Assembly: GCA_903885555.1 (NCBI GenBank)
Contig: CAISIV010000229.1
Location: forward strand, 1-49,454
DNA length: 49,454 nt
DNA from: an uncultured Hyphomicrobiales bacterium
GTDB lineage: Bacteria; Pseudomonadota; Alphaproteobacteria; Rhizobiales; Xanthobacteraceae
Reading direction: 5' to 3'
The notes under the pieces were generated by a model. It saw only the letters and a list, made by a program, of their open reading frames with translations. It had not been told where the DNA came from and searched no databases. Within the stretch, counting starts at the first letter, position 1, and each line of letters starts with the position of its first letter. A program made the position numbers and the translations under genes. Positions 1 to 49,454 of the stretch are shown one piece after another.

Positions 1-1
1 C

Positions 2-295
2 ACTTTGGGCCTGCGCGATCACACCGGGCGCCAGTTCGCCGACATGATCGTCGATCAGTTCGAGGAAATGCTGGAAGCGAGCGACAAGCAGCCTCTGGTG
101 TTCGCGCTGTCGCTGCATGGCTTCATCGTCGGTCAGCCGTTCCGTTTGCGGCCGTTGCGCCAGGCCATCAAGCACTGCGCCCAGCACAAGCGCGCCAAGG
201 ATGTCTGGTTCACCCGCGCCGGCGATGTCGCAAAGTATTGCTACGAGATGAAGCCCGGCATCATCCCCGGCAGCGCCTCGGCAGCGGCGGCTTAA
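2..295 (+). CDS. Polysaccharide deacetylase-family protein, C-terminal end (partial)
   Basis: The reading frame is open to the left edge of the window, so only about the last 97 residues of this protein are present. The visible part (FALSLHGFIVGQPFRLRPLR, then a helical segment and DVWFTRAGDVAKYC) matches the end of NodB-fold polysaccharide deacetylases of the PuuE/allantoinase-like branch, where a late His and the final strand close the barrel. In that branch the enzymes hydrolyse cyclic amides or N-acyl bonds rather than chitin. It lies 24 nt upstream of an acetamidase/formamidase gene in the same direction and probably shares its transcript. The substrate cannot be told from this fragment. 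Family assignment is fairly sure, the function is not. Confidence 0.7.
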   Translation, partial: TLGLRDHTGRQFADMIVDQFEEMLEASDKQPLVFALSLHGFIVGQPFRLRPLRQAIKHCAQHKRAKDVWFTRAGDVAKYCYEMKPGIIPGSASAAAA

Positions 296-319
296 GTCTC
301 AAGAGTAAGGAGCAAGACA

Positions 320-1303
320 ATGAACAAACCCATTGGCGCCGCCGAGGCCGCCGGCAAGACTCATCTGTTGCAGTCGAAACCCGATACCGTGCACTGGGGT
401 TTCTTCGACGGCAGCCTGCCGCCGGTCCTCACCATCGACTCGGGTGACCGCGTCACCATTGAATGCGTTACCGCCAACCCGGAATGGTTGCCGCCGGCCG
501 ATTCCCCGTTCAAGCCGCTCGACGACATCAAGCTGATCCACAAGGAAGCCAAGCGCGGCAGCGGCAACCACATCCTCACCGGACCCATTTATGTGAACGA
601 AGCCAAGATCGGCGACGTGCTCGAGGTGAAGATTCTCGACATCGAGATGCGCCAGGACTGGGGCTTCAACCTGTTCCGGTCCTATGGCGGCACGCTGCCG
701 GAGGAGTTCAACTACCAGCGCCTCATCCATGTCGGTCTCGATCGCGAGAAAATGCTCGCGACCATGCCGTCCGGCCTCAAGGTGCCGCTGTCGCCGTTCT
801 TCGGCCAGCTCGCGGTGGCGCCGCCCAAAGCCTATGGCAAGCAGAACAGCAAGGAGCCACGCGAGTTTGGTGGCAACCTCGACTGCAAGGACCTTGTCGC
901 AGGCACGACCATCTATCTTCCGGTCTGGAACGATGGCGCATTGTTCTCGACTGGCGACGGCCATGCCGCGCAGGGCCACGGCGAAGTCGACGGCACAGCG
1001 ATCGAGACTTCTCTCAAAGGTACATTTGAGTTCAAGGTCCGCAAAGATCTCGGCTGGAAAATGCCACGCGGCGAGACGCCGACGCATCTCATCGCCTTTG
1101 GTCTCGATTCCGATCTCGATGATGCCGCCAAGCAGGCACTGAAGCAGATGATCGAATGGATCGTCGCTATCACCGGCATTCCCAAGGACGAGGCCTACGC
1201 CCTCTGCAGCTTTGCCTGCGACCTGCACGTCACGCAGACCGTCAACAATCAGAAAGGCGTGCACGCCATGATCGCCAAATCCATCCTGAAGAAGCCCGCC
1301 TGA
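320..1303 (+). CDS. Acetamidase/formamidase family amidohydrolase
   Basis: This 327-aa protein belongs to the FmdA/AmdA family, metal-dependent hydrolases that release ammonia from short amides. It is the short, AmdA-like form rather than the roughly 410-aa FmdA form. Visible family features are the N-terminal VHWGFFDGSLPPVLTIDSGD strand region, the central GDGHAAQGHGEVDG motif (about residues 212-225) that supplies metal ligands, and the THLIAFGLD segment near residue 255. A ribosome site (AAGGAG, 306-311) precedes the ATG. Its stop codon overlaps the start of the ABC ATPase gene as TGATG, so the two are translationally coupled, which suggests that the enzyme acts on the imported compound or a product of it. 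The cytoplasm is the expected site. The actual amide is unknown. Confidence 0.88.
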   Translation: MNKPIGAAEAAGKTHLLQSKPDTVHWGFFDGSLPPVLTIDSGDRVTIECVTANPEWLPPADSPFKPLDDIKLIHKEAKRGSGNHILTGPIYVNEAKIGDVLEVKILDIEMRQDWGFNLFRSYGGTLPEEFNYQRLIHVGLDREKMLATMPSGLKVPLSPFFGQLAVAPPKAYGKQNSKEPREFGGNLDCKDLVAGTTIYLPVWNDGALFSTGDGHAAQGHGEVDGTAIETSLKGTFEFKVRKDLGWKMPRGETPTHLIAFGLDSDLDDAAKQALKQMIEWIVAITGIPKDEAYALCSFACDLHVTQTVNNQKGVHAMIAKSILKKPA

Positions 1304-2094
1304 TGAAGAATTTCGTCGATATGCATGAGGTCTCGCTGCGCTATGGCGAGGACGGCGACGGCACACTGGCGTTGCAGAACGCAACGATGAAGGTCGACAG
1401 CGGCGAGTTCGTCGCCGTGGTCGGCCCGTCAGGCTGCGGCAAGTCGACTTTGATGAAGGTCATCACCGGCCTGTGGCCCCCGACCGCCGGCGGCGTCATC
1501 GTCAACGGCAAGGAAGTGGACAAGCCGCTGTCGATCACCGGCATGGCGTTTCAAAATCCGACTTTGCTGCCGTGGCGCACGGCGCTCGACAACGTCATGC
1601 TGCCGCTGGAAATCGCGGAGCCGCATGCATCGCAGATGAGACGCCAGCGCAAGATGTATGAAGCCAAGGCGCGCGATCTGCTGGCGCTGGTCGGCCTCAA
1701 AGGCTTCGAAGACAAATTCCCCTGGGAATTGTCCGGCGGCATGCAGCAGCGCACGTCGATCTGCCGGGCGCTCATCCACGATCCATCGTTGCTGATGCTG
1801 GATGAGCCGTTCGGCGCGCTCGACATGTTCACGCGCGAGGAACTGTGGCTGGCGATGCAGGAGCTCTGGATGGCGCGCCGGCCGACGGTTGTCCTGGTCA
1901 CCCACGATCTGCGCGAAGCGGTGTTTCTCGCCGACCGTATTCTCGTGATGAGCAACCGGCCCGGGCGCATCATCGCCGAGCGGACCGTCGAATTGCCACG
2001 CCCGCGCAAGCTGTCGATGACATATGAGCCTTATTCGGTGGGTATGGTGCAGGAGCTGCGCGATCACATCAGCGCCGCCAGGGTGGCCGCATGA
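1303..2094 (+). CDS. ABC transporter ATP-binding protein (nitrate/sulfonate/taurine type)
   Basis: This 263-aa ATPase is of the SsuB/TauB/NrtD type that powers uptake of sulfonates, nitrate, pyrimidine precursors or aromatic acids. The Walker A motif GPSGCGKST is at residues 41-49, the Q-loop lies in AFQNPTLLPWRT, the signature is LSGGMQQR, and Walker B with the D-loop is LLMLDEPFGALD followed by the switch His in VTHDLREA. The ATG at 1303 shares its A with the stop of the preceding amidase, and the gene ends in an ATGA overlap with the permease. A longer upstream reading is possible but starts inside the amidase and adds no conserved sequence. With the permease and one or both nearby NMT1-type binding proteins it would form a complete importer. 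Confidence 0.92.
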   Translation: MKNFVDMHEVSLRYGEDGDGTLALQNATMKVDSGEFVAVVGPSGCGKSTLMKVITGLWPPTAGGVIVNGKEVDKPLSITGMAFQNPTLLPWRTALDNVMLPLEIAEPHASQMRRQRKMYEAKARDLLALVGLKGFEDKFPWELSGGMQQRTSICRALIHDPSLLMLDEPFGALDMFTREELWLAMQELWMARRPTVVLVTHDLREAVFLADRILVMSNRPGRIIAERTVELPRPRKLSMTYEPYSVGMVQELRDHISAARVAA

Positions 2095-2912
2095 GCGAAA
2101 TCACCCTCCCGACCGCGCCGAAGGTTCGTCGGCGCAAGTTCACGCGCAACAAGGCATTCCGCCGCGTGCTGCCCTGGCTCGTGGTGGCAGGAATTTTTCT
2201 CGTCTGGCAGGTGCTGGTCGTCGCGCTGCGCATCGAACCTTTCGTACTGCCCTCCCCGACGTCGATCTTCGCCGCCGGCTGGCAGTGGCACACGATCATC
2301 CTGCAGAATGCGTGGCAAACACTGTTCACCACGACGATCGGCTTCTTTTTTGCAATCATCATCGGCGTGCTCGCCGGTGTTGCTATCGGTTCGTCGTCGT
2401 TGATCTATGATGGCTTCTATCCGGCGCTGGTCGGCTTCAACACCATTCCGAAGGTCGCGGTGGTGCCGATCCTGATCATCTGGTTCGGCGTCGGTTCGGT
2501 GCCGGCGATCATCACGGCGTTCCTGCTGGCGTTTTTCCCGATCCTGGTCAACGTCGCGACCGGTATCGCAACCGTCGAGCCAGAACTGCAGGACGTGCTG
2601 CGCGCGCTGGGCGCCAGCAAATGGCAAACCATCCGCAAGGTCGGCCTGCCGCGTGCGATGCCCTACTTCTTCGCCTCGCTGAAAGTGGCGATCACCGTCG
2701 CCTTCGTCGGCTCGATCATCGCGGAAACCGTCGGTTCCAACGCCGGTATCGGCAACTTCATGCTGGTGGCGTCGTCGCGTTTCGAGGTGCCGCTCGCCTT
2801 TGCTGGACTACTGGTCACGGGCGCCATGGGCATCGCGATGTACGCCATTGCCGGCGCAATCGAGGCCCGCATGACCGGCTGGGCCACGCGCACGGGCGGC
2901 GGCGGCACCTGA
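2091..2912 (+). CDS. ABC transporter permease (SsuC/TauC family)
   Basis: This 273-aa inner-membrane protein is the transmembrane subunit of the importer. It begins with a basic cytoplasmic tail and a first membrane helix (about residues 27-46), and carries four or five further helices. The coupling-helix (EAA) motif is seen in the stretch RALGASKWQTIRKVGLP near residues 172-188, where the ATPase docks. The family is BPD_transp_1, and the length is typical. The start overlaps the ATPase stop as ATGA at 2091, so the two subunits are probably made in equal amounts. No binding protein directly follows; the closest candidate on this strand is at 4938-5864, after two hydrolase genes. Confidence 0.92.
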   Translation: MSEITLPTAPKVRRRKFTRNKAFRRVLPWLVVAGIFLVWQVLVVALRIEPFVLPSPTSIFAAGWQWHTIILQNAWQTLFTTTIGFFFAIIIGVLAGVAIGSSSLIYDGFYPALVGFNTIPKVAVVPILIIWFGVGSVPAIITAFLLAFFPILVNVATGIATVEPELQDVLRALGASKWQTIRKVGLPRAMPYFFASLKVAITVAFVGSIIAETVGSNAGIGNFMLVASSRFEVPLAFAGLLVTGAMGIAMYAIAGAIEARMTGWATRTGGGGT

Positions 2913-2963
2913 CGCGAGCAAATAACCGCGACCTCTGACCTTCCTTCTCGTAGGAGACTTCCC

Positions 2964-4211
2964 TTGTCCGACAACGCCGCCGCCGATTCCGCCGACGACA
3001 CCATCGAGCAGATCACCGCCGACCGCTCCGCGCATTACGAGCCTTTCGGCTGGCATCATTGGCCCGAGCACCCCTGGCTGTCCTATCAGTTCCGCCGCAG
3101 CCTCGGCGAAACGCAGGAAGGCGGCGGCGCGGTCAGCGAGATGTTCCTCGCGGCAAGCCGCATGATACCCGGCGATTATGAAAGCTGGCACGTCGAATGG
3201 ATGCGCACCGGCGACCGCAACTGGGCGCGCGGCATCGAAGCGGAAAAGGCGGGCCACATCCGCACCGCGATGAACTGCTTCCTGCGCGCCGCCGAATACT
3301 ATCGCCAGGCCGAATTTCATCTCGAGCCAAAGGACCCGCGCCGGCTGCCGACGTTCGAGAAGATGGAAGCCTGCTCGAAGAAATTCATCGCGCGCCTCAA
3401 TCCGCCCGGCATCGCCGTCGATATTCCTTACGAGCCCGGCAAACCGATCTGCGGTTACTTCATCCGCGCGCCGTTTCCCGGCGACAAGTTGCCGGTGATG
3501 ATCTGCATGGGCGGCCTCGACTCCATCAAGGACGAGATGTGGTTCATGCAGGCGCATGGCTGCCTGCAGCGCGGCATTTCGGTTCTGATGATCGATGGCC
3601 CCGGCCAGGGCGGCACGCTGCGCCGCCACGGCCTGGTCAGCCGGCCCGACACCGAAGTGCCGATCGGGAAATGCATCGACTGGCTTTTGACGCGTGACGA
3701 CGTCGACCCGAAGCGCATCGCTGTCTGCGGCTCCAGCATGGGGGGCTACTACGCGGCGCGCGCGGCCTGCTACGAGCCGCGGCTGGCGGCGGCGATCTCG
3801 CACGGCGCCATCTGGTCGCTCAGCGACATGTGGGGCAACAAGGGCGACGAATTCGGCCTGTCGATGCACATCCGCTGGGTGCTCGGCGCCAAGACCATGA
3901 AGGAGGCGCACACAATCATGGTGCCCTTCACGCTCGAAGGGCATCTCAAGAACATGAAGTGCCCCTATTTGATCCTGCACGGCGGCCACGACGTGCTGAC
4001 CGTATCGGCGGCGAAGAAGACCTATGACAGCGCCAAGGCCGGCGGCGTCGACGTCACCATCCGCATTCTCGATCCGGACGAAACCGGCGCAGAGCATTGC
4101 CAGCACGACAATCCGACCATCGGTCAGGAGGTGCTTTGCGACTGGCTTGCCGATAAGTTCGGCATCGACCAGGACGCGCTGCTGAAACGTACGTGGAATC
4201 CGCTCGTCTAA
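2964..4211 (+). CDS. Alpha/beta hydrolase, prolyl-oligopeptidase-like (dihydroxypseudooxynicotine-hydrolase-related)
   Basis: This 415-aa protein has a helical N-terminal part (residues 1-130) and a C-terminal alpha/beta-hydrolase domain. The nucleophile elbow is GSSMGG with Ser258, an oxyanion region GGLDSIKDE lies upstream, and a likely catalytic His378 sits in GAEHCQHDN. The N-terminal helical cap plus this hydrolase core recalls 2,6-dihydroxypseudooxynicotine hydrolase and FrsA-like proteins; the former cleaves a C-C bond next to a pyridine ring. The start is a TTG at 2964 preceded by a good ribosome site (TAGGAG, 2951-2956). It lies 51 nt after the permease and directly before a fumarylacetoacetate-hydrolase-family gene, so a hydrolytic step in a ring-compound pathway is a fair inference, but the substrate is unknown. 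Confidence 0.82.
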   Translation: MSDNAAADSADDTIEQITADRSAHYEPFGWHHWPEHPWLSYQFRRSLGETQEGGGAVSEMFLAASRMIPGDYESWHVEWMRTGDRNWARGIEAEKAGHIRTAMNCFLRAAEYYRQAEFHLEPKDPRRLPTFEKMEACSKKFIARLNPPGIAVDIPYEPGKPICGYFIRAPFPGDKLPVMICMGGLDSIKDEMWFMQAHGCLQRGISVLMIDGPGQGGTLRRHGLVSRPDTEVPIGKCIDWLLTRDDVDPKRIAVCGSSMGGYYAARAACYEPRLAAAISHGAIWSLSDMWGNKGDEFGLSMHIRWVLGAKTMKEAHTIMVPFTLEGHLKNMKCPYLILHGGHDVLTVSAAKKTYDSAKAGGVDVTIRILDPDETGAEHCQHDNPTIGQEVLCDWLADKFGIDQDALLKRTWNPLV

Positions 4212-4234
4212 GCGACTCAACCAGAGAGCCACCA

Positions 4235-4936
4235 ATGGCCGACCAACTCGTCTTCCCCGCCATCGAACCGACCGTGCTGCCGGTCGTGGACGGCGGTCTG
4301 TATCCGGTGCGGCGCATCTATTGCGTCGGTCGCAACTACGCCTCGCACATCCGCGAGATGAAAGAGGCGGACGAACGCGACCCGCCGTTCTTTTTCCAGA
4401 AACCGCGCGACGCCATCGTCAATGATGGCGCGACAGTACCCTATCCGCCCGATACCGACGATTTCCAGTACGAGATCGAACTGGTGGCCGCCATCGGCAA
4501 GGATGGCCGCGATATCGACGTGGCGAGTGCGCTCGATCACGTCTGGGGTTATGCGGTCGGTATCGAATTGACCCGCCGCGACCGCCAGCGCGACGCACGC
4601 GATCTGCAATTGCCGTGGGAAGCCGGCAAGAGCTTCGATCACTCGGCGCCGTGCGGGCCGATCTATCCGGTCTCCAGCGTCGGCCATCCGGCGGCGGGGG
4701 CGATCACGCTCGCGGTCAACGGCAAAGAGCATCAGCGCGGCGATCTCAAGGAGATGATCTGGAATGTGCCGGAGATCGTGGCGCAACTGTCGCGTCAGAT
4801 GACGCTCAAGGTCGGCGACTTGATCATGACTGGAACGCCGGCCGGCGTCGGGCCTGTGGTGCCCGGCGATGTGATGGTCGGAGCCGTCGAAGGCCTCGGC
4901 TCCATTACGATTACCGTCGGCGACAAGGCGCGCTGA
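4235..4936 (+). CDS. Fumarylacetoacetate hydrolase family protein
   Basis: This 233-aa protein is a compact FAH-family enzyme, the group that includes fumarylpyruvate hydrolase, acylpyruvases and oxaloacetate decarboxylases; they use Mg to cleave or decarboxylate oxo-acids. The conserved opening RRIYCVGRNYASHIREM, the FFFQKPRDAI strand, the metal-binding FQYEIELVAAIGKDGRD segment (acidic ligands near residue 80) and the C-terminal GDLIMTGTPAGVGPV loop are all present. The ATG at 4235 is preferred because it follows AGAGAG (4223-4228) and gives the family's normal N-terminus; an upstream in-frame ATG at 4193 lies inside the preceding hydrolase gene. The next gene starts 1 nt after its stop, so the two are coupled. 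Confidence 0.9.
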   Translation: MADQLVFPAIEPTVLPVVDGGLYPVRRIYCVGRNYASHIREMKEADERDPPFFFQKPRDAIVNDGATVPYPPDTDDFQYEIELVAAIGKDGRDIDVASALDHVWGYAVGIELTRRDRQRDARDLQLPWEAGKSFDHSAPCGPIYPVSSVGHPAAGAITLAVNGKEHQRGDLKEMIWNVPEIVAQLSRQMTLKVGDLIMTGTPAGVGPVVPGDVMVGAVEGLGSITITVGDKAR

Positions 4937-4937
4937 G

Positions 4938-5864
4938 GTGACCACAAAGCCCGTCGTCACACTCAACGTCTTTCCCGGCGGCTTCAACTGGCCGATTTAC
5001 GTCGGACGAGACAAGGGCTTTTTCGAAAGCCAAAGCATCTCGGTCGAAATTCAAGGCACGCCGGACTCGGTCACGCAGATGACCGATTTCTCGCAGGGCA
5101 AATTCGACATCGCCATGACGGCTGTCGACAACATCGTCGCCTATGTCGAGGGTCAGGGTCAGGCCCCGATCGGGCCACAGCCGGAATTCTTCGCCTTCAT
5201 GGGTGTCGATACCGGCTTTCTCAGCCTGGTCGCCTCGCCCGAGATCAAGACCATTGGCGACCTGCGCGGCAAGATCGTTTCGGTCGATGCAATGACAACG
5301 GGCTATGCCTTCGTCCTCTACGAAATCTTGCGTCGCCATAGCCTCGAGAGGGACAAAGACTACGAACTCGTCAGCGCAGGCGGCATGGCGCAACGCTGGA
5401 GCGGCCTGCGCGAAGGCCGCCATCAGGCGACGCTGTTGTCGGCGCCGTACAATCTCATCGCCCGCAATGCAGGCTTTTCGCAACTGGTTCGCGCCACCGA
5501 TGTCATCGGCCCCTACCAGGGCAACGTCGCCGCAACACGCCGCTCGTGGGCCGCGGCCAACGCCGGCAAAATCGTCGGCTACATTCGTGCATTTCGAGAG
5601 TCGGTCACGTGGCTTTACGAAGCTGCGAACCGCACCGAAGCCATCGATATTCTCAGCCGTAATCTTCCTCAGATGCAGCAGGAAATCGCGGCAGCAAGTT
5701 ATGGCGAACTGCTCGACCCCGTTCACGGTTTCTTCAAAGCCTGCGAACTGGATCGGGCCGGACTTAAATGCGTTCTCGAACTCCGCAACCGATATGCGCC
5801 GTCGGCGAAACCTTTGGATACGCCGGATCGGTATTTCGATCCGCACTATTTCAATCAGACATAG
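4938..5864 (+). CDS. ABC transporter substrate-binding protein (NMT1/SsuA-like), no signal peptide
   Basis: This 308-aa protein has the periplasmic-binding-protein type II fold of the NMT1/THI5/SsuA group: it opens with VTLNVFPGGFNWPIYVGRDK, followed by the typical KGFFESQSISVEI and later GDLRGKIVSVDA. It should bind the compound imported by the 1303-2912 transporter. The GTG start at 4938 lies 1 nt after the FAH stop, and no alternative start would add a signal peptide: the first conserved strand begins at residue 5. Exported members normally carry 25-30 extra N-terminal residues. Either the true start lies inside the FAH gene in another frame, which is not seen, or this protein works in the cytoplasm. 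It converges on the gene at 5879-6781, with only 14 nt between them. Confidence 0.85.
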   Translation: MTTKPVVTLNVFPGGFNWPIYVGRDKGFFESQSISVEIQGTPDSVTQMTDFSQGKFDIAMTAVDNIVAYVEGQGQAPIGPQPEFFAFMGVDTGFLSLVASPEIKTIGDLRGKIVSVDAMTTGYAFVLYEILRRHSLERDKDYELVSAGGMAQRWSGLREGRHQATLLSAPYNLIARNAGFSQLVRATDVIGPYQGNVAATRRSWAAANAGKIVGYIRAFRESVTWLYEAANRTEAIDILSRNLPQMQQEIAAASYGELLDPVHGFFKACELDRAGLKCVLELRNRYAPSAKPLDTPDRYFDPHYFNQT

Positions 5865-5878
5865 CGCGGGCGGCGGCG

Positions 5879-6781
5879 CTAAAGCCGCGCGACCACGTCA
5901 GAATATTGCGGATGCGTGTCGAGAATGCCGACCTTCCTCGCAAACTCGTTCATGCCATCAACAAAGACAGGCGAGATTTCCGTCGAGTAATACGGCAGAT
6001 CGCGCTCGATCAGCTTGGCGATGAGCGCCGCCTCCCCCGGCGGGAAAACCTTGCGGCCAACCTTCTCGGCCAATGACACATCGGCCTTCAACGCGGCGTG
6101 CGTGGCTTCCATGGCCTTGACCATCTTGGCCGCGTGATTGGGATGCTCGGCGAGGAAGCGATCGGTCACGGCAAGCGAAGCCATGGTGTAGTTGAAGCAT
6201 TCCTTCGGCCCGTCGCCGCGCCGTATATCGAGCACCACCTTGCCGGCGCCGCTGCGCACCGCGACCTCGGTGCCCATGCCGTTGGCCCAGAAGCCGTCGA
6301 TCAACCTTTCTTCCAGCGCCTTTGCCGCCATCAAGCCGAAATTGACGCTGCTGCTGCCGGTGTTTGGCACCGGCGCGATCGTGACATTGTCACGCGCCGC
6401 ATCGATGCCGGCGGCGACGAGAAGCTGCTTCAATCCCAAATCGACCCACGGGGCGGCGCCGATCTTGCGGCCTTTGACCACGTTGATGTCGCCGCGCGGG
6501 CAATCGATGTCCGAGCGCATGACCAGGAACCAGTACATGCCTTGCGCCTGGGCGCACAGCAGCTTGGCGCCCTGCCATCGCGGGAACGCGGCCAAGGTTG
6601 AATGCGCCGAACCGGCCACGCAGTCGACGTCACCGTCTCGTAACGCGCCATAGGCCTTGTTGACCGGAAAAACGAGCTCGATGGAAGCATCGATGCCCTG
6701 CTCGGCGAACTTGCCGAGCTCAACCGCGGCGACCGCCGGGAAATATGAGTTCGAAATCAGATCGGGAACGGCGATTTTCAT
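5879..6781 (-). CDS. Second NMT1-like substrate-binding protein, no signal peptide
   Basis: This 300-aa protein is also of the NMT1/SsuA group, beginning MKIAVPDLISNSYFPAVAAV and continuing with KFAEQGIDASIELVF. The ATG at 6781 places the first beta strand at residue 2, so it too lacks a signal peptide; the 14 further in-frame codons upstream carry no hydrophobic segment. It is the last gene of the leftward operon that begins at 10868, and is separated by 13 nt from the monooxygenase gene. It shares only fold-level similarity with the protein at 4938-5864, so the two probably recognise different ligands. It could serve the same ABC transporter or act as a soluble sensor or carrier; the sequence does not decide this. 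Confidence 0.82.
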   Translation of the reverse strand: MKIAVPDLISNSYFPAVAAVELGKFAEQGIDASIELVFPVNKAYGALRDGDVDCVAGSAHSTLAAFPRWQGAKLLCAQAQGMYWFLVMRSDIDCPRGDINVVKGRKIGAAPWVDLGLKQLLVAAGIDAARDNVTIAPVPNTGSSSVNFGLMAAKALEERLIDGFWANGMGTEVAVRSGAGKVVLDIRRGDGPKECFNYTMASLAVTDRFLAEHPNHAAKMVKAMEATHAALKADVSLAEKVGRKVFPPGEAALIAKLIERDLPYYSTEISPVFVDGMNEFARKVGILDTHPQYSDVVARL

Positions 6782-6794
6782 GGTGGCCTGAGGG

Positions 6795-8006
6795 TTATGC
6801 GGCGGAGTCTTTGCGGCGAACACTTTCCAGCAGCGAGGTTCGCATCAGGAAGGCACGGTGCGCAACAGGGTCCGCGGCGTTGCGGCGCAGCTGCTCGAAA
6901 TTGGCCTCGCGCTTGGCAGGGTCTTTCTCTTCGAGGCGCTTCTTGTTGGCGATGGTCTGCTGCTGGACGTATTCGATATTCATCGGCCGCCGCACGGCGT
7001 CGTACTGTGCCAGATCAGCCTCCGGCCGTTCGCCCAATGTCACCGCGGACAGGAGTGACGCCAGTTGCGTCGCGTCGTGCACACCGCAGTTCAAGCCGAG
7101 ACCGCCGATCGGATTGTTCACGTGCGCCGAGTCGCCGGCCAGAAACACGCGTCCCTTGCGGAAACTCGCGGCCACACGCTGGTGAACATTGTAGATATTG
7201 CGGTGAAAGATGTCGTAGGTCCCCGATTTCGGGAAAAACTTCTGCAGACGGGCTTCGGTGGCGGCCGGATTGAGAACTTCATCATCCGTCTGACCAGGAA
7301 GGGCCGGAAATACAGCGCGCCAGCGCCCCTTGTGATCGTCGCCGGCCACCTTGAAGAGATTGGCCCATTCGTCGGGATCGGAGAAGTAAGCGCGATAGGC
7401 GACGCCATGCTCACCGGCAAAATCGAACGGCGTCGTCAGCACGAGGAACCTCTCGGGAAAAGTATAGCCCTCGAAGTCGATACCGAGCGCCTTGCGCACC
7501 GTCGAGCGGCCGCCGTCGGCGCCGACAAGATAGCTGCCGCTTACCGTCTTGCTTCCGGACGCCGTCTCGACAGTGATGTTGACGCGGTCGTCATGCGGCG
7601 CGATGGCGTTGACGGATGCGTTGAACGTCACTTCGACATGCGGGAATGCCTTCAGCCGCTCAAGTCCCATCTTGGCGATCTTGTGCTGCTCGCATTGCAC
7701 GACAAAGGGATACGGCGTGTCATCCTTGAGGATGGCGTGGTCGAACTCCGCCACGACGCGGCGGGTCGGCCGGTCCCAGAACTGAAACGTTCGCGCCACC
7801 AGGCCTTGGGCGACGGCATCGTCCAGTAAGCCAACAGCCGACAACATCTCCAGCGTCGCGGGGTGCAAAGTCGAGGCCCGCGGCGCTTCGTTGACGGCCT
7901 CGGCAGCTTCGAACAGCCGCACCGGAATGCCACGTTGGGCAAGCGCCAAGGCGGTGACGATGCCGACGGGACCACCGCCGGCAATCAGGATGGGACGGCT
8001 GTCCAT
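6795..8006 (-). CDS. FAD-dependent group A aromatic monooxygenase (MhpA/PHBH-like)
   Basis: This 403-aa protein is a single-component flavin hydroxylase that would use NAD(P)H and oxygen to hydroxylate an aromatic or heteroaromatic ring. The FAD-binding GGGPVGIVTALALAQRG motif lies at residues 9-25, the ADGGRSTVR (DG) motif near the middle, and the second FAD motif is FLAGDSAHVNNPIGGLGLN. Two starts are possible, at 8012 and 8006; 8006 is chosen because it sits about nine bases from the GGA of the ribosome site. Length is close to 3-hydroxybenzoate/4-hydroxybenzoate hydroxylases, and the extra C-terminal thioredoxin-like domain of long MhpA forms is missing. In this operon it is the only obvious redox enzyme and thus the likely first attack on a ring substrate. 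Confidence 0.87.
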   Translation of the reverse strand: MDSRPILIAGGGPVGIVTALALAQRGIPVRLFEAAEAVNEAPRASTLHPATLEMLSAVGLLDDAVAQGLVARTFQFWDRPTRRVVAEFDHAILKDDTPYPFVVQCEQHKIAKMGLERLKAFPHVEVTFNASVNAIAPHDDRVNITVETASGSKTVSGSYLVGADGGRSTVRKALGIDFEGYTFPERFLVLTTPFDFAGEHGVAYRAYFSDPDEWANLFKVAGDDHKGRWRAVFPALPGQTDDEVLNPAATEARLQKFFPKSGTYDIFHRNIYNVHQRVAASFRKGRVFLAGDSAHVNNPIGGLGLNCGVHDATQLASLLSAVTLGERPEADLAQYDAVRRPMNIEYVQQQTIANKKRLEEKDPAKREANFEQLRRNAADPVAHRAFLMRTSLLESVRRKDSAA

Positions 8007-8016
8007 GGCCATTTTC

Positions 8017-8991
8017 CTACTGCTGCTTCGCGCCGGCGACGTCGACGGCTTCCGCCCAGATCGGAATATCCTTTTCGAGCATCGCCCTGTATTCGGCCGG
8101 CGTGTCGCCGAGCGGATCGGCGCCGTAGTTGATGAGCTGCTCGCGGAATTTCGGCTCCTTGACCGCCTTCGCAATCTCGGCGGCGACCTTGTCGATGATC
8201 GGCTTGGGCGTGCCCGCCGGCGCCATCAGGCCGTTCCAGGTCAGCACCTTGTATTTCGGATAGCCGGACTCCGCGACAGTCGGAACCTCCTTGGCGAGAT
8301 CGGAGCGCTGTTCGCTCGACACGGCCAGCATCCGCACCGTGCCGCCCTTGGTTTGCGGCAAAGCATCCGACAGGTTGGAGAACATCGCCTGTACGTGTCC
8401 CGCGACGACGTCGGCCAGCGCCGGCGCGTTGCCCTTGTAGGGAACATGAACCATCTCGATACCGGCCTGCTTGAGGAACAGCGCCATCGACAGATGGTTC
8501 AGGCTGCCCACGCCCGCCGAACCGTAGGACATCTCGCCCTTGTGCGCGCGGACATAGTCGACGAATTCCTTCTGCGACTTGATCGGCAGATCCTTGTTGA
8601 CGACCAGCGCAAACGGATTGGTGCCGATGTTGCTGATCGGTGCGAAATCCTTCAGCGAGTCGTAACGCACCTTCTGGATCGCCGGCACGACGGCCATCAC
8701 CGGCAGCGCGGCGAGGAACAGCGTGTAACCGTCAGGGGTAGATTTCGCGACATAATCGGCGGCAATGGCTCCGCCCGCACCCGGCTTGTTCTCGACGATG
8801 AAGGTCTTGCCGAAAGCTTCGCCGAGATGCTGTGCGGCCATACGCGCAAAACCGTCGGTGTTTCCGCCGGCGGCAAAAGGCACGATGATTGTCACCGGCC
8901 TCTCCGGCCAGGACTGCGCCAACACGGGCGTAACAATACAGGCGAGCGCAAGTCCGGCCGCAGCGGACAGAAAGTTTCGACGCATAAACAT
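8017..8991 (-). CDS. Bug-family (TctC-like) periplasmic binding protein
   Basis: This protein of about 324 residues belongs to the Bug receptors of tripartite tricarboxylate-type transporters. After a signal peptide (MFMRRNFLSAAAGLALACIV, cleavage after VLAQ) it has the family hallmarks WPERPVTIIVPFAAGG, a VENKPGAGG loop and a KSTPDGYTL segment. The start at 8991 was chosen from a run of ATG codons because GGAG lies six bases upstream. No tctA or tctB gene is nearby, so the membrane part would have to come from elsewhere, as is common for orphan Bug proteins. It lies 10 nt before the monooxygenase gene and probably binds a carboxylated substrate of the same pathway. Confidence 0.9.
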   Translation of the reverse strand: MFMRRNFLSAAAGLALACIVTPVLAQSWPERPVTIIVPFAAGGNTDGFARMAAQHLGEAFGKTFIVENKPGAGGAIAADYVAKSTPDGYTLFLAALPVMAVVPAIQKVRYDSLKDFAPISNIGTNPFALVVNKDLPIKSQKEFVDYVRAHKGEMSYGSAGVGSLNHLSMALFLKQAGIEMVHVPYKGNAPALADVVAGHVQAMFSNLSDALPQTKGGTVRMLAVSSEQRSDLAKEVPTVAESGYPKYKVLTWNGLMAPAGTPKPIIDKVAAEIAKAVKEPKFREQLINYGADPLGDTPAEYRAMLEKDIPIWAEAVDVAGAKQQ

Positions 8992-9047
8992 CATCAACTC
9001 CATCATCGTTGCAGCAGCGCGCGGGTCCGGCTCCACCGGGCTGCCGT

Positions 9048-9434
9048 TTACTTCTTGCTCTCGTCGTAGGTGTGGATCTCGTAGAGAACGCAGCCAGTGT
9101 CCGACTTGAACGGCCCGTGATAGGCGCCCGGCGGCCGGCAGGCATAAGTCGGCGCCGTAAATTTCTCGCCGCCCTGCCCTTGCGCGTCATTACCGACGAT
9201 GAGATCGCCCGACATCAGGTAGACCTCTTCCCAATGATCGTGAACGAACGGCGCGGTGGTGTAGGTGCCAGGATCGAACTTCAGCAGCCGTGTGCGGCCA
9301 CCCATCTTGCGGGTCTCGTCGAGATCGCTGGCGAGAATTTTCTGTTTGATGCCGGCCGGATAGCCGGGCGGCGTCACCCACCCTGTACTCATATCGACGG
9401 CATGGAATTCCAGATGCGGCTTGTTCATCGGCAT
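9048..9434 (-). CDS. Small cupin-domain protein
   Basis: This 128-aa protein is a single cupin barrel. The metal-binding motif is clear: HDHWEEVYLMSGD gives two His and a Glu in the first cupin motif, and PPGAYHGPF gives the His of the second, so a mononuclear metal centre can form. Such small cupins act as dioxygenases, isomerases or metabolite-binding proteins. The ATG at 9434 follows GAGGGA at a spacing of seven bases. It lies between the GntR regulator gene (19 nt away) and the Bug gene, inside an operon with a hydroxylase, so oxidative ring cleavage is possible, but the sequence does not distinguish an enzyme from a sensor. Confidence 0.78.
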   Translation of the reverse strand: MPMNKPHLEFHAVDMSTGWVTPPGYPAGIKQKILASDLDETRKMGGRTRLLKFDPGTYTTAPFVHDHWEEVYLMSGDLIVGNDAQGQGGEKFTAPTYACRPPGAYHGPFKSDTGCVLYEIHTYDESKK

Positions 9435-9453
9435 GAAGGCGTCCCTCGTGTCA

Positions 9454-10176
9454 TCATAAATTGCGGGCGACGTTGGTACGGAATGACTCGATGTGCCGGC
9501 GCATCGCCTGCTCGGCGGCATCGATATCTCGATCGCGGATGGCTTGCAGGATCGCCTGATGCTCCTGCTGAACAGCGCCATGGTGACCGATGTCGGTGAG
9601 CGAGATGAACCAGAACCGCAACGAGCGTTCGTGTAATTTGTTCAATATGTCTGCGAACACATCGTTACGGGCGGCCCGCACCAGAACTTGATGGAATTCG
9701 CGATCCAGCGACATCATCTGTTCGACGTTGCGCACAGCCGTCCATTGTTCGGCACGCGCGAGAATATCCGCCAGCCCGGCAATATCGTTTTCATCGGCGC
9801 GTTCGGCTGTCAGACGAACGCCCTGCGGCTCGACGATGAAGCGCGCCTCGATGATCTGCATCACTTCGTCGAGGCTGACCGGCTTGACGATGACGCCCTT
9901 GCGCGGAATGACCTGGACCATGCCTTCCAGCATCAGCCGATCGATGGCCTGATGCACCGGCGTCCGGCCAAGCCCGAGAACGGTCGAGACGCGGGCCTCG
10001 TTGACGTATTCGCCCGGCTTGAAAGCGCAGGTAATGATGCGATATTTGATCGCGTCGTAGGCAATGTCGCGCAAGGATTGCGGCGTCGTGTGCCGCTGAG
10101 CCGCCGGTGAGGTTTGCCGCGGACGCGGTGCCAGCGCGCGTCTCGGTTTCGCTTTTGGTGAAAACTCCGAGCTCAT
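9454..10176 (-). CDS. GntR/FCD-family transcriptional regulator
   Basis: This 240-aa regulator has a basic N-terminal extension, a winged helix-turn-helix at about residues 35-100 (SLRDIAYDAIKYRIITCAFK, then VSTVLGLGRTPVHQAIDRLM) and a C-terminal all-helical FCD domain with metal-ligand-like residues in DREFHQVLV and the final RRHIES helix. FCD members usually repress catabolic operons until an acid metabolite binds. It overlaps the DUF2848 gene upstream by ATGA (10173-10176) and is inside the operon it probably controls. The two divergent promoters at 10.9-11.15 kb both carry GTGAAA/TTTCAC boxes over their -10 regions, the likely operators for this protein. Confidence 0.9.
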   Translation of the reverse strand: MSSEFSPKAKPRRALAPRPRQTSPAAQRHTTPQSLRDIAYDAIKYRIITCAFKPGEYVNEARVSTVLGLGRTPVHQAIDRLMLEGMVQVIPRKGVIVKPVSLDEVMQIIEARFIVEPQGVRLTAERADENDIAGLADILARAEQWTAVRNVEQMMSLDREFHQVLVRAARNDVFADILNKLHERSLRFWFISLTDIGHHGAVQQEHQAILQAIRDRDIDAAEQAMRRHIESFRTNVARNL

Positions 10177-10868
10177 CCCAATACCGGAAGTGACGTGACC
10201 TTATATTCGTGCGCGATCTTGCGGCCGAGCACCGGATCCTCGATTTCGAAGGCAAACTGCCGGGTTGGCCGCACGCCGCCATGGGCGGCCAGCGTGCCGC
10301 AGAACATCAATGTCTGTTCGGCGAGAGTACCGTTCGCGGTATAGCGAGCCACCAGATCCATGGGGTCGAGCATCGCCGCCACGGACCCTTCCTGGTATGC
10401 CGTGCGCTTGCCGCCTTCGACGACAAAGGACCGCAGGATCAGTTTGTCCCAGTGCGGAGCGACCTCGTCATAGGGCCAGAATTGCGCTGCGATCGGCTTC
10501 TCGCACATCTGTTTGGAGACGGTGACGCCGAATTTCTCGACTTCGCGATCGGTATGGTCCGAGCCCAGCCCGACCCAATAGCGCCCTTCATGACGGAGGA
10601 TCAGGTATTCGACCTCTCCGCCCGCCGTCGCCCCGGCATCCTCGATCGTATCGGTCGTCGTCAGCCTGGAGGCCGCCACGCGATAGAAGATCGGCGCCGA
10701 CGCGGGCCGCGCAATCCCGATCGCTTCCAGTTCGGCCATGTGTTTCTCGACAGCCGCGGGATCGCGGCCGGTCCAGCCGGCGACGACCAAGTGAGCGATG
10801 GTCACCGGCTGAGGCTTTGTGCCCGGGCCGTTCTGCAACACCAGTTCGAACTGACGAGACGACGACAT
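10173..10868 (-). CDS. DUF2848 family protein
   Basis: This 231-aa protein matches the DUF2848 family of proteobacterial proteins without an assigned reaction. It begins with a strand-rich region (residues 1-40), then a conserved EYLILRHEGRYWVGLGSDHT segment near the middle and a closing FEIEDPVLGRKIAHEY strand pair. Its end resembles the last strands of FAH-like folds (a LMFCGTLAAHGG loop), which hints at a related hydrolase or lyase fold; that is inference. It is the first gene of the leftward operon, directly behind the regulated promoter, and therefore probably central to the pathway. The start ATG at 10868 has a weak ribosome site. Confidence 0.75.
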   Translation of the reverse strand: MSSSRQFELVLQNGPGTKPQPVTIAHLVVAGWTGRDPAAVEKHMAELEAIGIARPASAPIFYRVAASRLTTTDTIEDAGATAGGEVEYLILRHEGRYWVGLGSDHTDREVEKFGVTVSKQMCEKPIAAQFWPYDEVAPHWDKLILRSFVVEGGKRTAYQEGSVAAMLDPMDLVARYTANGTLAEQTLMFCGTLAAHGGVRPTRQFAFEIEDPVLGRKIAHEYKVTSLPVLG

Positions 10869-10913
10869 GGGCGCTCCGGACGAAGCCTGGATAAGAAAAC
10901 CGGATCAACAACT

Positions 10914-10954
10914 GTGATATTTCACTGTATTTTCAATAGAGTCAAGCAGTGAAA
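10914..10954. promoter_or_regulatory. Candidate GntR operator pair at the leftward promoter
   Basis: TTTCACTG (10920-10927) and CAGTGAAA (10947-10954) are perfect 8-base inverted repeats 19 bases apart; the first also forms a short dyad GTGA-TATT-TCAC (10914-10925). One half-site covers the -10 and the other sits directly behind the -35 of the leftward promoter, the arrangement expected for repression. Confidence 0.55.
10917..10945 (-). promoter_or_regulatory. Predicted sigma70-like promoter of the DUF2848-GntR operon
   Basis: Read leftward, TTGACT (10945-10940) is followed after exactly 17 bases by AAATAT (10922-10917), close to the -35/-10 arrangement of the housekeeping sigma factor. It lies about 50 bases before the DUF2848 start codon. 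The -10 element overlaps the TTTCACTG half-site. Confidence 0.5.
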
Positions 10955-11117
10955 ATAAGTTGGTTTTGTTGGCTAAAATAGGATTCTCATCGCTGGCGAT
11001 TGGCTCAATGCGGTCGCCGGCTTCCCTGCTCGCACAAGGAGCTGCCAAGCAAAATTGACGGATGCTCTCAGGCACGTGGCATCCGTATAAGCTTCACGGT
11101 ACTACACCGCCGCTGCG

Positions 11118-11146
11118 TTGACATGCAGCAATGTGAAATCTAATTT
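11118..11146 (+). promoter_or_regulatory. Predicted sigma70-like promoter of the LVIVD-SDR-Bug operon
   Basis: A perfect TTGACA (11118-11123) is followed after 17 bases by TAATTT (11141-11146), about 60 bases before the ATG of the LVIVD gene. The -10 element is embedded in the palindrome at 11133-11149. Confidence 0.55.
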
Positions 11147-11149
11147 CAC
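11133..11149. promoter_or_regulatory. Candidate GntR operator GTGAAAT-CTA-ATTTCAC
   Basis: This 17-base element is a perfect 7-base inverted repeat with a 3-base centre. It covers the -10 of the rightward promoter and shares the GTGAAA half-site with the dyad at the leftward promoter, 180 bases away, so one dimeric regulator, most simply the GntR protein at 9454-10176, could control both operons. Confidence 0.6.
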
Positions 11150-11205
11150 CCTCTTAAGTCGGCTCAATCTGCCGCCTATCAAGAAGAAGAACATGGGGAG
11201 GCCTG

Positions 11206-12387
11206 ATGAGCCCGCGCTTCGCTGAAGAAAGCAAAAATTTCAAACTGCTCGGCCACGATTCATCGGCGGCCTTCGGGGGCGGCAGTCTGGTCGAGGTCCA
11301 CAAGGGCTACGCCTATGTCGGCTCGGTCGGCGGCTCCAGTTTCAACGCGCCGGAAGGCTTCACCGTCCACGACGTGTCCGATCCGCGCAAGCCGCACAAG
11401 GTCGCCGAGTTTCGCGCGCCGGCCGGCGTGCACTGCCACAAGCTCCGCCGTGTCGGCGACGACCTGCTCTATGTGAACTCGGAGAAACTCGCCGGCGACA
11501 AGGGCAAGGATGGCCGCGGCGGCCTCTACATCTTCGACATCAAGAACCCGCGCGAGCCGAAACAAGTCGGCTTCTACGACATGCCGGGCAGCGGCCCGCA
11601 CCGTTTCGGCATCGACCACAAGCGTAATCTCGCTTTGCTGCCGTGCGATGCGCCGGGCTGGAACAAGCGCGTGATCTGGACGCTCGATCTGAAAGATCCG
11701 CTCAAGCCCGAAATCGTCAGCATCTGGGGTCTGCCCTGGCAGAAGACCGAGGACGTCGCACTCGGCAACGATCCGATGCCGGCCGACGACACGTGCACGC
11801 TGCACGGCCCGCCGATGATCCGCGGCAACCGCATGTATGCGGCGTTCTGGGGCGGCGGCATCGCCGTGATCGACTGCACCGACCTCACCAAGATGGATCT
11901 GGTCGGCCATATTAACTGGTCGCCGCCGTTCCCGGGCGGCACCCACACCTGCTGGCCGATCGGCGACAAGCCCTACCTCGTGGTCACCGACGAAGCGCGC
12001 GCCAAGAAGAATTACTGGGACGCGCAGTTCATGTGGATCGTCGACATCCGCGAAGAGACCAATCCGATCCCGATTTCGAATTTCTTCCCGGACCGCGACC
12101 GCTATTTCAATCGCGGCGGCCGCTTCGGCGCCCACAATATTCTTGAGAACATCACGACCGAAGGTCCGTGGGCCAACATCGTGTTCCTCACGTACTTCAA
12201 TGCCGGCTTGCGGGCGGTCGATGTCAGCGACGTGCTGCGGCCCAAGGAAGTCGGCTACTTCGTGCCGGAGACACCGGAAACGCAGGCCGCGATCCAATCC
12301 ACCGATATCGGCACCGACGAACACGGCCGCCTCTACCTGATCGACCGCTGGGGCGCCGGCATGCATATCGTCGAGTACACCGGCTAA
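11206..12387 (+). CDS. LVIVD-repeat beta-propeller protein
   Basis: This 393-aa protein is built of LVIVD-type repeats that form a beta propeller: several blades of the pattern gly-tyr-val-gly, then FTVHDVSDPRKPHKVAEF, LYIFDIKNPREPKQVGFYD and LRAVDVSDVLRPKEVGYF. Such proteins have no known reaction and are thought to act as binding or scaffold modules. There is no signal peptide in front of the first repeat, so a cytoplasmic location is expected. The ATG follows GGGGAGG (11193-11199). The gene is first in an operon with a 55-aa protein (overlapping start), an SDR-fold protein and a Bug binding protein. Several His-rich loops (AGVHCHKLRR, DTCTLHGPP, GGTHTCWP) could bind metal. Confidence 0.8.
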   Translation: MSPRFAEESKNFKLLGHDSSAAFGGGSLVEVHKGYAYVGSVGGSSFNAPEGFTVHDVSDPRKPHKVAEFRAPAGVHCHKLRRVGDDLLYVNSEKLAGDKGKDGRGGLYIFDIKNPREPKQVGFYDMPGSGPHRFGIDHKRNLALLPCDAPGWNKRVIWTLDLKDPLKPEIVSIWGLPWQKTEDVALGNDPMPADDTCTLHGPPMIRGNRMYAAFWGGGIAVIDCTDLTKMDLVGHINWSPPFPGGTHTCWPIGDKPYLVVTDEARAKKNYWDAQFMWIVDIREETNPIPISNFFPDRDRYFNRGGRFGAHNILENITTEGPWANIVFLTYFNAGLRAVDVSDVLRPKEVGYFVPETPETQAAIQSTDIGTDEHGRLYLIDRWGAGMHIVEYTG

Positions 12388-12554
12388 TGTGCGAGGAATG
12401 CGAAAACGACCAGTCCCTGGCGCAGAGCTACGCGCAGAAGCGCGCTCGCATGCGCCAGTACTGGGCGCCGAAGCGCAAGACCTTCGGCTTTACCGCAGCC
12501 GATACGACAACTAACGAAACACAGCCTCGATCCGGGACGCCGAAGACGGCCTAA
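12387..12554 (+). CDS. 55-aa protein coupled to the LVIVD gene
   Basis: The ATG at 12387 shares its A with the LVIVD stop codon (TAATG), and the frame stays open for 55 residues. The protein begins MCEECEND, has a basic aromatic centre (ARMRQYWAPKRKTFGF) and a Thr-rich tail. A Cys pair close to the N-terminus could bind a metal or form a disulfide, but no family is recognised. Tight coupling suggests a partner of the propeller protein. It is followed 49 nt later by the SDR gene. The reading could be fortuitous, but the overlap and codon choice favour a real gene. Confidence 0.55.
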   Translation: MCEECENDQSLAQSYAQKRARMRQYWAPKRKTFGFTAADTTTNETQPRSGTPKTA

Positions 12555-12603
12555 CGGCCAGCCGGCGCGGCCACGGGCTTTCACTTTCCTTCAGGAGGAC
12601 GAC

Positions 12604-13392
12604 TTGGATCTCGGGCTTAAAGACAAAGTAGCCATCATTACCGGTGGCAGCCGCGGCATCGGCAAGGCCTGCGCCAAGGAGCTGCTGGCCGAAGGCGCCA
12701 TCGCCGTTCTTGCCAGCAAAACGCCCGAAGCCAATGCCGCAGCCGTACGCGAATTCGAAAAAACCTATCCCGGCCGCGTCATCGGCATCCCGACAGATGT
12801 AAATGACGATATTGCCGTCCGCGCGATGACGGACCAGGTCGCGGCCAAGTTCGGCCGCATCGACATCCTCATCAATGCTGCGGCCACCGTCATCCCGCAG
12901 GACTTCTTCAAGATGGACGATGCGGCTGTAGCAGGCCTGCTGGACCAGAAGTTCAATCCGGCCGCGCGCTGCATTCGCGCCGTGGTGCCGCACATGCGCA
13001 AGCGCAAGTGGGGCCGCATCATCAACATCTCTGGGCTGGCCGGCCGCCAGCCGCATTTCACGGTCGTTCCGGCGGCGCTCAACAATGCCGCCATGCTCAA
13101 TCTGACCAAGGCGCTCGCTGCGGAACTGGCCAAGGACAACATCCTGGTGAATGTCTGCGTGCCCTACATCATCAATACCGAGCGCCAGGACGAGACCATG
13201 AAGGAATGGGCGCAGATGACCGGCCAGACCGAGGCCGAGGTTCGCGATCAGCGTGTATCTAAGGTGCCGGTACGCCGCATGGGCACGCCTGAAGAAGTCG
13301 GCTCCGTGGTCGCATTTATGGCTTCTGAGCGCGCCAGCTACGTCGTCGGCGCAGCCTGGTACGTCGACGGCGGCGGCTCAATGTCTCTTTAA
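12604..13392 (+). CDS. SDR-fold protein lacking the catalytic Ser-Tyr-Lys
   Basis: This 262-aa protein is a classical short-chain dehydrogenase by length and fold: TGGSRGIG at residues 13-20 binds the dinucleotide, and the ending ASYVVGAAWYVDGGGSM is standard. The TTG start at 12604 follows AGGAGG (12593-12598) at six bases and yields the normal N-terminus. The active site is degenerate: aligned to FabG-type enzymes, the Ser position is Gly144 (NISGLAG), the Tyr is Ala157 and the Lys is Asn161 (VVPAALNNAAM). A normal oxidoreductase reaction is therefore unlikely; cofactor-dependent binding, a hydratase- or lyase-like reaction, or a regulatory role is possible. Neighbours are the LVIVD operon and a Bug gene 45 nt downstream. 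Confidence 0.85.
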   Translation: MDLGLKDKVAIITGGSRGIGKACAKELLAEGAIAVLASKTPEANAAAVREFEKTYPGRVIGIPTDVNDDIAVRAMTDQVAAKFGRIDILINAAATVIPQDFFKMDDAAVAGLLDQKFNPAARCIRAVVPHMRKRKWGRIINISGLAGRQPHFTVVPAALNNAAMLNLTKALAAELAKDNILVNVCVPYIINTERQDETMKEWAQMTGQTEAEVRDQRVSKVPVRRMGTPEEVGSVVAFMASERASYVVGAAWYVDGGGSMSL

Positions 13393-13437
13393 CAAGAAGA
13401 AACGTCGGATTTTTGGAAATAGGTTGGAGGAACCATC

Positions 13438-14418
13438 ATGACGATTGCACGCCGTAATTTTCTAAAGCTCGCCGCCAGCGCTGCCGCACTCCCGGTGCTT
13501 CCGCGCGCCGCAGCCGCTGAAACTTTTCCGTCGCGGCCAATCCACATCGTCGCCGGTTTCGCAGCCGGCTCGGCCTCCGACATCAATGCCCGCCTGCTCG
13601 GGCAATGGCTGTCGGAGCGGCTCGGCCAGCCGGTCATCGTCGACAACCGCTCGGGCGCCGGCGGCAATCTCGCCAGCGAATTCGTCGTACGGGCGCCGGC
13701 AGATGGCTATACCCTGCTCTACGCGTCGACGGCGATCGCCATCAACGAGACGCTCTATGCCGGCAAGCTGAGTTTCAACGCGCAGAAAGACCTGACGCCG
13801 GTCGCAGGCGTGGTGCGCACGCCGGTGGTGATGGAGGTCAATAAGGATCTTCCGATAAAAACCGTCGCCGAATTCATTGCCTACGCAAAGGCCAATCCAG
13901 GCAAGGTCAATTTCGCGACCATCGGTGCCGGCAGTCTTCAGCATCTGTGCGGCGAATATTTCAAGATGCAGACTGGGGTCGATATGGTGCCGGTCCACTA
14001 TCGCGGCGCCGCCCAGGCCATCCCCGATCTCATGGCCGGCCGCGTCCAGGTCATGTTTGACATTGTCGTTTCATCGCTTGGCTACATCAACGCTGGTCAG
14101 GTTCGCCCGCTCGCCGTCGCGACGCCGGCACCACACGAGTTGCTGCCGGGAATCCCGACGATTGGCGAAACCGTGCCCGGATTCGGAGCGGGCGGTTGGC
14201 AAGGCTTCTGCGCACCGAGCAAGACGCCTGCCGACATCGTCGAAAAGCTCAATAGCGAAATCAATGCTGTGTTGGCCGACCCCAAGTTGAAGGCGAGGCT
14301 TATCGAGCTGGGTGGCCAGCCGACCCCCGGCTCGCCGGCGGACTGGGGCAAATTCATCGCGGACGAAATCGACAAGTGGGGCAAGGTCGTCCGGCAGGCC
14401 GGCGTCAAGATCGATTGA
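13438..14418 (+). CDS. Bug-family (TctC-like) binding protein with Tat-like signal
   Basis: This 326-aa protein has the Bug fold: FPSRPIHIVAGFAAGSASD, VDNRSGAGGN and APADGYTLLYAS are the family motifs, and the ligand loop GAGSLQHLCGEYFKMQTG follows. Its leader MTIARRNFLKLAASAAALPV contains twin Arg in an RRNFLK context and ends AAAA-E, so export by the Tat route is likely. A ribosome site (TTGGAGGAA, 13424-13432) precedes the ATG. It is the last gene of the LVIVD-SDR operon and has no tctA/tctB partner in the window. It converges on fmdB, 14 nt beyond its stop. Confidence 0.9.
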   Translation: MTIARRNFLKLAASAAALPVLPRAAAAETFPSRPIHIVAGFAAGSASDINARLLGQWLSERLGQPVIVDNRSGAGGNLASEFVVRAPADGYTLLYASTAIAINETLYAGKLSFNAQKDLTPVAGVVRTPVVMEVNKDLPIKTVAEFIAYAKANPGKVNFATIGAGSLQHLCGEYFKMQTGVDMVPVHYRGAAQAIPDLMAGRVQVMFDIVVSSLGYINAGQVRPLAVATPAPHELLPGIPTIGETVPGFGAGGWQGFCAPSKTPADIVEKLNSEINAVLADPKLKARLIELGGQPTPGSPADWGKFIADEIDKWGKVVRQAGVKID

Positions 14419-14432
14419 ATGCAGTCAATCGC

Positions 14433-14768
14433 TTAGTGCGAAATCATCCAGGGTCGGCTCGTCGGAAAACTCTTTGAGCCGTCCTTGCGCCGCAGGGTTT
14501 TGCGCGACAGGCCTTTCCCCGAGCAGCAGGAGCAGCCGGAGCCGTGGCCTTTGCTCGCCGATGAGACAGGCGCGTGGCGGCTGCGCTCATTCGTGGCATG
14601 CGCCACCCTCAACTCGCTCGACATGCCGGAAAAGTTCGGTGGCGTGAGATAGGCCCGCGGCGCCGCATCGCCACAGTGCGGGCACTCGTGGCCGAGATCA
14701 CTCTCCGCCATCGGCCGCATTTCGGTGAAGGGTCCGCAATCGGCGCACATGTATTCGTAAGTGGGCAT
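14433..14768 (-). CDS. fmdB: FmdB-family zinc-ribbon regulatory protein
   Basis: This 111-aa protein begins MPTYEYMCADCG, the hallmark of the FmdB zinc ribbon, with Cys8, Cys11, Cys29 and Cys32 as the four ligands. A second Cys cluster (GCSCCSGKG, about residues 77-85) lies in the tail. FmdB was described as a putative regulator of formamidase genes in Methylophilus; its mechanism is unclear. Here it stands 83 nt downstream of a formamidase remnant in the same direction, the normal order fmdA-fmdB. Because the formamidase promoter region seems to be lost, fmdB may be poorly expressed or an orphan. The ATG at 14768 is fixed by the family N-terminus. Confidence 0.88.
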   Translation of the reverse strand: MPTYEYMCADCGPFTEMRPMAESDLGHECPHCGDAAPRAYLTPPNFSGMSSELRVAHATNERSRHAPVSSASKGHGSGCSCCSGKGLSRKTLRRKDGSKSFPTSRPWMISH

Positions 14769-14851
14769 CGGCCGCCTCTTTTGTTCAGCGAAGAGACCGG
14801 ATGCGGCATGGCTTTCGGCCACACCGCATCCGTACGCGCGCGGGGAACCTC

Positions 14852-15130
14852 TTACTTGTCGGGCGACAATGGCAGATCGACGCCCGGCTTGATGTGTTTG
14901 ATCGGACCAGCCGCACTCGGCATGATGTCGAAGTCGAAGATCTCGGTCGGCAACCACAACGTGGCGCAGGCGTTCGGAATATCGACCACGCCCGAGATAT
15001 GGCCCTGGACCGGAGCTGTGCCGAGGATCGAGTAGGCCTGCGCCGGCGTGTAGCCGAACTTGGTCATGTACTCGATGGCGTTCAGACAGGCCTGACGATA
15101 GGCAACGTGGACGTCGAGATAATGCTGCTT
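14852..15130 (-). pseudogene. fmdA: Formamidase (FmdA) C-terminal remnant
   Basis: About 92 codons of a long-form formamidase remain. The frame from KQHYLDVHVAYRQACLNAIE through ILGTAPVQGHISG and VDIPNACATLWLPTEIF to the stop is the conserved C-terminus of FmdA, which normally has about 410 residues. Homology stops abruptly at codon AAG (15130-15128); the eight codons upstream of it that are also open (15154-15131) are antisense of the NCS1-kinase gene and not formamidase sequence. The remaining piece lacks the metal-binding core and cannot be active. The intact acetamidase/formamidase-family gene at 320-1303 is a different, shorter subfamily. Confidence 0.85.
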
Positions 15131-15133
15131 ATG
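15125..15133. other. Presumed deletion junction between fmdA and the NCS1-kinase gene
   Basis: Leftward, formamidase homology ends at 15128-15130; rightward, NCS1-permease homology begins at the Ala-Tyr-Ala-Gly-Ser codons from 15127. The two homologies meet within a few bases, so the 5' halves of two divergent genes and everything between them are missing. No insertion sequence, tRNA or long repeat is at the join, only a few bases (GCTT) compatible with both sides. Confidence 0.75.
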
Positions 15134-15195
15134 CCGGCTCCATCGCCTGGTCAAATTTCTTCTCGCGCCTGACGCATAGCCATCCGGGCCGCGTC

Positions 15196-17493
15196 GTGTG
15201 GGTGGTGTTCAACGTCACGATCGCGCTGCTGCTGATGGAACTCGGCATCTTCCGGGCGCTTGAGCGCATCCTCGGTTTCTATTCGATCGTGGCCGTAGCC
15301 TGGGTTGGCGCACTTGTCGCCGATCTCGTCATCAACAAACCGCTGGGCCTGAGCCCGCCGCTTATCGAATTCAAGCGCGCACATCTCTATGACATCAATC
15401 CGGTCGGCGTCGGCGCGATGGTGCTATCGACCATCACTGGCGTGCTCGCGCTGACCGGGATATTCGGCACCACGCCGCAAGCGCTGGCGGCATTTTTGGC
15501 GCTGGCAGTCGCTTTCGTCGCGGCGCCGGCCATCGCCTACGCCACCCGCGGCGCTTACTACATTGCGCGCGCGCCACGGCGCGATTGGGGCGGACAGACT
15601 ACCATCCGGTGCGTGATCTGCGAACATCCATTCGAACCCGAGGACATGGCGCAGTGCCCCGCCTATTCCGGCCCGATCTGCTCCCTGTGTTGCTCGCTTG
15701 AAACCCGCTGCCGCGATCTCTGCAAACCGCACGCACGCGTCTCCAATCAGTTCGTCAAAAATCTGCGCCGCCTGCTGCCGGAATCCGCGGTCTCGACCAT
15801 CAACACCAATCTCGGCCGCTATCTCGGCGTGCTGTTGCTATTCTCAAGTCTGATCGGGGCGGTTCTGGCGCTGGTCTATTTCCAGATCACGCTGGATACC
15901 TACATCAACGGCGACGGTCTCAAATCGGCGCTATGGACGGTCTATTTTGTCCTCACCATCATCGCCGGCATCGGCGCCTGGCTGCTGGTGCTGGCGCAGG
16001 AGAGCCGGCGAGTCGCCGAGGAGGAAACCTCTCGCCAGACCGACTTGCTGATGCAGGAAATCGAGGCCCACAAGCGCACCGACGAAAAACTGCAGCGCGC
16101 CAAGGAAGTCGCCGAAGCCGCCAGCGAGGCCAAAAGCCGCCATCTGGTAGGCTTGAGTCACGAACTGCGCACACCGCTGAACTCAATTCTCGGCTATGCG
16201 CAGGTTCTGGAACGTGATCCGACGATACCCGCCAAACGCGCGCCGGCAGTGAAGGTGATCCGTCACAGCGCGGAACATCTATCGGGGCTCATCGACGGTC
16301 TGCTCGACATATCCAAGATTGAAGCCGGACGGTTTCATCTTGAACGCAATGAAGTGCGCACCAAGGAATTTCTGAATCAAATCGTCGAGATGTTCCAGTT
16401 GCAAGCCGCAGCGCGCGGCATCACGTTCCATTTCTACGCGCCGGAACGGCTGCCCTTTGCCGTCAACACCGACGAGAACCGACTGCGGCAGATCCTGATC
16501 AATCTGCTATCCAACGCCATCAAATTCACGGACGAGGGCTCGGTGACCTTGCGCATGAACTACCGCAACCAGGTCGCCGAATTCATCGTGGAGGATACCG
16601 GCATCGGCATTCATACCGAGGATCTGGAACGCATCTTCCTGCCGTTCGAGCGCGCCCGTGCGTCACGAAACCGAAAGGCAACCGGCACAGGACTTGGCCT
16701 CACGATCACACGCCTCCTCACCAAGATCATGGGCGGCGACATCAGCGTCACCAGCGAGGTCGGCAAAGGCAGCGCCTTCTGCGTGAAGATCCTGCTGTCC
16801 GAAGTCTTCAATCCGCGCACGACCTCGGTCATGGAGGACCGTGTCCGAACCTATCGTGGCGCCCGGCAGACCATCATGGTCGTCGACGACGATGAAAATC
16901 ACCGCGTCCTCGTTCGCGACCTGCTCGAACCGATCGACTTCAAAATCCTTACTGCAAGTTCCGGTGCCGAATGCCTGGAGCTTGCCGAACGCCACAAGCC
17001 AAATTTGATTCTGCTCGACGTCTCCATGCCGGACATGGACGGCTGGCAGGTGGCACAACAGCTTCGTCTGATGCCGGATCGCCCGGCCATCATCATGCTG
17101 TCGGCCTTTGCCCCCGATCCAAAGCACAAGGCGGAGCCCTACCCGCTCAACGACGATTATCTGATCAAGCCGTTCGATCTGCGCCAGCTACTCGGCAAGA
17201 TCCACGCGCTGCTCGACATCGAATGGGTGCACGCCGACAAGCCGGAAGCGCCGCGCGCCATTACAGCCGAAATGTTGACGCCAACAATGATGCCCCCGCA
17301 AGGCGATATCGAAGAGCTGATCCGGCTCGGACAGATCGGTTACATGCGCGGCATCCAGAACAAACTGAGCGCCATCGAAAGTCGTTCTACCGCTCACCAG
17401 GATTTTGTCTCGTATATGAGGGTTTTGTCCGATGGCTTCGATCTCAAACGTTATGTGGCCGTCCTGGAGTCGTTCCGGAGCGACAATGGCTAG
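15196..17493 (+). CDS. Hybrid histidine kinase with truncated NCS1-permease-like sensor
   Basis: The longest frame from a start codon (GTG, 15196) gives 765 residues. Residues 1-125 hold the last helices of a nucleobase-cation-symport (NCS1) permease module; homology to it extends upstream without a start codon to 15127 (AYAGSIAWSNFFSRLTHSHP), showing N-terminal truncation. Then follow a Cys-rich segment (CVICEHPF, CSLCCSLETRCRDLC), two membrane helices (about 205-262), a coiled coil, a HisKA domain with His322 in SHELRTPLN, a HATPase with NLLSNAIKF, DTGIGI and GTGLGL, and a receiver domain with Asp608. Full-length relatives are about 1,100 residues and sit beside amide/urea transporter genes. 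The kinase core is intact, but the sensor and promoter are lost. No good ribosome site precedes the GTG. Confidence 0.82.
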   Translation: MWVVFNVTIALLLMELGIFRALERILGFYSIVAVAWVGALVADLVINKPLGLSPPLIEFKRAHLYDINPVGVGAMVLSTITGVLALTGIFGTTPQALAAFLALAVAFVAAPAIAYATRGAYYIARAPRRDWGGQTTIRCVICEHPFEPEDMAQCPAYSGPICSLCCSLETRCRDLCKPHARVSNQFVKNLRRLLPESAVSTINTNLGRYLGVLLLFSSLIGAVLALVYFQITLDTYINGDGLKSALWTVYFVLTIIAGIGAWLLVLAQESRRVAEEETSRQTDLLMQEIEAHKRTDEKLQRAKEVAEAASEAKSRHLVGLSHELRTPLNSILGYAQVLERDPTIPAKRAPAVKVIRHSAEHLSGLIDGLLDISKIEAGRFHLERNEVRTKEFLNQIVEMFQLQAAARGITFHFYAPERLPFAVNTDENRLRQILINLLSNAIKFTDEGSVTLRMNYRNQVAEFIVEDTGIGIHTEDLERIFLPFERARASRNRKATGTGLGLTITRLLTKIMGGDISVTSEVGKGSAFCVKILLSEVFNPRTTSVMEDRVRTYRGARQTIMVVDDDENHRVLVRDLLEPIDFKILTASSGAECLELAERHKPNLILLDVSMPDMDGWQVAQQLRLMPDRPAIIMLSAFAPDPKHKAEPYPLNDDYLIKPFDLRQLLGKIHALLDIEWVHADKPEAPRAITAEMLTPTMMPPQGDIEELIRLGQIGYMRGIQNKLSAIESRSTAHQDFVSYMRVLSDGFDLKRYVAVLESFRSDNG

Positions 17494-18415
17494 CCACGAG
17501 CGCCGCGATATCGTTCTCGTCGTCGACGATTCGCCCAACACGCTTCGCATGCTGACCGACGCCATCGAAGGCGCCGGCATGACTGTGCTGGTCGCGCTGG
17601 ACGGCGAACAGGCGATGTCGCTGATTGAGCGGATTACGCCCGATGTGATCCTGATGGACGCCGTCATGCCGGGACTCGACGGCTTTGAAATCTGCCGGCT
17701 ACTGAAGCGCAACAGCGCGCTCAGCCACGTACCGATCATCTTCATGACCGGCTTGAGCGAAACCGAAGACATCATCAAAGGCCTCGATGCCGGCGGCGTG
17801 GACTATGTCACCAAGCCGATCGCGCCCAATGAACTCCTGGCCCGCATCCGCGTTCACCTCGCGAACGCGCGGATTTCGCATAGCGCCCGCGCCGCGCTCG
17901 ACGCCTCGGGCCGCTTTCTGCTCGCCGCCAATCGGGCCGGACAGGTGCTGTGGATGACGCCACAGGCGGCGAAGCTGCTGAGCACAGCAATTCCGAACGT
18001 CAATTCCGAGACTTATGTCCTGCCCACACATATCCGGGAGTGGCTGACACAATATACCGGGCGCGAGCCGGCGCTGGCATCGACCGGGATCGCGTTCAAC
18101 CCGCCGGACTCCGAGATCAAGCTGGAGTTATCGGTCATCAGCCAGATCGGCGCCGACGAAATCCTGTTGCGTTTGATCGATGGCGATCCGAATGACGATC
18201 AGATGGCGCTGCGCAGCAAGCTCGGCCTCACCCAGCGCGAAGCCGAAGTGCTGCTGTGGATCGCGCGCGGTAAGTCGAACCGCGACGTCGCCGAAATCCT
18301 GACGCTCAGCCCGAGAACCGTGAACAAGCACTTGGAGACGATCTTCACCAAGCTCGGAGTCGAGAACCGCACGTCGGCCGCGGCCTTGGCGGCGCGCACG
18401 CTCGGCGCGCGATAG
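17486..18415 (+). CDS. Response regulator, REC-PAS-like-LuxR
   Basis: This 309-aa regulator starts at an ATG (17486) that overlaps the kinase gene by 8 nt. The receiver domain covers residues 8-125, with Asp14/Asp15 and the phosphate acceptor Asp58 in ILMDAVMPGLDG and the conserved Lys in VTKPI. A middle segment (about 130-235, DASGRFLLAANRAGQVLWMT) looks like a PAS domain, and a LuxR-type helix-turn-helix ends the protein (LTQREAEVLLWIARGKSNRD, then LSPRTVNKHLETIFTKLGV). It is the natural partner of the hybrid kinase and would have activated the amide-utilisation genes now missing. All domains look intact. Confidence 0.9.
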   Translation: MASHERRDIVLVVDDSPNTLRMLTDAIEGAGMTVLVALDGEQAMSLIERITPDVILMDAVMPGLDGFEICRLLKRNSALSHVPIIFMTGLSETEDIIKGLDAGGVDYVTKPIAPNELLARIRVHLANARISHSARAALDASGRFLLAANRAGQVLWMTPQAAKLLSTAIPNVNSETYVLPTHIREWLTQYTGREPALASTGIAFNPPDSEIKLELSVISQIGADEILLRLIDGDPNDDQMALRSKLGLTQREAEVLLWIARGKSNRDVAEILTLSPRTVNKHLETIFTKLGVENRTSAAALAARTLGAR

Positions 18416-18421
18416 AAAGAA

Positions 18422-18994
18422 TCAGAAAATCGGTTCGGCGCAATCCGGAACCGGCCCGGGCGCTTGTCGGGCCTGCGCCGTTGGTATGATGATATTATTG
18501 GATGGCAACGCACTTGGCGCGTCCGCTGCATTCGCGCTCACCGTGACCTGCACCTGAACACCTCTGAGAACCGATGGGTATTGCGCCGCATAGCGCAAAT
18601 TGTCGTCGCCGGCATAAGCCGCATCGGGGCGATAGATCAGCCTGACACCGCGCACCAGGCGCCCGATGCATTGCGGTTGCGTTCCGACGAACATCGAACT
18701 GATTTTGATGTTCTCGATCCGTGCGCAAATCTGACCGTGACGCGGTGGCTCGGACAGATAAAGCGCGGGATGTGCGATGGCCTCGCAGTTCTTGTTCCAG
18801 CCCGCATGTTCGCGAATGAGGATTGGCTGTCCGGCCTGGCCGGCCATCGACAATTGCTCTTCTTGTTGTGCCTGTGCGGCGGGGGCAAGGACCGCCAAAA
18901 CGGCGAGAGCGACAACGGCAAAAAGCGCGAAAGGCATCGCGCCGCAGCGATGGCAAAAAATCGTCAAACGCTGTCGATGGAGAGAGCGCCACAT
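18422..18994 (-). CDS. Secreted protein of unknown function
   Basis: The longest reading gives 190 residues. A hydrophobic export signal (FALFAVVALAVLAVLAPAAQA) lies at residues 22-42, so the mature protein would be periplasmic or secreted. The mature part contains EHAGWNKNCEAIAHPALYLS, then a Cys-containing segment ending RGVRLIYRPDAAYAGDDNLRY, a pattern seen in small Hyphomicrobiales secreted proteins with an Ig-like cadherin-type strand arrangement; four Cys could form two disulfides. The start is uncertain: ATG 18937 removes a 19-residue extension but leaves no basic n-region. It converges with the response-regulator gene, 6 nt apart. Confidence 0.65.
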   Translation of the reverse strand: MWRSLHRQRLTIFCHRCGAMPFALFAVVALAVLAVLAPAAQAQQEEQLSMAGQAGQPILIREHAGWNKNCEAIAHPALYLSEPPRHGQICARIENIKISSMFVGTQPQCIGRLVRGVRLIYRPDAAYAGDDNLRYAAQYPSVLRGVQVQVTVSANAADAPSALPSNNIIIPTAQARQAPGPVPDCAEPIF

Positions 18995-19096
18995 CGCTGC
19001 CGGCCGTCCCGCGATTTCGGCCTCATTACCATGATTCTACCGGGATAGCGGACCACCGGGCTGCCCAATGTGCGGGCACCCGGCCGAGGCCGTCCG

Positions 19097-20068
19097 TTAC
19101 ATCGAGCCTGCGATTCCGGCCTTTTCGACCTGCGCGCGCCATTTGACCATCTCGGCATCCAGGAATTTGCGGAGTTCCGGCACCGACGGCGTATCGACCG
19201 GGATCAAGCCCATGCCGACCAGCTTTTCCTGAAGCTCGGGCTGTTTGCCGACAGTCTTGAACGCGGCGTGGAGTTTCTCGATCACGTCAGGTGGCGTACC
19301 GGCCGGCGCCACCACCATGTGCCACGACACCGCTTCGAAACCGGGAACGCCCGCTTCGGTGAGCGCCGGAACATCCGGCATGATGCCGATACGCGTCAGC
19401 GACGAGGCGCCCAGCGCGCGGACCTTGCCATCCTTCAGGATCGGTGGCGCCAGTGACGGGTCAGCGAAGGTGAGTTGCACATGGCCGGCGATCACATCGG
19501 TCAACGCTGGCGGCGCGCCGCGATACGGCACATGCGTCATCTCGACCCCGAGCGCACTTTTCAAGAGCTCGGTCGCGAGATGCGGCACCGCACCAGTGCC
19601 GGTCGAGGCGTAGGATAATTTGTTGCCGGCTTTGGCGTAACTCACCAGCTCGGCAATGTTGTTGATCGGCAGTGCCGCATTCACCACCAGCACGAAAGGC
19701 ACTTTGGTGTACAGCGCGACCGGGATGAAATCGCGTACCGGATCGTAGGGCAATGACTTGTACAGCACGGCATTGGTGGTGAGCGTGCCGCTGGGCGCGA
19801 CGAGCAGCGTATAGCCATCGGGCGCCGCTTTGGCGACATACTGCGCTGCGGTCACAGTGCCGCCGCCGGTCTTGTTGTCGACGATCATCGGCTGGCCGCC
19901 GAGCAGTTCGGTCAGCTTCGGCGCCATGGTGCGGATAATGACGTCCATCGCGCCGCCCGCGCCGAGCGGCACCACCAAGGTGACCGGTTTGGCCGGAAAG
20001 GTCTCGGCCAAGGCCGCGGACCCCACGCACAGCGCCCAAGCAATAACCGTCAATTTGCGCAGCTTCAT
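19097..20068 (-). CDS. Bug-family (TctC-like) periplasmic binding protein
   Basis: This 323-aa protein is the third Bug receptor in the window. The signal peptide MKLRKLTVIAWALCVGSAALA is cleaved before ETFPAKPVTLVVPLGAGG; VDNKTGGGTV and AAPDGYTLLVAPSG are the family loops. The ATG at 20068 follows GGGGGGA at four bases. It stands alone, with no transporter membrane genes and no enzyme genes next to it, so its ligand cannot be guessed beyond a small, probably carboxylated, compound. It is only distantly similar to the other two Bug proteins, which argues against a recent duplication. Confidence 0.9.
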   Translation of the reverse strand: MKLRKLTVIAWALCVGSAALAETFPAKPVTLVVPLGAGGAMDVIIRTMAPKLTELLGGQPMIVDNKTGGGTVTAAQYVAKAAPDGYTLLVAPSGTLTTNAVLYKSLPYDPVRDFIPVALYTKVPFVLVVNAALPINNIAELVSYAKAGNKLSYASTGTGAVPHLATELLKSALGVEMTHVPYRGAPPALTDVIAGHVQLTFADPSLAPPILKDGKVRALGASSLTRIGIMPDVPALTEAGVPGFEAVSWHMVVAPAGTPPDVIEKLHAAFKTVGKQPELQEKLVGMGLIPVDTPSVPELRKFLDAEMVKWRAQVEKAGIAGSM

Positions 20069-20213
20069 GAGCGTCCCCCCAAGTTTCTTGTTGGACCGAT
20101 TATAGGCCCCAAGGCGCGGGCGTCGAGCGGGGGCGAGCCGCAATCGCTACTTAGTCGCAACAGCAAACAGCGCAGTCGAAATTACGCCGGGTTTGGGTTA
20201 CACCCACCCTCCA

Positions 20214-21584
20214 ATGCAAAGCGAAAAAGAAAGAGTTGCCCTCACCTCGATTGCCGCTTCGGCGGCAATGACGATCGCCAAGGCCGCGGTCGGCATTTCG
20301 ACCGGCTCGCTCGCGATCCTGTCGGAAGCCGGCCATTCGCTGATCGATTTCGGCGCCACCGTGATGACCTATGCCGCAGTCCGCGTGTCGGGCAAACCCG
20401 CCGACGACGAGCATCACTACGGCCATGGCAAGATCGAAAGCGTCACGGCGCTGGCGGAAACCGCCCTGCTGTTCCTGTTGTCCGGCATCGTCATCTGGGA
20501 GGCAATCAAGCGCATCGTCGAGCACGAACCGCATGTCGTCGACGCAAATATCTGGGCGTTCGGCGTCATCGCCGCCTCGATCGTCATCGATTTCTTCCGC
20601 GCCCGCGCGCTGTCGCGCACCGCCAAGGCGACACAGAGCGAGGCGCTGGAAGCCGATGCCCTGCATTTCTCATCCGACCTGTGGGCTTCGGCCGCGGTAT
20701 TCATCGGACTGGGTGGCGTGCGCTTTGGTATCTGGTGGGCGGACGCTGCGGCTGCATTGGTCGTTGCTGTTCTGGTCTGCTTCGCCGGCTGGCGCCTTGG
20801 CCGCCGTACCATCGATACGCTAACCGACACCGCACCTGCCGGCGCCGCCGAAAAGATCAAAGGCATTGCAGCAAGCGTGTCGGGCGTCGTCGCGATCGAA
20901 CAGGTGCGGGTGCGCGCCGTCGGCAATCAGACCTTTATCGACCTGGTTGTTGCCGTCAGCCGCACGCTGCCGCTCGACCGCGTGAACGCCATTAGAGGCG
21001 ACGTCGAATCCGCATTGCGACGGGAAATGTCGGGCACCGAGCTCACCGTCATCACCGATCCCGTCGCGCTCAGCAACGAGACAGTGCTGGACCGCGTCAT
21101 GGTGATCGCACGCAACCGTGCACTCGCCGTGCACCACGTCACGGTTCACCAGATCCACGGCAAGCTCGCGGTCTCGCTCGATCTGGAAGTCGACGGAAAG
21201 CTGTCGCTGCGCGCGGCGCATGATCTGGCCGATGGGCTGGAGGACGCAATCGCCGGCGAACTCGGCCTCGACGTCGAAGTCGAGACCCATATCGAGCCGT
21301 TGCAGCCGCAGGAAGCCTCAGGCCGCGAGGCGCCGCCGGAACGGGTCAAGGCCGTCGAGATGGCGCTAACGGAACTGGCGCCGGAGACCAAGATCATCCG
21401 CGATATTCACGACGTCCGGGTGCGGGAAACCGACGAGGGCGAAATCGTCAATTTCCACTGCCGGGTCGATCCCGAACTCACCGTCCAGACCACCCATGAG
21501 AAAGTCGATGCCCTGGAGCGCGCCTTGCGCATCCGCTCCCCTTCGATCAAGCGCGTGATCGGGCATACCGAGCCCATGCGCTAA
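20214..21584 (+). CDS. Cation diffusion facilitator with an extended C-terminus
   Basis: This 456-aa protein is a CDF metal/proton antiporter of the inner membrane. The transport site is visible: His41 and Asp45 in EAGHSLIDF and His151/Asp155 in ADALHFSSD, as is the HHYGHGKIE loop between helices 2 and 3. The membrane part ends near residue 205. CDF proteins usually close with one cytoplasmic domain of about 90 residues; here about 250 residues follow that look like three successive copies of that fold (about 208-285, 288-365, 372-456). Metal specificity (Fe, Zn, Mn) is not resolved. The ATG at 20214 is chosen over an upstream TTG because the conserved region starts directly after it. Confidence 0.88.
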   Translation: MQSEKERVALTSIAASAAMTIAKAAVGISTGSLAILSEAGHSLIDFGATVMTYAAVRVSGKPADDEHHYGHGKIESVTALAETALLFLLSGIVIWEAIKRIVEHEPHVVDANIWAFGVIAASIVIDFFRARALSRTAKATQSEALEADALHFSSDLWASAAVFIGLGGVRFGIWWADAAAALVVAVLVCFAGWRLGRRTIDTLTDTAPAGAAEKIKGIAASVSGVVAIEQVRVRAVGNQTFIDLVVAVSRTLPLDRVNAIRGDVESALRREMSGTELTVITDPVALSNETVLDRVMVIARNRALAVHHVTVHQIHGKLAVSLDLEVDGKLSLRAAHDLADGLEDAIAGELGLDVEVETHIEPLQPQEASGREAPPERVKAVEMALTELAPETKIIRDIHDVRVRETDEGEIVNFHCRVDPELTVQTTHEKVDALERALRIRSPSIKRVIGHTEPMR

Positions 21585-21638
21585 ATCGGCCGACCTCCCT
21601 GTCTTTCAATTTTCACCGCCCCGTCCTAGATCAAAGCC

Positions 21639-24278
21639 ATGCGCACAGACACACACCCGCCGATCCTCCTGAAAGATTACCGCCCGCCGGACTGGCTGGT
21701 GGACACCGTCATGCTCAAGGTCTCGCTGCACCCGAGCGCGACCAAGGTGCTGGCGACGCTGGCGCTGAAGCCGCGCGCACAGACGGCCGCGGCGCCGCTG
21801 GTGCTGGATGGCGATGGGCTTTCGCTGGTGTCGCTCAAGATCGACGGCGCTGCACTGCCGCCGGACAGCTACGTTGCGACGCCGGACAAACTCACCATCC
21901 CGCAGGTACCGAACCAGCCCTTCACGCTGGAAATCGAAACCCTGGTCGACCCGACCGCCAACTTGCAGCTTTCCGGCCTGTACCGCTCAAGCGGCACTTA
22001 TTGCACGCAGTGCGAGGCCGAAGGCTTCCGCCGCATCACCTATTTTCCCGACCGTCCCGACGTGATGGCCATCTACACCACGCGCATCGAGGCCGACAAA
22101 GCCGAAGCGCCCGTGCTGCTGGCAAACGGCAATCTGATCGAGAGCGGCGATCTGCCGGACGGTCGCCACTTCGCGGTCTGGAACGATCCGCATCCCAAAC
22201 CCGCCTACCTGTTCGCCATGGTCGGCGGCCATCTCGGCCACGTCGAAGATAAATTCGTCACCATGTCGGGCCGCAACGTCGTGCTTCGCATCTATGTCGA
22301 GCCCGGCAAGGAGAGCCGTTGCGGCTACGCGATGGAAGCACTCAAGCGCTCGATGCGATGGGACGAGACCGCGTTCGGCCGCGAATACGACCTCGACATC
22401 TTCATGATCGTCGCCGTGTCCGACTTCAATATGGGCGCGATGGAGAACAAGGGCCTCAACGTCTTCAACGACAAATACGTGCTGGCGACGCCCGATACCG
22501 CGACCGACACCGATTTCGCCCAGATCGAGGCGGTAATCGCGCACGAATATTTCCATAACTGGACCGGCAACCGCATCACCTGCCGCGACTGGTTTCAGCT
22601 CTGCCTGAAGGAAGGCCTCACGGTTTTCCGCGATCAGGAATTCTCGTCCGACATGCGTTCGCGCCCGGTGAAGCGGATCAGCGACGTGCGCAATCTGCGC
22701 GCCACGCAATTTGTCGAAGACGCAGGCCCCTTGGCGCATCCGGTTCGCCCTGAATTATACAAGGAAATCAATAACTTCTACACAACGACGATTTACGAGA
22801 AAGGCTCGGAAGTCGTGCGCATGGTCCACACGCTGATCGGACCGGACAAATTCCGTGCCGGCATGGATCTGTATTTCCAGCGGCACGATGGCCATGCCGC
22901 TACCATCGAACAATTCATCCAGTGCTTTGCGGACGTCAGCGGCCGCGACATGACGCAGTTGATGCTTTGGTACAGTCAGGCCGGTACGCCGGAAGTCAAA
23001 GTTACGACGCGCTACGACGCCGCGCGCAAAACCGTCACGCTCGAATGCCGGCAAAGCTTGGCGCCGACGCCGAACCAGCCGGTCAAAAAGCCAATGGTGA
23101 TTCCACTTCGCACCGGGCTGGTCGGCAAAGACGGCCGCGATCTGCCGCTGATCCTCACCAACGGCAAGACCGTTGAGCGTGGCGTGCTGGAATTGACTGA
23201 GCCGTCGCATACCTTCGAATTCACCGGCATCGCCGAGCGTCCTGTCCTGTCCACCAATCGCGGCTTCTCCGCGCCGATCAAGCTCGACACCGATCTCGAC
23301 ACCGACGATCTCACCTTCCTCGCCGCCCATGACAGCGATGCCTTCAATCGCTGGCAGGCGCTTCAGACGGTGTCGACGCGGCTGCTGATCGACAACGTGG
23401 CCGCGTTGCGCGCCGGCAAACCGCTCCGCAGCGACGACAAGCTGATCGCGGCGATGGCCGCGGTTCTCAACGACACCAAGCTTGAGCCAGCCTTTGTCGC
23501 TTTAATGCTGGTGGCACCCAGCGAAGGCGACATCGCGCGCGAAATCGGCAAGGACATCGATCCCGACGCCATTTTCCGCGCCCGCAAGACCTTGCGCGCC
23601 GACATCGGCGACAAGCTCGGTCCGGTGCTCGCCGCGGCCTATGAGCGCCTTACCATCAAGGGCCCCTATTCGCCCGAGGCGAAGGACGCCGGACAACGCG
23701 CGCTGCGCAATGTCGCGCTCGACCTGCTTGCCGCCACAGCCAAGCCCGACGCCATCGCGCGCGCGGCAAAGCAATATGACTCCGCCGACAACATGACCGA
23801 CCGGATGGCGGCGCTGACGACCCTGTCGCTACATGAGGGCCCGGCGCGCGAGCGCGCCACTGCCGATTTCTACAAGCGCTTCGCCGACAACGCGCTGGTG
23901 GTCGACAAGTGGTTCTCGTTGCAAGCCATGAGCCCGGAGCCGGACACCTTGGCCAAAGTGCGCGAACTATGCGTCCACCCCGCCTTCTCCTTCGCCAATC
24001 CCAACCGCGTGCGCTCGCTGGTCGGCGCCTTCGCGCAGTCGAACCCGACCCAGTTTAACCGGCCCGACGGCGCGGGCTTCGATTTCGTCACCGACGTGAT
24101 CCTGAAGCTCGATCCGAAGAATCCACAGCTCGCGGCCCGCATGGCGACCGCGTTCCGTACCTGGCGCACGCTGGAAGCCGGCCGCCGCGCCAAAGCGGAA
24201 GCGGCGCTGACGCGAATCAAATCGACTGCCAGCCTGTCGCGCGATCTGTCCGACATCGTCGAGCGCGCGCTCGCATAG
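21639..24278 (+). CDS. pepN: Aminopeptidase N
   Basis: This 879-aa M1-family zinc aminopeptidase removes N-terminal residues from peptides in the cytoplasm. The exopeptidase motif GAMEN is at residues 266-270 and the zinc site HEYFHNWTG begins at His302, with Glu303 as catalytic base, His306 as second ligand and the third ligand Glu further on in CLKEGLTVF. The C-terminal helical region (about 440-879) is the DUF3458-type extension of PepN. Length and motifs fit the Escherichia coli enzyme. It stands 54 nt after the CDF gene and could be cotranscribed. Nothing unusual was noted. Confidence 0.96.
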   Translation: MRTDTHPPILLKDYRPPDWLVDTVMLKVSLHPSATKVLATLALKPRAQTAAAPLVLDGDGLSLVSLKIDGAALPPDSYVATPDKLTIPQVPNQPFTLEIETLVDPTANLQLSGLYRSSGTYCTQCEAEGFRRITYFPDRPDVMAIYTTRIEADKAEAPVLLANGNLIESGDLPDGRHFAVWNDPHPKPAYLFAMVGGHLGHVEDKFVTMSGRNVVLRIYVEPGKESRCGYAMEALKRSMRWDETAFGREYDLDIFMIVAVSDFNMGAMENKGLNVFNDKYVLATPDTATDTDFAQIEAVIAHEYFHNWTGNRITCRDWFQLCLKEGLTVFRDQEFSSDMRSRPVKRISDVRNLRATQFVEDAGPLAHPVRPELYKEINNFYTTTIYEKGSEVVRMVHTLIGPDKFRAGMDLYFQRHDGHAATIEQFIQCFADVSGRDMTQLMLWYSQAGTPEVKVTTRYDAARKTVTLECRQSLAPTPNQPVKKPMVIPLRTGLVGKDGRDLPLILTNGKTVERGVLELTEPSHTFEFTGIAERPVLSTNRGFSAPIKLDTDLDTDDLTFLAAHDSDAFNRWQALQTVSTRLLIDNVAALRAGKPLRSDDKLIAAMAAVLNDTKLEPAFVALMLVAPSEGDIAREIGKDIDPDAIFRARKTLRADIGDKLGPVLAAAYERLTIKGPYSPEAKDAGQRALRNVALDLLAATAKPDAIARAAKQYDSADNMTDRMAALTTLSLHEGPARERATADFYKRFADNALVVDKWFSLQAMSPEPDTLAKVRELCVHPAFSFANPNRVRSLVGAFAQSNPTQFNRPDGAGFDFVTDVILKLDPKNPQLAARMATAFRTWRTLEAGRRAKAEAALTRIKSTASLSRDLSDIVERALA

Positions 24279-24502
24279 AGCGGCCTTGAGTCGGCGGTAG
24301 CGGCATAGTCGAGTCGCTTTTGCAGCCTTCGATTTCTCTTTGCAGCGCCTGCGTTTTGTGTGGGTAACGATTTTTCAATAATTGACTCATCGGACTCTCG
24401 ACAAATCACCGCCCATCGATTCAAATCCTATGAGTGATTCGGCAAGTGATGCGGCACATCCTTCCGATTCTTGGGTAGGGGACTTATCGAACGGAGGCCT
24501 GA

Positions 24503-26794
24503 ATGGCGCGCGCCAACGTGGCGAGTGCGTCTGCACACCCGGATTCTATCAAAGGCCTCGCGCAATCGATCGCCAAACCGGCGTATCGGCGGCTGTTGAC
24601 GGCAGAGCCTTTGCTCCGGCGTGCAGTACCTGTTCTGATCATCGCATTCCTCGTCACCATTTGCGTGGGCGCCGGTGTGCAGGTGCTCGATCAGCGCCGC
24701 CAGACGCTCACCACGATGGCGATTTCGATCGACGCACTCGCCGATCTCGCCGCTGAGCGTCTCCAACAGATCAGACAGCCGGACGATGCCCTCGGGCGGC
24801 CACAAGAGATTCTCACGCAAGCGCTGCCCTCCTGGGCCACCGCCTCAGGGCGTCAGTTCCTGCTGACCAACGCCGATGGCATCATCTCCGCCGCAACACC
24901 CTCCACCGACGGCACCATCGGCCGCCGGCTGATCGAACTGCTCGGTCCCACACAGCCGCTCACCACCTTTGGCGCCAGCGCCGGCGTGCTCGACATCGCC
25001 CTGCCCGACGACAGCCGCGTGCTTGCAACGGTACGAATGCTCAAGGCACCGTTCGGTCAACTCGCCGTGGTGCAGTCGCGCGATACCGCATTGGCCTCCT
25101 GGCGCTCGATCACCACGCTGACCGTCACGCTGTCGGCCACGACCGGTTTCGTCGTGTTGATCCTGGGCTTTGCCTTCCACTGGCAGGCCACGAGAGCCCG
25201 CGAAGCCGACGTAATCTACGAAACCGTCCGCAGCCGTATCGATACGGCGCTCAACCGCGGCCGCTGCGGCCTGTGGGACTGGGACCTCTCCCGCGGCCGC
25301 ATCTTCTGGTCGCAGTCGATGTTCGACATCCTCGGGCTGAAGGCGAAAGACAACCTGATGCCGTTCGGCGATGTCAGCGCGCTGGTGCATCCGGATGATG
25401 TCCAGCTTTACGAACTGGCGACGGAACTCGCGGAAGCCAAGATGACCTTCATCGATCAGGCGTTCCGCATGCGCCACGCCGACGGCCATTGGGTCTGGCT
25501 GCGCGCGCGCTGCGAACTGGTCCGCCAGCGCGGCGAGCCGGGCCTGCATCTGATCGGCATCGCCGTCGATATCACCGAACAGAAAAGCCTGGTCGAAAAG
25601 ACCGTCGCCGCCGATATGCGCCTGCGCGACGCCATCGAGACCATCCCGGAAGCCTTCGTGTTGTGGGACGCCGACAACCGCCTCGTGCTGTGCAATTCCA
25701 ATTTCCAGGAACTGCACGACCTGCCCGACGAGGCGATCCTGGTCGGTGCCTCTTACGAGTCGCTGGCTGCTGCCGGCAGCCAGCCTGTTGTTCGCAACAA
25801 GGTCGTCACCGGTGGTCCGACCGTGCCAGGCGCCCGCACCTTCGAGGCGCAGCTTGAAGACGGCCGCTGGCTGCACATCAGCGAACGGCGCACCAAAGAC
25901 GGCGGCTACGTTTCAGTTGGAACGGATATCACTGCGCTCAAGACCCACGAAGAAAAACTGATCGACAGCGAACAGCGCCAGATCGCAACCATCGCCGATT
26001 TGCGCGCCTCGCAGCAGCGCCTCGCCGAACTCGCCGAGAAATACGCCGAGGAAAAGACCCGCGCCGAAGAAGCCAACGCCGCCAAATCGAAATTCCTTGC
26101 CAATATGAGCCACGAACTGCGCACGCCGCTCAACGCCATCATCGGTTTCTCGGAGATCATGGAATCCGGGATGTTCGGCCCGCTCGGCGCCGAGAAATAC
26201 AGCGAGTATTGCAGCGACATCCACGACAGCGGACAGTATCTGCTCGACGTCATCAACGACATTCTCGACATGTCGAAGATCGAAGCTGGCCGCATCCGCC
26301 TCGACTTCGAGGACCTTGATCTCGACACGCTGCTGGCTGAATCCATGCGCGTGGTATCGGCCAAGGCCGAGGAAAAGCAGCTCGAGGTCAACTCCCGGAT
26401 CACCCCCGAACTGCAATTGCGCGCCGATCGCCGCGCCATCAAGCAGATCGCGCTGAACCTCTTGTCGAATGCGGTGAAGTTCACGCCCGCTGGCGGCAAG
26501 ATCACGGTGCGCGGCCGCACCTCGGATGAGTTTGTCGTGCTCGGCATCGCCGACAGCGGCATCGGCATATCGAGGGACTCACTGACACGGCTCGGCCGGC
26601 CGTTCGAGCAAGTCGAGAGCCAGCTCACCAAGAGCCATCAGGGCTCGGGCCTCGGCCTCGCCATCGCCAAGTCGCTGGTGGAATTGCACGGCGGCCGCAT
26701 GCGCATCCGCTCGACGCTCGGCAAAGGCACTCTGGTGGTGGTTCGATTGCCGCTCAAGCCGCAATGTCAGTTGCCGAAGGAAGAAGCGGCCTGA
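24503..26794 (+). CDS. PAS-domain sensor histidine kinase (PleC/PdhS-like core)
   Basis: This 763-aa kinase has a membrane anchor at about residues 42-64, a periplasmic sensor region (65-200), a second helix (about 205-228), two PAS domains (about 240-355 and 370-480), a coiled coil and the kinase core. The HisKA motif SHELRTPLNAIIGFSEIM places the phosphorylated His at 537; the ATPase has NLLSNAVKF, DSGIGIS and GSGLGLA. The residues after the His (FGPLGAEKYSEYCSDIHDSG) are those of the PleC/DivJ/PdhS group that feeds cell-cycle regulator DivK in alphaproteobacteria. No cognate regulator is adjacent. A ribosome site CGGAGG precedes the ATG. It converges on glnE, 10 nt away. Confidence 0.88.
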   Translation: MARANVASASAHPDSIKGLAQSIAKPAYRRLLTAEPLLRRAVPVLIIAFLVTICVGAGVQVLDQRRQTLTTMAISIDALADLAAERLQQIRQPDDALGRPQEILTQALPSWATASGRQFLLTNADGIISAATPSTDGTIGRRLIELLGPTQPLTTFGASAGVLDIALPDDSRVLATVRMLKAPFGQLAVVQSRDTALASWRSITTLTVTLSATTGFVVLILGFAFHWQATRAREADVIYETVRSRIDTALNRGRCGLWDWDLSRGRIFWSQSMFDILGLKAKDNLMPFGDVSALVHPDDVQLYELATELAEAKMTFIDQAFRMRHADGHWVWLRARCELVRQRGEPGLHLIGIAVDITEQKSLVEKTVAADMRLRDAIETIPEAFVLWDADNRLVLCNSNFQELHDLPDEAILVGASYESLAAAGSQPVVRNKVVTGGPTVPGARTFEAQLEDGRWLHISERRTKDGGYVSVGTDITALKTHEEKLIDSEQRQIATIADLRASQQRLAELAEKYAEEKTRAEEANAAKSKFLANMSHELRTPLNAIIGFSEIMESGMFGPLGAEKYSEYCSDIHDSGQYLLDVINDILDMSKIEAGRIRLDFEDLDLDTLLAESMRVVSAKAEEKQLEVNSRITPELQLRADRRAIKQIALNLLSNAVKFTPAGGKITVRGRTSDEFVVLGIADSGIGISRDSLTRLGRPFEQVESQLTKSHQGSGLGLAIAKSLVELHGGRMRIRSTLGKGTLVVVRLPLKPQCQLPKEEAA

Positions 26795-26804
26795 GACTTT
26801 CGCG

Positions 26805-29800
26805 CTACGGCGCGCGTCCCAATAACCGCACGAAACTCGCCCGCACCTTGGCTTGCGTCTCGATCAGCGTCGCATCGAGCGTCGCGAAGTCCGGAACGTC
26901 GGCGGCGCGCGCCAGCAGCCGCAGCAGGCCGGCGCCCGCGGTCTTTGGATCGAACGGCCCTGGCAGGCATAGCCGCAGGATCTGCGTCAGATCGTGATAA
27001 AACTGTACGGCAGGGCGCAGAACTTCGGCATCTTCAACCGCCAGCACGCCCAGTTGCCATGCCTTGTCGAGCACGCGCGCCGTTGACGTGTCGAGGATCT
27101 CCGGCAGTTGGTGCGCATGCACGAGCTGCAGATACTGCGCGATGAATTCGAGGTCGACGAGACCGCCGACGGCGTATTTAAGATCCCAGCGATCGCGGTC
27201 GCCTTTTTCCGCAGCAATCGCCCCGCGCATTTCGACCACATCCCCCGCGATCGTCTCAGCTTCGCGCGGGCGGCGAAGAATATCGCGGATGACGTGCTCA
27301 ACGCGGGCAGCGAACGCAGGCGACGCCGACACTACGCGCGCGCGTGTCAGCGCCATGTGCTCCCAGGTCCAGGCCTCGGTCTCCTGATAGCCGGTGAAAC
27401 CGGCCACCTGCACCGCCAACGGCCCTGCCCGGCCCGATGGCCGCAGCCGCATATCGACATCGTAGAGCGCGCCGTAGTTGGTCTGCGCGGTCAGCGCGTT
27501 GATCAGGCGCTGGGTCAGCCGCGCGAAATACTGCCCGCCATAAAGCTTGCGCTTGCCGTCGGATTCCGGCTGCTTGTCGTCGAAGTCGTAGATCAGCATC
27601 AGATCAAGGTCCGACGTCGCGGTCATCTCGCGGCCGCCGAGCTTGCCCATCGCCAGCACGGCAGTCTGTTCGGCGCGCATGTGCCCATAGGTGCCGGCGA
27701 AATTCCCGGCGACGCCGCGATGCACGGCGCGGATCACGGCGTCGGCCAGCCGCGCGAAGGCCTCACCTGCCTGCCGCGCCGTCAGCGTGCCCGACAAGAT
27801 TCGCACGCCGATCAGGAACATATATTCCAGCCCAAACATCCGGATACGCTCGAGCAGGTCTTCGTCATAGCGTGATTGCGCCAGCGCCGCGTCGAGCCGC
27901 CGGTTGAGCTCGGCCTCGTCAGGCAAGGCGCCGAAGAAACTCGGATCGACCAGCGCATCCATGACTTGCGGATTGCGCGCCAGCGTATCGGCAAGCCGCG
28001 GCGCGATGCCGAGCACCAGCGTCGTCAGCGCAATCAGATCGGGCTTCTGCCGCAACAGCGATAACAGCCGCGCCGGTGCATGTAGATTGCCGAGGAAATG
28101 GTCGAACTGAACCAGGGTCGCGCCCGGATTGTCGGTGCGGCCAATATGCTCGACGAGCAGAGGCACCAGAGCCAGTAAATGCTGCCGGGACACTTCGCCT
28201 TTCAGCGAGCGATGCCCACCGTTCAGCCAGTTGCGGATGATCGCGGACGCTTCCAGCGGCTTGCGAAAGCCAAGCTCGGCCAACCGGTCCAGCGTCTTGC
28301 GGTCGTCGGCATCCGCCCGGAATATCAGGGGCGGCCTGTCGTTGCCGGGCGCGGTCTCGAACAGGCGCGCATAGTGACGCTGCACCTTCTCAAGATGCCC
28401 CAGTAATTCCTTGGCGAAGGCGTCGCGGCTGGCATAGCCGAGAAAATGAGCGAAGCGTTCAAGCTGCTCCGGCTCGGCCGGCAGTACCTGGGTCTGCTCG
28501 TCATTGACCATCTGTAGCCGGTGTTCGACGGTCCGCAAATAACAGTACGCGGCCTTCATGTCGTCGCGCACGGTGGCGTCGATCCAGCCGTCGTGCTCCA
28601 GCTTGTCGAGCGTGGTCAGCGTATCGCGGTCACGCAGATGCGGATTGCGCCCGCCTGCAATCAATTGCTGGGTCTGGGCAAAGAATTCGACTTCGCGGAT
28701 GCCGCCACGGCCGAGCTTGATGTTGTGACCTTCGACCGCAATCTCGCCGTGGCCGCGAAACGCATTGATCTGCCGCTTCATGGCGTGGACGTCGGCGACC
28801 GACGCGAAGTCAAGATAACGGCGCCAGACGAAGGGCGACAATTCGTTGAGGATCGCCTCGCCCGCCGCGATATCGCCGGCGCAGGCGCGCGCCTTGATCA
28901 TGGCGGCGCGCTCCCAGTTCTGCCCGGCGCTCTCGTAGTAAGACATCGCCGCCGAGGTCGAGATCGCAATCGCGGTCGAGGCCGGATCGGGCCGCAGCCG
29001 CAGGTCGGTGCGGAAAACGTAGCCATCGCCGGTGCGGTGCTGCAGCAGTTTCACCAGCCGCTGCGTCATCTTGACGAATAGCGGCGCCGGTACCGCATCG
29101 TCCGGTACGGCGAACGCCTCGGGGTCGTAGAGCACGATGAGATCGATATCGCTTGAGTAGTTGAGCTCGAACGCGCCCATCTTCCCCATGGCCAGCACGA
29201 TGTAGCCTGAGCCGATCTGCGGCCGCGCTTTGTCTTTCGGCTTGATGAGTCCCGCGCGCGCCGCCTCCGCCAGAATGAAGCGTACCGCGCTATCGACGGC
29301 GGTATCGGCGAGCTCGGTCAACGCACGCGCCGCTCGCATGACCGGCCAGGCACCGCCGATATCGGCCAATGCAATGAGCAGCGCCGCTTCCGCCTTCATG
29401 CGGCGCAGCAGCCGCATGGCCTCATCTTCGTCACGCGTCGTCGCAATGGCGTGGCCGTTTTCCGCCATCAGTGAAGCGAAATGAGCATCCGGATCGGCAT
29501 CCAGCAAGCGCAACAGGCGTTGCGGCTCGGCGCTCGCCAGTTCCCATAGATAGGGCGAACTTTCCGAGAGACTTTCCAGCAGCGTCGCGAGGATCGGATG
29601 CGAAGCAAGCAACGCCTTGAGGCGTTTCGATTGCGCGGCCGGCGCTCCAGCCAGCCACTCCGCCACACGGGCGCTGGCTGCTTTCGGATCGATGAGTTTT
29701 GGTGCGGTGACAATCCGTTCTGCCAGCGGCGCGCCGTCTTTTGCGCGTGCGCTCTGCACGCCAGTTTTCTGTCGGCCCGCCGGCTTGGCGGCAGGTTTTT

Positions 29801-29828
29801 TGGTGGTCTTTTTGCCCGGCGGCCTCAT
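26805..29828 (-). CDS. glnE: Bifunctional glutamine synthetase adenylyltransferase/adenylyl-removing enzyme
   Basis: This protein of about 1,007 residues switches glutamine synthetase off and on by adding or removing AMP, according to PII and glutamine. It has two nucleotidyltransferase domains: the N-terminal one, adenylyl-removing, with IVLAMGKMGAFELNYSSDID, and the C-terminal one, adenylylating, with TAVLAMGKLGGREMTATSDL; each is followed by a helical domain. A Lys/Pro-rich N-terminal tail of about 40 residues is an extension common in rhizobia. The start is taken at ATG 29828, which overlaps the stop of the upstream kinase gene as TGATG, so glnE is coupled to a two-component system. Confidence 0.95.
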   Translation of the reverse strand: MRPPGKKTTKKPAAKPAGRQKTGVQSARAKDGAPLAERIVTAPKLIDPKAASARVAEWLAGAPAAQSKRLKALLASHPILATLLESLSESSPYLWELASAEPQRLLRLLDADPDAHFASLMAENGHAIATTRDEDEAMRLLRRMKAEAALLIALADIGGAWPVMRAARALTELADTAVDSAVRFILAEAARAGLIKPKDKARPQIGSGYIVLAMGKMGAFELNYSSDIDLIVLYDPEAFAVPDDAVPAPLFVKMTQRLVKLLQHRTGDGYVFRTDLRLRPDPASTAIAISTSAAMSYYESAGQNWERAAMIKARACAGDIAAGEAILNELSPFVWRRYLDFASVADVHAMKRQINAFRGHGEIAVEGHNIKLGRGGIREVEFFAQTQQLIAGGRNPHLRDRDTLTTLDKLEHDGWIDATVRDDMKAAYCYLRTVEHRLQMVNDEQTQVLPAEPEQLERFAHFLGYASRDAFAKELLGHLEKVQRHYARLFETAPGNDRPPLIFRADADDRKTLDRLAELGFRKPLEASAIIRNWLNGGHRSLKGEVSRQHLLALVPLLVEHIGRTDNPGATLVQFDHFLGNLHAPARLLSLLRQKPDLIALTTLVLGIAPRLADTLARNPQVMDALVDPSFFGALPDEAELNRRLDAALAQSRYDEDLLERIRMFGLEYMFLIGVRILSGTLTARQAGEAFARLADAVIRAVHRGVAGNFAGTYGHMRAEQTAVLAMGKLGGREMTATSDLDLMLIYDFDDKQPESDGKRKLYGGQYFARLTQRLINALTAQTNYGALYDVDMRLRPSGRAGPLAVQVAGFTGYQETEAWTWEHMALTRARVVSASPAFAARVEHVIRDILRRPREAETIAGDVVEMRGAIAAEKGDRDRWDLKYAVGGLVDLEFIAQYLQLVHAHQLPEILDTSTARVLDKAWQLGVLAVEDAEVLRPAVQFYHDLTQILRLCLPGPFDPKTAGAGLLRLLARAADVPDFATLDATLIETQAKVRASFVRLLGRAP

Positions 29829-31264
29829 CAAGTACTTTGTAACGGGCCTCCGCGCGGCAAGGCAATGATGCTCTTGAGACCGGGGTGGTTATCCTCCAGC
29901 GTCAGTTCGCCGCCATGCAGCCGTGCCACAGCGGATGCAAGGCTCAAGCCGAGGCCGGAACCCGGCTTCGAACGGCTCTGTTCCAGACGGACGAAGCGCT
30001 CCACCACGCGGCCGCGGTCGGCTTCCGGAATCCCCGGCCCGTTGTCGGCGACCGTCAGCAGGACACGGTTTCCATCATTGAGCGCGCGGACCACGATTTC
30101 TGGCGTTACCCCGTCCACCGACTTGTCCGGACGCTCGGTATATTTGATGGCGTTGTCGACCAGATTGGCCAGCGCCTGGCTGATCAATTCGCGATTGCCA
30201 TTGACCGGCGCAGACTCGCCCGCCTCGACCTTGAGCGCGATGCCCTTCTCCTCGGCCAGTGGCTCATATAGCTCGCCAATATCGTTGGCGATTTCGGCGG
30301 CGTCGAAGGCAAGCATGTCGCCCGCCTGCCCGGATTCCGCGCGAGCGATCATCAAGAGTGCGTTGAAGGTCGCGATCAGGCCGTCGGATTCCTCGATGGT
30401 CGATTCCAGCGCCGCTCGATACTCGCCCTCGCTCTTGGCTGAGCGCAACGCTTCTTCGGTGCGATTGCGCAGTCTGGTCAGCGGCGTCTTGAGATCGTGG
30501 GCGATGTTGTCGGAGACTTCCTTCAAACCATGCATCAGCGCCTCGATGCGCTCCAGCATGACGTTGAGGTTTTCCGCCAGACGATCGAGCTCGTCGCCGG
30601 TGCCGGCGACCGGCAGACGTCCGCCGAGATCGCCCGCCATGATGGTGCGCGTGGTTTCCGTCATGGCGTCGACACGGCGCAACACGCGGCGCGTGACAAA
30701 AAGTCCGCCGGCCAGACCCAGCACGATCACGATAGCGATCGACCAGCGTCCGGCACCAACGATGATGTGATAGAGCCGCTCGCGCTCGTCGAGATCGCGC
30801 CCGACCAGCAGACGGAATCCGCCGGGCAGTTGAAACACCCGGACAAAGGCCTGATGGTCATGGAGATTGGGATGTTCCGGATGCCCGACATTGTCCGCTT
30901 CATCGAGCCGCCGATAGGCCGTTTCGGTCCAGCCCGGATTGTCGAGAATGCCGGGCTGCAGGGCCGTAACGTTGCCGGCCAGCGCTTCGCCACTGAAGGT
31001 GGTGACAAGATAAAGGCTCGAGCCCGGCCGCCGCGCCCGCGCATCGACCACGATCACGAGTTGGCGAATGCCGCCGAGCCGGTACTGCTCGGACAGGCCG
31101 GTGATTTCGGCGTTCACGGTATCAGTGATTTGTTCGGTGATCAGCCGGCGCGTGTTGAGCGCGAAATAGCCCAGCAGAAATGCTGCGAACAGCGCAAACA
31201 CGGTCAAATAGACCAGCGTCAGCTTGAACGTGGTGGTACGAAAAAGTTTACCGAGCGCCGTCAC
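29828..31264 (-). CDS. Two-component sensor histidine kinase (OmpR-type partner)
   Basis: This 478-aa kinase has an N-terminal helix (about residues 14-36), a periplasmic domain of about 130 residues, a second helix (about 172-194), a HAMP linker, a HisKA domain with His256 in DNIAHDLKTPL and an ATPase domain with NLVDNAIKYT, DNGPGIP and GSGLGLSLA. It overlaps the upstream response-regulator gene by 17 nt and the downstream glnE by the TGATG junction, so the three genes form one operon. The order RR-HK-glnE next to degP and the ccm genes is also found in rhizobia. The signal sensed is unknown. Confidence 0.92.
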   Translation of the reverse strand: MTALGKLFRTTTFKLTLVYLTVFALFAAFLLGYFALNTRRLITEQITDTVNAEITGLSEQYRLGGIRQLVIVVDARARRPGSSLYLVTTFSGEALAGNVTALQPGILDNPGWTETAYRRLDEADNVGHPEHPNLHDHQAFVRVFQLPGGFRLLVGRDLDERERLYHIIVGAGRWSIAIVIVLGLAGGLFVTRRVLRRVDAMTETTRTIMAGDLGGRLPVAGTGDELDRLAENLNVMLERIEALMHGLKEVSDNIAHDLKTPLTRLRNRTEEALRSAKSEGEYRAALESTIEESDGLIATFNALLMIARAESGQAGDMLAFDAAEIANDIGELYEPLAEEKGIALKVEAGESAPVNGNRELISQALANLVDNAIKYTERPDKSVDGVTPEIVVRALNDGNRVLLTVADNGPGIPEADRGRVVERFVRLEQSRSKPGSGLGLSLASAVARLHGGELTLEDNHPGLKSIIALPRGGPLQST

Positions 31265-31928
31265 GAACCATATATCCCGCGCCGCGGACCGTGTGCAAAA
31301 GCGGCTGGGAGAATCCTTTATCGATTTTCGAGCGCAAGCGCGAGATGTGGACGTCGATTACGTTGGTTTGGGGATCGAAATGGTAGTCCCAGACGTTTTC
31401 CAGCAGCATGGTGCGGGTCACCACCTGCCCGGCGTGCTTCATCAAATATTCCAGCAACCGGAACTCGCGCGGCTGTAGCGTGATCTCCTCGGCGCCGCGC
31501 CGCACCTGGTGCGACAGCCGGTCGAGTTCGAGATCGCCGACGCGCAGCACGGTATCCTCGCCGCGGCTACCGCGCCGCCGCGATAACACCTCGACCCGGG
31601 CGAGCAATTCGGAGAACGAATAGGGCTTGGGGAGATAGTCGTCGCCACCGGCACGAAGACCTTTGACGCGGTCGTCGACCTGGCCGAGCGCGGACAGAAT
31701 AAGCGCGGGAGTCTCGATCTTCTTGGCCCGCAGTGTCCCGATCAGCGACAGACCGTCGCGCTTGGGCAGCATGCGGTCGACAATGAGAACGTCGTATTCG
31801 CCGTCGAGCGCCATGGCCAACCCGTCTTCGCCGTCATGTGCGGCGTCGGCGATATGGCCGACCTCACGGAACGCCTTGACCAGATAGTCCGCGGCGTCGC
31901 GGTCGTCCTCGATAATGAGCAGTCGCAT
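31248..31928 (-). CDS. OmpR-family response regulator
   Basis: This 226-aa regulator has a receiver domain with Asp8/Asp9 and phospho-acceptor Asp51 in LIVDRMLPKRDG, the conserved Lys in LPKPYSF, and a C-terminal winged helix of the OmpR/PhoB type (LQPREFRLLEYLMKHAGQVV, then VIDVHISRLRSKID). The ATG at 31928 begins the receiver domain directly; upstream in-frame codons add nothing conserved. It is the first gene of the RR-HK-glnE operon. The target genes are unknown; degP, 390 nt upstream on the same strand, is a possible target judging from neighbourhood only. Confidence 0.93.
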   Translation of the reverse strand: MRLLIIEDDRDAADYLVKAFREVGHIADAAHDGEDGLAMALDGEYDVLIVDRMLPKRDGLSLIGTLRAKKIETPALILSALGQVDDRVKGLRAGGDDYLPKPYSFSELLARVEVLSRRRGSRGEDTVLRVGDLELDRLSHQVRRGAEEITLQPREFRLLEYLMKHAGQVVTRTMLLENVWDYHFDPQTNVIDVHISRLRSKIDKGFSQPLLHTVRGAGYMVRDGAR

Positions 31929-32107
31929 AGTGACCCGATCCGGCTGCGCATCGGCCGGCCGGCCGGAAGCGCGCATTCCCTGAGTATTCGCATAAGTGGG
32001 CATCGGTCACACCAATTCCAGTCAATTCGGTGGCAGGTCAACTCCTGCCGGGGTCGCTCCCTCGATGGACCGGCTGTGGGCCGGCAATTCATAGGCCCCT
32101 CGTACGC

Positions 32108-32142
32108 GAGGGGGTGGCGGCCTTTGGGACCGCCACCCCCTC
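32108..32142. repeat. Perfect 13-bp hairpin
   Basis: GAGGGGGTGGCGG (32108-32120) and CCGCCACCCCCTC (32130-32142) form a perfect 13-bp stem around a 9-base loop. No T-run follows on either strand, so it is not a standard terminator. Confidence 0.8.
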
Positions 32143-32157
32143 AACGACCCCACCCTA

Positions 32158-32177
32158 GCGGGGGCGACGGTTGCCAG
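32158..32177 (+). repeat. 20-bp direct repeat, copy 1
   Basis: GCGGGGGCGACGGTTGCCAG occurs here and again, identically, at 32274-32293, 116 bases further on. Its role is not known. Confidence 0.85.
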
Positions 32178-32231
32178 GGTGAAGCTCGCTAGGAAGCTCA
32201 GGCAATAGCCCGTACGGCTTCCGTTATTAGC

Positions 32232-32256
32232 CGGGACGGGCACGAGGCCCGTCCCG
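32232..32256. repeat. Perfect 10-bp hairpin downstream of degP
   Basis: CGGGACGGGC (32232-32241) pairs with GCCCGTCCCG (32247-32256) over a 5-base loop, about 60 bases beyond the degP stop. It could stabilise the 3' end of the degP transcript; there is no T-run for Rho-independent termination. Confidence 0.7.
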
Positions 32257-32273
32257 TTGAGGTCAAACCGCTG

Positions 32274-32293
32274 GCGGGGGCGACGGTTGCCAG
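32274..32293 (+). repeat. 20-bp direct repeat, copy 2
   Basis: This is the second identical copy of the element at 32158-32177, placed 24 bases beyond the degP stop codon. Confidence 0.85.
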
Positions 32294-32317
32294 CGACAAG
32301 GCCTCAAACTCGTTTGA

Positions 32318-33886
32318 TCAACCTTGGCCGACCGGCAGTGCGACGAACCGGGTGTTGTCACCCGACTTCACCCGCAGCAGCACAGTCCGCTTGCCTTCGC
32401 TCCGCGCGCCGGTGACGTGCTTGCGCACATCGGCGGGCGTCGAGACGGCCTTGCCGGCGACTTCGAGAATGACGTCGCCTGTGGAGAAGCCCTGCTCGGA
32501 CGCAAGACCGGACGCATCGACACCGGTGACCACCACGCCTTCGCTGCCGGCGCCCGCGACGCGGGCGGCCGGAGCAAGCGTGAGGCCGAGCTTGCCCATG
32601 TCGGCCGAGCCATTATCGGCACCGCCGTCATCGGACTTGGACGCACGGGCTTCCTTCTGGTTCGGCAGTTCGCCGAGCGTCAGGTTGATCGCCTTCTCAG
32701 TGCCCTTGTGCAGGACCGTGAGCTTGACCGCGGCCTTCGGCGCCAGGGCGCCAATCTTCTTGGCAAGATCGCGGGCATCCTTCACTACGTCGCCGTTGAC
32801 GGCGGTGATGACGTCGCCCGCTTCGATACCGGCTTGTGCCGCCGGGCCATTCTTCTGCGGCTCGGCCACCAGCGCGCCTTCGGTCTTCTTCAGGCCAAGG
32901 CTGTCGGCGATGTCCTGCGTCACCGGCTGGATCTGAACGCCGATCCAACCACGCGACACCGAACCATGATCCTTGATCTGCGCGATGATCGTCTTGACGG
33001 TGTCAGCGGGAATCGCGAAAGCGATGCCGACCGAACCGCCCGACGGCGAGAAGATCGCCGTGTTGACGCCGATCACGTTGCCATTGGTGTCGAAGGTCGG
33101 ACCGCCCGAGTTGCCCTTGTTCACCGGCGCATCGATCTGGATGAAGTCGTCGTATGCGCTGGCGCCGATATCACGGCCGCGCGCCGAGACGATGCCGGCG
33201 GTGACGGTGCCACCGAGACCGAACGGATTGCCGACCGCAATGACCCAGTCGCCGATACGCGGCGCTGCGTCAGCCAACTTGACGTACGGGAAAGAACCGC
33301 CTTCGACCTTGATCAAAGCGAGATCGCTGCGCGGATCGGTGCCGATGACCTTTGCGGTATGAGTCTTGCCGTCATCGGTCGTGACCTCGACGCTCTCGGC
33401 CTTCTCGACGACGTGGTTGTTGGTGACCGCGTAGCCATCAGCCGAAATGAAGAAGCCCGAGCCTTGACCCATCACGGTGCCACGACCACGACCGCCGCGC
33501 GGCTGCATGCCTTCCGGACCGTTCTGCCCATTGGGCATACCGAAGCGACGGAAGAATTCCTGCAGGCCAGGCGGTACGTTCTCCATACCTTGGCCACCGG
33601 CACCGTCGGTCTGCGATCCGCCGTCGATCTTGACGCGCACCGACATCACTGCCGGTTTCACTTTCTCGACGATATCGGCAAAACCGGTCGGCGCAGCGAC
33701 CTTCTTGGCTTGCTCGGTCAGGTTCTGCGCAACAGCCGCCGGGTAGCCGCCCTGGAGGTTCAAGCCGGGGGCAACGACCAGCACGGCAGCGCCAAGGCTG
33801 GCGATGGTGGTGGCGAGCAGAATGGCGCGGCGCATTGAAAGCACGCGCGACTTCTTGGGGGGAGCGGGAATAACGCTCGGGTTCAT
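32318..33886 (-). CDS. degP: Do-family periplasmic serine endoprotease (DegP/DegQ)
   Basis: This 522-aa envelope protease/chaperone degrades misfolded periplasmic proteins. An N-terminal cytoplasmic tail and one hydrophobic export or anchor segment (about residues 20-42) precede a trypsin-like domain with the triad His158 (VTNNHVVE), Asp188 (SDLALIKV) and Ser260 (KGNSGGP), followed by two PDZ domains (about 305-395 and 425-520). A Gly/Met/Gln-rich loop (about 100-135) matches the LA loop. GGAG lies eight bases before the ATG. It follows ccmH in the same direction after 161 nt and so probably has its own promoter. Its place after ccm genes and before RR-HK-glnE is the rhizobial arrangement. 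Confidence 0.95.
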   Translation of the reverse strand: MNPSVIPAPPKKSRVLSMRRAILLATTIASLGAAVLVVAPGLNLQGGYPAAVAQNLTEQAKKVAAPTGFADIVEKVKPAVMSVRVKIDGGSQTDGAGGQGMENVPPGLQEFFRRFGMPNGQNGPEGMQPRGGRGRGTVMGQGSGFFISADGYAVTNNHVVEKAESVEVTTDDGKTHTAKVIGTDPRSDLALIKVEGGSFPYVKLADAAPRIGDWVIAVGNPFGLGGTVTAGIVSARGRDIGASAYDDFIQIDAPVNKGNSGGPTFDTNGNVIGVNTAIFSPSGGSVGIAFAIPADTVKTIIAQIKDHGSVSRGWIGVQIQPVTQDIADSLGLKKTEGALVAEPQKNGPAAQAGIEAGDVITAVNGDVVKDARDLAKKIGALAPKAAVKLTVLHKGTEKAINLTLGELPNQKEARASKSDDGGADNGSADMGKLGLTLAPAARVAGAGSEGVVVTGVDASGLASEQGFSTGDVILEVAGKAVSTPADVRKHVTGARSEGKRTVLLRVKSGDNTRFVALPVGQG

Positions 33887-34047
33887 CGGGCAATCTCCAT
33901 CTCAATTCGAGGGCGCCTTGCGCGCCGTTTCGAAGGTGAAGATGGGGGGATGAGCCTTACAGCGTCCTGTCGGGGGGATTAAAGTTTTGTAAGGTGGGGA
34001 AAACTAATTACGCTTTAATTTCAGATATTTACGTGAATACAGAGACT

Positions 34048-34509
34048 CTAGGGCTCGACCAGAGATGACAGTTTCTGCTGTTCTGCCGCGCTGAGCGGCG
34101 GTGGCGGCGGGATAACGGCTCTTCGCCGCCGCGCCACAACGAACAGCGTAATGATGCCAATCAGCAGCACGGCCGGCGACACTGCCCACAGCAATAATGT
34201 GTGAAGCTCGAACGGCGGCTTGAGCAAAACGAATTCACCGTAGCGGGCGACCAGATAGTCGAGCACTTGCCTGTCGCTGTCGCCTTGAGTCAGACGCTCG
34301 CGCACCAGCACGCGCAGATCCTTCGCCAACGGCGCTTCTGAATCGTCGATCGACTGGTTCTGACACACCATGCAGCGCAACTCGCGCGACAGATCGCGCG
34401 CGCGCATCTCGAGCGCGGGATCCTTGAGGATTTCATCCGGCGTTACCGCGCGCGAAATCTGCGGCGTGATGGTCGCAATCAACACAGCAATGAGTGCGAG
34501 CTTGCGCAT
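34048..34509 (-). CDS. ccmH: Cytochrome c maturation protein CcmH (CycL)
   Basis: This 153-aa protein keeps apocytochrome c cysteines reduced for heme attachment in the periplasm. It has a signal peptide ([20 protein letters not shown]), the redox motif LRCMVCQNQ with Cys46 and Cys49, a conserved three-helix domain and one C-terminal membrane helix (about 106-128) followed by a basic, Pro-rich cytoplasmic tail. It lies 3 nt after ccmF and is the last gene of the ccmE-ccmF-ccmH unit. It is the short CcmH form, to which a separate CcmI normally belongs; no ccmI is seen next to it. Confidence 0.95.
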
Positions 34510-34512
34510 GCG

Positions 34513-36492
34513 CTACTCCGCCGGCTGCAGCGATGACGACTTCGTGGCGGGCTTTGGTGCACCGATGCGCAAGCGCCGGTCGGACAGCGATAGTCCGCCG
34601 CCGAACATCATCACCAACGAACCGAGCCAGATCAGCAGCACCATCGGCTTGTGATAAAGCCGAATCGCGATCGAGCCGTCTTCGTTGGTGTCACCGAGCG
34701 ACAGATAAAGCTGGCTGACGCCCCGCGTCAGCAAGGCTGCTTCCGTAGTCGAGGAGTTGCGCGAGGCAAAGCTGCGCTTGGACGGCTCCATCGTGCCGAT
34801 GACCACGCCGCCACTGCGCACGGTGAACTTGGCCGCCAGCTCGCGGAAGTTCGGACCAGAGTGCTGCGTCATGCCGTCGAAGGTGAGATCGTAGTCGGCC
34901 AGTGTCACCACCTGCGTGGGTTTGAGCGCCACGATGCGTTCGCTGGCCCAGGTCTGGCAGACGATCCCGAACAATGTCACCGCGATACCGAAATGCGCCA
35001 CCGCAGTGCCCCACGTCGAGCGCGGCAGACCGGCCGCGCGCATGCGCACGGTCGAAAGCGGCGCGCGGAACAGGTTGGTGCGCTCCGCCAGATCGACCAG
35101 CGCGCCGGTCATGACATAGAGGGCAAGACCGATGCCGAGCGGCGCCAGTGCCGATGACATGCCCATAACGACGAACGTCACCATGATCGCGACCAGTCCG
35201 GCGGCGAAGGCCGCCATCAGCCGTTGCGCCACGCCCAGCACGTCACCGCGCTTCCAGGCCAGTAATGGGCCGAACGGCATCGCAAACAGCAGCGGAATGA
35301 ACAGCGGCGCGAAGGTCAGGTTGAAGAACGGCGCGCCCACCGAGATCTTTTCATTGGTGAAGGCTTCCAGCGCCAGCGGATAGAGCGTGCCGACGAATAC
35401 CGTGAGACAGGCTGTCGTCAGGAACAGATTGTTGAACACCAGTGCGCCTTCGCGCGACACCGGCGCAAACAGGCCGCCCTGCTTCAACATCGGCGCGCGC
35501 CAGGCAAACAGCGTCAGCCCGCCGCCGATGAAAAACACCAGGATTGCGAGAATGAACACGCCGCGCGCCGGATCGCTGGCGAAGGTGTGCACCGATGTCA
35601 GTACGCCCGAGCGCACCAGGAAGGTGCCGATCAGCGACAGCGAGAACGCCAGGATCGCCAGCAGCAGCGTCCAGATTTTCAACGCATTGCGCTTTTCCAT
35701 CACCACCGCAGAATGCAAGAGCGCGGTGCCGGCAAGCCAGGGCATCAGCGAGGCATTTTCCACCGGGTCCCAGAACCAGAAACCGCCCCAGCCCAACTCG
35801 TAGTAGGCCCAGTACGAGCCCATCGCGATGCCGACCGTCAGGCACATCCAGGCAGCCAGCGTCCACGGCCGCACCCAGCGCGCCCAAGCAGCGTCGATAC
35901 GGCCTTCGATCAACGCGGCAATGGCAAACGAGAAGGCAATCGAGAAGCCGACATAGCCGAGATAGAGCAACGGCGGATGGATCGCGAGGCCGATGTCTTG
36001 CAGGATCGGATTGAGATCGCGGCCTTCGACCGGCGCTTGCGCCAGGCGCAGAAACGGGTTCGAGGTCAGCAGGATGAACAGATAAAACGCGCAGGCGATC
36101 CACGACTGCACCGCCAAGACGTTGGCTTTCAAAGTCTCCGGCAGGTTATTGCCGAACAGCGCAACCATCGCGCCGAACAGCGCCAGGATCAGCACCCACA
36201 ACAGCATCGAGCCTTCGTGGTTGCCCCACACGCTGGTGAACTTGTAGATCAGCGGCATCATCGAATGCGAATTCTCAAAGACATTGACGACCGAGAAATC
36301 CGACGTGACGTAACAGACGGTCAGCGCAGCGAACGCCGCCGAGACGAACGCGAACTGCATTACAGCGGTCGACGTCCCAAGACGCATCAATGCCGCATCG
36401 CGGCTCAGTGCCCCGATTAACGGCACGATCGACTGGATCAGCCCCAGCGCCAGCGCCAGCACCAGCGCGTAATGTCCGAGTTCGGGAATCAT
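34513..36492 (-). CDS. ccmF: Cytochrome c heme lyase subunit CcmF (CycK)
   Basis: This 659-aa multi-pass inner-membrane protein attaches heme to apocytochrome c. The heme-handling signature [18 protein letters not shown] (the tryptophan-rich WWD-like region) is near residue 235, an earlier [11 protein letters not shown] segment near residue 90, and about 14 or 15 membrane helices are visible with conserved His residues. The large periplasmic loop near residues 530-600 is present. The gene overlaps the end of ccmE by ATGA (36489-36492) and ends 3 nt before ccmH, so the three are cotranslated. Length and motifs are normal. Confidence 0.96.
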
Positions 36493-36947
36493 TTCGGTTT
36501 ACTCCCGGCGTCTTCGCCTTCTTGCCAGCGGCCGGTTTTCTTCAAAGCGTCGACCACCTCGCGCGGCATGTATTTCTCATCATGCTTGGCCAGCACGGTA
36601 TCTGCAACAAAGATGCCGCTGCCATCGAGCTTGCCTTCAGTTACCACGCCCTGCCCTTCGCGAAACAGATCCGGCACGATGCCTTGATAACGAACAGCGA
36701 TATCCTTGTTACCGTCCGTCACATCGAACCGAATTTGCAGATTGTCGCCGCGCACGAGCGTGCCGGGCTTGACCAGCCCGCCGACACGCATCCGCGTACC
36801 GGCGGCCGGCTTCTTCTCGACGATGTCAGTCGGCGAATTAAAGAATACGATCGAATCCCGCAGCGCGCTCAAAACCAGCGCAGCCGCGATTCCCAGTACA
36901 CCGAGGCTTGAGCCGATCAATATCAAACGGCGCTGCTTGCGGGTCAT
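36489..36947 (-). CDS. ccmE: Cytochrome c maturation heme chaperone CcmE (CycJ)
   Basis: This 152-aa protein carries heme covalently from the CcmABCD export unit to CcmF. It has one N-terminal membrane anchor (about residues 8-28) and an OB-fold domain. The heme-binding His122 and Tyr126 are in AKHDEKYMP. The ATG at 36947 matches the family N-terminus MTRKQRRL; an AGGA motif lies nine bases upstream. It is the first gene of the ccmE-ccmF-ccmH unit; the gene before it in the same direction, 102 nt upstream, is not the expected ccmI. Confidence 0.95.
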
Positions 36948-37048
36948 AACGGAGGGTCCTATTGCCGGTCGTTTAGCACTAAACCGGCTAGCCGCAAGCG
37001 TCGCCATGATCGAGGTCAAATCGGGGCAAACGGGCAAAAGCGACGGTT

Positions 37049-38449
37049 TTAGCTGGCTTTGCGGTCCGTGGTGCGGGCCACTTCGGCCGCTTTCCCCATC
37101 ATCGCGGCATAATCATGCCCGAATACCTTGTCACAGAGCCGAACGGCGGCATCGGCCTGGGACTGGCGGAAGCCGCGGTCTCCCTCACCGGCGTGCCGCA
37201 CGCCGTCGAGCAAAGGCTGCATGCCGCGGTCGAGGAACCCCTGGAGTTCTGTGAAAGTACGCTGCGTCATCTCGCTGACGGCAAGCTCGTTGGCGAAATA
37301 CCGGCATGAGCCGACGAATTCGACCAAGGCCTCGACATCGGCGACCTCTTCCGGATCGAGCACGGAGTTCGGCGGAATTTCGAATGAAGGACGGGGCCGT
37401 AGCAACTGCCGGACCCGACCTGGCATGGACTCGATTTCGGCACGCAGCAAATCGGCGATCTTGCCACGGATGACGCCGAGGGCGCGGCCCCAGGTGCTGC
37501 TTATCGGCAAATCGAGTTCGGTGCGCAGCCCGCGCGCCGAGTCGTGGATGGTCTTGAGCAAAGCCGAAACCGCGACGCCGCGTCCGGTACGCAATTCGTC
37601 GCGCAGTTCGCCGACCATGCGTTCGAGATCGGCGATGACGATCGTCACGGCGATGCTGTACGGCGTTTCAGCGACGCGCGCCGCGGTGTCGCTGCCGGCC
37701 GCTTTGGTGGCGAGACGCACCAACTGCCAGGGTGCCGCCATGCGGTGCATCACCGTCAGCAGCGCATAGGGAAACAGTTCGCGGTCAAACGCCGCAACGC
37801 TTTCGATCAGGACCTTGCAACTGTCCAATTGGCCGCCGGTCAGATTGCCGATCCGCAACGGCAGATGTCCGGCCAGTTCCGCCAGCCGGTCGCGGTTCTT
37901 GAGCACGCACAGCATCGTGTCGGTATCTTCGCTCGTCCTTGGCGTGCCGACCTGGGCCAGCAGCCGGCGGCGCAGCCGATCGTCGGACGCGGCGGGTGCG
38001 AAATGGCTCTCGAAGGCAGCGACGACACGATCCTGGAAACGCCGCGTCAGGGTCTCGGCTTTCGCCTCGTTGCTGAGAAGCAGAGCACCACTGATCTGTT
38101 CGCCCAGCGATTTGGCTTCGCTCGGCAACAGATCGCGGCCGATCCAGGTCCACAACGGGACGAGCGAAGACCGCGCGATACGGTGCGGATGATTGTGATC
38201 GCCATGGTCGTCGACCAGAAACGGTTCAAGCGGTTTGAAGAACAGCCGGGACGAAGTGCTGACGCGCGGTGCGCCCTCGCGCTGTTCGCGCACGACGCGG
38301 CGCAGTTCCTGAAGGACGAGATCGACTCCGGCAATATCCTCGCCGCGCAACATGCAGCGTTCGAGCTCGCCGATCAGCAACGTCCGTGCTTTCGGTGTCA
38401 GCTCGCGTAGAAATTGCCGCAGCCGCTCAGTCGTGTCGGCGCCAGCCAT
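37049..38449 (-). CDS. Unrecognised 466-aa cytoplasmic protein in the ccmI slot
   Basis: This 466-aa protein has no signal peptide, no membrane helix and no motif known to me. It is rich in Arg, Leu and Glu and appears almost wholly alpha-helical; segments such as [35 protein letters not shown] and [18 protein letters not shown] look like packed helices. Codon use matches the neighbours. In rhizobia the gene between feuQ and ccmE is ccmI/cycH, a membrane-anchored TPR protein; this one does not show the two N-terminal helices or the TPR pattern, so it is not a divergent CcmI as far as can be seen. It may be a lineage-specific conserved protein. Function unknown. Confidence 0.75.
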
Positions 38450-38551
38450 GGCCGCCCTACCTGCTCTTGAATCGAGCCAGTAGGTAACGCGCTGCCCATT
38501 AACATTACATTAAGCATAAAACGTCGGTGAATTAGCCCACCGGCGGACGGG

Positions 38552-39043
38552 CTAGCCCACTGAAGACCAGGTACCATCCGGGTTGCGGCAGGCCGTGCTG
38601 CGAACCGTCTCGGGCCGTCCGTCCAGATAGATGGTGTGGGTGAACGAACGGCAGCTGCGGTCCATCTGTTGATAGGCCGGACCGGGCACGATGGTGCCGT
38701 AGCGACCGGAATCGGGATTGCGCCAGGTGACCGGCGCGCCGGACTGACCGCGCTCGAGGGCATTCATCTGCGCCTCGTAGGCGCGCCGCTTGTCTTCATC
38801 GTCCATGGCCGCGCCGATGCGGTTGCCGATCAGGCCGCCAAGCAGGCCGCCGACCGCCGCACCCGCCAGCCGGTTGCCGGTGCCGCCACCCGCTACCGCC
38901 GCGCCGAGCAGCGCGCCACCGCCGGCGCCGAGCAAGGTGCCCGAATTTTCCCGCGGTCCCGGGCCGCTGCCATCCGGGCTGCCGGCGCAGGCGGCAAGCG
39001 AAAGGCCGAGCATGGTGATAGCGGCAAACTTGAGCTTGGACAT
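38552..39043 (-). CDS. Glycine-zipper outer-membrane lipoprotein
   Basis: This 163-aa protein has a lipoprotein signal, MSKLKFAAITMLGLSLAAC, with the lipidated Cys at residue 19. The mature part opens with a flexible Gly/Ser/Pro segment, then a glycine zipper (LGAGGGALLGAAVAGGGTGN, followed by LLGGLIGNRIGAAM) that can insert in the membrane, and a C-terminal domain of about 80 residues with WRNPDSGRYGTI and two Cys, resembling 17-kDa-antigen/RT0821-type surface proteins. The start at 39043 is fixed by the lipobox spacing; an upstream in-frame ATG at 39118 would break the signal. It lies 97 nt downstream of the feuQ-like gene. Confidence 0.85.
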   Translation of the reverse strand: MSKLKFAAITMLGLSLAACAGSPDGSGPGPRENSGTLLGAGGGALLGAAVAGGGTGNRLAGAAVGGLLGGLIGNRIGAAMDDEDKRRAYEAQMNALERGQSGAPVTWRNPDSGRYGTIVPGPAYQQMDRSCRSFTHTIYLDGRPETVRSTACRNPDGTWSSVG

Positions 39044-39140
39044 CGAGACCCCCGGAAAAGCGACCGTACCCGTCATGGGCGTTAAGACCAGTCTATCGGG
39101 ATGGGAGGATTGGGGCAAAAGTCCGGCGGGGACAAAAGGC

Positions 39141-40517
39141 TCACCCTGCCGGCAGCACCAATTCGGCCCTCAAGCCGCCGGTCGGCGCCGCACCCAGCGT
39201 CAGGCTTCCACCATACAGGGCGGCCAGTTCGACCACGATCGAAAGCCCGAGACCCGAGCCCGGCTTGGTCTCGTCCAAACGGCGGCCACGCTTGGCGACC
39301 TGCTCGCGTTCCGAGGGCGACAGCCCGCGCCCGTCATCGTCCACCACCAGCCGGACGACCTGTGTCGCGCTGGCCGGATCGGGGCGCTCGCAGCCCACTT
39401 CGATCGTCACCCGGGAAGACGCCCACTTGCAGGCATTGTCCACCAGATTGCCGATCATTTCCTCAAGGTCGGGTCGCTCGCCGTGGAAGCGCGCCTTGTC
39501 GTCGGCATGCACGTCGATGATGAGGTCCTTGTCGCGATGGATCTTCTCCATGGTGCGCGCCAGCGCTGTCACGACCGGAGCCACTTCGGTCACGGACCCG
39601 ACAACGGTGAGGCGGGCCGCGAGACGCGCGCGTTCCAGATGACGCGCGACCTGGTCGCGCATGATGTCGGCCTGCTCCAGCACCTTGAGCGCGAAGGGAT
39701 CGCTGCCGCGCGCCGCGGCTTCATTGACCATGACAGATAGCGGGGTCTTGAGCGCATGCGCGAGATTGCCGACATGGGTGCGGGCGCGCTCGACGATTTC
39801 CTTGTTGGCGTCGATCAGCGCATTGGTTTCTCGCGCCAGCGGCGCAATCTCTTCGGGAAACGTACCTGCCAGCCGCTCGGCCGACCCGCTGCGAATAGCC
39901 GCGAGGCTATCGCTGATGCGTTTGAGCGGCGCGAGACCGAACCGCACCTGGAACATGGTGGTGAGCAGCAGCACCGCAGCCAATATGGAGAACGTCAGGA
40001 TAAGCGCCTGATCGAAGGATTTTGTCTCGTCTGAGATTTCGGCGGCGTCGCCAGCGACTGCGACAAGATAATGCCCTTCGTCGCCCAGATCGATATTGCG
40101 CTCGACCATTCGCAGCTTCTGATCTTCAGGCCCTGGCACATAACCTTGCCGCGAGCCGTCGGGAGACGCCGTAACACCAAACGTCTCAAGATGCGGCAAC
40201 CCGCCATCCCACAACGAACGCGACGCGCGCTTGTCCGGCTTGCCGGGATCGAGCCGCGTCACCTGCCAGTACCAGCCCGACAGCGGCAGCTCGAACAAGG
40301 GCTCACCGAGCGATTGCGAAAACTTCTCGCTGGCCTCGTCGGGCGACGCCACATCGGCGACCAGCGTGCGCAAGTAGACACCGAGCCGCCGGTCGAAAGC
40401 GCGCTCGGCCGATTGCCGATAGAGCGATGACAACACGAAGCCGGTAATCAGGAGGATGAATACGGCCCAGGCGGTGGCCGAGAGAAACAGACGCAGCGCG
40501 AGAGAGTTGGCGCGCAT
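39141..40517 (-). CDS. feuQ: FeuQ-like sensor histidine kinase
   Basis: This 458-aa kinase has a first membrane helix (about residues 10-32), a periplasmic domain of about 130 residues with DLPLS-type strands and WYWQVTRLD, a second helix (about 173-194), a HAMP-like linker and a kinase core. The phospho-acceptor is His254 in VGNLAHALKTPLSVM, and the ATPase has NLVDNACKWA, DDGRGLS and GSGLGLSIV. The LAHALKTPL form of the H-box is shared with PhoQ and FeuQ. Its position directly after a FeuP-like regulator and close to the ccm genes supports the FeuPQ assignment; in Sinorhizobium this pair controls cyclic glucan export. The target here is not tested. Confidence 0.85.
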   Translation of the reverse strand: MRANSLALRLFLSATAWAVFILLITGFVLSSLYRQSAERAFDRRLGVYLRTLVADVASPDEASEKFSQSLGEPLFELPLSGWYWQVTRLDPGKPDKRASRSLWDGGLPHLETFGVTASPDGSRQGYVPGPEDQKLRMVERNIDLGDEGHYLVAVAGDAAEISDETKSFDQALILTFSILAAVLLLTTMFQVRFGLAPLKRISDSLAAIRSGSAERLAGTFPEEIAPLARETNALIDANKEIVERARTHVGNLAHALKTPLSVMVNEAAARGSDPFALKVLEQADIMRDQVARHLERARLAARLTVVGSVTEVAPVVTALARTMEKIHRDKDLIIDVHADDKARFHGERPDLEEMIGNLVDNACKWASSRVTIEVGCERPDPASATQVVRLVVDDDGRGLSPSEREQVAKRGRRLDETKPGSGLGLSIVVELAALYGGSLTLGAAPTGGLRAELVLPAG

Positions 40518-40520
40518 GCG

Positions 40521-41189
40521 TTACCGCGTCTCCGGCGGGCTGAGCAGATACCCCAGACCGCGTACGGTCTGGATGATATCGACGCCGAGCTTCTTGCGGA
40601 TGCGGCCGACGAAAACCTCGATGGTGTTGGAGTCGCGGTCGAAGTCCTGGTCGTAAAGATGCTCGACCAGTTCGGTGCGCGACACGACGCGGCCGGTGTG
40701 GTGCATCAGATAGGACAGCAGCCGGTATTCGTGGCTGGTCAGCTTCACCGGATTGCCGTCGACGGCGACGCGCCCCGTGCGCGAGTCGAGACGTACCGGA
40801 CCGCATTCGAATTCGCTTTTGGCATGGCCGACCGCGCGGCGCAGCAGCGCGCGCACCCGCGCCAGCACTTCCTCGAGATGGAAGGGCTTGGCGACGTAAT
40901 CGTCGGCGCCGGCGTCGAAGCCCTGGACCTTGTCGCTCCAGCGGTCGCGCGCCGTGAGCATCAGCACGGGCATGATTTTCCCGGCGCGCCGCCAGGATTC
41001 CAGCACCGAAATGCCGTCCATTTTCGGCAGGCCGATGTCGAGAATGACGGCGTCATAGGGCTCGGATTCGCCGAGGAAATGCCCTTCTTCGCCATCGAAG
41101 GCGCGGTCGACGACGTAGCCGGCATCGGTCAGCGCCGTGGTGAGCTGGCGGTTGAGGTCGGGGTCGTCCTCGACGACGAGGAGGCGCAA
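40521..41189 (-). CDS. feuP: FeuP-like OmpR-family response regulator
   Basis: This 222-aa regulator has Asp8/Asp9 and phospho-acceptor Asp51 (LDIGLPKMDG), a VAKPF Lys loop and a C-terminal winged helix (LTSHEYRLLSYLMHHTGRVV, then SNTIEVFVGRIRKKLGVD). The sequence fits the PhoP/FeuP group closely. The start is taken as TTG at 41189, which gives MRLLVVEDDP; an ATG at 41234 exists upstream but adds 15 residues without family support. GGAG lies about ten bases before the TTG. The kinase gene follows after 3 nt. Confidence 0.9.
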   Translation of the reverse strand: MRLLVVEDDPDLNRQLTTALTDAGYVVDRAFDGEEGHFLGESEPYDAVILDIGLPKMDGISVLESWRRAGKIMPVLMLTARDRWSDKVQGFDAGADDYVAKPFHLEEVLARVRALLRRAVGHAKSEFECGPVRLDSRTGRVAVDGNPVKLTSHEYRLLSYLMHHTGRVVSRTELVEHLYDQDFDRDSNTIEVFVGRIRKKLGVDIIQTVRGLGYLLSPPETR

Positions 41190-41334
41190 GGTCTTATGTC
41201 TCCGGCGAAGTGTTGTTGGTGGGCACATTGCCACCGTCGCCGGGCAGAGTCAGTAGTCGGAAAACCGGCTAAGGTGGGATTTAGGCGCGTACCGGTGAAC
41301 GCGGTCTGAATGAAGGCGCTTATTTTCGCCTTGT

Positions 41335-42015
41335 TCAGCTCTCGAAGCCTGAAAACGTCGCGAAGGCATCGAGCGGCTCGCGCGGGGAGCGCCAGCCGTT
41401 AATCGGGGCAGCAGAGTCCTCGTAACCGACCGCCATACCCGAATAGACCATCAGGTGATCGGGAAGCTGCAGGAAATCGCGGACGGTGCGGTGGAATGAC
41501 ACCCAGGCCTGCTGCGGACAGGTATGCAAACCGAAATCGCGTGCCAGCAAGGCGACCGTCTGCAGATAGCCGCCAATATCGGCCCATTGCGCCGGGCCAT
41601 GCGCCTTCTCGCGCGCAAAGAATAAAGCGACCGGGGCGCCGAAGAATTCGTAGTTGCGGGCGTACTGCCTGTAGCGAGCCGACTTGTCTTCGCGCGGGAC
41701 GCCGATCGCCCGATACAGTCGTTCGCCGACGTCAAAGCTCCGCTCCCGGTATGGCTCGCTCATAGGCTGCGGATAGATGACGTATTCGACGCCCTCGCCT
41801 TTCGGCAGTTCGGTCGCCATGCGCGGCCGCAGCAGACCTTTAAGTTCCTCGACGCGCTTGCCGGCAACCGCATAGACTCGCCATGGCTGCATGTTGCCGG
41901 CCGACGGCGCGCGCGCCGCTCGCTCGACGATGTCGCGCACGGTCGCTTCGGGAACCGGCGTCGGCAGAAAAGCCCGGCAGGAATATCGGGAGGCTACGGC
42001 TTCACGCACATCCAT
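41335..42015 (-). CDS. Nitroreductase family flavoprotein
   Basis: This 226-aa protein is an FMN-dependent nitroreductase/dehydrogenase-like enzyme that would reduce nitro groups, quinones or unsaturated bonds with NAD(P)H. The FMN-phosphate motif RYSCRAFLPTPV is at residues 9-20, followed by APSAGNMQPW; the later GGYLQTVALLARDFGLHTCP helix and VGYEDSAAPIN strand are typical. GGAG precedes the ATG at 42015 by six bases. It separates the feuPQ-ccm block from the phage-like lysis genes and starts 72 nt from the holin end. Substrate not inferable. Confidence 0.9.
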   Translation of the reverse strand: MDVREAVASRYSCRAFLPTPVPEATVRDIVERAARAPSAGNMQPWRVYAVAGKRVEELKGLLRPRMATELPKGEGVEYVIYPQPMSEPYRERSFDVGERLYRAIGVPREDKSARYRQYARNYEFFGAPVALFFAREKAHGPAQWADIGGYLQTVALLARDFGLHTCPQQAWVSFHRTVRDFLQLPDHLMVYSGMAVGYEDSAAPINGWRSPREPLDAFATFSGFES

Positions 42016-42086
42016 CGGACTCTCCACGGCAAGAAAACAGAACAAGTGTGGAGAGTGTGGCGGTTCAAAGCGCCACTGCCAAGCAG

Positions 42087-42491
42087 TCACTTGCGCGAGA
42101 GTATCCGCGCCACCTTCTCAATGCTTCGCCCGCCGAAATAGGCCGTCAGCACGATCATCGCCCATTGCGCAACGTCACCCGTCAGCGCCGCGGTACTGCC
42201 GAGACCGAGAACCCGATCCCAGACGACGACCTTCCAAATATATATGACGAAGGCAAAGGCAAACAGCGGCCGCGGCAGCGCCGTGAACCATCGCCCCTCC
42301 TCGGCGATGACGACCTGTGTGGCCAGTTCGCGTTCGCGCTGCTCCAGCCCAAATTCACGCGCGGCCAGATCGGCCGCGATCTTCTCGCTCGTGTTTTCTG
42401 ACGTGAGTTTGGCGCGGTAGGCGTCGACCGCGGCTTTGGCGAACGGCCCGCCGAGCAGATTGCCGAGCCAGCCGAGAATGGTCGCGAACAT
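42087..42491 (-). CDS. GTA-type 3TM holin
   Basis: This 134-aa protein resembles the 3TM holin family found in gene transfer agents and their relatives. Residues 1-20 form a hydrophobic start (MFATILGWLGNLLGGPFAKA), a charged amphipathic helix follows (30-60), and two further helices appear at about 75-93 (LFAFAFVIYIWKVVVW) and 105-122 (AQWAMIVLTAYFGGRS). The conserved RWFTALPRPLFAF segment precedes the second helix. Holins make the membrane pores that let the endolysin out. The start lies 1 nt after the stop of the 75-aa gene upstream; with the muramidase it forms a lysis cassette. Confidence 0.78.
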   Translation of the reverse strand: MFATILGWLGNLLGGPFAKAAVDAYRAKLTSENTSEKIAADLAAREFGLEQRERELATQVVIAEEGRWFTALPRPLFAFAFVIYIWKVVVWDRVLGLGSTAALTGDVAQWAMIVLTAYFGGRSIEKVARILSRK

Positions 42492-42492
42492 T

Positions 42493-42720
42493 TCAGACCT
42501 TCTCGATTGTGCGCCGTCGCGCGAGCTCGGTGATCAGCCCGATCGCGATCACATAATATGGAATGAATTTCGGTTGAAGCACCGACTGGATCGCAGCCGT
42601 GACATTCGGATCCGCTAACAAGGCTTCACCTGCGGCCAGAAGCAATCCGACGAGCGCGACCAGACGTGCCCACAGAATCGTCAGCGAGTGTTTGAACCAG
42701 GCTTTGATATTGTCCCACAT
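42493..42720 (-). CDS. Small membrane protein of the lysis cassette
   Basis: This 75-aa protein starts at ATG 42720 and has two hydrophobic segments, LVALVGLLLAAGEALLA (about residues 20-36) and FIPYYVIAIGLITELA (about 52-67), separated by a polar linker, with a basic tail (RRRTIEKV). It lies 1 nt from the muramidase stop and 1 nt from the holin start, so the three genes are one unit. It may be an antiholin, a second holin or a spanin-like partner; no family is recognised. Confidence 0.7.
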   Translation of the reverse strand: MWDNIKAWFKHSLTILWARLVALVGLLLAAGEALLADPNVTAAIQSVLQPKFIPYYVIAIGLITELARRRTIEKV

Positions 42721-42721
42721 G

Positions 42722-43357
42722 TTATGTCCTCTTGAATGCAGCAAGGATAGTTGAGACCAGGAAACGAAAAAGCCCGCTCGCGGCGGGCTGTTCATGCTGA
42801 GGCTCGGTGAGCGAAGCTGGCGGCGGCGCGGTTGCCGTTGGCCCGGCCATCGCCAGAGCCGTCGCCCTCACCTCGGCGACGCGCCGGCCCCAGCCCGCAC
42901 CGAACACCGGCCATGTCTTCAGAGACTGCAGAAACCGCATTCGCTCGTCGCAGATCGCGACAATGAGCGCTTTGGCGTCGGACCCACGCGCTGCCGCGAT
43001 CACCGCATCATTCACGACGCTTGTGGTGTCGGGCAGCCGTAACACGCGCCGCAGCACCTTGCCGGAACGGCCGATGCCGCTGTTCACGCCATAATCGAAC
43101 ACCGCGTAGTCGACGCCCGCCGGCAATTCGTCGCCACGCTGCGCGTCCCAGTATTTGGCGCGATAGATCGTCTTGGCTTCATCGAGCTTCATCGCCTTGA
43201 CGTCGGCCGCGTTCGCGCCGGGCTTCACGTATTTCCGGTAGTCGAAAATCGTGATGCCGAAATTGGTCGGCCCGCCTGGATCGGCGGGATGGTTGGTGTA
43301 ACCGCCTTCGTGGGCCAGCAGGCGCACGAGCGAAGTATCATAAGTTGATGTGGCCAT
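42722..43357 (-). CDS. GH108-family muramidase (endolysin)
   Basis: This 211-aa lysozyme-like enzyme cleaves peptidoglycan. The catalytic motif is LAHEGGYTNHPADPGGPTNF with Glu17 as acid/base, as in glycoside hydrolase family 108 (N-acetylmuramidase), and the YDYGVNSG-type segment (FDYGVNSGIGRS) plus a C-terminal peptidoglycan-binding part (residues about 95-170) follow. An Ala/Pro/Thr linker and a hydrophobic end (GLFRFLVSTILAAF) resemble a membrane tether. No signal peptide is present, so release depends on the holin. GGAGAGAG precedes the ATG at 43357. It is one of the few GTA-cluster genes that is complete. Confidence 0.88.
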   Translation of the reverse strand: MATSTYDTSLVRLLAHEGGYTNHPADPGGPTNFGITIFDYRKYVKPGANAADVKAMKLDEAKTIYRAKYWDAQRGDELPAGVDYAVFDYGVNSGIGRSGKVLRRVLRLPDTTSVVNDAVIAAARGSDAKALIVAICDERMRFLQSLKTWPVFGAGWGRRVAEVRATALAMAGPTATAPPPASLTEPQHEQPAASGLFRFLVSTILAAFKRT

Positions 43358-43398
43358 AGCTCTCTCCAAATGATTGAGCTAAGCGGGTATCAAAACAC

Positions 43399-43415
43399 CT
43401 ATAAACAATTTATAG
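43399..43415. promoter_or_regulatory. AT-rich dyad before the acyltransferase gene
   Basis: CTATAAA-CAA-TTTATAG is a perfect 7-base inverted repeat with a 3-base centre, in an AT-rich patch 8 bases before the ATG at 43423. It may be an operator or 5'-UTR hairpin and includes a TATAAA -10-like string. Confidence 0.45.
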
Positions 43416-43422
43416 TTGTGTT

Positions 43423-44481
43423 ATGATTCCAATTCCCGCTCTGACAGGCATTAGGGGCTTGGCGGCGGTGATGGTTTTCATCGGCCACGCCGCGCTGCTG
43501 TATTTCTCGGCCTTCCCGTCATCATCGTTCGTCGTGCCGCTGGCACACATCGGAATGACGACGTTCTTCACTCTCAGCGGGTTCGTAATCCACTGGAATT
43601 ACGAATGGCTTTTCAGGACCGGGAGCTATCCGACTGCCTTGCGCGAATTCTTTATCGCCCGCTTTGCACGGCTCTGGCCGCTTCACTCGGCAATTGTCGT
43701 GCTCGCGCTTTTCACGGCCCCTTACGATCCTGCACGCAGCTTGCTCCACGTCTTTATGGTGCAGTCGTGGCCCTATCCACCAAGCGGGGTAAATCAGGCC
43801 TACTACAACACTTGGTCGATCAGCACGGAGTGGTTTTGCTATCTGGTCTACGCCGCAGTTGTCGTACCGCTCATGAGGCGAATAGCGCAGCGACCCGTAA
43901 TACTTTTCGCGGCGATGATTGTGGGCGCGCTAGCCCTTCACTGGATCGCCGGACCGCCACAAGATCAGTCAGGAATGTGGCTGCGTTACCACTCCCCTTA
44001 TCTGCGACTTCTCGAATTCCTGACCGGCGTTACGGCAGCAAATTTTGTGATGAAGGGCGGCCCGCGTTTGCCGCCGAGCATCCTCTTGCTCGTCGCCATC
44101 TCGACGGTTGGGCCGCTCTATTTCAGCACGTTCGCAGGAGCTATCCTTATCAACTACCTTTTCGCACCGCTTACGGCCTTCACGATGATTGCAGTGACTC
44201 AGAACGAAGGAAAGCCGCTAGCAAAAACGCTTAGCGCGAAATGGCTTCTTTGGCTCGGTGACCGCAGCTACTCAATTTATTTGCTGCAGGCAGTCGTGAT
44301 CGTCCACCTTGGGCGGTTCCTTCACCCGCCTTTTGGACTTCTCGAAGCGAGCGCTATAACTTTCTTGTTCGCTTTGGCGATTGCGGTAGGGTCAAACCTT
44401 TCATGGCGATTTTTCGAAGAACCTACACGCAGATTCTTCAAACGCTTACGAGGGCCTCGCTCATCGCGTGACGCCGTCTAG
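43423..44481 (+). CDS. Acyltransferase 3 family membrane protein (OafA/YrhL-like)
   Basis: This 352-aa multi-pass membrane acyltransferase adds acetyl or other acyl groups to surface sugars. It begins IPALTGIRGLAAVMVFIGHA, with the conserved Arg and the catalytic His of the family (H22 in FIGHAALL), and shows about ten helices, the FIARFARLWPLH motif near residue 78, and a late GDRSYSIYLLQAVVIVHLG segment. Its GC content is visibly lower than that of the neighbours, its direction is opposite to the phage-like genes around it, and it splits the lysis cassette from the tail gene. It is probably a cargo gene of the phage remnant that modifies surface polysaccharide. Confidence 0.87.
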   Translation: MIPIPALTGIRGLAAVMVFIGHAALLYFSAFPSSSFVVPLAHIGMTTFFTLSGFVIHWNYEWLFRTGSYPTALREFFIARFARLWPLHSAIVVLALFTAPYDPARSLLHVFMVQSWPYPPSGVNQAYYNTWSISTEWFCYLVYAAVVVPLMRRIAQRPVILFAAMIVGALALHWIAGPPQDQSGMWLRYHSPYLRLLEFLTGVTAANFVMKGGPRLPPSILLLVAISTVGPLYFSTFAGAILINYLFAPLTAFTMIAVTQNEGKPLAKTLSAKWLLWLGDRSYSIYLLQAVVIVHLGRFLHPPFGLLEASAITFLFALAIAVGSNLSWRFFEEPTRRFFKRLRGPRSSRDAV

Positions 44482-44543
44482 TACGTCGCACCGCTCGCAT
44501 GCATCGTGTTATGTTGCAGAGTTGCGAACCGCGCATTACGCCA

Positions 44544-45992
44544 TCAAAAATACTGGCCGCCGGACGAAGCACCGCCAGCCGTGTTGCCGGGCAGATAGGT
44601 CGCGCTAGCATTGACGAAGATCACGGCGTTCGCGTCAACGCTGTAGCGTGAACCGATTGCCGTCCATGAGAATGTATGTCCCCATGCGGTGATCCCGCTG
44701 ACACGAGATGCGTATGCAAAGTTACTGGAGAATGCTGGCGTACCGCTCAAACTGATCGTCAGTCCGTTAGGATAGACGGTGAGATTGCCACCATCCGTAG
44801 CCCCCCAGTGCGCGGCCGCGCCACCGGAAATTGCGTAGCCCGCACTAACGACGATCTGTGATCCCGTTCCGTTGGCGTAGAGATGGAAGCCAGCGGTGAC
44901 GCCGTACTCCATCTTGCCGACAACTTTAATCGTGGCGCCGCTGTCTACAATAACAGCGTGGCCGCTCGTTGCCGTCTGCACCTTGAAGCCTTGAATTGAA
45001 ATCGCAGCCTTGTTCGAGGCCGAAATCGCATTGGCACCCGTCACCGAGACAACGACATTCGACGGCGTGGTCGTGTCGCCCTTCAGCGTGATGCTGCCGC
45101 CTATAAATGCGTTTGAGATCGAGACGCTACCTGTATAGGTGCCGGCGCCCACCTGAATCGTGACTGCATAGCCGCCGAAATCCAGTATCAGCGCAACATC
45201 GATCGCTTTCTGTATCGTCAGAAAAGCGCCGCCGGATGTATTGGCGAGCCCGTTATTGCTGTTGCTGCCGTCGGTGCGGACATAATATGTGCGATTGGCC
45301 GTCAACAATTCGCGGCCACCGGCAATCGTAGTGTTGGGAAACGTCACCGCGCCGGTCGCGGCGGCGATCTTGATGCCTTCGTACCAGGTCGAGCCGTCGG
45401 GCGAGACCTTGAAATGGAAATCGTCGTCGCCGGTCAGTCCGATTTCGGCGCGCCCGGAATAATTGTCCTGCATGAGCAGCGAGACGGTTTTAGCCGTGCT
45501 CTCTTTGCTCATCTTGGTACGGAGGTTGCCGTCGCCGCCTTCGGCGACGGTCTTGGCCGCCCACAGCGCATTGTTGAGCTTGGCGCTGACACGGTTGGTC
45601 GTATCGGCGGTCGTGCCGACGCCGAGCATCGACAGGTTCTGGATCGCCACCGTCGAAAAATAGTCGCCCCAGGCGCTGCCGCTCCAGACCACCAGCGTCG
45701 CCTCGTCGACGACGAAGGCGACCCAGCCCGTTTGCGGCGCGCTGAATTGCCAGACGCCGTCCTGCCAGGCGGCAATTGCGTTGGCGTGCCCCGCCCAGGC
45801 GCCGGTGGCGCCGGTCTTGACGATCCAGCGCTGGCCTTCGGTGGGCGAGCCCGGCGGCGCGGTGAGATCGCGGTCGAGCACGGCGAGCTGCACTAGCGTG
45901 TCGAGAATGCGCAGCGCGCCGTTATGGGTGACGTGCTTCTGCGCCTGGCTGCCTTCGATGCAAGGCAGCCCGAGATTGGCTGTATCGGTCAT
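44544..45992 (-). CDS. DUF2793 phage/GTA tail-associated protein
   Basis: This 482-aa protein has a DUF2793 domain at residues 1-110 (LGLPCIEGSQAQKHVTHNGA, then PTEGQRWIVKTGATGAWAGH), a family coded downstream of the GTA tail genes. A middle linker (about 130-230) and a C-terminal region (about 245-480) of short Gly/Ser/Thr-rich strands (YYVRTDGSNSNNGLANTSGG, TIQVGAGTYTGSV, SITLKGDTTT) follow; the latter resembles a right-handed beta-helix such as tail-fibre or pectate-lyase-like folds. It would be a receptor-binding or fibre protein. The start is 12 nt from the end of the fused terminase gene. It looks intact, although most of the tail is gone. Confidence 0.8.
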   Translation of the reverse strand: MTDTANLGLPCIEGSQAQKHVTHNGALRILDTLVQLAVLDRDLTAPPGSPTEGQRWIVKTGATGAWAGHANAIAAWQDGVWQFSAPQTGWVAFVVDEATLVVWSGSAWGDYFSTVAIQNLSMLGVGTTADTTNRVSAKLNNALWAAKTVAEGGDGNLRTKMSKESTAKTVSLLMQDNYSGRAEIGLTGDDDFHFKVSPDGSTWYEGIKIAAATGAVTFPNTTIAGGRELLTANRTYYVRTDGSNSNNGLANTSGGAFLTIQKAIDVALILDFGGYAVTIQVGAGTYTGSVSISNAFIGGSITLKGDTTTPSNVVVSVTGANAISASNKAAISIQGFKVQTATSGHAVIVDSGATIKVVGKMEYGVTAGFHLYANGTGSQIVVSAGYAISGGAAAHWGATDGGNLTVYPNGLTISLSGTPAFSSNFAYASRVSGITAWGHTFSWTAIGSRYSVDANAVIFVNASATYLPGNTAGGASSGGQYF

Positions 45993-46004
45993 GATGTTCC
46001 GGTC

Positions 46005-47027
46005 TTAAGGAGTGAGGATCGCACTGGCCGCAAAGCCGCGGCCAACGGTTGCCGACAGTTGCGTCACCTGCACGTTGAGGCTCGTCTGTGGCGCGCCGAA
46101 ATCGGCAAGCTCGCTGGCCGACGCGTAGAGCACACTCGGCGCCGTCGCGGCGAGCGTGCGCACGACGCTGGTGCCGGACAGAATGTCGAGCGCGTATTGT
46201 TCGCTGTCCTCGCCGAGCGGAATTTCGCCGGCCCAGCTGTCGGCGTCGAACCGCGCACGGCGCACCCACTTGAAGGTCACGCCGCTGCCGTCGCGCCGCG
46301 CCGACAGGTGCACCGGCGCGAGCGGCCGCAGCGCCGTCGCCTGCGGCGTCACGCCCAGCGCCAAAGCGCTGGCATCGCCGTGATCGCGATTGGCCGCGAC
46401 GATCCGCAATTGCAACGCCCGCTCCAGCGCGTCGAGCCCGCTGGCGACCGTCAATATATGCTGGTCGAGCAACACAAAGGGCGCGCCCGCCGGCAGCGCT
46501 GCGCCCATCGCGTATTCCGTTCCGCCCTGACGCCACTTGGCAAGTTCATCGAGCCACGCGGCCGAGAATTGCGGCCCGCGCAGGCGTTCGTAATTTTCTG
46601 CGGTGAAGACCTGCGCTATCGCACCATTCTTCCAGCGCAAATATCCGCGCGATGACGTCCACTTCGGCCGTTCGTCGTGGCGATGAACGGCAAGAAGTCC
46701 CGACACGCCCTCGATCATCACTTCGCGCGCGTCGTCTTCGGTCTCGGCGATCAGCGCGATCCGCGCCTTGGGATCGTCCAGGGCAATACCGCGCACCCAT
46801 TCGGCGCCGGCGCGCGTTTTTCCTGCTCCACGGCCGCCGAGGATGAGCCAGGTCGTCCATTCGCGGCCGCTATTGGCGCGCGCGGGCGGCCGTTGATGAT
46901 CGTGGGCCAGAAAGTCGAAGTCGGAGCCGGTCGCCTCAATCCAGTGCGCCTTTTGGCTGAGCAGGAATTCCGGCAGCGCCAGCGCGTCGTGCTTCGAGAA
47001 ATCCCCGAATGCGTCGCGCAAGTTCAT
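46005..47027 (-). CDS. Fusion of large terminase N-half and GTA tail host-specificity C-end
   Basis: This open frame of 340 residues (start ATG 47027; 47075 is also possible) joins two unrelated phage genes. Residues 1-164 are the ATPase half of a GTA large terminase (gp2): Walker A in LILGGRGAGKTRAGAEWVRG, the IALIAETEDDAREVMIEGVS segment and Walker B ending AAWLDELAKW. From about residue 166 the sequence is the C-terminus of the gp15-like host-specificity tail protein: GGTEYAMGAALPAGAPFVLL, later FDADSWAGEIPLGEDSEQY and VQVTQLSATVGRGFAASAIL. The join is in frame. The nuclease half of terminase and about 1,000 residues of the tail protein are missing, so neither original function is expected. 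Confidence 0.85.
   Translation of the reverse strand: MNLRDAFGDFSKHDALALPEFLLSQKAHWIEATGSDFDFLAHDHQRPPARANSGREWTTWLILGGRGAGKTRAGAEWVRGIALDDPKARIALIAETEDDAREVMIEGVSGLLAVHRHDERPKWTSSRGYLRWKNGAIAQVFTAENYERLRGPQFSAAWLDELAKWRQGGTEYAMGAALPAGAPFVLLDQHILTVASGLDALERALQLRIVAANRDHGDASALALGVTPQATALRPLAPVHLSARRDGSGVTFKWVRRARFDADSWAGEIPLGEDSEQYALDILSGTSVVRTLAATAPSVLYASASELADFGAPQTSLNVQVTQLSATVGRGFAASAILTP
46526..46534. other. Presumed deletion junction terminase / tail protein
   Basis: Terminase homology ends at the LAKW codons (W at 46535-46533) and gp15-like homology starts at the Gln-Gly-Gly codons (from 46529). Everything that normally lies between genes 2 and 15 of a GTA cluster (portal, protease, capsid, adaptors, tape measure and tail proteins, usually over 10 kb) is absent. 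The join preserves the frame and leaves no insertion sequence. Confidence 0.75.
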
Positions 47028-47544
47028 TGCGGAATTCGTCAATATCGCGGGGAACGGGGTCGTCGTCGGCGTCATCGGATGGAGTCACTTCGTCGGGTTT
47101 GGTCAGGGCGGCGATTTCGCGCAACGCGCGCGAAATATTGGCGAGCGAGCGGGCGCTGGCGTCGGCTTCGGCCGGGTTATTGGGGTTGATCTGGGCTGTG
47201 ACGCGCTTGATGGCGTCGAGCGCCTCCTCGGTGCCCGTCATCAAACGCTCCACAAGTGCGAGACGCTGTTCGGGCAACAATGGACTGGCGGCAACAAGCG
47301 GCGCCTGCGACTGCCCGGCCGGCGGCGGGCTAGCAGCAACGGCGGCGCCGAGCGCTTTGGCAAATTCGAATGTGCCAACGCGCGCGCGCCGCTTGCGCCA
47401 GGCTTCCTGCCTGACGATCACGTAAAACAGATCTTTCCTGATGCCGAGCATGGCGCAGATGTCATCGACCGGCGCCAGCGTCTGCTCGTAAAGCCGCCTG
47501 GCTTCGGCAAGCAGCTCGGGCGCTATCACTTTCTTGGCGACCAT
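46936..47544 (-). CDS. Small-terminase-like protein (GTA gp1 position)
   Basis: This 202-aa protein sits where GTA clusters have the small terminase subunit, directly before the large one, and overlaps it by 92 nt. Its N-terminus (PELLAEARRLYEQTLAPVDD, then ICAMLGIRKDLFYVIVRQEAWRKRR) is a helix-turn-helix of the homeodomain-like kind seen in packaging proteins that bind DNA. A Ala/Pro/Gln linker (about 60-85) and a long helical region (LPEQRLALVERLMTGTEEAL, and RSLANISRALREIAAL) that could oligomerise follow, then an acidic and a basic tail. GGGGAGG precedes the ATG. The gene looks complete. Confidence 0.72.
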   Translation of the reverse strand: MVAKKVIAPELLAEARRLYEQTLAPVDDICAMLGIRKDLFYVIVRQEAWRKRRARVGTFEFAKALGAAVAASPPPAGQSQAPLVAASPLLPEQRLALVERLMTGTEEALDAIKRVTAQINPNNPAEADASARSLANISRALREIAALTKPDEVTPSDDADDDPVPRDIDEFRNELARRIRGFLEARRAGAAGIPAQPKGALD

Positions 47545-47562
47545 CGCGAACCTCCCCGCCCA

Positions 47563-47591
47563 TAAAAAAACGCGCCGGAAAAACCGGCGCG
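47563..47591 (-). terminator. Rho-independent terminator (leftward)
   Basis: CGCGCCGG (47571-47578) pairs with CCGGCGCG (47584-47591) over an A5 loop, and seven A (47564-47570) at the left give a U-run on the leftward transcript. It ends the transcript of the small membrane-protein genes and insulates the GTA remnant. Confidence 0.85.
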
Positions 47592-47619
47592 CATAACCTG
47601 TAAAACTGTCAGCCCGCTA

Positions 47620-47721
47620 TTAGCGGAACGAGAACCACGCGATCGCGATCAGCACCATGATGGCGCCGATCAGCAGACCGGGAGCAAGATGCGTCGGCGG
47701 CGTGTGCGAGGAATCGTGCAA
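47620..47721 (-). CDS. 33-aa single-pass membrane protein
   Basis: A short leftward frame starting at TTG 47721 encodes HDSSHTPPTHLAPGLLIGAI and continues with a hydrophobic end (MVLIAIAWFSFR), giving a polar N-terminus and one membrane helix (about residues 14-30). A further in-frame TTG at 47736 would add MDFFV. The stop is 29 bases before the terminator at 47563-47591, which fits a real gene at the end of a transcript. Codon use is that of the region. No function is known; it resembles other tiny stress-related membrane proteins only in design. Confidence 0.5.
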   Translation of the reverse strand: MHDSSHTPPTHLAPGLLIGAIMVLIAIAWFSFR

Positions 47722-47781
47722 AACAAAAAAATCCAAATCCAGGTGACTGCGCGCACACCCTCGCGCCTTAGAGGCGCCCGC

Positions 47782-47931
47782 TCAAGTAAAAAAATACAAA
47801 TAGACAATGCTAAAAAGCGCGATAATGCCGAGCGTGCTCGCTATCAGCACATATAATACCGGGCGGCCCGGCTTTGCGCCGCGCGCTTCGGTGGCGGTTT
47901 CGACGATCGTCTGGCCTTCGACGTGCGGCAT
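47782..47931 (-). CDS. 49-aa single-pass membrane protein
   Basis: The frame from ATG 47931 encodes 49 residues: a polar N-terminus (MPHVEGQTIVETATEARGAK), then one helix (VLYVLIASTLGIIALFSIVYLYFF) to the end. An in-frame ATG at 47982 would add 17 residues without hydrophobic or conserved features. An exact EcfG-type promoter (48010-47986) lies 55 bases upstream, so the gene is likely part of the general stress response. It is probably cotranscribed with the 33-aa gene 60 nt downstream. Function unknown. Confidence 0.7.
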   Translation of the reverse strand: MPHVEGQTIVETATEARGAKPGRPVLYVLIASTLGIIALFSIVYLYFFT

Positions 47932-47985
47932 GGTTGTTCTCTTTGTTGCTTCTGTGCCGGCGTCTGTGACGCCGTTCGGCAAAAC

Positions 47986-48010
47986 AACGCATCACGCACA
48001 TCGCCGTTCC
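47986..48010 (-). promoter_or_regulatory. EcfG-type stress promoter (leftward)
   Basis: Read leftward, GGAAC (48010-48006) is followed after exactly 16 bases by CGTT (47989-47986), the full consensus of the alphaproteobacterial general-stress sigma factor EcfG. It lies 55 bases from the ATG at 47931. Confidence 0.75.
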
Positions 48011-48066
48011 GTTACAGGAACCTGCCACCAACGCACGTCTTTGTGTATGTCATCCGACATAAGGAC

Positions 48067-48091
48067 GGAACAACTCACCTTGAAGGCGGTT
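48067..48091 (+). promoter_or_regulatory. EcfG-like stress promoter (rightward)
   Basis: GGAAC (48067-48071) is followed after 16 bases by GGTT (48088-48091), one base off the EcfG consensus CGTT. It lies 36 bases before the ATG at 48128. Confidence 0.5.
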
Positions 48092-48127
48092 GATCACGGC
48101 AACTTCCATCTCACGAAAGGTATTGTC

Positions 48128-48409
48128 ATGAAGTTTCGTACTTTGATTCTTGCTACCGCAGTGCTGGCGACTGCGTCCGGCTATGCGTTCGCGCAAAATA
48201 CCAATCAAAACCCCGGCAATCAGACTCCGGACTCTGCCAAGCCTGCCGGCGCGCAGAGCGACACCATGAGCAAAGATACGATGCACAAGGACAAGGTGAT
48301 GGCTCCGAGCACCACGGGCATGGACACGACCGGCAAGTCGAACACGCCGATGTCGAGCGGTAACGTCAGCCCGGCTTCGCCGAATGCCGGCGAGAAGCAG
48401 CAGAAGTAG
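48128..48409 (+). CDS. Small periplasmic protein, probable stress gene
   Basis: This 93-aa protein has a clear signal peptide, MKFRTLILATAVLATASGYAFA, cleaved before QNTNQNPGNQ. The mature 71 residues are disordered in composition: rich in Asn, Gln, Ser, Thr, Lys, Met and Asp (KDTMHKDKVMAPSTTGMDTT), with one His and no Cys. Such proteins are common in Bradyrhizobium-like bacteria and are often stress-induced; the EcfG-like promoter directly upstream agrees. The ATG at 48128 is preferred over upstream in-frame starts, which lie in front of the promoter. A strong terminator follows 23 bases after the stop. Function unknown. Confidence 0.8.
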   Translation: MKFRTLILATAVLATASGYAFAQNTNQNPGNQTPDSAKPAGAQSDTMSKDTMHKDKVMAPSTTGMDTTGKSNTPMSSGNVSPASPNAGEKQQK

Positions 48410-48432
48410 TCTGCCTATTCGGAACCGAACAG

Positions 48433-48467
48433 AGAGGCCGCCACCGTTGGCGGCCTCTTTCGTTTTT
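48433..48467 (+). terminator. Rho-independent terminator (rightward)
   Basis: AGAGGCCGCCA (48433-48443) pairs with TGGCGGCCTCT (48448-48458) over a CCGT loop, followed by TTTCGTTTTT. It ends the small periplasmic protein transcript. Confidence 0.88.
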
Positions 48468-48536
48468 CAGGCTGGCGTTTGCTCCGTTGCACCGCGCCTA
48501 AACGCTTCACTGCGAACGCAACTTGGGAGCATGCCC
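48448..48536 (+). repeat. Diverged direct repeat, copy 1
   Basis: This roughly 89-base stretch, from TGGCGGCCTCTTTC to GGAGCATGCCC, is similar (by eye about 70 percent, with short gaps) to 49233-49321. Each copy begins in the right arm of a terminator of a small rightward gene. Confidence 0.65.
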
Positions 48537-48548
48537 GGTCACAGCGGA

Positions 48549-48725
48549 CTAAGCCTTGGCGAGCCTGGATTCAAAACGCTGACACTGCGCGCATTCAAAC
48601 GTATGCAATTCGTGCCCGGGGCTATCGGGATCAACGCCAACAAGCTGCGTCTTTTCTCCGCATCGTGGGCATAGCGGGCGCACTATTGAATCAGACTGAA
48701 CAGAGGCGGGCTGGTACGCGGACAT
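48549..48725 (-). CDS. 58-aa zinc-ribbon protein
   Basis: A leftward frame from ATG 48725 to TAG 48549 encodes 58 residues: MSAYQPASVQSDSIVRPLCP, then RCGEKTQLVGVDPDSPGHEL, then HTFECAQCQRFESRLAKA. The four cysteines form a clean CPRCG...FECAQCQRF zinc ribbon, as in small ribbon proteins of Bradyrhizobium-type genomes. The Cys spacing and normal codon choice support a real gene. The ribosome site is weak. The protein at 49012-49212 has the same layout (CPACK...FKCQQCD), so the two are probably distant paralogues. Possible roles are nucleic-acid or protein binding. Confidence 0.65.
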   Translation of the reverse strand: MSAYQPASVQSDSIVRPLCPRCGEKTQLVGVDPDSPGHELHTFECAQCQRFESRLAKA

Positions 48726-49011
48726 TAGTCTATGTGCGCGCTATGAGACACAATAGCGAGTCTATGCGACGTAAACTCAGCAATGTCAGATAACGGACAT
48801 TGAAACTTAGAGGCTCTTATGCTCCTGCCCGCAAAATTTGTAGATGTGAAGGACACAAGGCCAACCTGAGAGAATGCCCAGCCCTGCAAAGCTAGCCGTC
48901 CCCTAGCCTTCTGCCCCGCGCGCTCAAAGTTCCACTACTGTCGGCGACCAGACAGACAACTCAAAAAATAGGCTAAATTATTCGCGCCGGCGCCCCTAGG
49001 AGCCCACGGCC
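48726..49011. other. Intergenic stretch without recognised gene
   Basis: These 286 bases are AT-richer than the rest and hold no convincing reading frame, promoter motif or hairpin. AGGAG at 48988-48993 is the ribosome site of the next gene. Confidence 0.5.
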
Positions 49012-49212
49012 ATGCTTGCGCTTCGCCACCGGATAAAGACCTTTAGTCCGCCAATCTGCCCGGCCTGCAAAAGCAACATGGTATTCGTCAGGGCCAGCAA
49101 AGAGGAACCGGATTTCAAACAGCGCACATTCAAATGCCAGCAGTGCGATCGCGCCGCGACAGATATTGTGAAGGTCGGACCTGTGCTCTGGACGCGCGAC
49201 ATCAAACGATAA
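49012..49212 (+). CDS. 66-aa zinc-ribbon protein
   Basis: This 66-aa protein starts at ATG 49012, nine or so bases after AGGAG. After a short basic N-terminus (MLALRHRIKTFSPP) it has ICPACKSNMVFVRASKEEPD and FKQRTFKCQQCDRAATDIVK, a four-Cys zinc ribbon with the spacing CxxC-x(23-25)-CxxC. It ends with VGPVLWTRDIKR. A terminator follows directly. It resembles the gene at 48549-48725 in domain order, in the opposite orientation. Function unknown; small ribbon proteins of this type bind nucleic acid or stabilise partners. Confidence 0.72.
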   Translation: MLALRHRIKTFSPPICPACKSNMVFVRASKEEPDFKQRTFKCQQCDRAATDIVKVGPVLWTRDIKR

Positions 49213-49220
49213 ATAGCCTG

Positions 49221-49250
49221 GGCCGCCTCAGTTGGCGGTCTCTTTCTTTT
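49221..49250 (+). terminator. Probable Rho-independent terminator (rightward)
   Basis: GGCCGCC (49221-49227) pairs with GGCGGTC (49234-49240), with one G-U pair, followed by TCTTTCTTTT. It lies 8 bases after the zinc-ribbon stop. Confidence 0.7.
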
Positions 49251-49321
49251 GAAGGCTTGCCGCGTTTGCTTGTCCGTCGCGCTCAAATGCGTTCTAGCGA
49301 GCGCAAATCTGGAGCATGCCC
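49233..49321 (+). repeat. Diverged direct repeat, copy 2
   Basis: This is the second copy of the stretch at 48448-48536, keeping TGGCGG-TCTCTTTC, a GCGTTTGCT core and the end GGAGCATGCCC. Confidence 0.65.
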
Positions 49322-49355
49322 AAACCATACCCGACCAGCGTCACGCTGTCAATAT

Positions 49356-49367
49356 AGTCCTAGGACT
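49356..49367. promoter_or_regulatory. 12-bp perfect palindrome AGTCCTAGGACT
   Basis: A perfect 12-base palindrome lies about 23 bases before a possible start codon at 49390, in an AT-rich stretch. It may be an operator or chance. Confidence 0.3.
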
Positions 49368-49389
49368 GTTTTTCAGATTTTTGAAAAAA

Positions 49390-49454
49390 ATGAACGCACC
49401 GCCCGCGGCGCCCTGGCGCCGTTTCGGCGTCTGCCAACAAGCCGGCTGGTTAGG
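49390..49454 (+). CDS. Possible start of a gene running off the window (partial)
   Basis: An ATG at 49390, preceded by an AT-rich leader, opens a frame (MNAPPAAPWRRFGVCQQAGW) that is still open at the window edge. Twenty-one residues are too few to assign a family, and chance is a real alternative. Confidence 0.3.
   Translation, partial: MNAPPAAPWRRFGVCQQAGWL

Follow-up and report, generated by a model that had tools for sequence, protein, structure and literature searches.

The fused gene at 46005-47075 of the window, as we call the whole 49,454-nucleotide stretch of DNA analyzed here, is very probably what a single deletion, some 13-20 kb long, left behind in an RcGTA-type gene transfer agent (GTA) cluster, as judged by comparison with intact congeners. 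In all likelihood, at least five separate deletions, this one among them, have occurred in the genus with a common left end, within a few bases, in the large terminase gene (terL). The reading that best covers all observations is that terL contains a deletion hotspot by which GTA producers repeatedly become non-producers, to which we assign a probability of about one half (0.48). The common left end suggests either a fixed weak spot or selection for the remainder. The genus of the window and its congeners was taken as Pseudolabrys, of which 43 genomes were searched, including that of the window (G000, a MAG of 95% completeness in 320 contigs). The features of the locus are as follows.

46005..47075, minus strand: fused ORF, terL N-terminal part joined to gp15 C-terminal part (ORF list; Pfam, phrog and NCBIfam profiles)
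46529..47027, minus strand: terminase large subunit, N-terminal part, with Walker A GGRGAGKT and Walker B region AAWLDELAKWR; stops short of the TTTPRP region
46527..46530, minus strand: putative deletion junction TGGCGTC|A; a few bases of microhomology leave the exact point ambiguous
46005..46528, minus strand: C-terminal 173 residues of gp15 (megatron), from profile and congener matches
46936..47544, minus strand: gp1-like gene upstream of terL, in the small-terminase position; named by position, with no confident family match
44544..45992, minus strand: DUF2793 protein after gp15 (profile match; same order in intact G033)
42722..43369, minus strand: glycosyl hydrolase 108 (GH108) muramidase / endolysin (profile match)
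42087..42491, minus strand: holin-like ORF (phrog_3427 holin, E 4e-07; no Pfam or NCBIfam match); orthologous to the right-hand partner in G038, G030 and G023
41335..42090, minus strand: nitroreductase bordering the cluster; orthologous to the right-hand partner in G020 and G035

The fused gene is a single ORF on the minus strand, encoding 356 aa from the ATG at 47075 or 340 aa from the ATG at 47027. Residues 61-167 match Pfam Terminase_6N (E 2.3e-15; 57.3 bits against a cut-off of 22), but only at positions 1-110 of the 215 in the profile. The rest corresponds to the very end of gp15: residues 167-339 match the tail protein phrog_4271 (E 3.2e-41; profile positions 1132-1308 of 1309), residues 167-337 match NF048004 GTA_megatron (positions 1127-1298 of 1299), and PDB 6TBA chain 8A, a GTA protein, matches residues 161-335. 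Intact gp15 of two congeners (G040 and G022) is 74-75% identical to this half, and the fused ORF as a whole falls short of a full-length megatron (165 bits against the curated NF048004 cut-off of 800). Each half thus belongs to its own protein family, in agreement with the in-frame terminase-gp15 chimera proposed in the preliminary description, and no single known protein accounts for both. The join was placed at 46528/46529, directly after the Walker B region and close to the earlier estimate of about 46530; microhomology makes this uncertain by a few bases. The terminase part had been given as residues 1-164; its domain identity is correct, and its end is moved to residue 166. The Terminase_6N domain and both Walker motifs are present by profile and motif reading, intact as first described, whereas the TTTPRP region and the C-terminal nuclease half, present in intact terL genes, are absent from the fused protein. 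We take the Walker A, Walker B and TTTPRP segments to be the terminase motifs of these names.

The survival of start-side and end-side genes was borne out as well, since gp1, the terL N-terminus, the gp15 end, the DUF2793 gene and the lysis genes were all found. The genus-type GTA order and the orthologous locus were confirmed on the right side of the join and at gp1, which is what the orthology comparison covers, as the window extends just 1.9 kb left of gp1. An acyltransferase gene (PF01757; 43423-44481, plus strand) lies antisense between the DUF2793 and muramidase genes and is absent at that place in G033.

To show what is missing, the whole locus was read in the intact congener G033, where the order is gp1, terL, portal (PF04860), protease (PF04586), capsid (PF05065), further ORFs, gp15, DUF2793, muramidase, holin and nitroreductase, several of these genes being named by likeness to those of the window. 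The two points joined in the window are 20,017 bases apart in G033, and in G013 and G032 the match coordinates put the equivalent distance at about 18 and 13 kb, respectively. A large internal deletion is thereby supported, which would have taken the terL C-terminus, the portal, protease, capsid and tail genes and most of gp15. Neither profile searches for the capsid (PF05065) and portal (PF04860) nor a search with the capsid protein of an intact congener gave a match in G000; as a positive control, that congener's own capsid and portal do match the two profiles. The earlier statement that the capsid and tail genes in between are gone, with no intact head block elsewhere in the genome, therefore holds directly for capsid and portal, the two genes covered by this search, and would extend, by comparison with intact congeners, to the protease and other tail genes. 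With capsid and portal missing, the lineage would no longer be able to make GTA particles. A search with the gp15 half gave no second match in G000. Apart from the fused gene, terminase is matched there only by a different terL, complete at its C-terminus, on a 5-kb contig (C218, locus L041) that ends just after it. This is a second gp1-terL pair of GTA/prophage type, for which no capsid or portal was found in the assembly either.

The intact G033 cluster (L269/L270) also carries possible cargo. ORFs o5-o6 and o10-o11, which lie between the head genes, have a DQPRVPxGNPxGGQW leader and HNH-like ends (DHHIVE..., FILDHQIP...), with a small ORF after each; by eye they resemble toxin-immunity pairs, and o5 and o10 have no Pfam match. 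Antisense cargo in L269 comprises a methyltransferase (o8, PF08241) and a trypsin-like protease (o14, PF00089); a relative of the methyltransferase is also found downstream of the protease fusion in G012.

A terminase search of 150 relatives gave matches in 117, with short terminase frames in several congeners. We read 52 terL genes (51 loci plus the window) from 33 of the 43 genus genomes and from other genera; among the other ten genus genomes, eight had no match, and G031 and G036 matched but their terL genes were left out of the reading. Terminase identity is lost right after DELAKW-R in seven of the 52 (G000, G038, G030, G023, G012, G035 and G020), so that terL is broken at the same base, TGGCGTC|A, in 7 of the 33 Pseudolabrys genomes read, that of the window included. 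Seven terL genes with DELAKWK were also read. The right ends, aligned base by base to intact relatives, differ: the partner is gp15 in G000, the prohead protease in G012, the last 41 codons of the holin in G038, G030 and G023, and the nitroreductase, at two different points, in G035 and G020. A nitroreductase match at 1e-60 is present in 37 of the 43 genus genomes and absent from G035 and G020, the remaining misses being G007, G021, G024 and G027. Upstream genes of at least G030, G023, G035, G012 and G020 are common to intact G006, G009, G022 or G040, and gene order downstream of the joins is as in intact G033 where contigs reach far enough; just 2.9 kb (window) and 1.3 kb (G038) of sequence lie left of the join in the other two. 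Insertion of a gp1-terL module was rejected, as the flanks are common to intact genomes where readable.

Outside this set, all 26 IMG/VR loci with the motif read on as terminase, with no further broken case, and so do 29 of 30 motif loci in genome_contigs, the thirtieth being G038 itself. Three of the loci that read on (L123, L214 and L226) end early, but further along. A short terL frame in another genus (G097) was rejected as a parallel because its break comes later, at a different site.

The broken label needs at least five changes on the terL tree (33 rows), and the different right ends likewise imply at least five separate deletions; as the right ends of the sister genomes G000 and G038 are not the same, six is the more likely number. 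A single deletion may underlie the holin join of both G030 and G023, and some of the changes on the tree could be regain of an intact copy instead of deletion. If left ends were spread evenly over the 1.4-kb gene, the chance that five further ends fall within 5 bases of the first would be about 3e-11. Against a hotspot, the site is undamaged in every one of the five congeners assembled in 1-4 contigs, and G034 (L240, 2151-2460) has an out-of-frame gp1::holin deletion with another left end. The terL of G009, for its part, has a stop near its start and an internal deletion. Given the damage in G034 and G009, decay is general in the genus, and what is special is that seven damaged loci have one terL base in common. 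One contig of G019 (C375, L239) stops no more than about 2 bases from the holin breakpoint of G038, G030 and G023; it may be an unassembled further case, or chance.

The hotspot reading draws further on the DNA immediately right of the break. Synonymous divergence of terL, compared among 18 intact congeners, is at its lowest in the 30-40 codons there. Of 388 intervals of 30 codons, the one that begins at +1 relative to the break codon has the smallest value, 0.154, where the mean is 0.330, and none of 2000 column shuffles was as low. Among eight divergent genomes the same interval ranks 5 of 381, with 6 of 2000 shuffles as low and the minimum at +9. GC3 of the first ten codons right of the break is 0.49, compared with 0.84 overall, and neither the divergence dip nor the GC3 drop is seen there in 21 control terL genes. 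The predicted fold consists of two hairpins, GCCAAGTGGCG...CGCCTTGGC and CGGCCGCGGC...GCCGCGGCCG. Its energy is lower than that of synonymous recodings in all 18 congeners (z -1.8 to -3.9; G009 row left out), and a single sequence folded as DNA gave z -6.0 against dinucleotide shuffles. Two observations count against the hairpin. Recoding also weakens the fold in 15 control terL genes (z from +0.8 to -4.6, averaging about -1.7), two of which, G054 and G075, are almost identical to the genus in this sequence, and the break is inside the 5' arm of the first predicted hairpin and not at its base. In a scan along the gene, the two intervals right of the break averaged -1.88 and -3.04 in 11 congeners versus -1.19 and -0.72 in 11 controls.

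Evidence for selection on the pairing itself was sought in substitutions. Two-sided compensatory changes occur in 1 of 28 pairs, with a covariation term of 0.14. Third positions differ in the expected direction, at 0.160 when paired and 0.235 when unpaired, but not significantly so (p 0.063, with one misplaced row left out; control 0.419 and 0.383). Perfect inverted repeats of equal or greater length lie elsewhere in terL in many congeners, so that a hairpin alone does not pick the break site, and perfect hairpin length failed as a mark of it. No known structured RNA was found at the site in the three loci scanned against Rfam, where matches were sub-threshold and elsewhere only.

On this basis, we tentatively suggest that replication stalls, or a strand breaks, at the hairpin-forming stretch of terL, and that the free 3' end ...GGCGTC(A) would then re-prime or be joined at short downstream microhomologies. 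The predicted outcome is a set of deletions with a fixed left end and a variable right end. As for the joins themselves, every one can be written as TGGCGTC|A on the left, except that G020 reads TGGCGGC and G023 continues with G, and the microhomology, judged by eye, is roughly 1-8 nt. All seven preserve the reading frame. As counted over nine downstream genes of G033, the C falls in codon position 1 in 31% of CA, 21% of TCA and 13% of GTCA occurrences, and the in-frame share rises to 55% for CAG and 79% for CAGG. In-frame joining is therefore unexpected for CA, TCA and GTCA microhomology and expected for CAGG, of which the joins in G000 and G012 may be cases. As a cause of in-frame joins, codon periodicity is accordingly supported for CAG and CAGG and unsupported for the other three.

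One alternative is that selection picks the join. Here, deletions would occur anywhere and be kept if gp1 and an in-frame terminase fragment ending near DELAKW-R remain, the fragment being useful, for example by blocking packaging by phages or GTAs. We consider this rather unlikely. It would account for seven in-frame joins out of seven, against an expectation of 0.13-0.79 depending on the microhomology assumed, and for the presence of Walker A and the Walker B region in all seven broken terL genes. However, the expected in-frame rate where CAGG is the microhomology lowers our confidence in it, and the ends agree to the base, which is finer than a protein domain limit should need. Moreover, the fragment is without the TTTPRP region and the nuclease half, its C-terminal partners have nothing in common, and there are stops in two related remnants, in terL of G035 just before the site and inside gp1 of G030.

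Between G030 and G023, dN/dS is 0.16-0.22 for terL (147 codons, dS 0.28) and 0.07 for the 41-codon holin tail, so that purifying selection has acted on the fusion ever since the deletion, if the two descend from a single one. On the other hand, nine intact terL pairs (two G009 pairs left out) give similar values of 0.15-0.39, and older constraint could explain the ratio if the deletions are recent. For the gp15 half of the window, dN/dS is 0.21 against G040, 0.32 against G022 and 0.36 against G036, compared with 0.13-0.31 for intact pairs; its relaxation appears at most slight. The preliminary description had asked whether the product is kept for a new use or is recent debris and proposed a dN/dS check of the fused frame. 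The check gave the above values, which do not separate retention from debris. The fusion that remains is probably inactive in packaging and a transitional product, and some lineages may have kept it for a time.

A second alternative, which we regard as distinctly unlikely, is a site-specific enzyme (a homing endonuclease, recombinase or transposase) that cuts terL at TGGCGTC|A; faulty repair would give the deletions, and repair by homologous DNA would spread the flank and produce the low-divergence tract. It would explain why the left end is fixed at base level, and why low synonymous divergence and odd codons start at the site in the genus but not in the 21 control terL genes. Against it, no intein, intron or inserted element was found at the break codon in the terL genes read. 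Patterns taken from both sides of the site occur in 28 of 43 and in 26 of 391 genomes without array-like extra matches, most of these places coinciding with terminase matches (one of the former set and about eight of the latter were unchecked). Cas1 is present in 3 of the 43 congeners and in none of the seven broken genomes, and CRISPR-Cas3 self-targeting deletion was rejected on the same ground. Finally, metagenome mis-joins at a stretch conserved among co-occurring relatives are very improbable: the assemblies with a broken terL are split into about 70 to 680 contigs, few-contig congeners are intact and the G019 fragment ends near the holin breakpoint, but the right partners share only a few bases with the left-hand sequence, leaving no overlap able to drive mis-joins, flanks are syntenic where readable, and seven different genomes all have in-frame joins.

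If the deletion point is indeed fixed, loss of GTA would be predictable, and non-producers could be counted in metagenomes by one junction. It would also allow a direct test of loss by mutation bias versus selection on the remainder, and would be a natural example of a conserved gene whose codons conceal a mutation hotspot. A stronger version, which we put forward as doubtful, is that terL hosts an embedded DNA site conserved beyond coding needs, a recurrent break point that acts as a built-in off-switch. In that case, cutting or stalling at the site would delete the head and tail genes, and the resulting non-producers would keep gp1 and an in-frame, ATPase-like terminase fragment.

With regard to known systems, the locus resembles the RcGTA-like head-tail cluster (gp1-gp15) in having gp1, the terL N-terminus and the gp15 C-terminus, followed by DUF2793 and lysis genes, but its middle part is missing, and it is a remnant instead of a functional cluster. 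Deletions at DNA secondary structures with microhomology are a known mechanism. The join in the window is similar in its short microhomology and in an end at a strong predicted hairpin, whereas the proposed Pseudolabrys hotspot differs in lying inside a conserved protein gene, with one fixed end, across species. Among the literature titles and abstract openings searched, nothing was found on a shared terL breakpoint or on Pseudolabrys with a gene transfer agent, which leaves absence unproven, and the available parts of PMC7947584 contain no mention of deletion, truncation, hairpin or synonymous sites. According to the abstract of PMC9765227, GTA production lyses the producer cell, so that the persistence of producers against non-producers is in question, and the passages seen of PMC10883770 treat it as an open question. 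The same passages describe pseudogenized 'cheater' GTA lineages, in which production was likewise lost by cluster damage in several alphaproteobacterial lineages; they describe neither a breakpoint common to separate cases, nor terL fused in frame to another gene, nor a conserved structured part of terL. As far as these passages go, the Pseudolabrys locus fits the 'cheater' description and adds a repeatable route to GTA loss.
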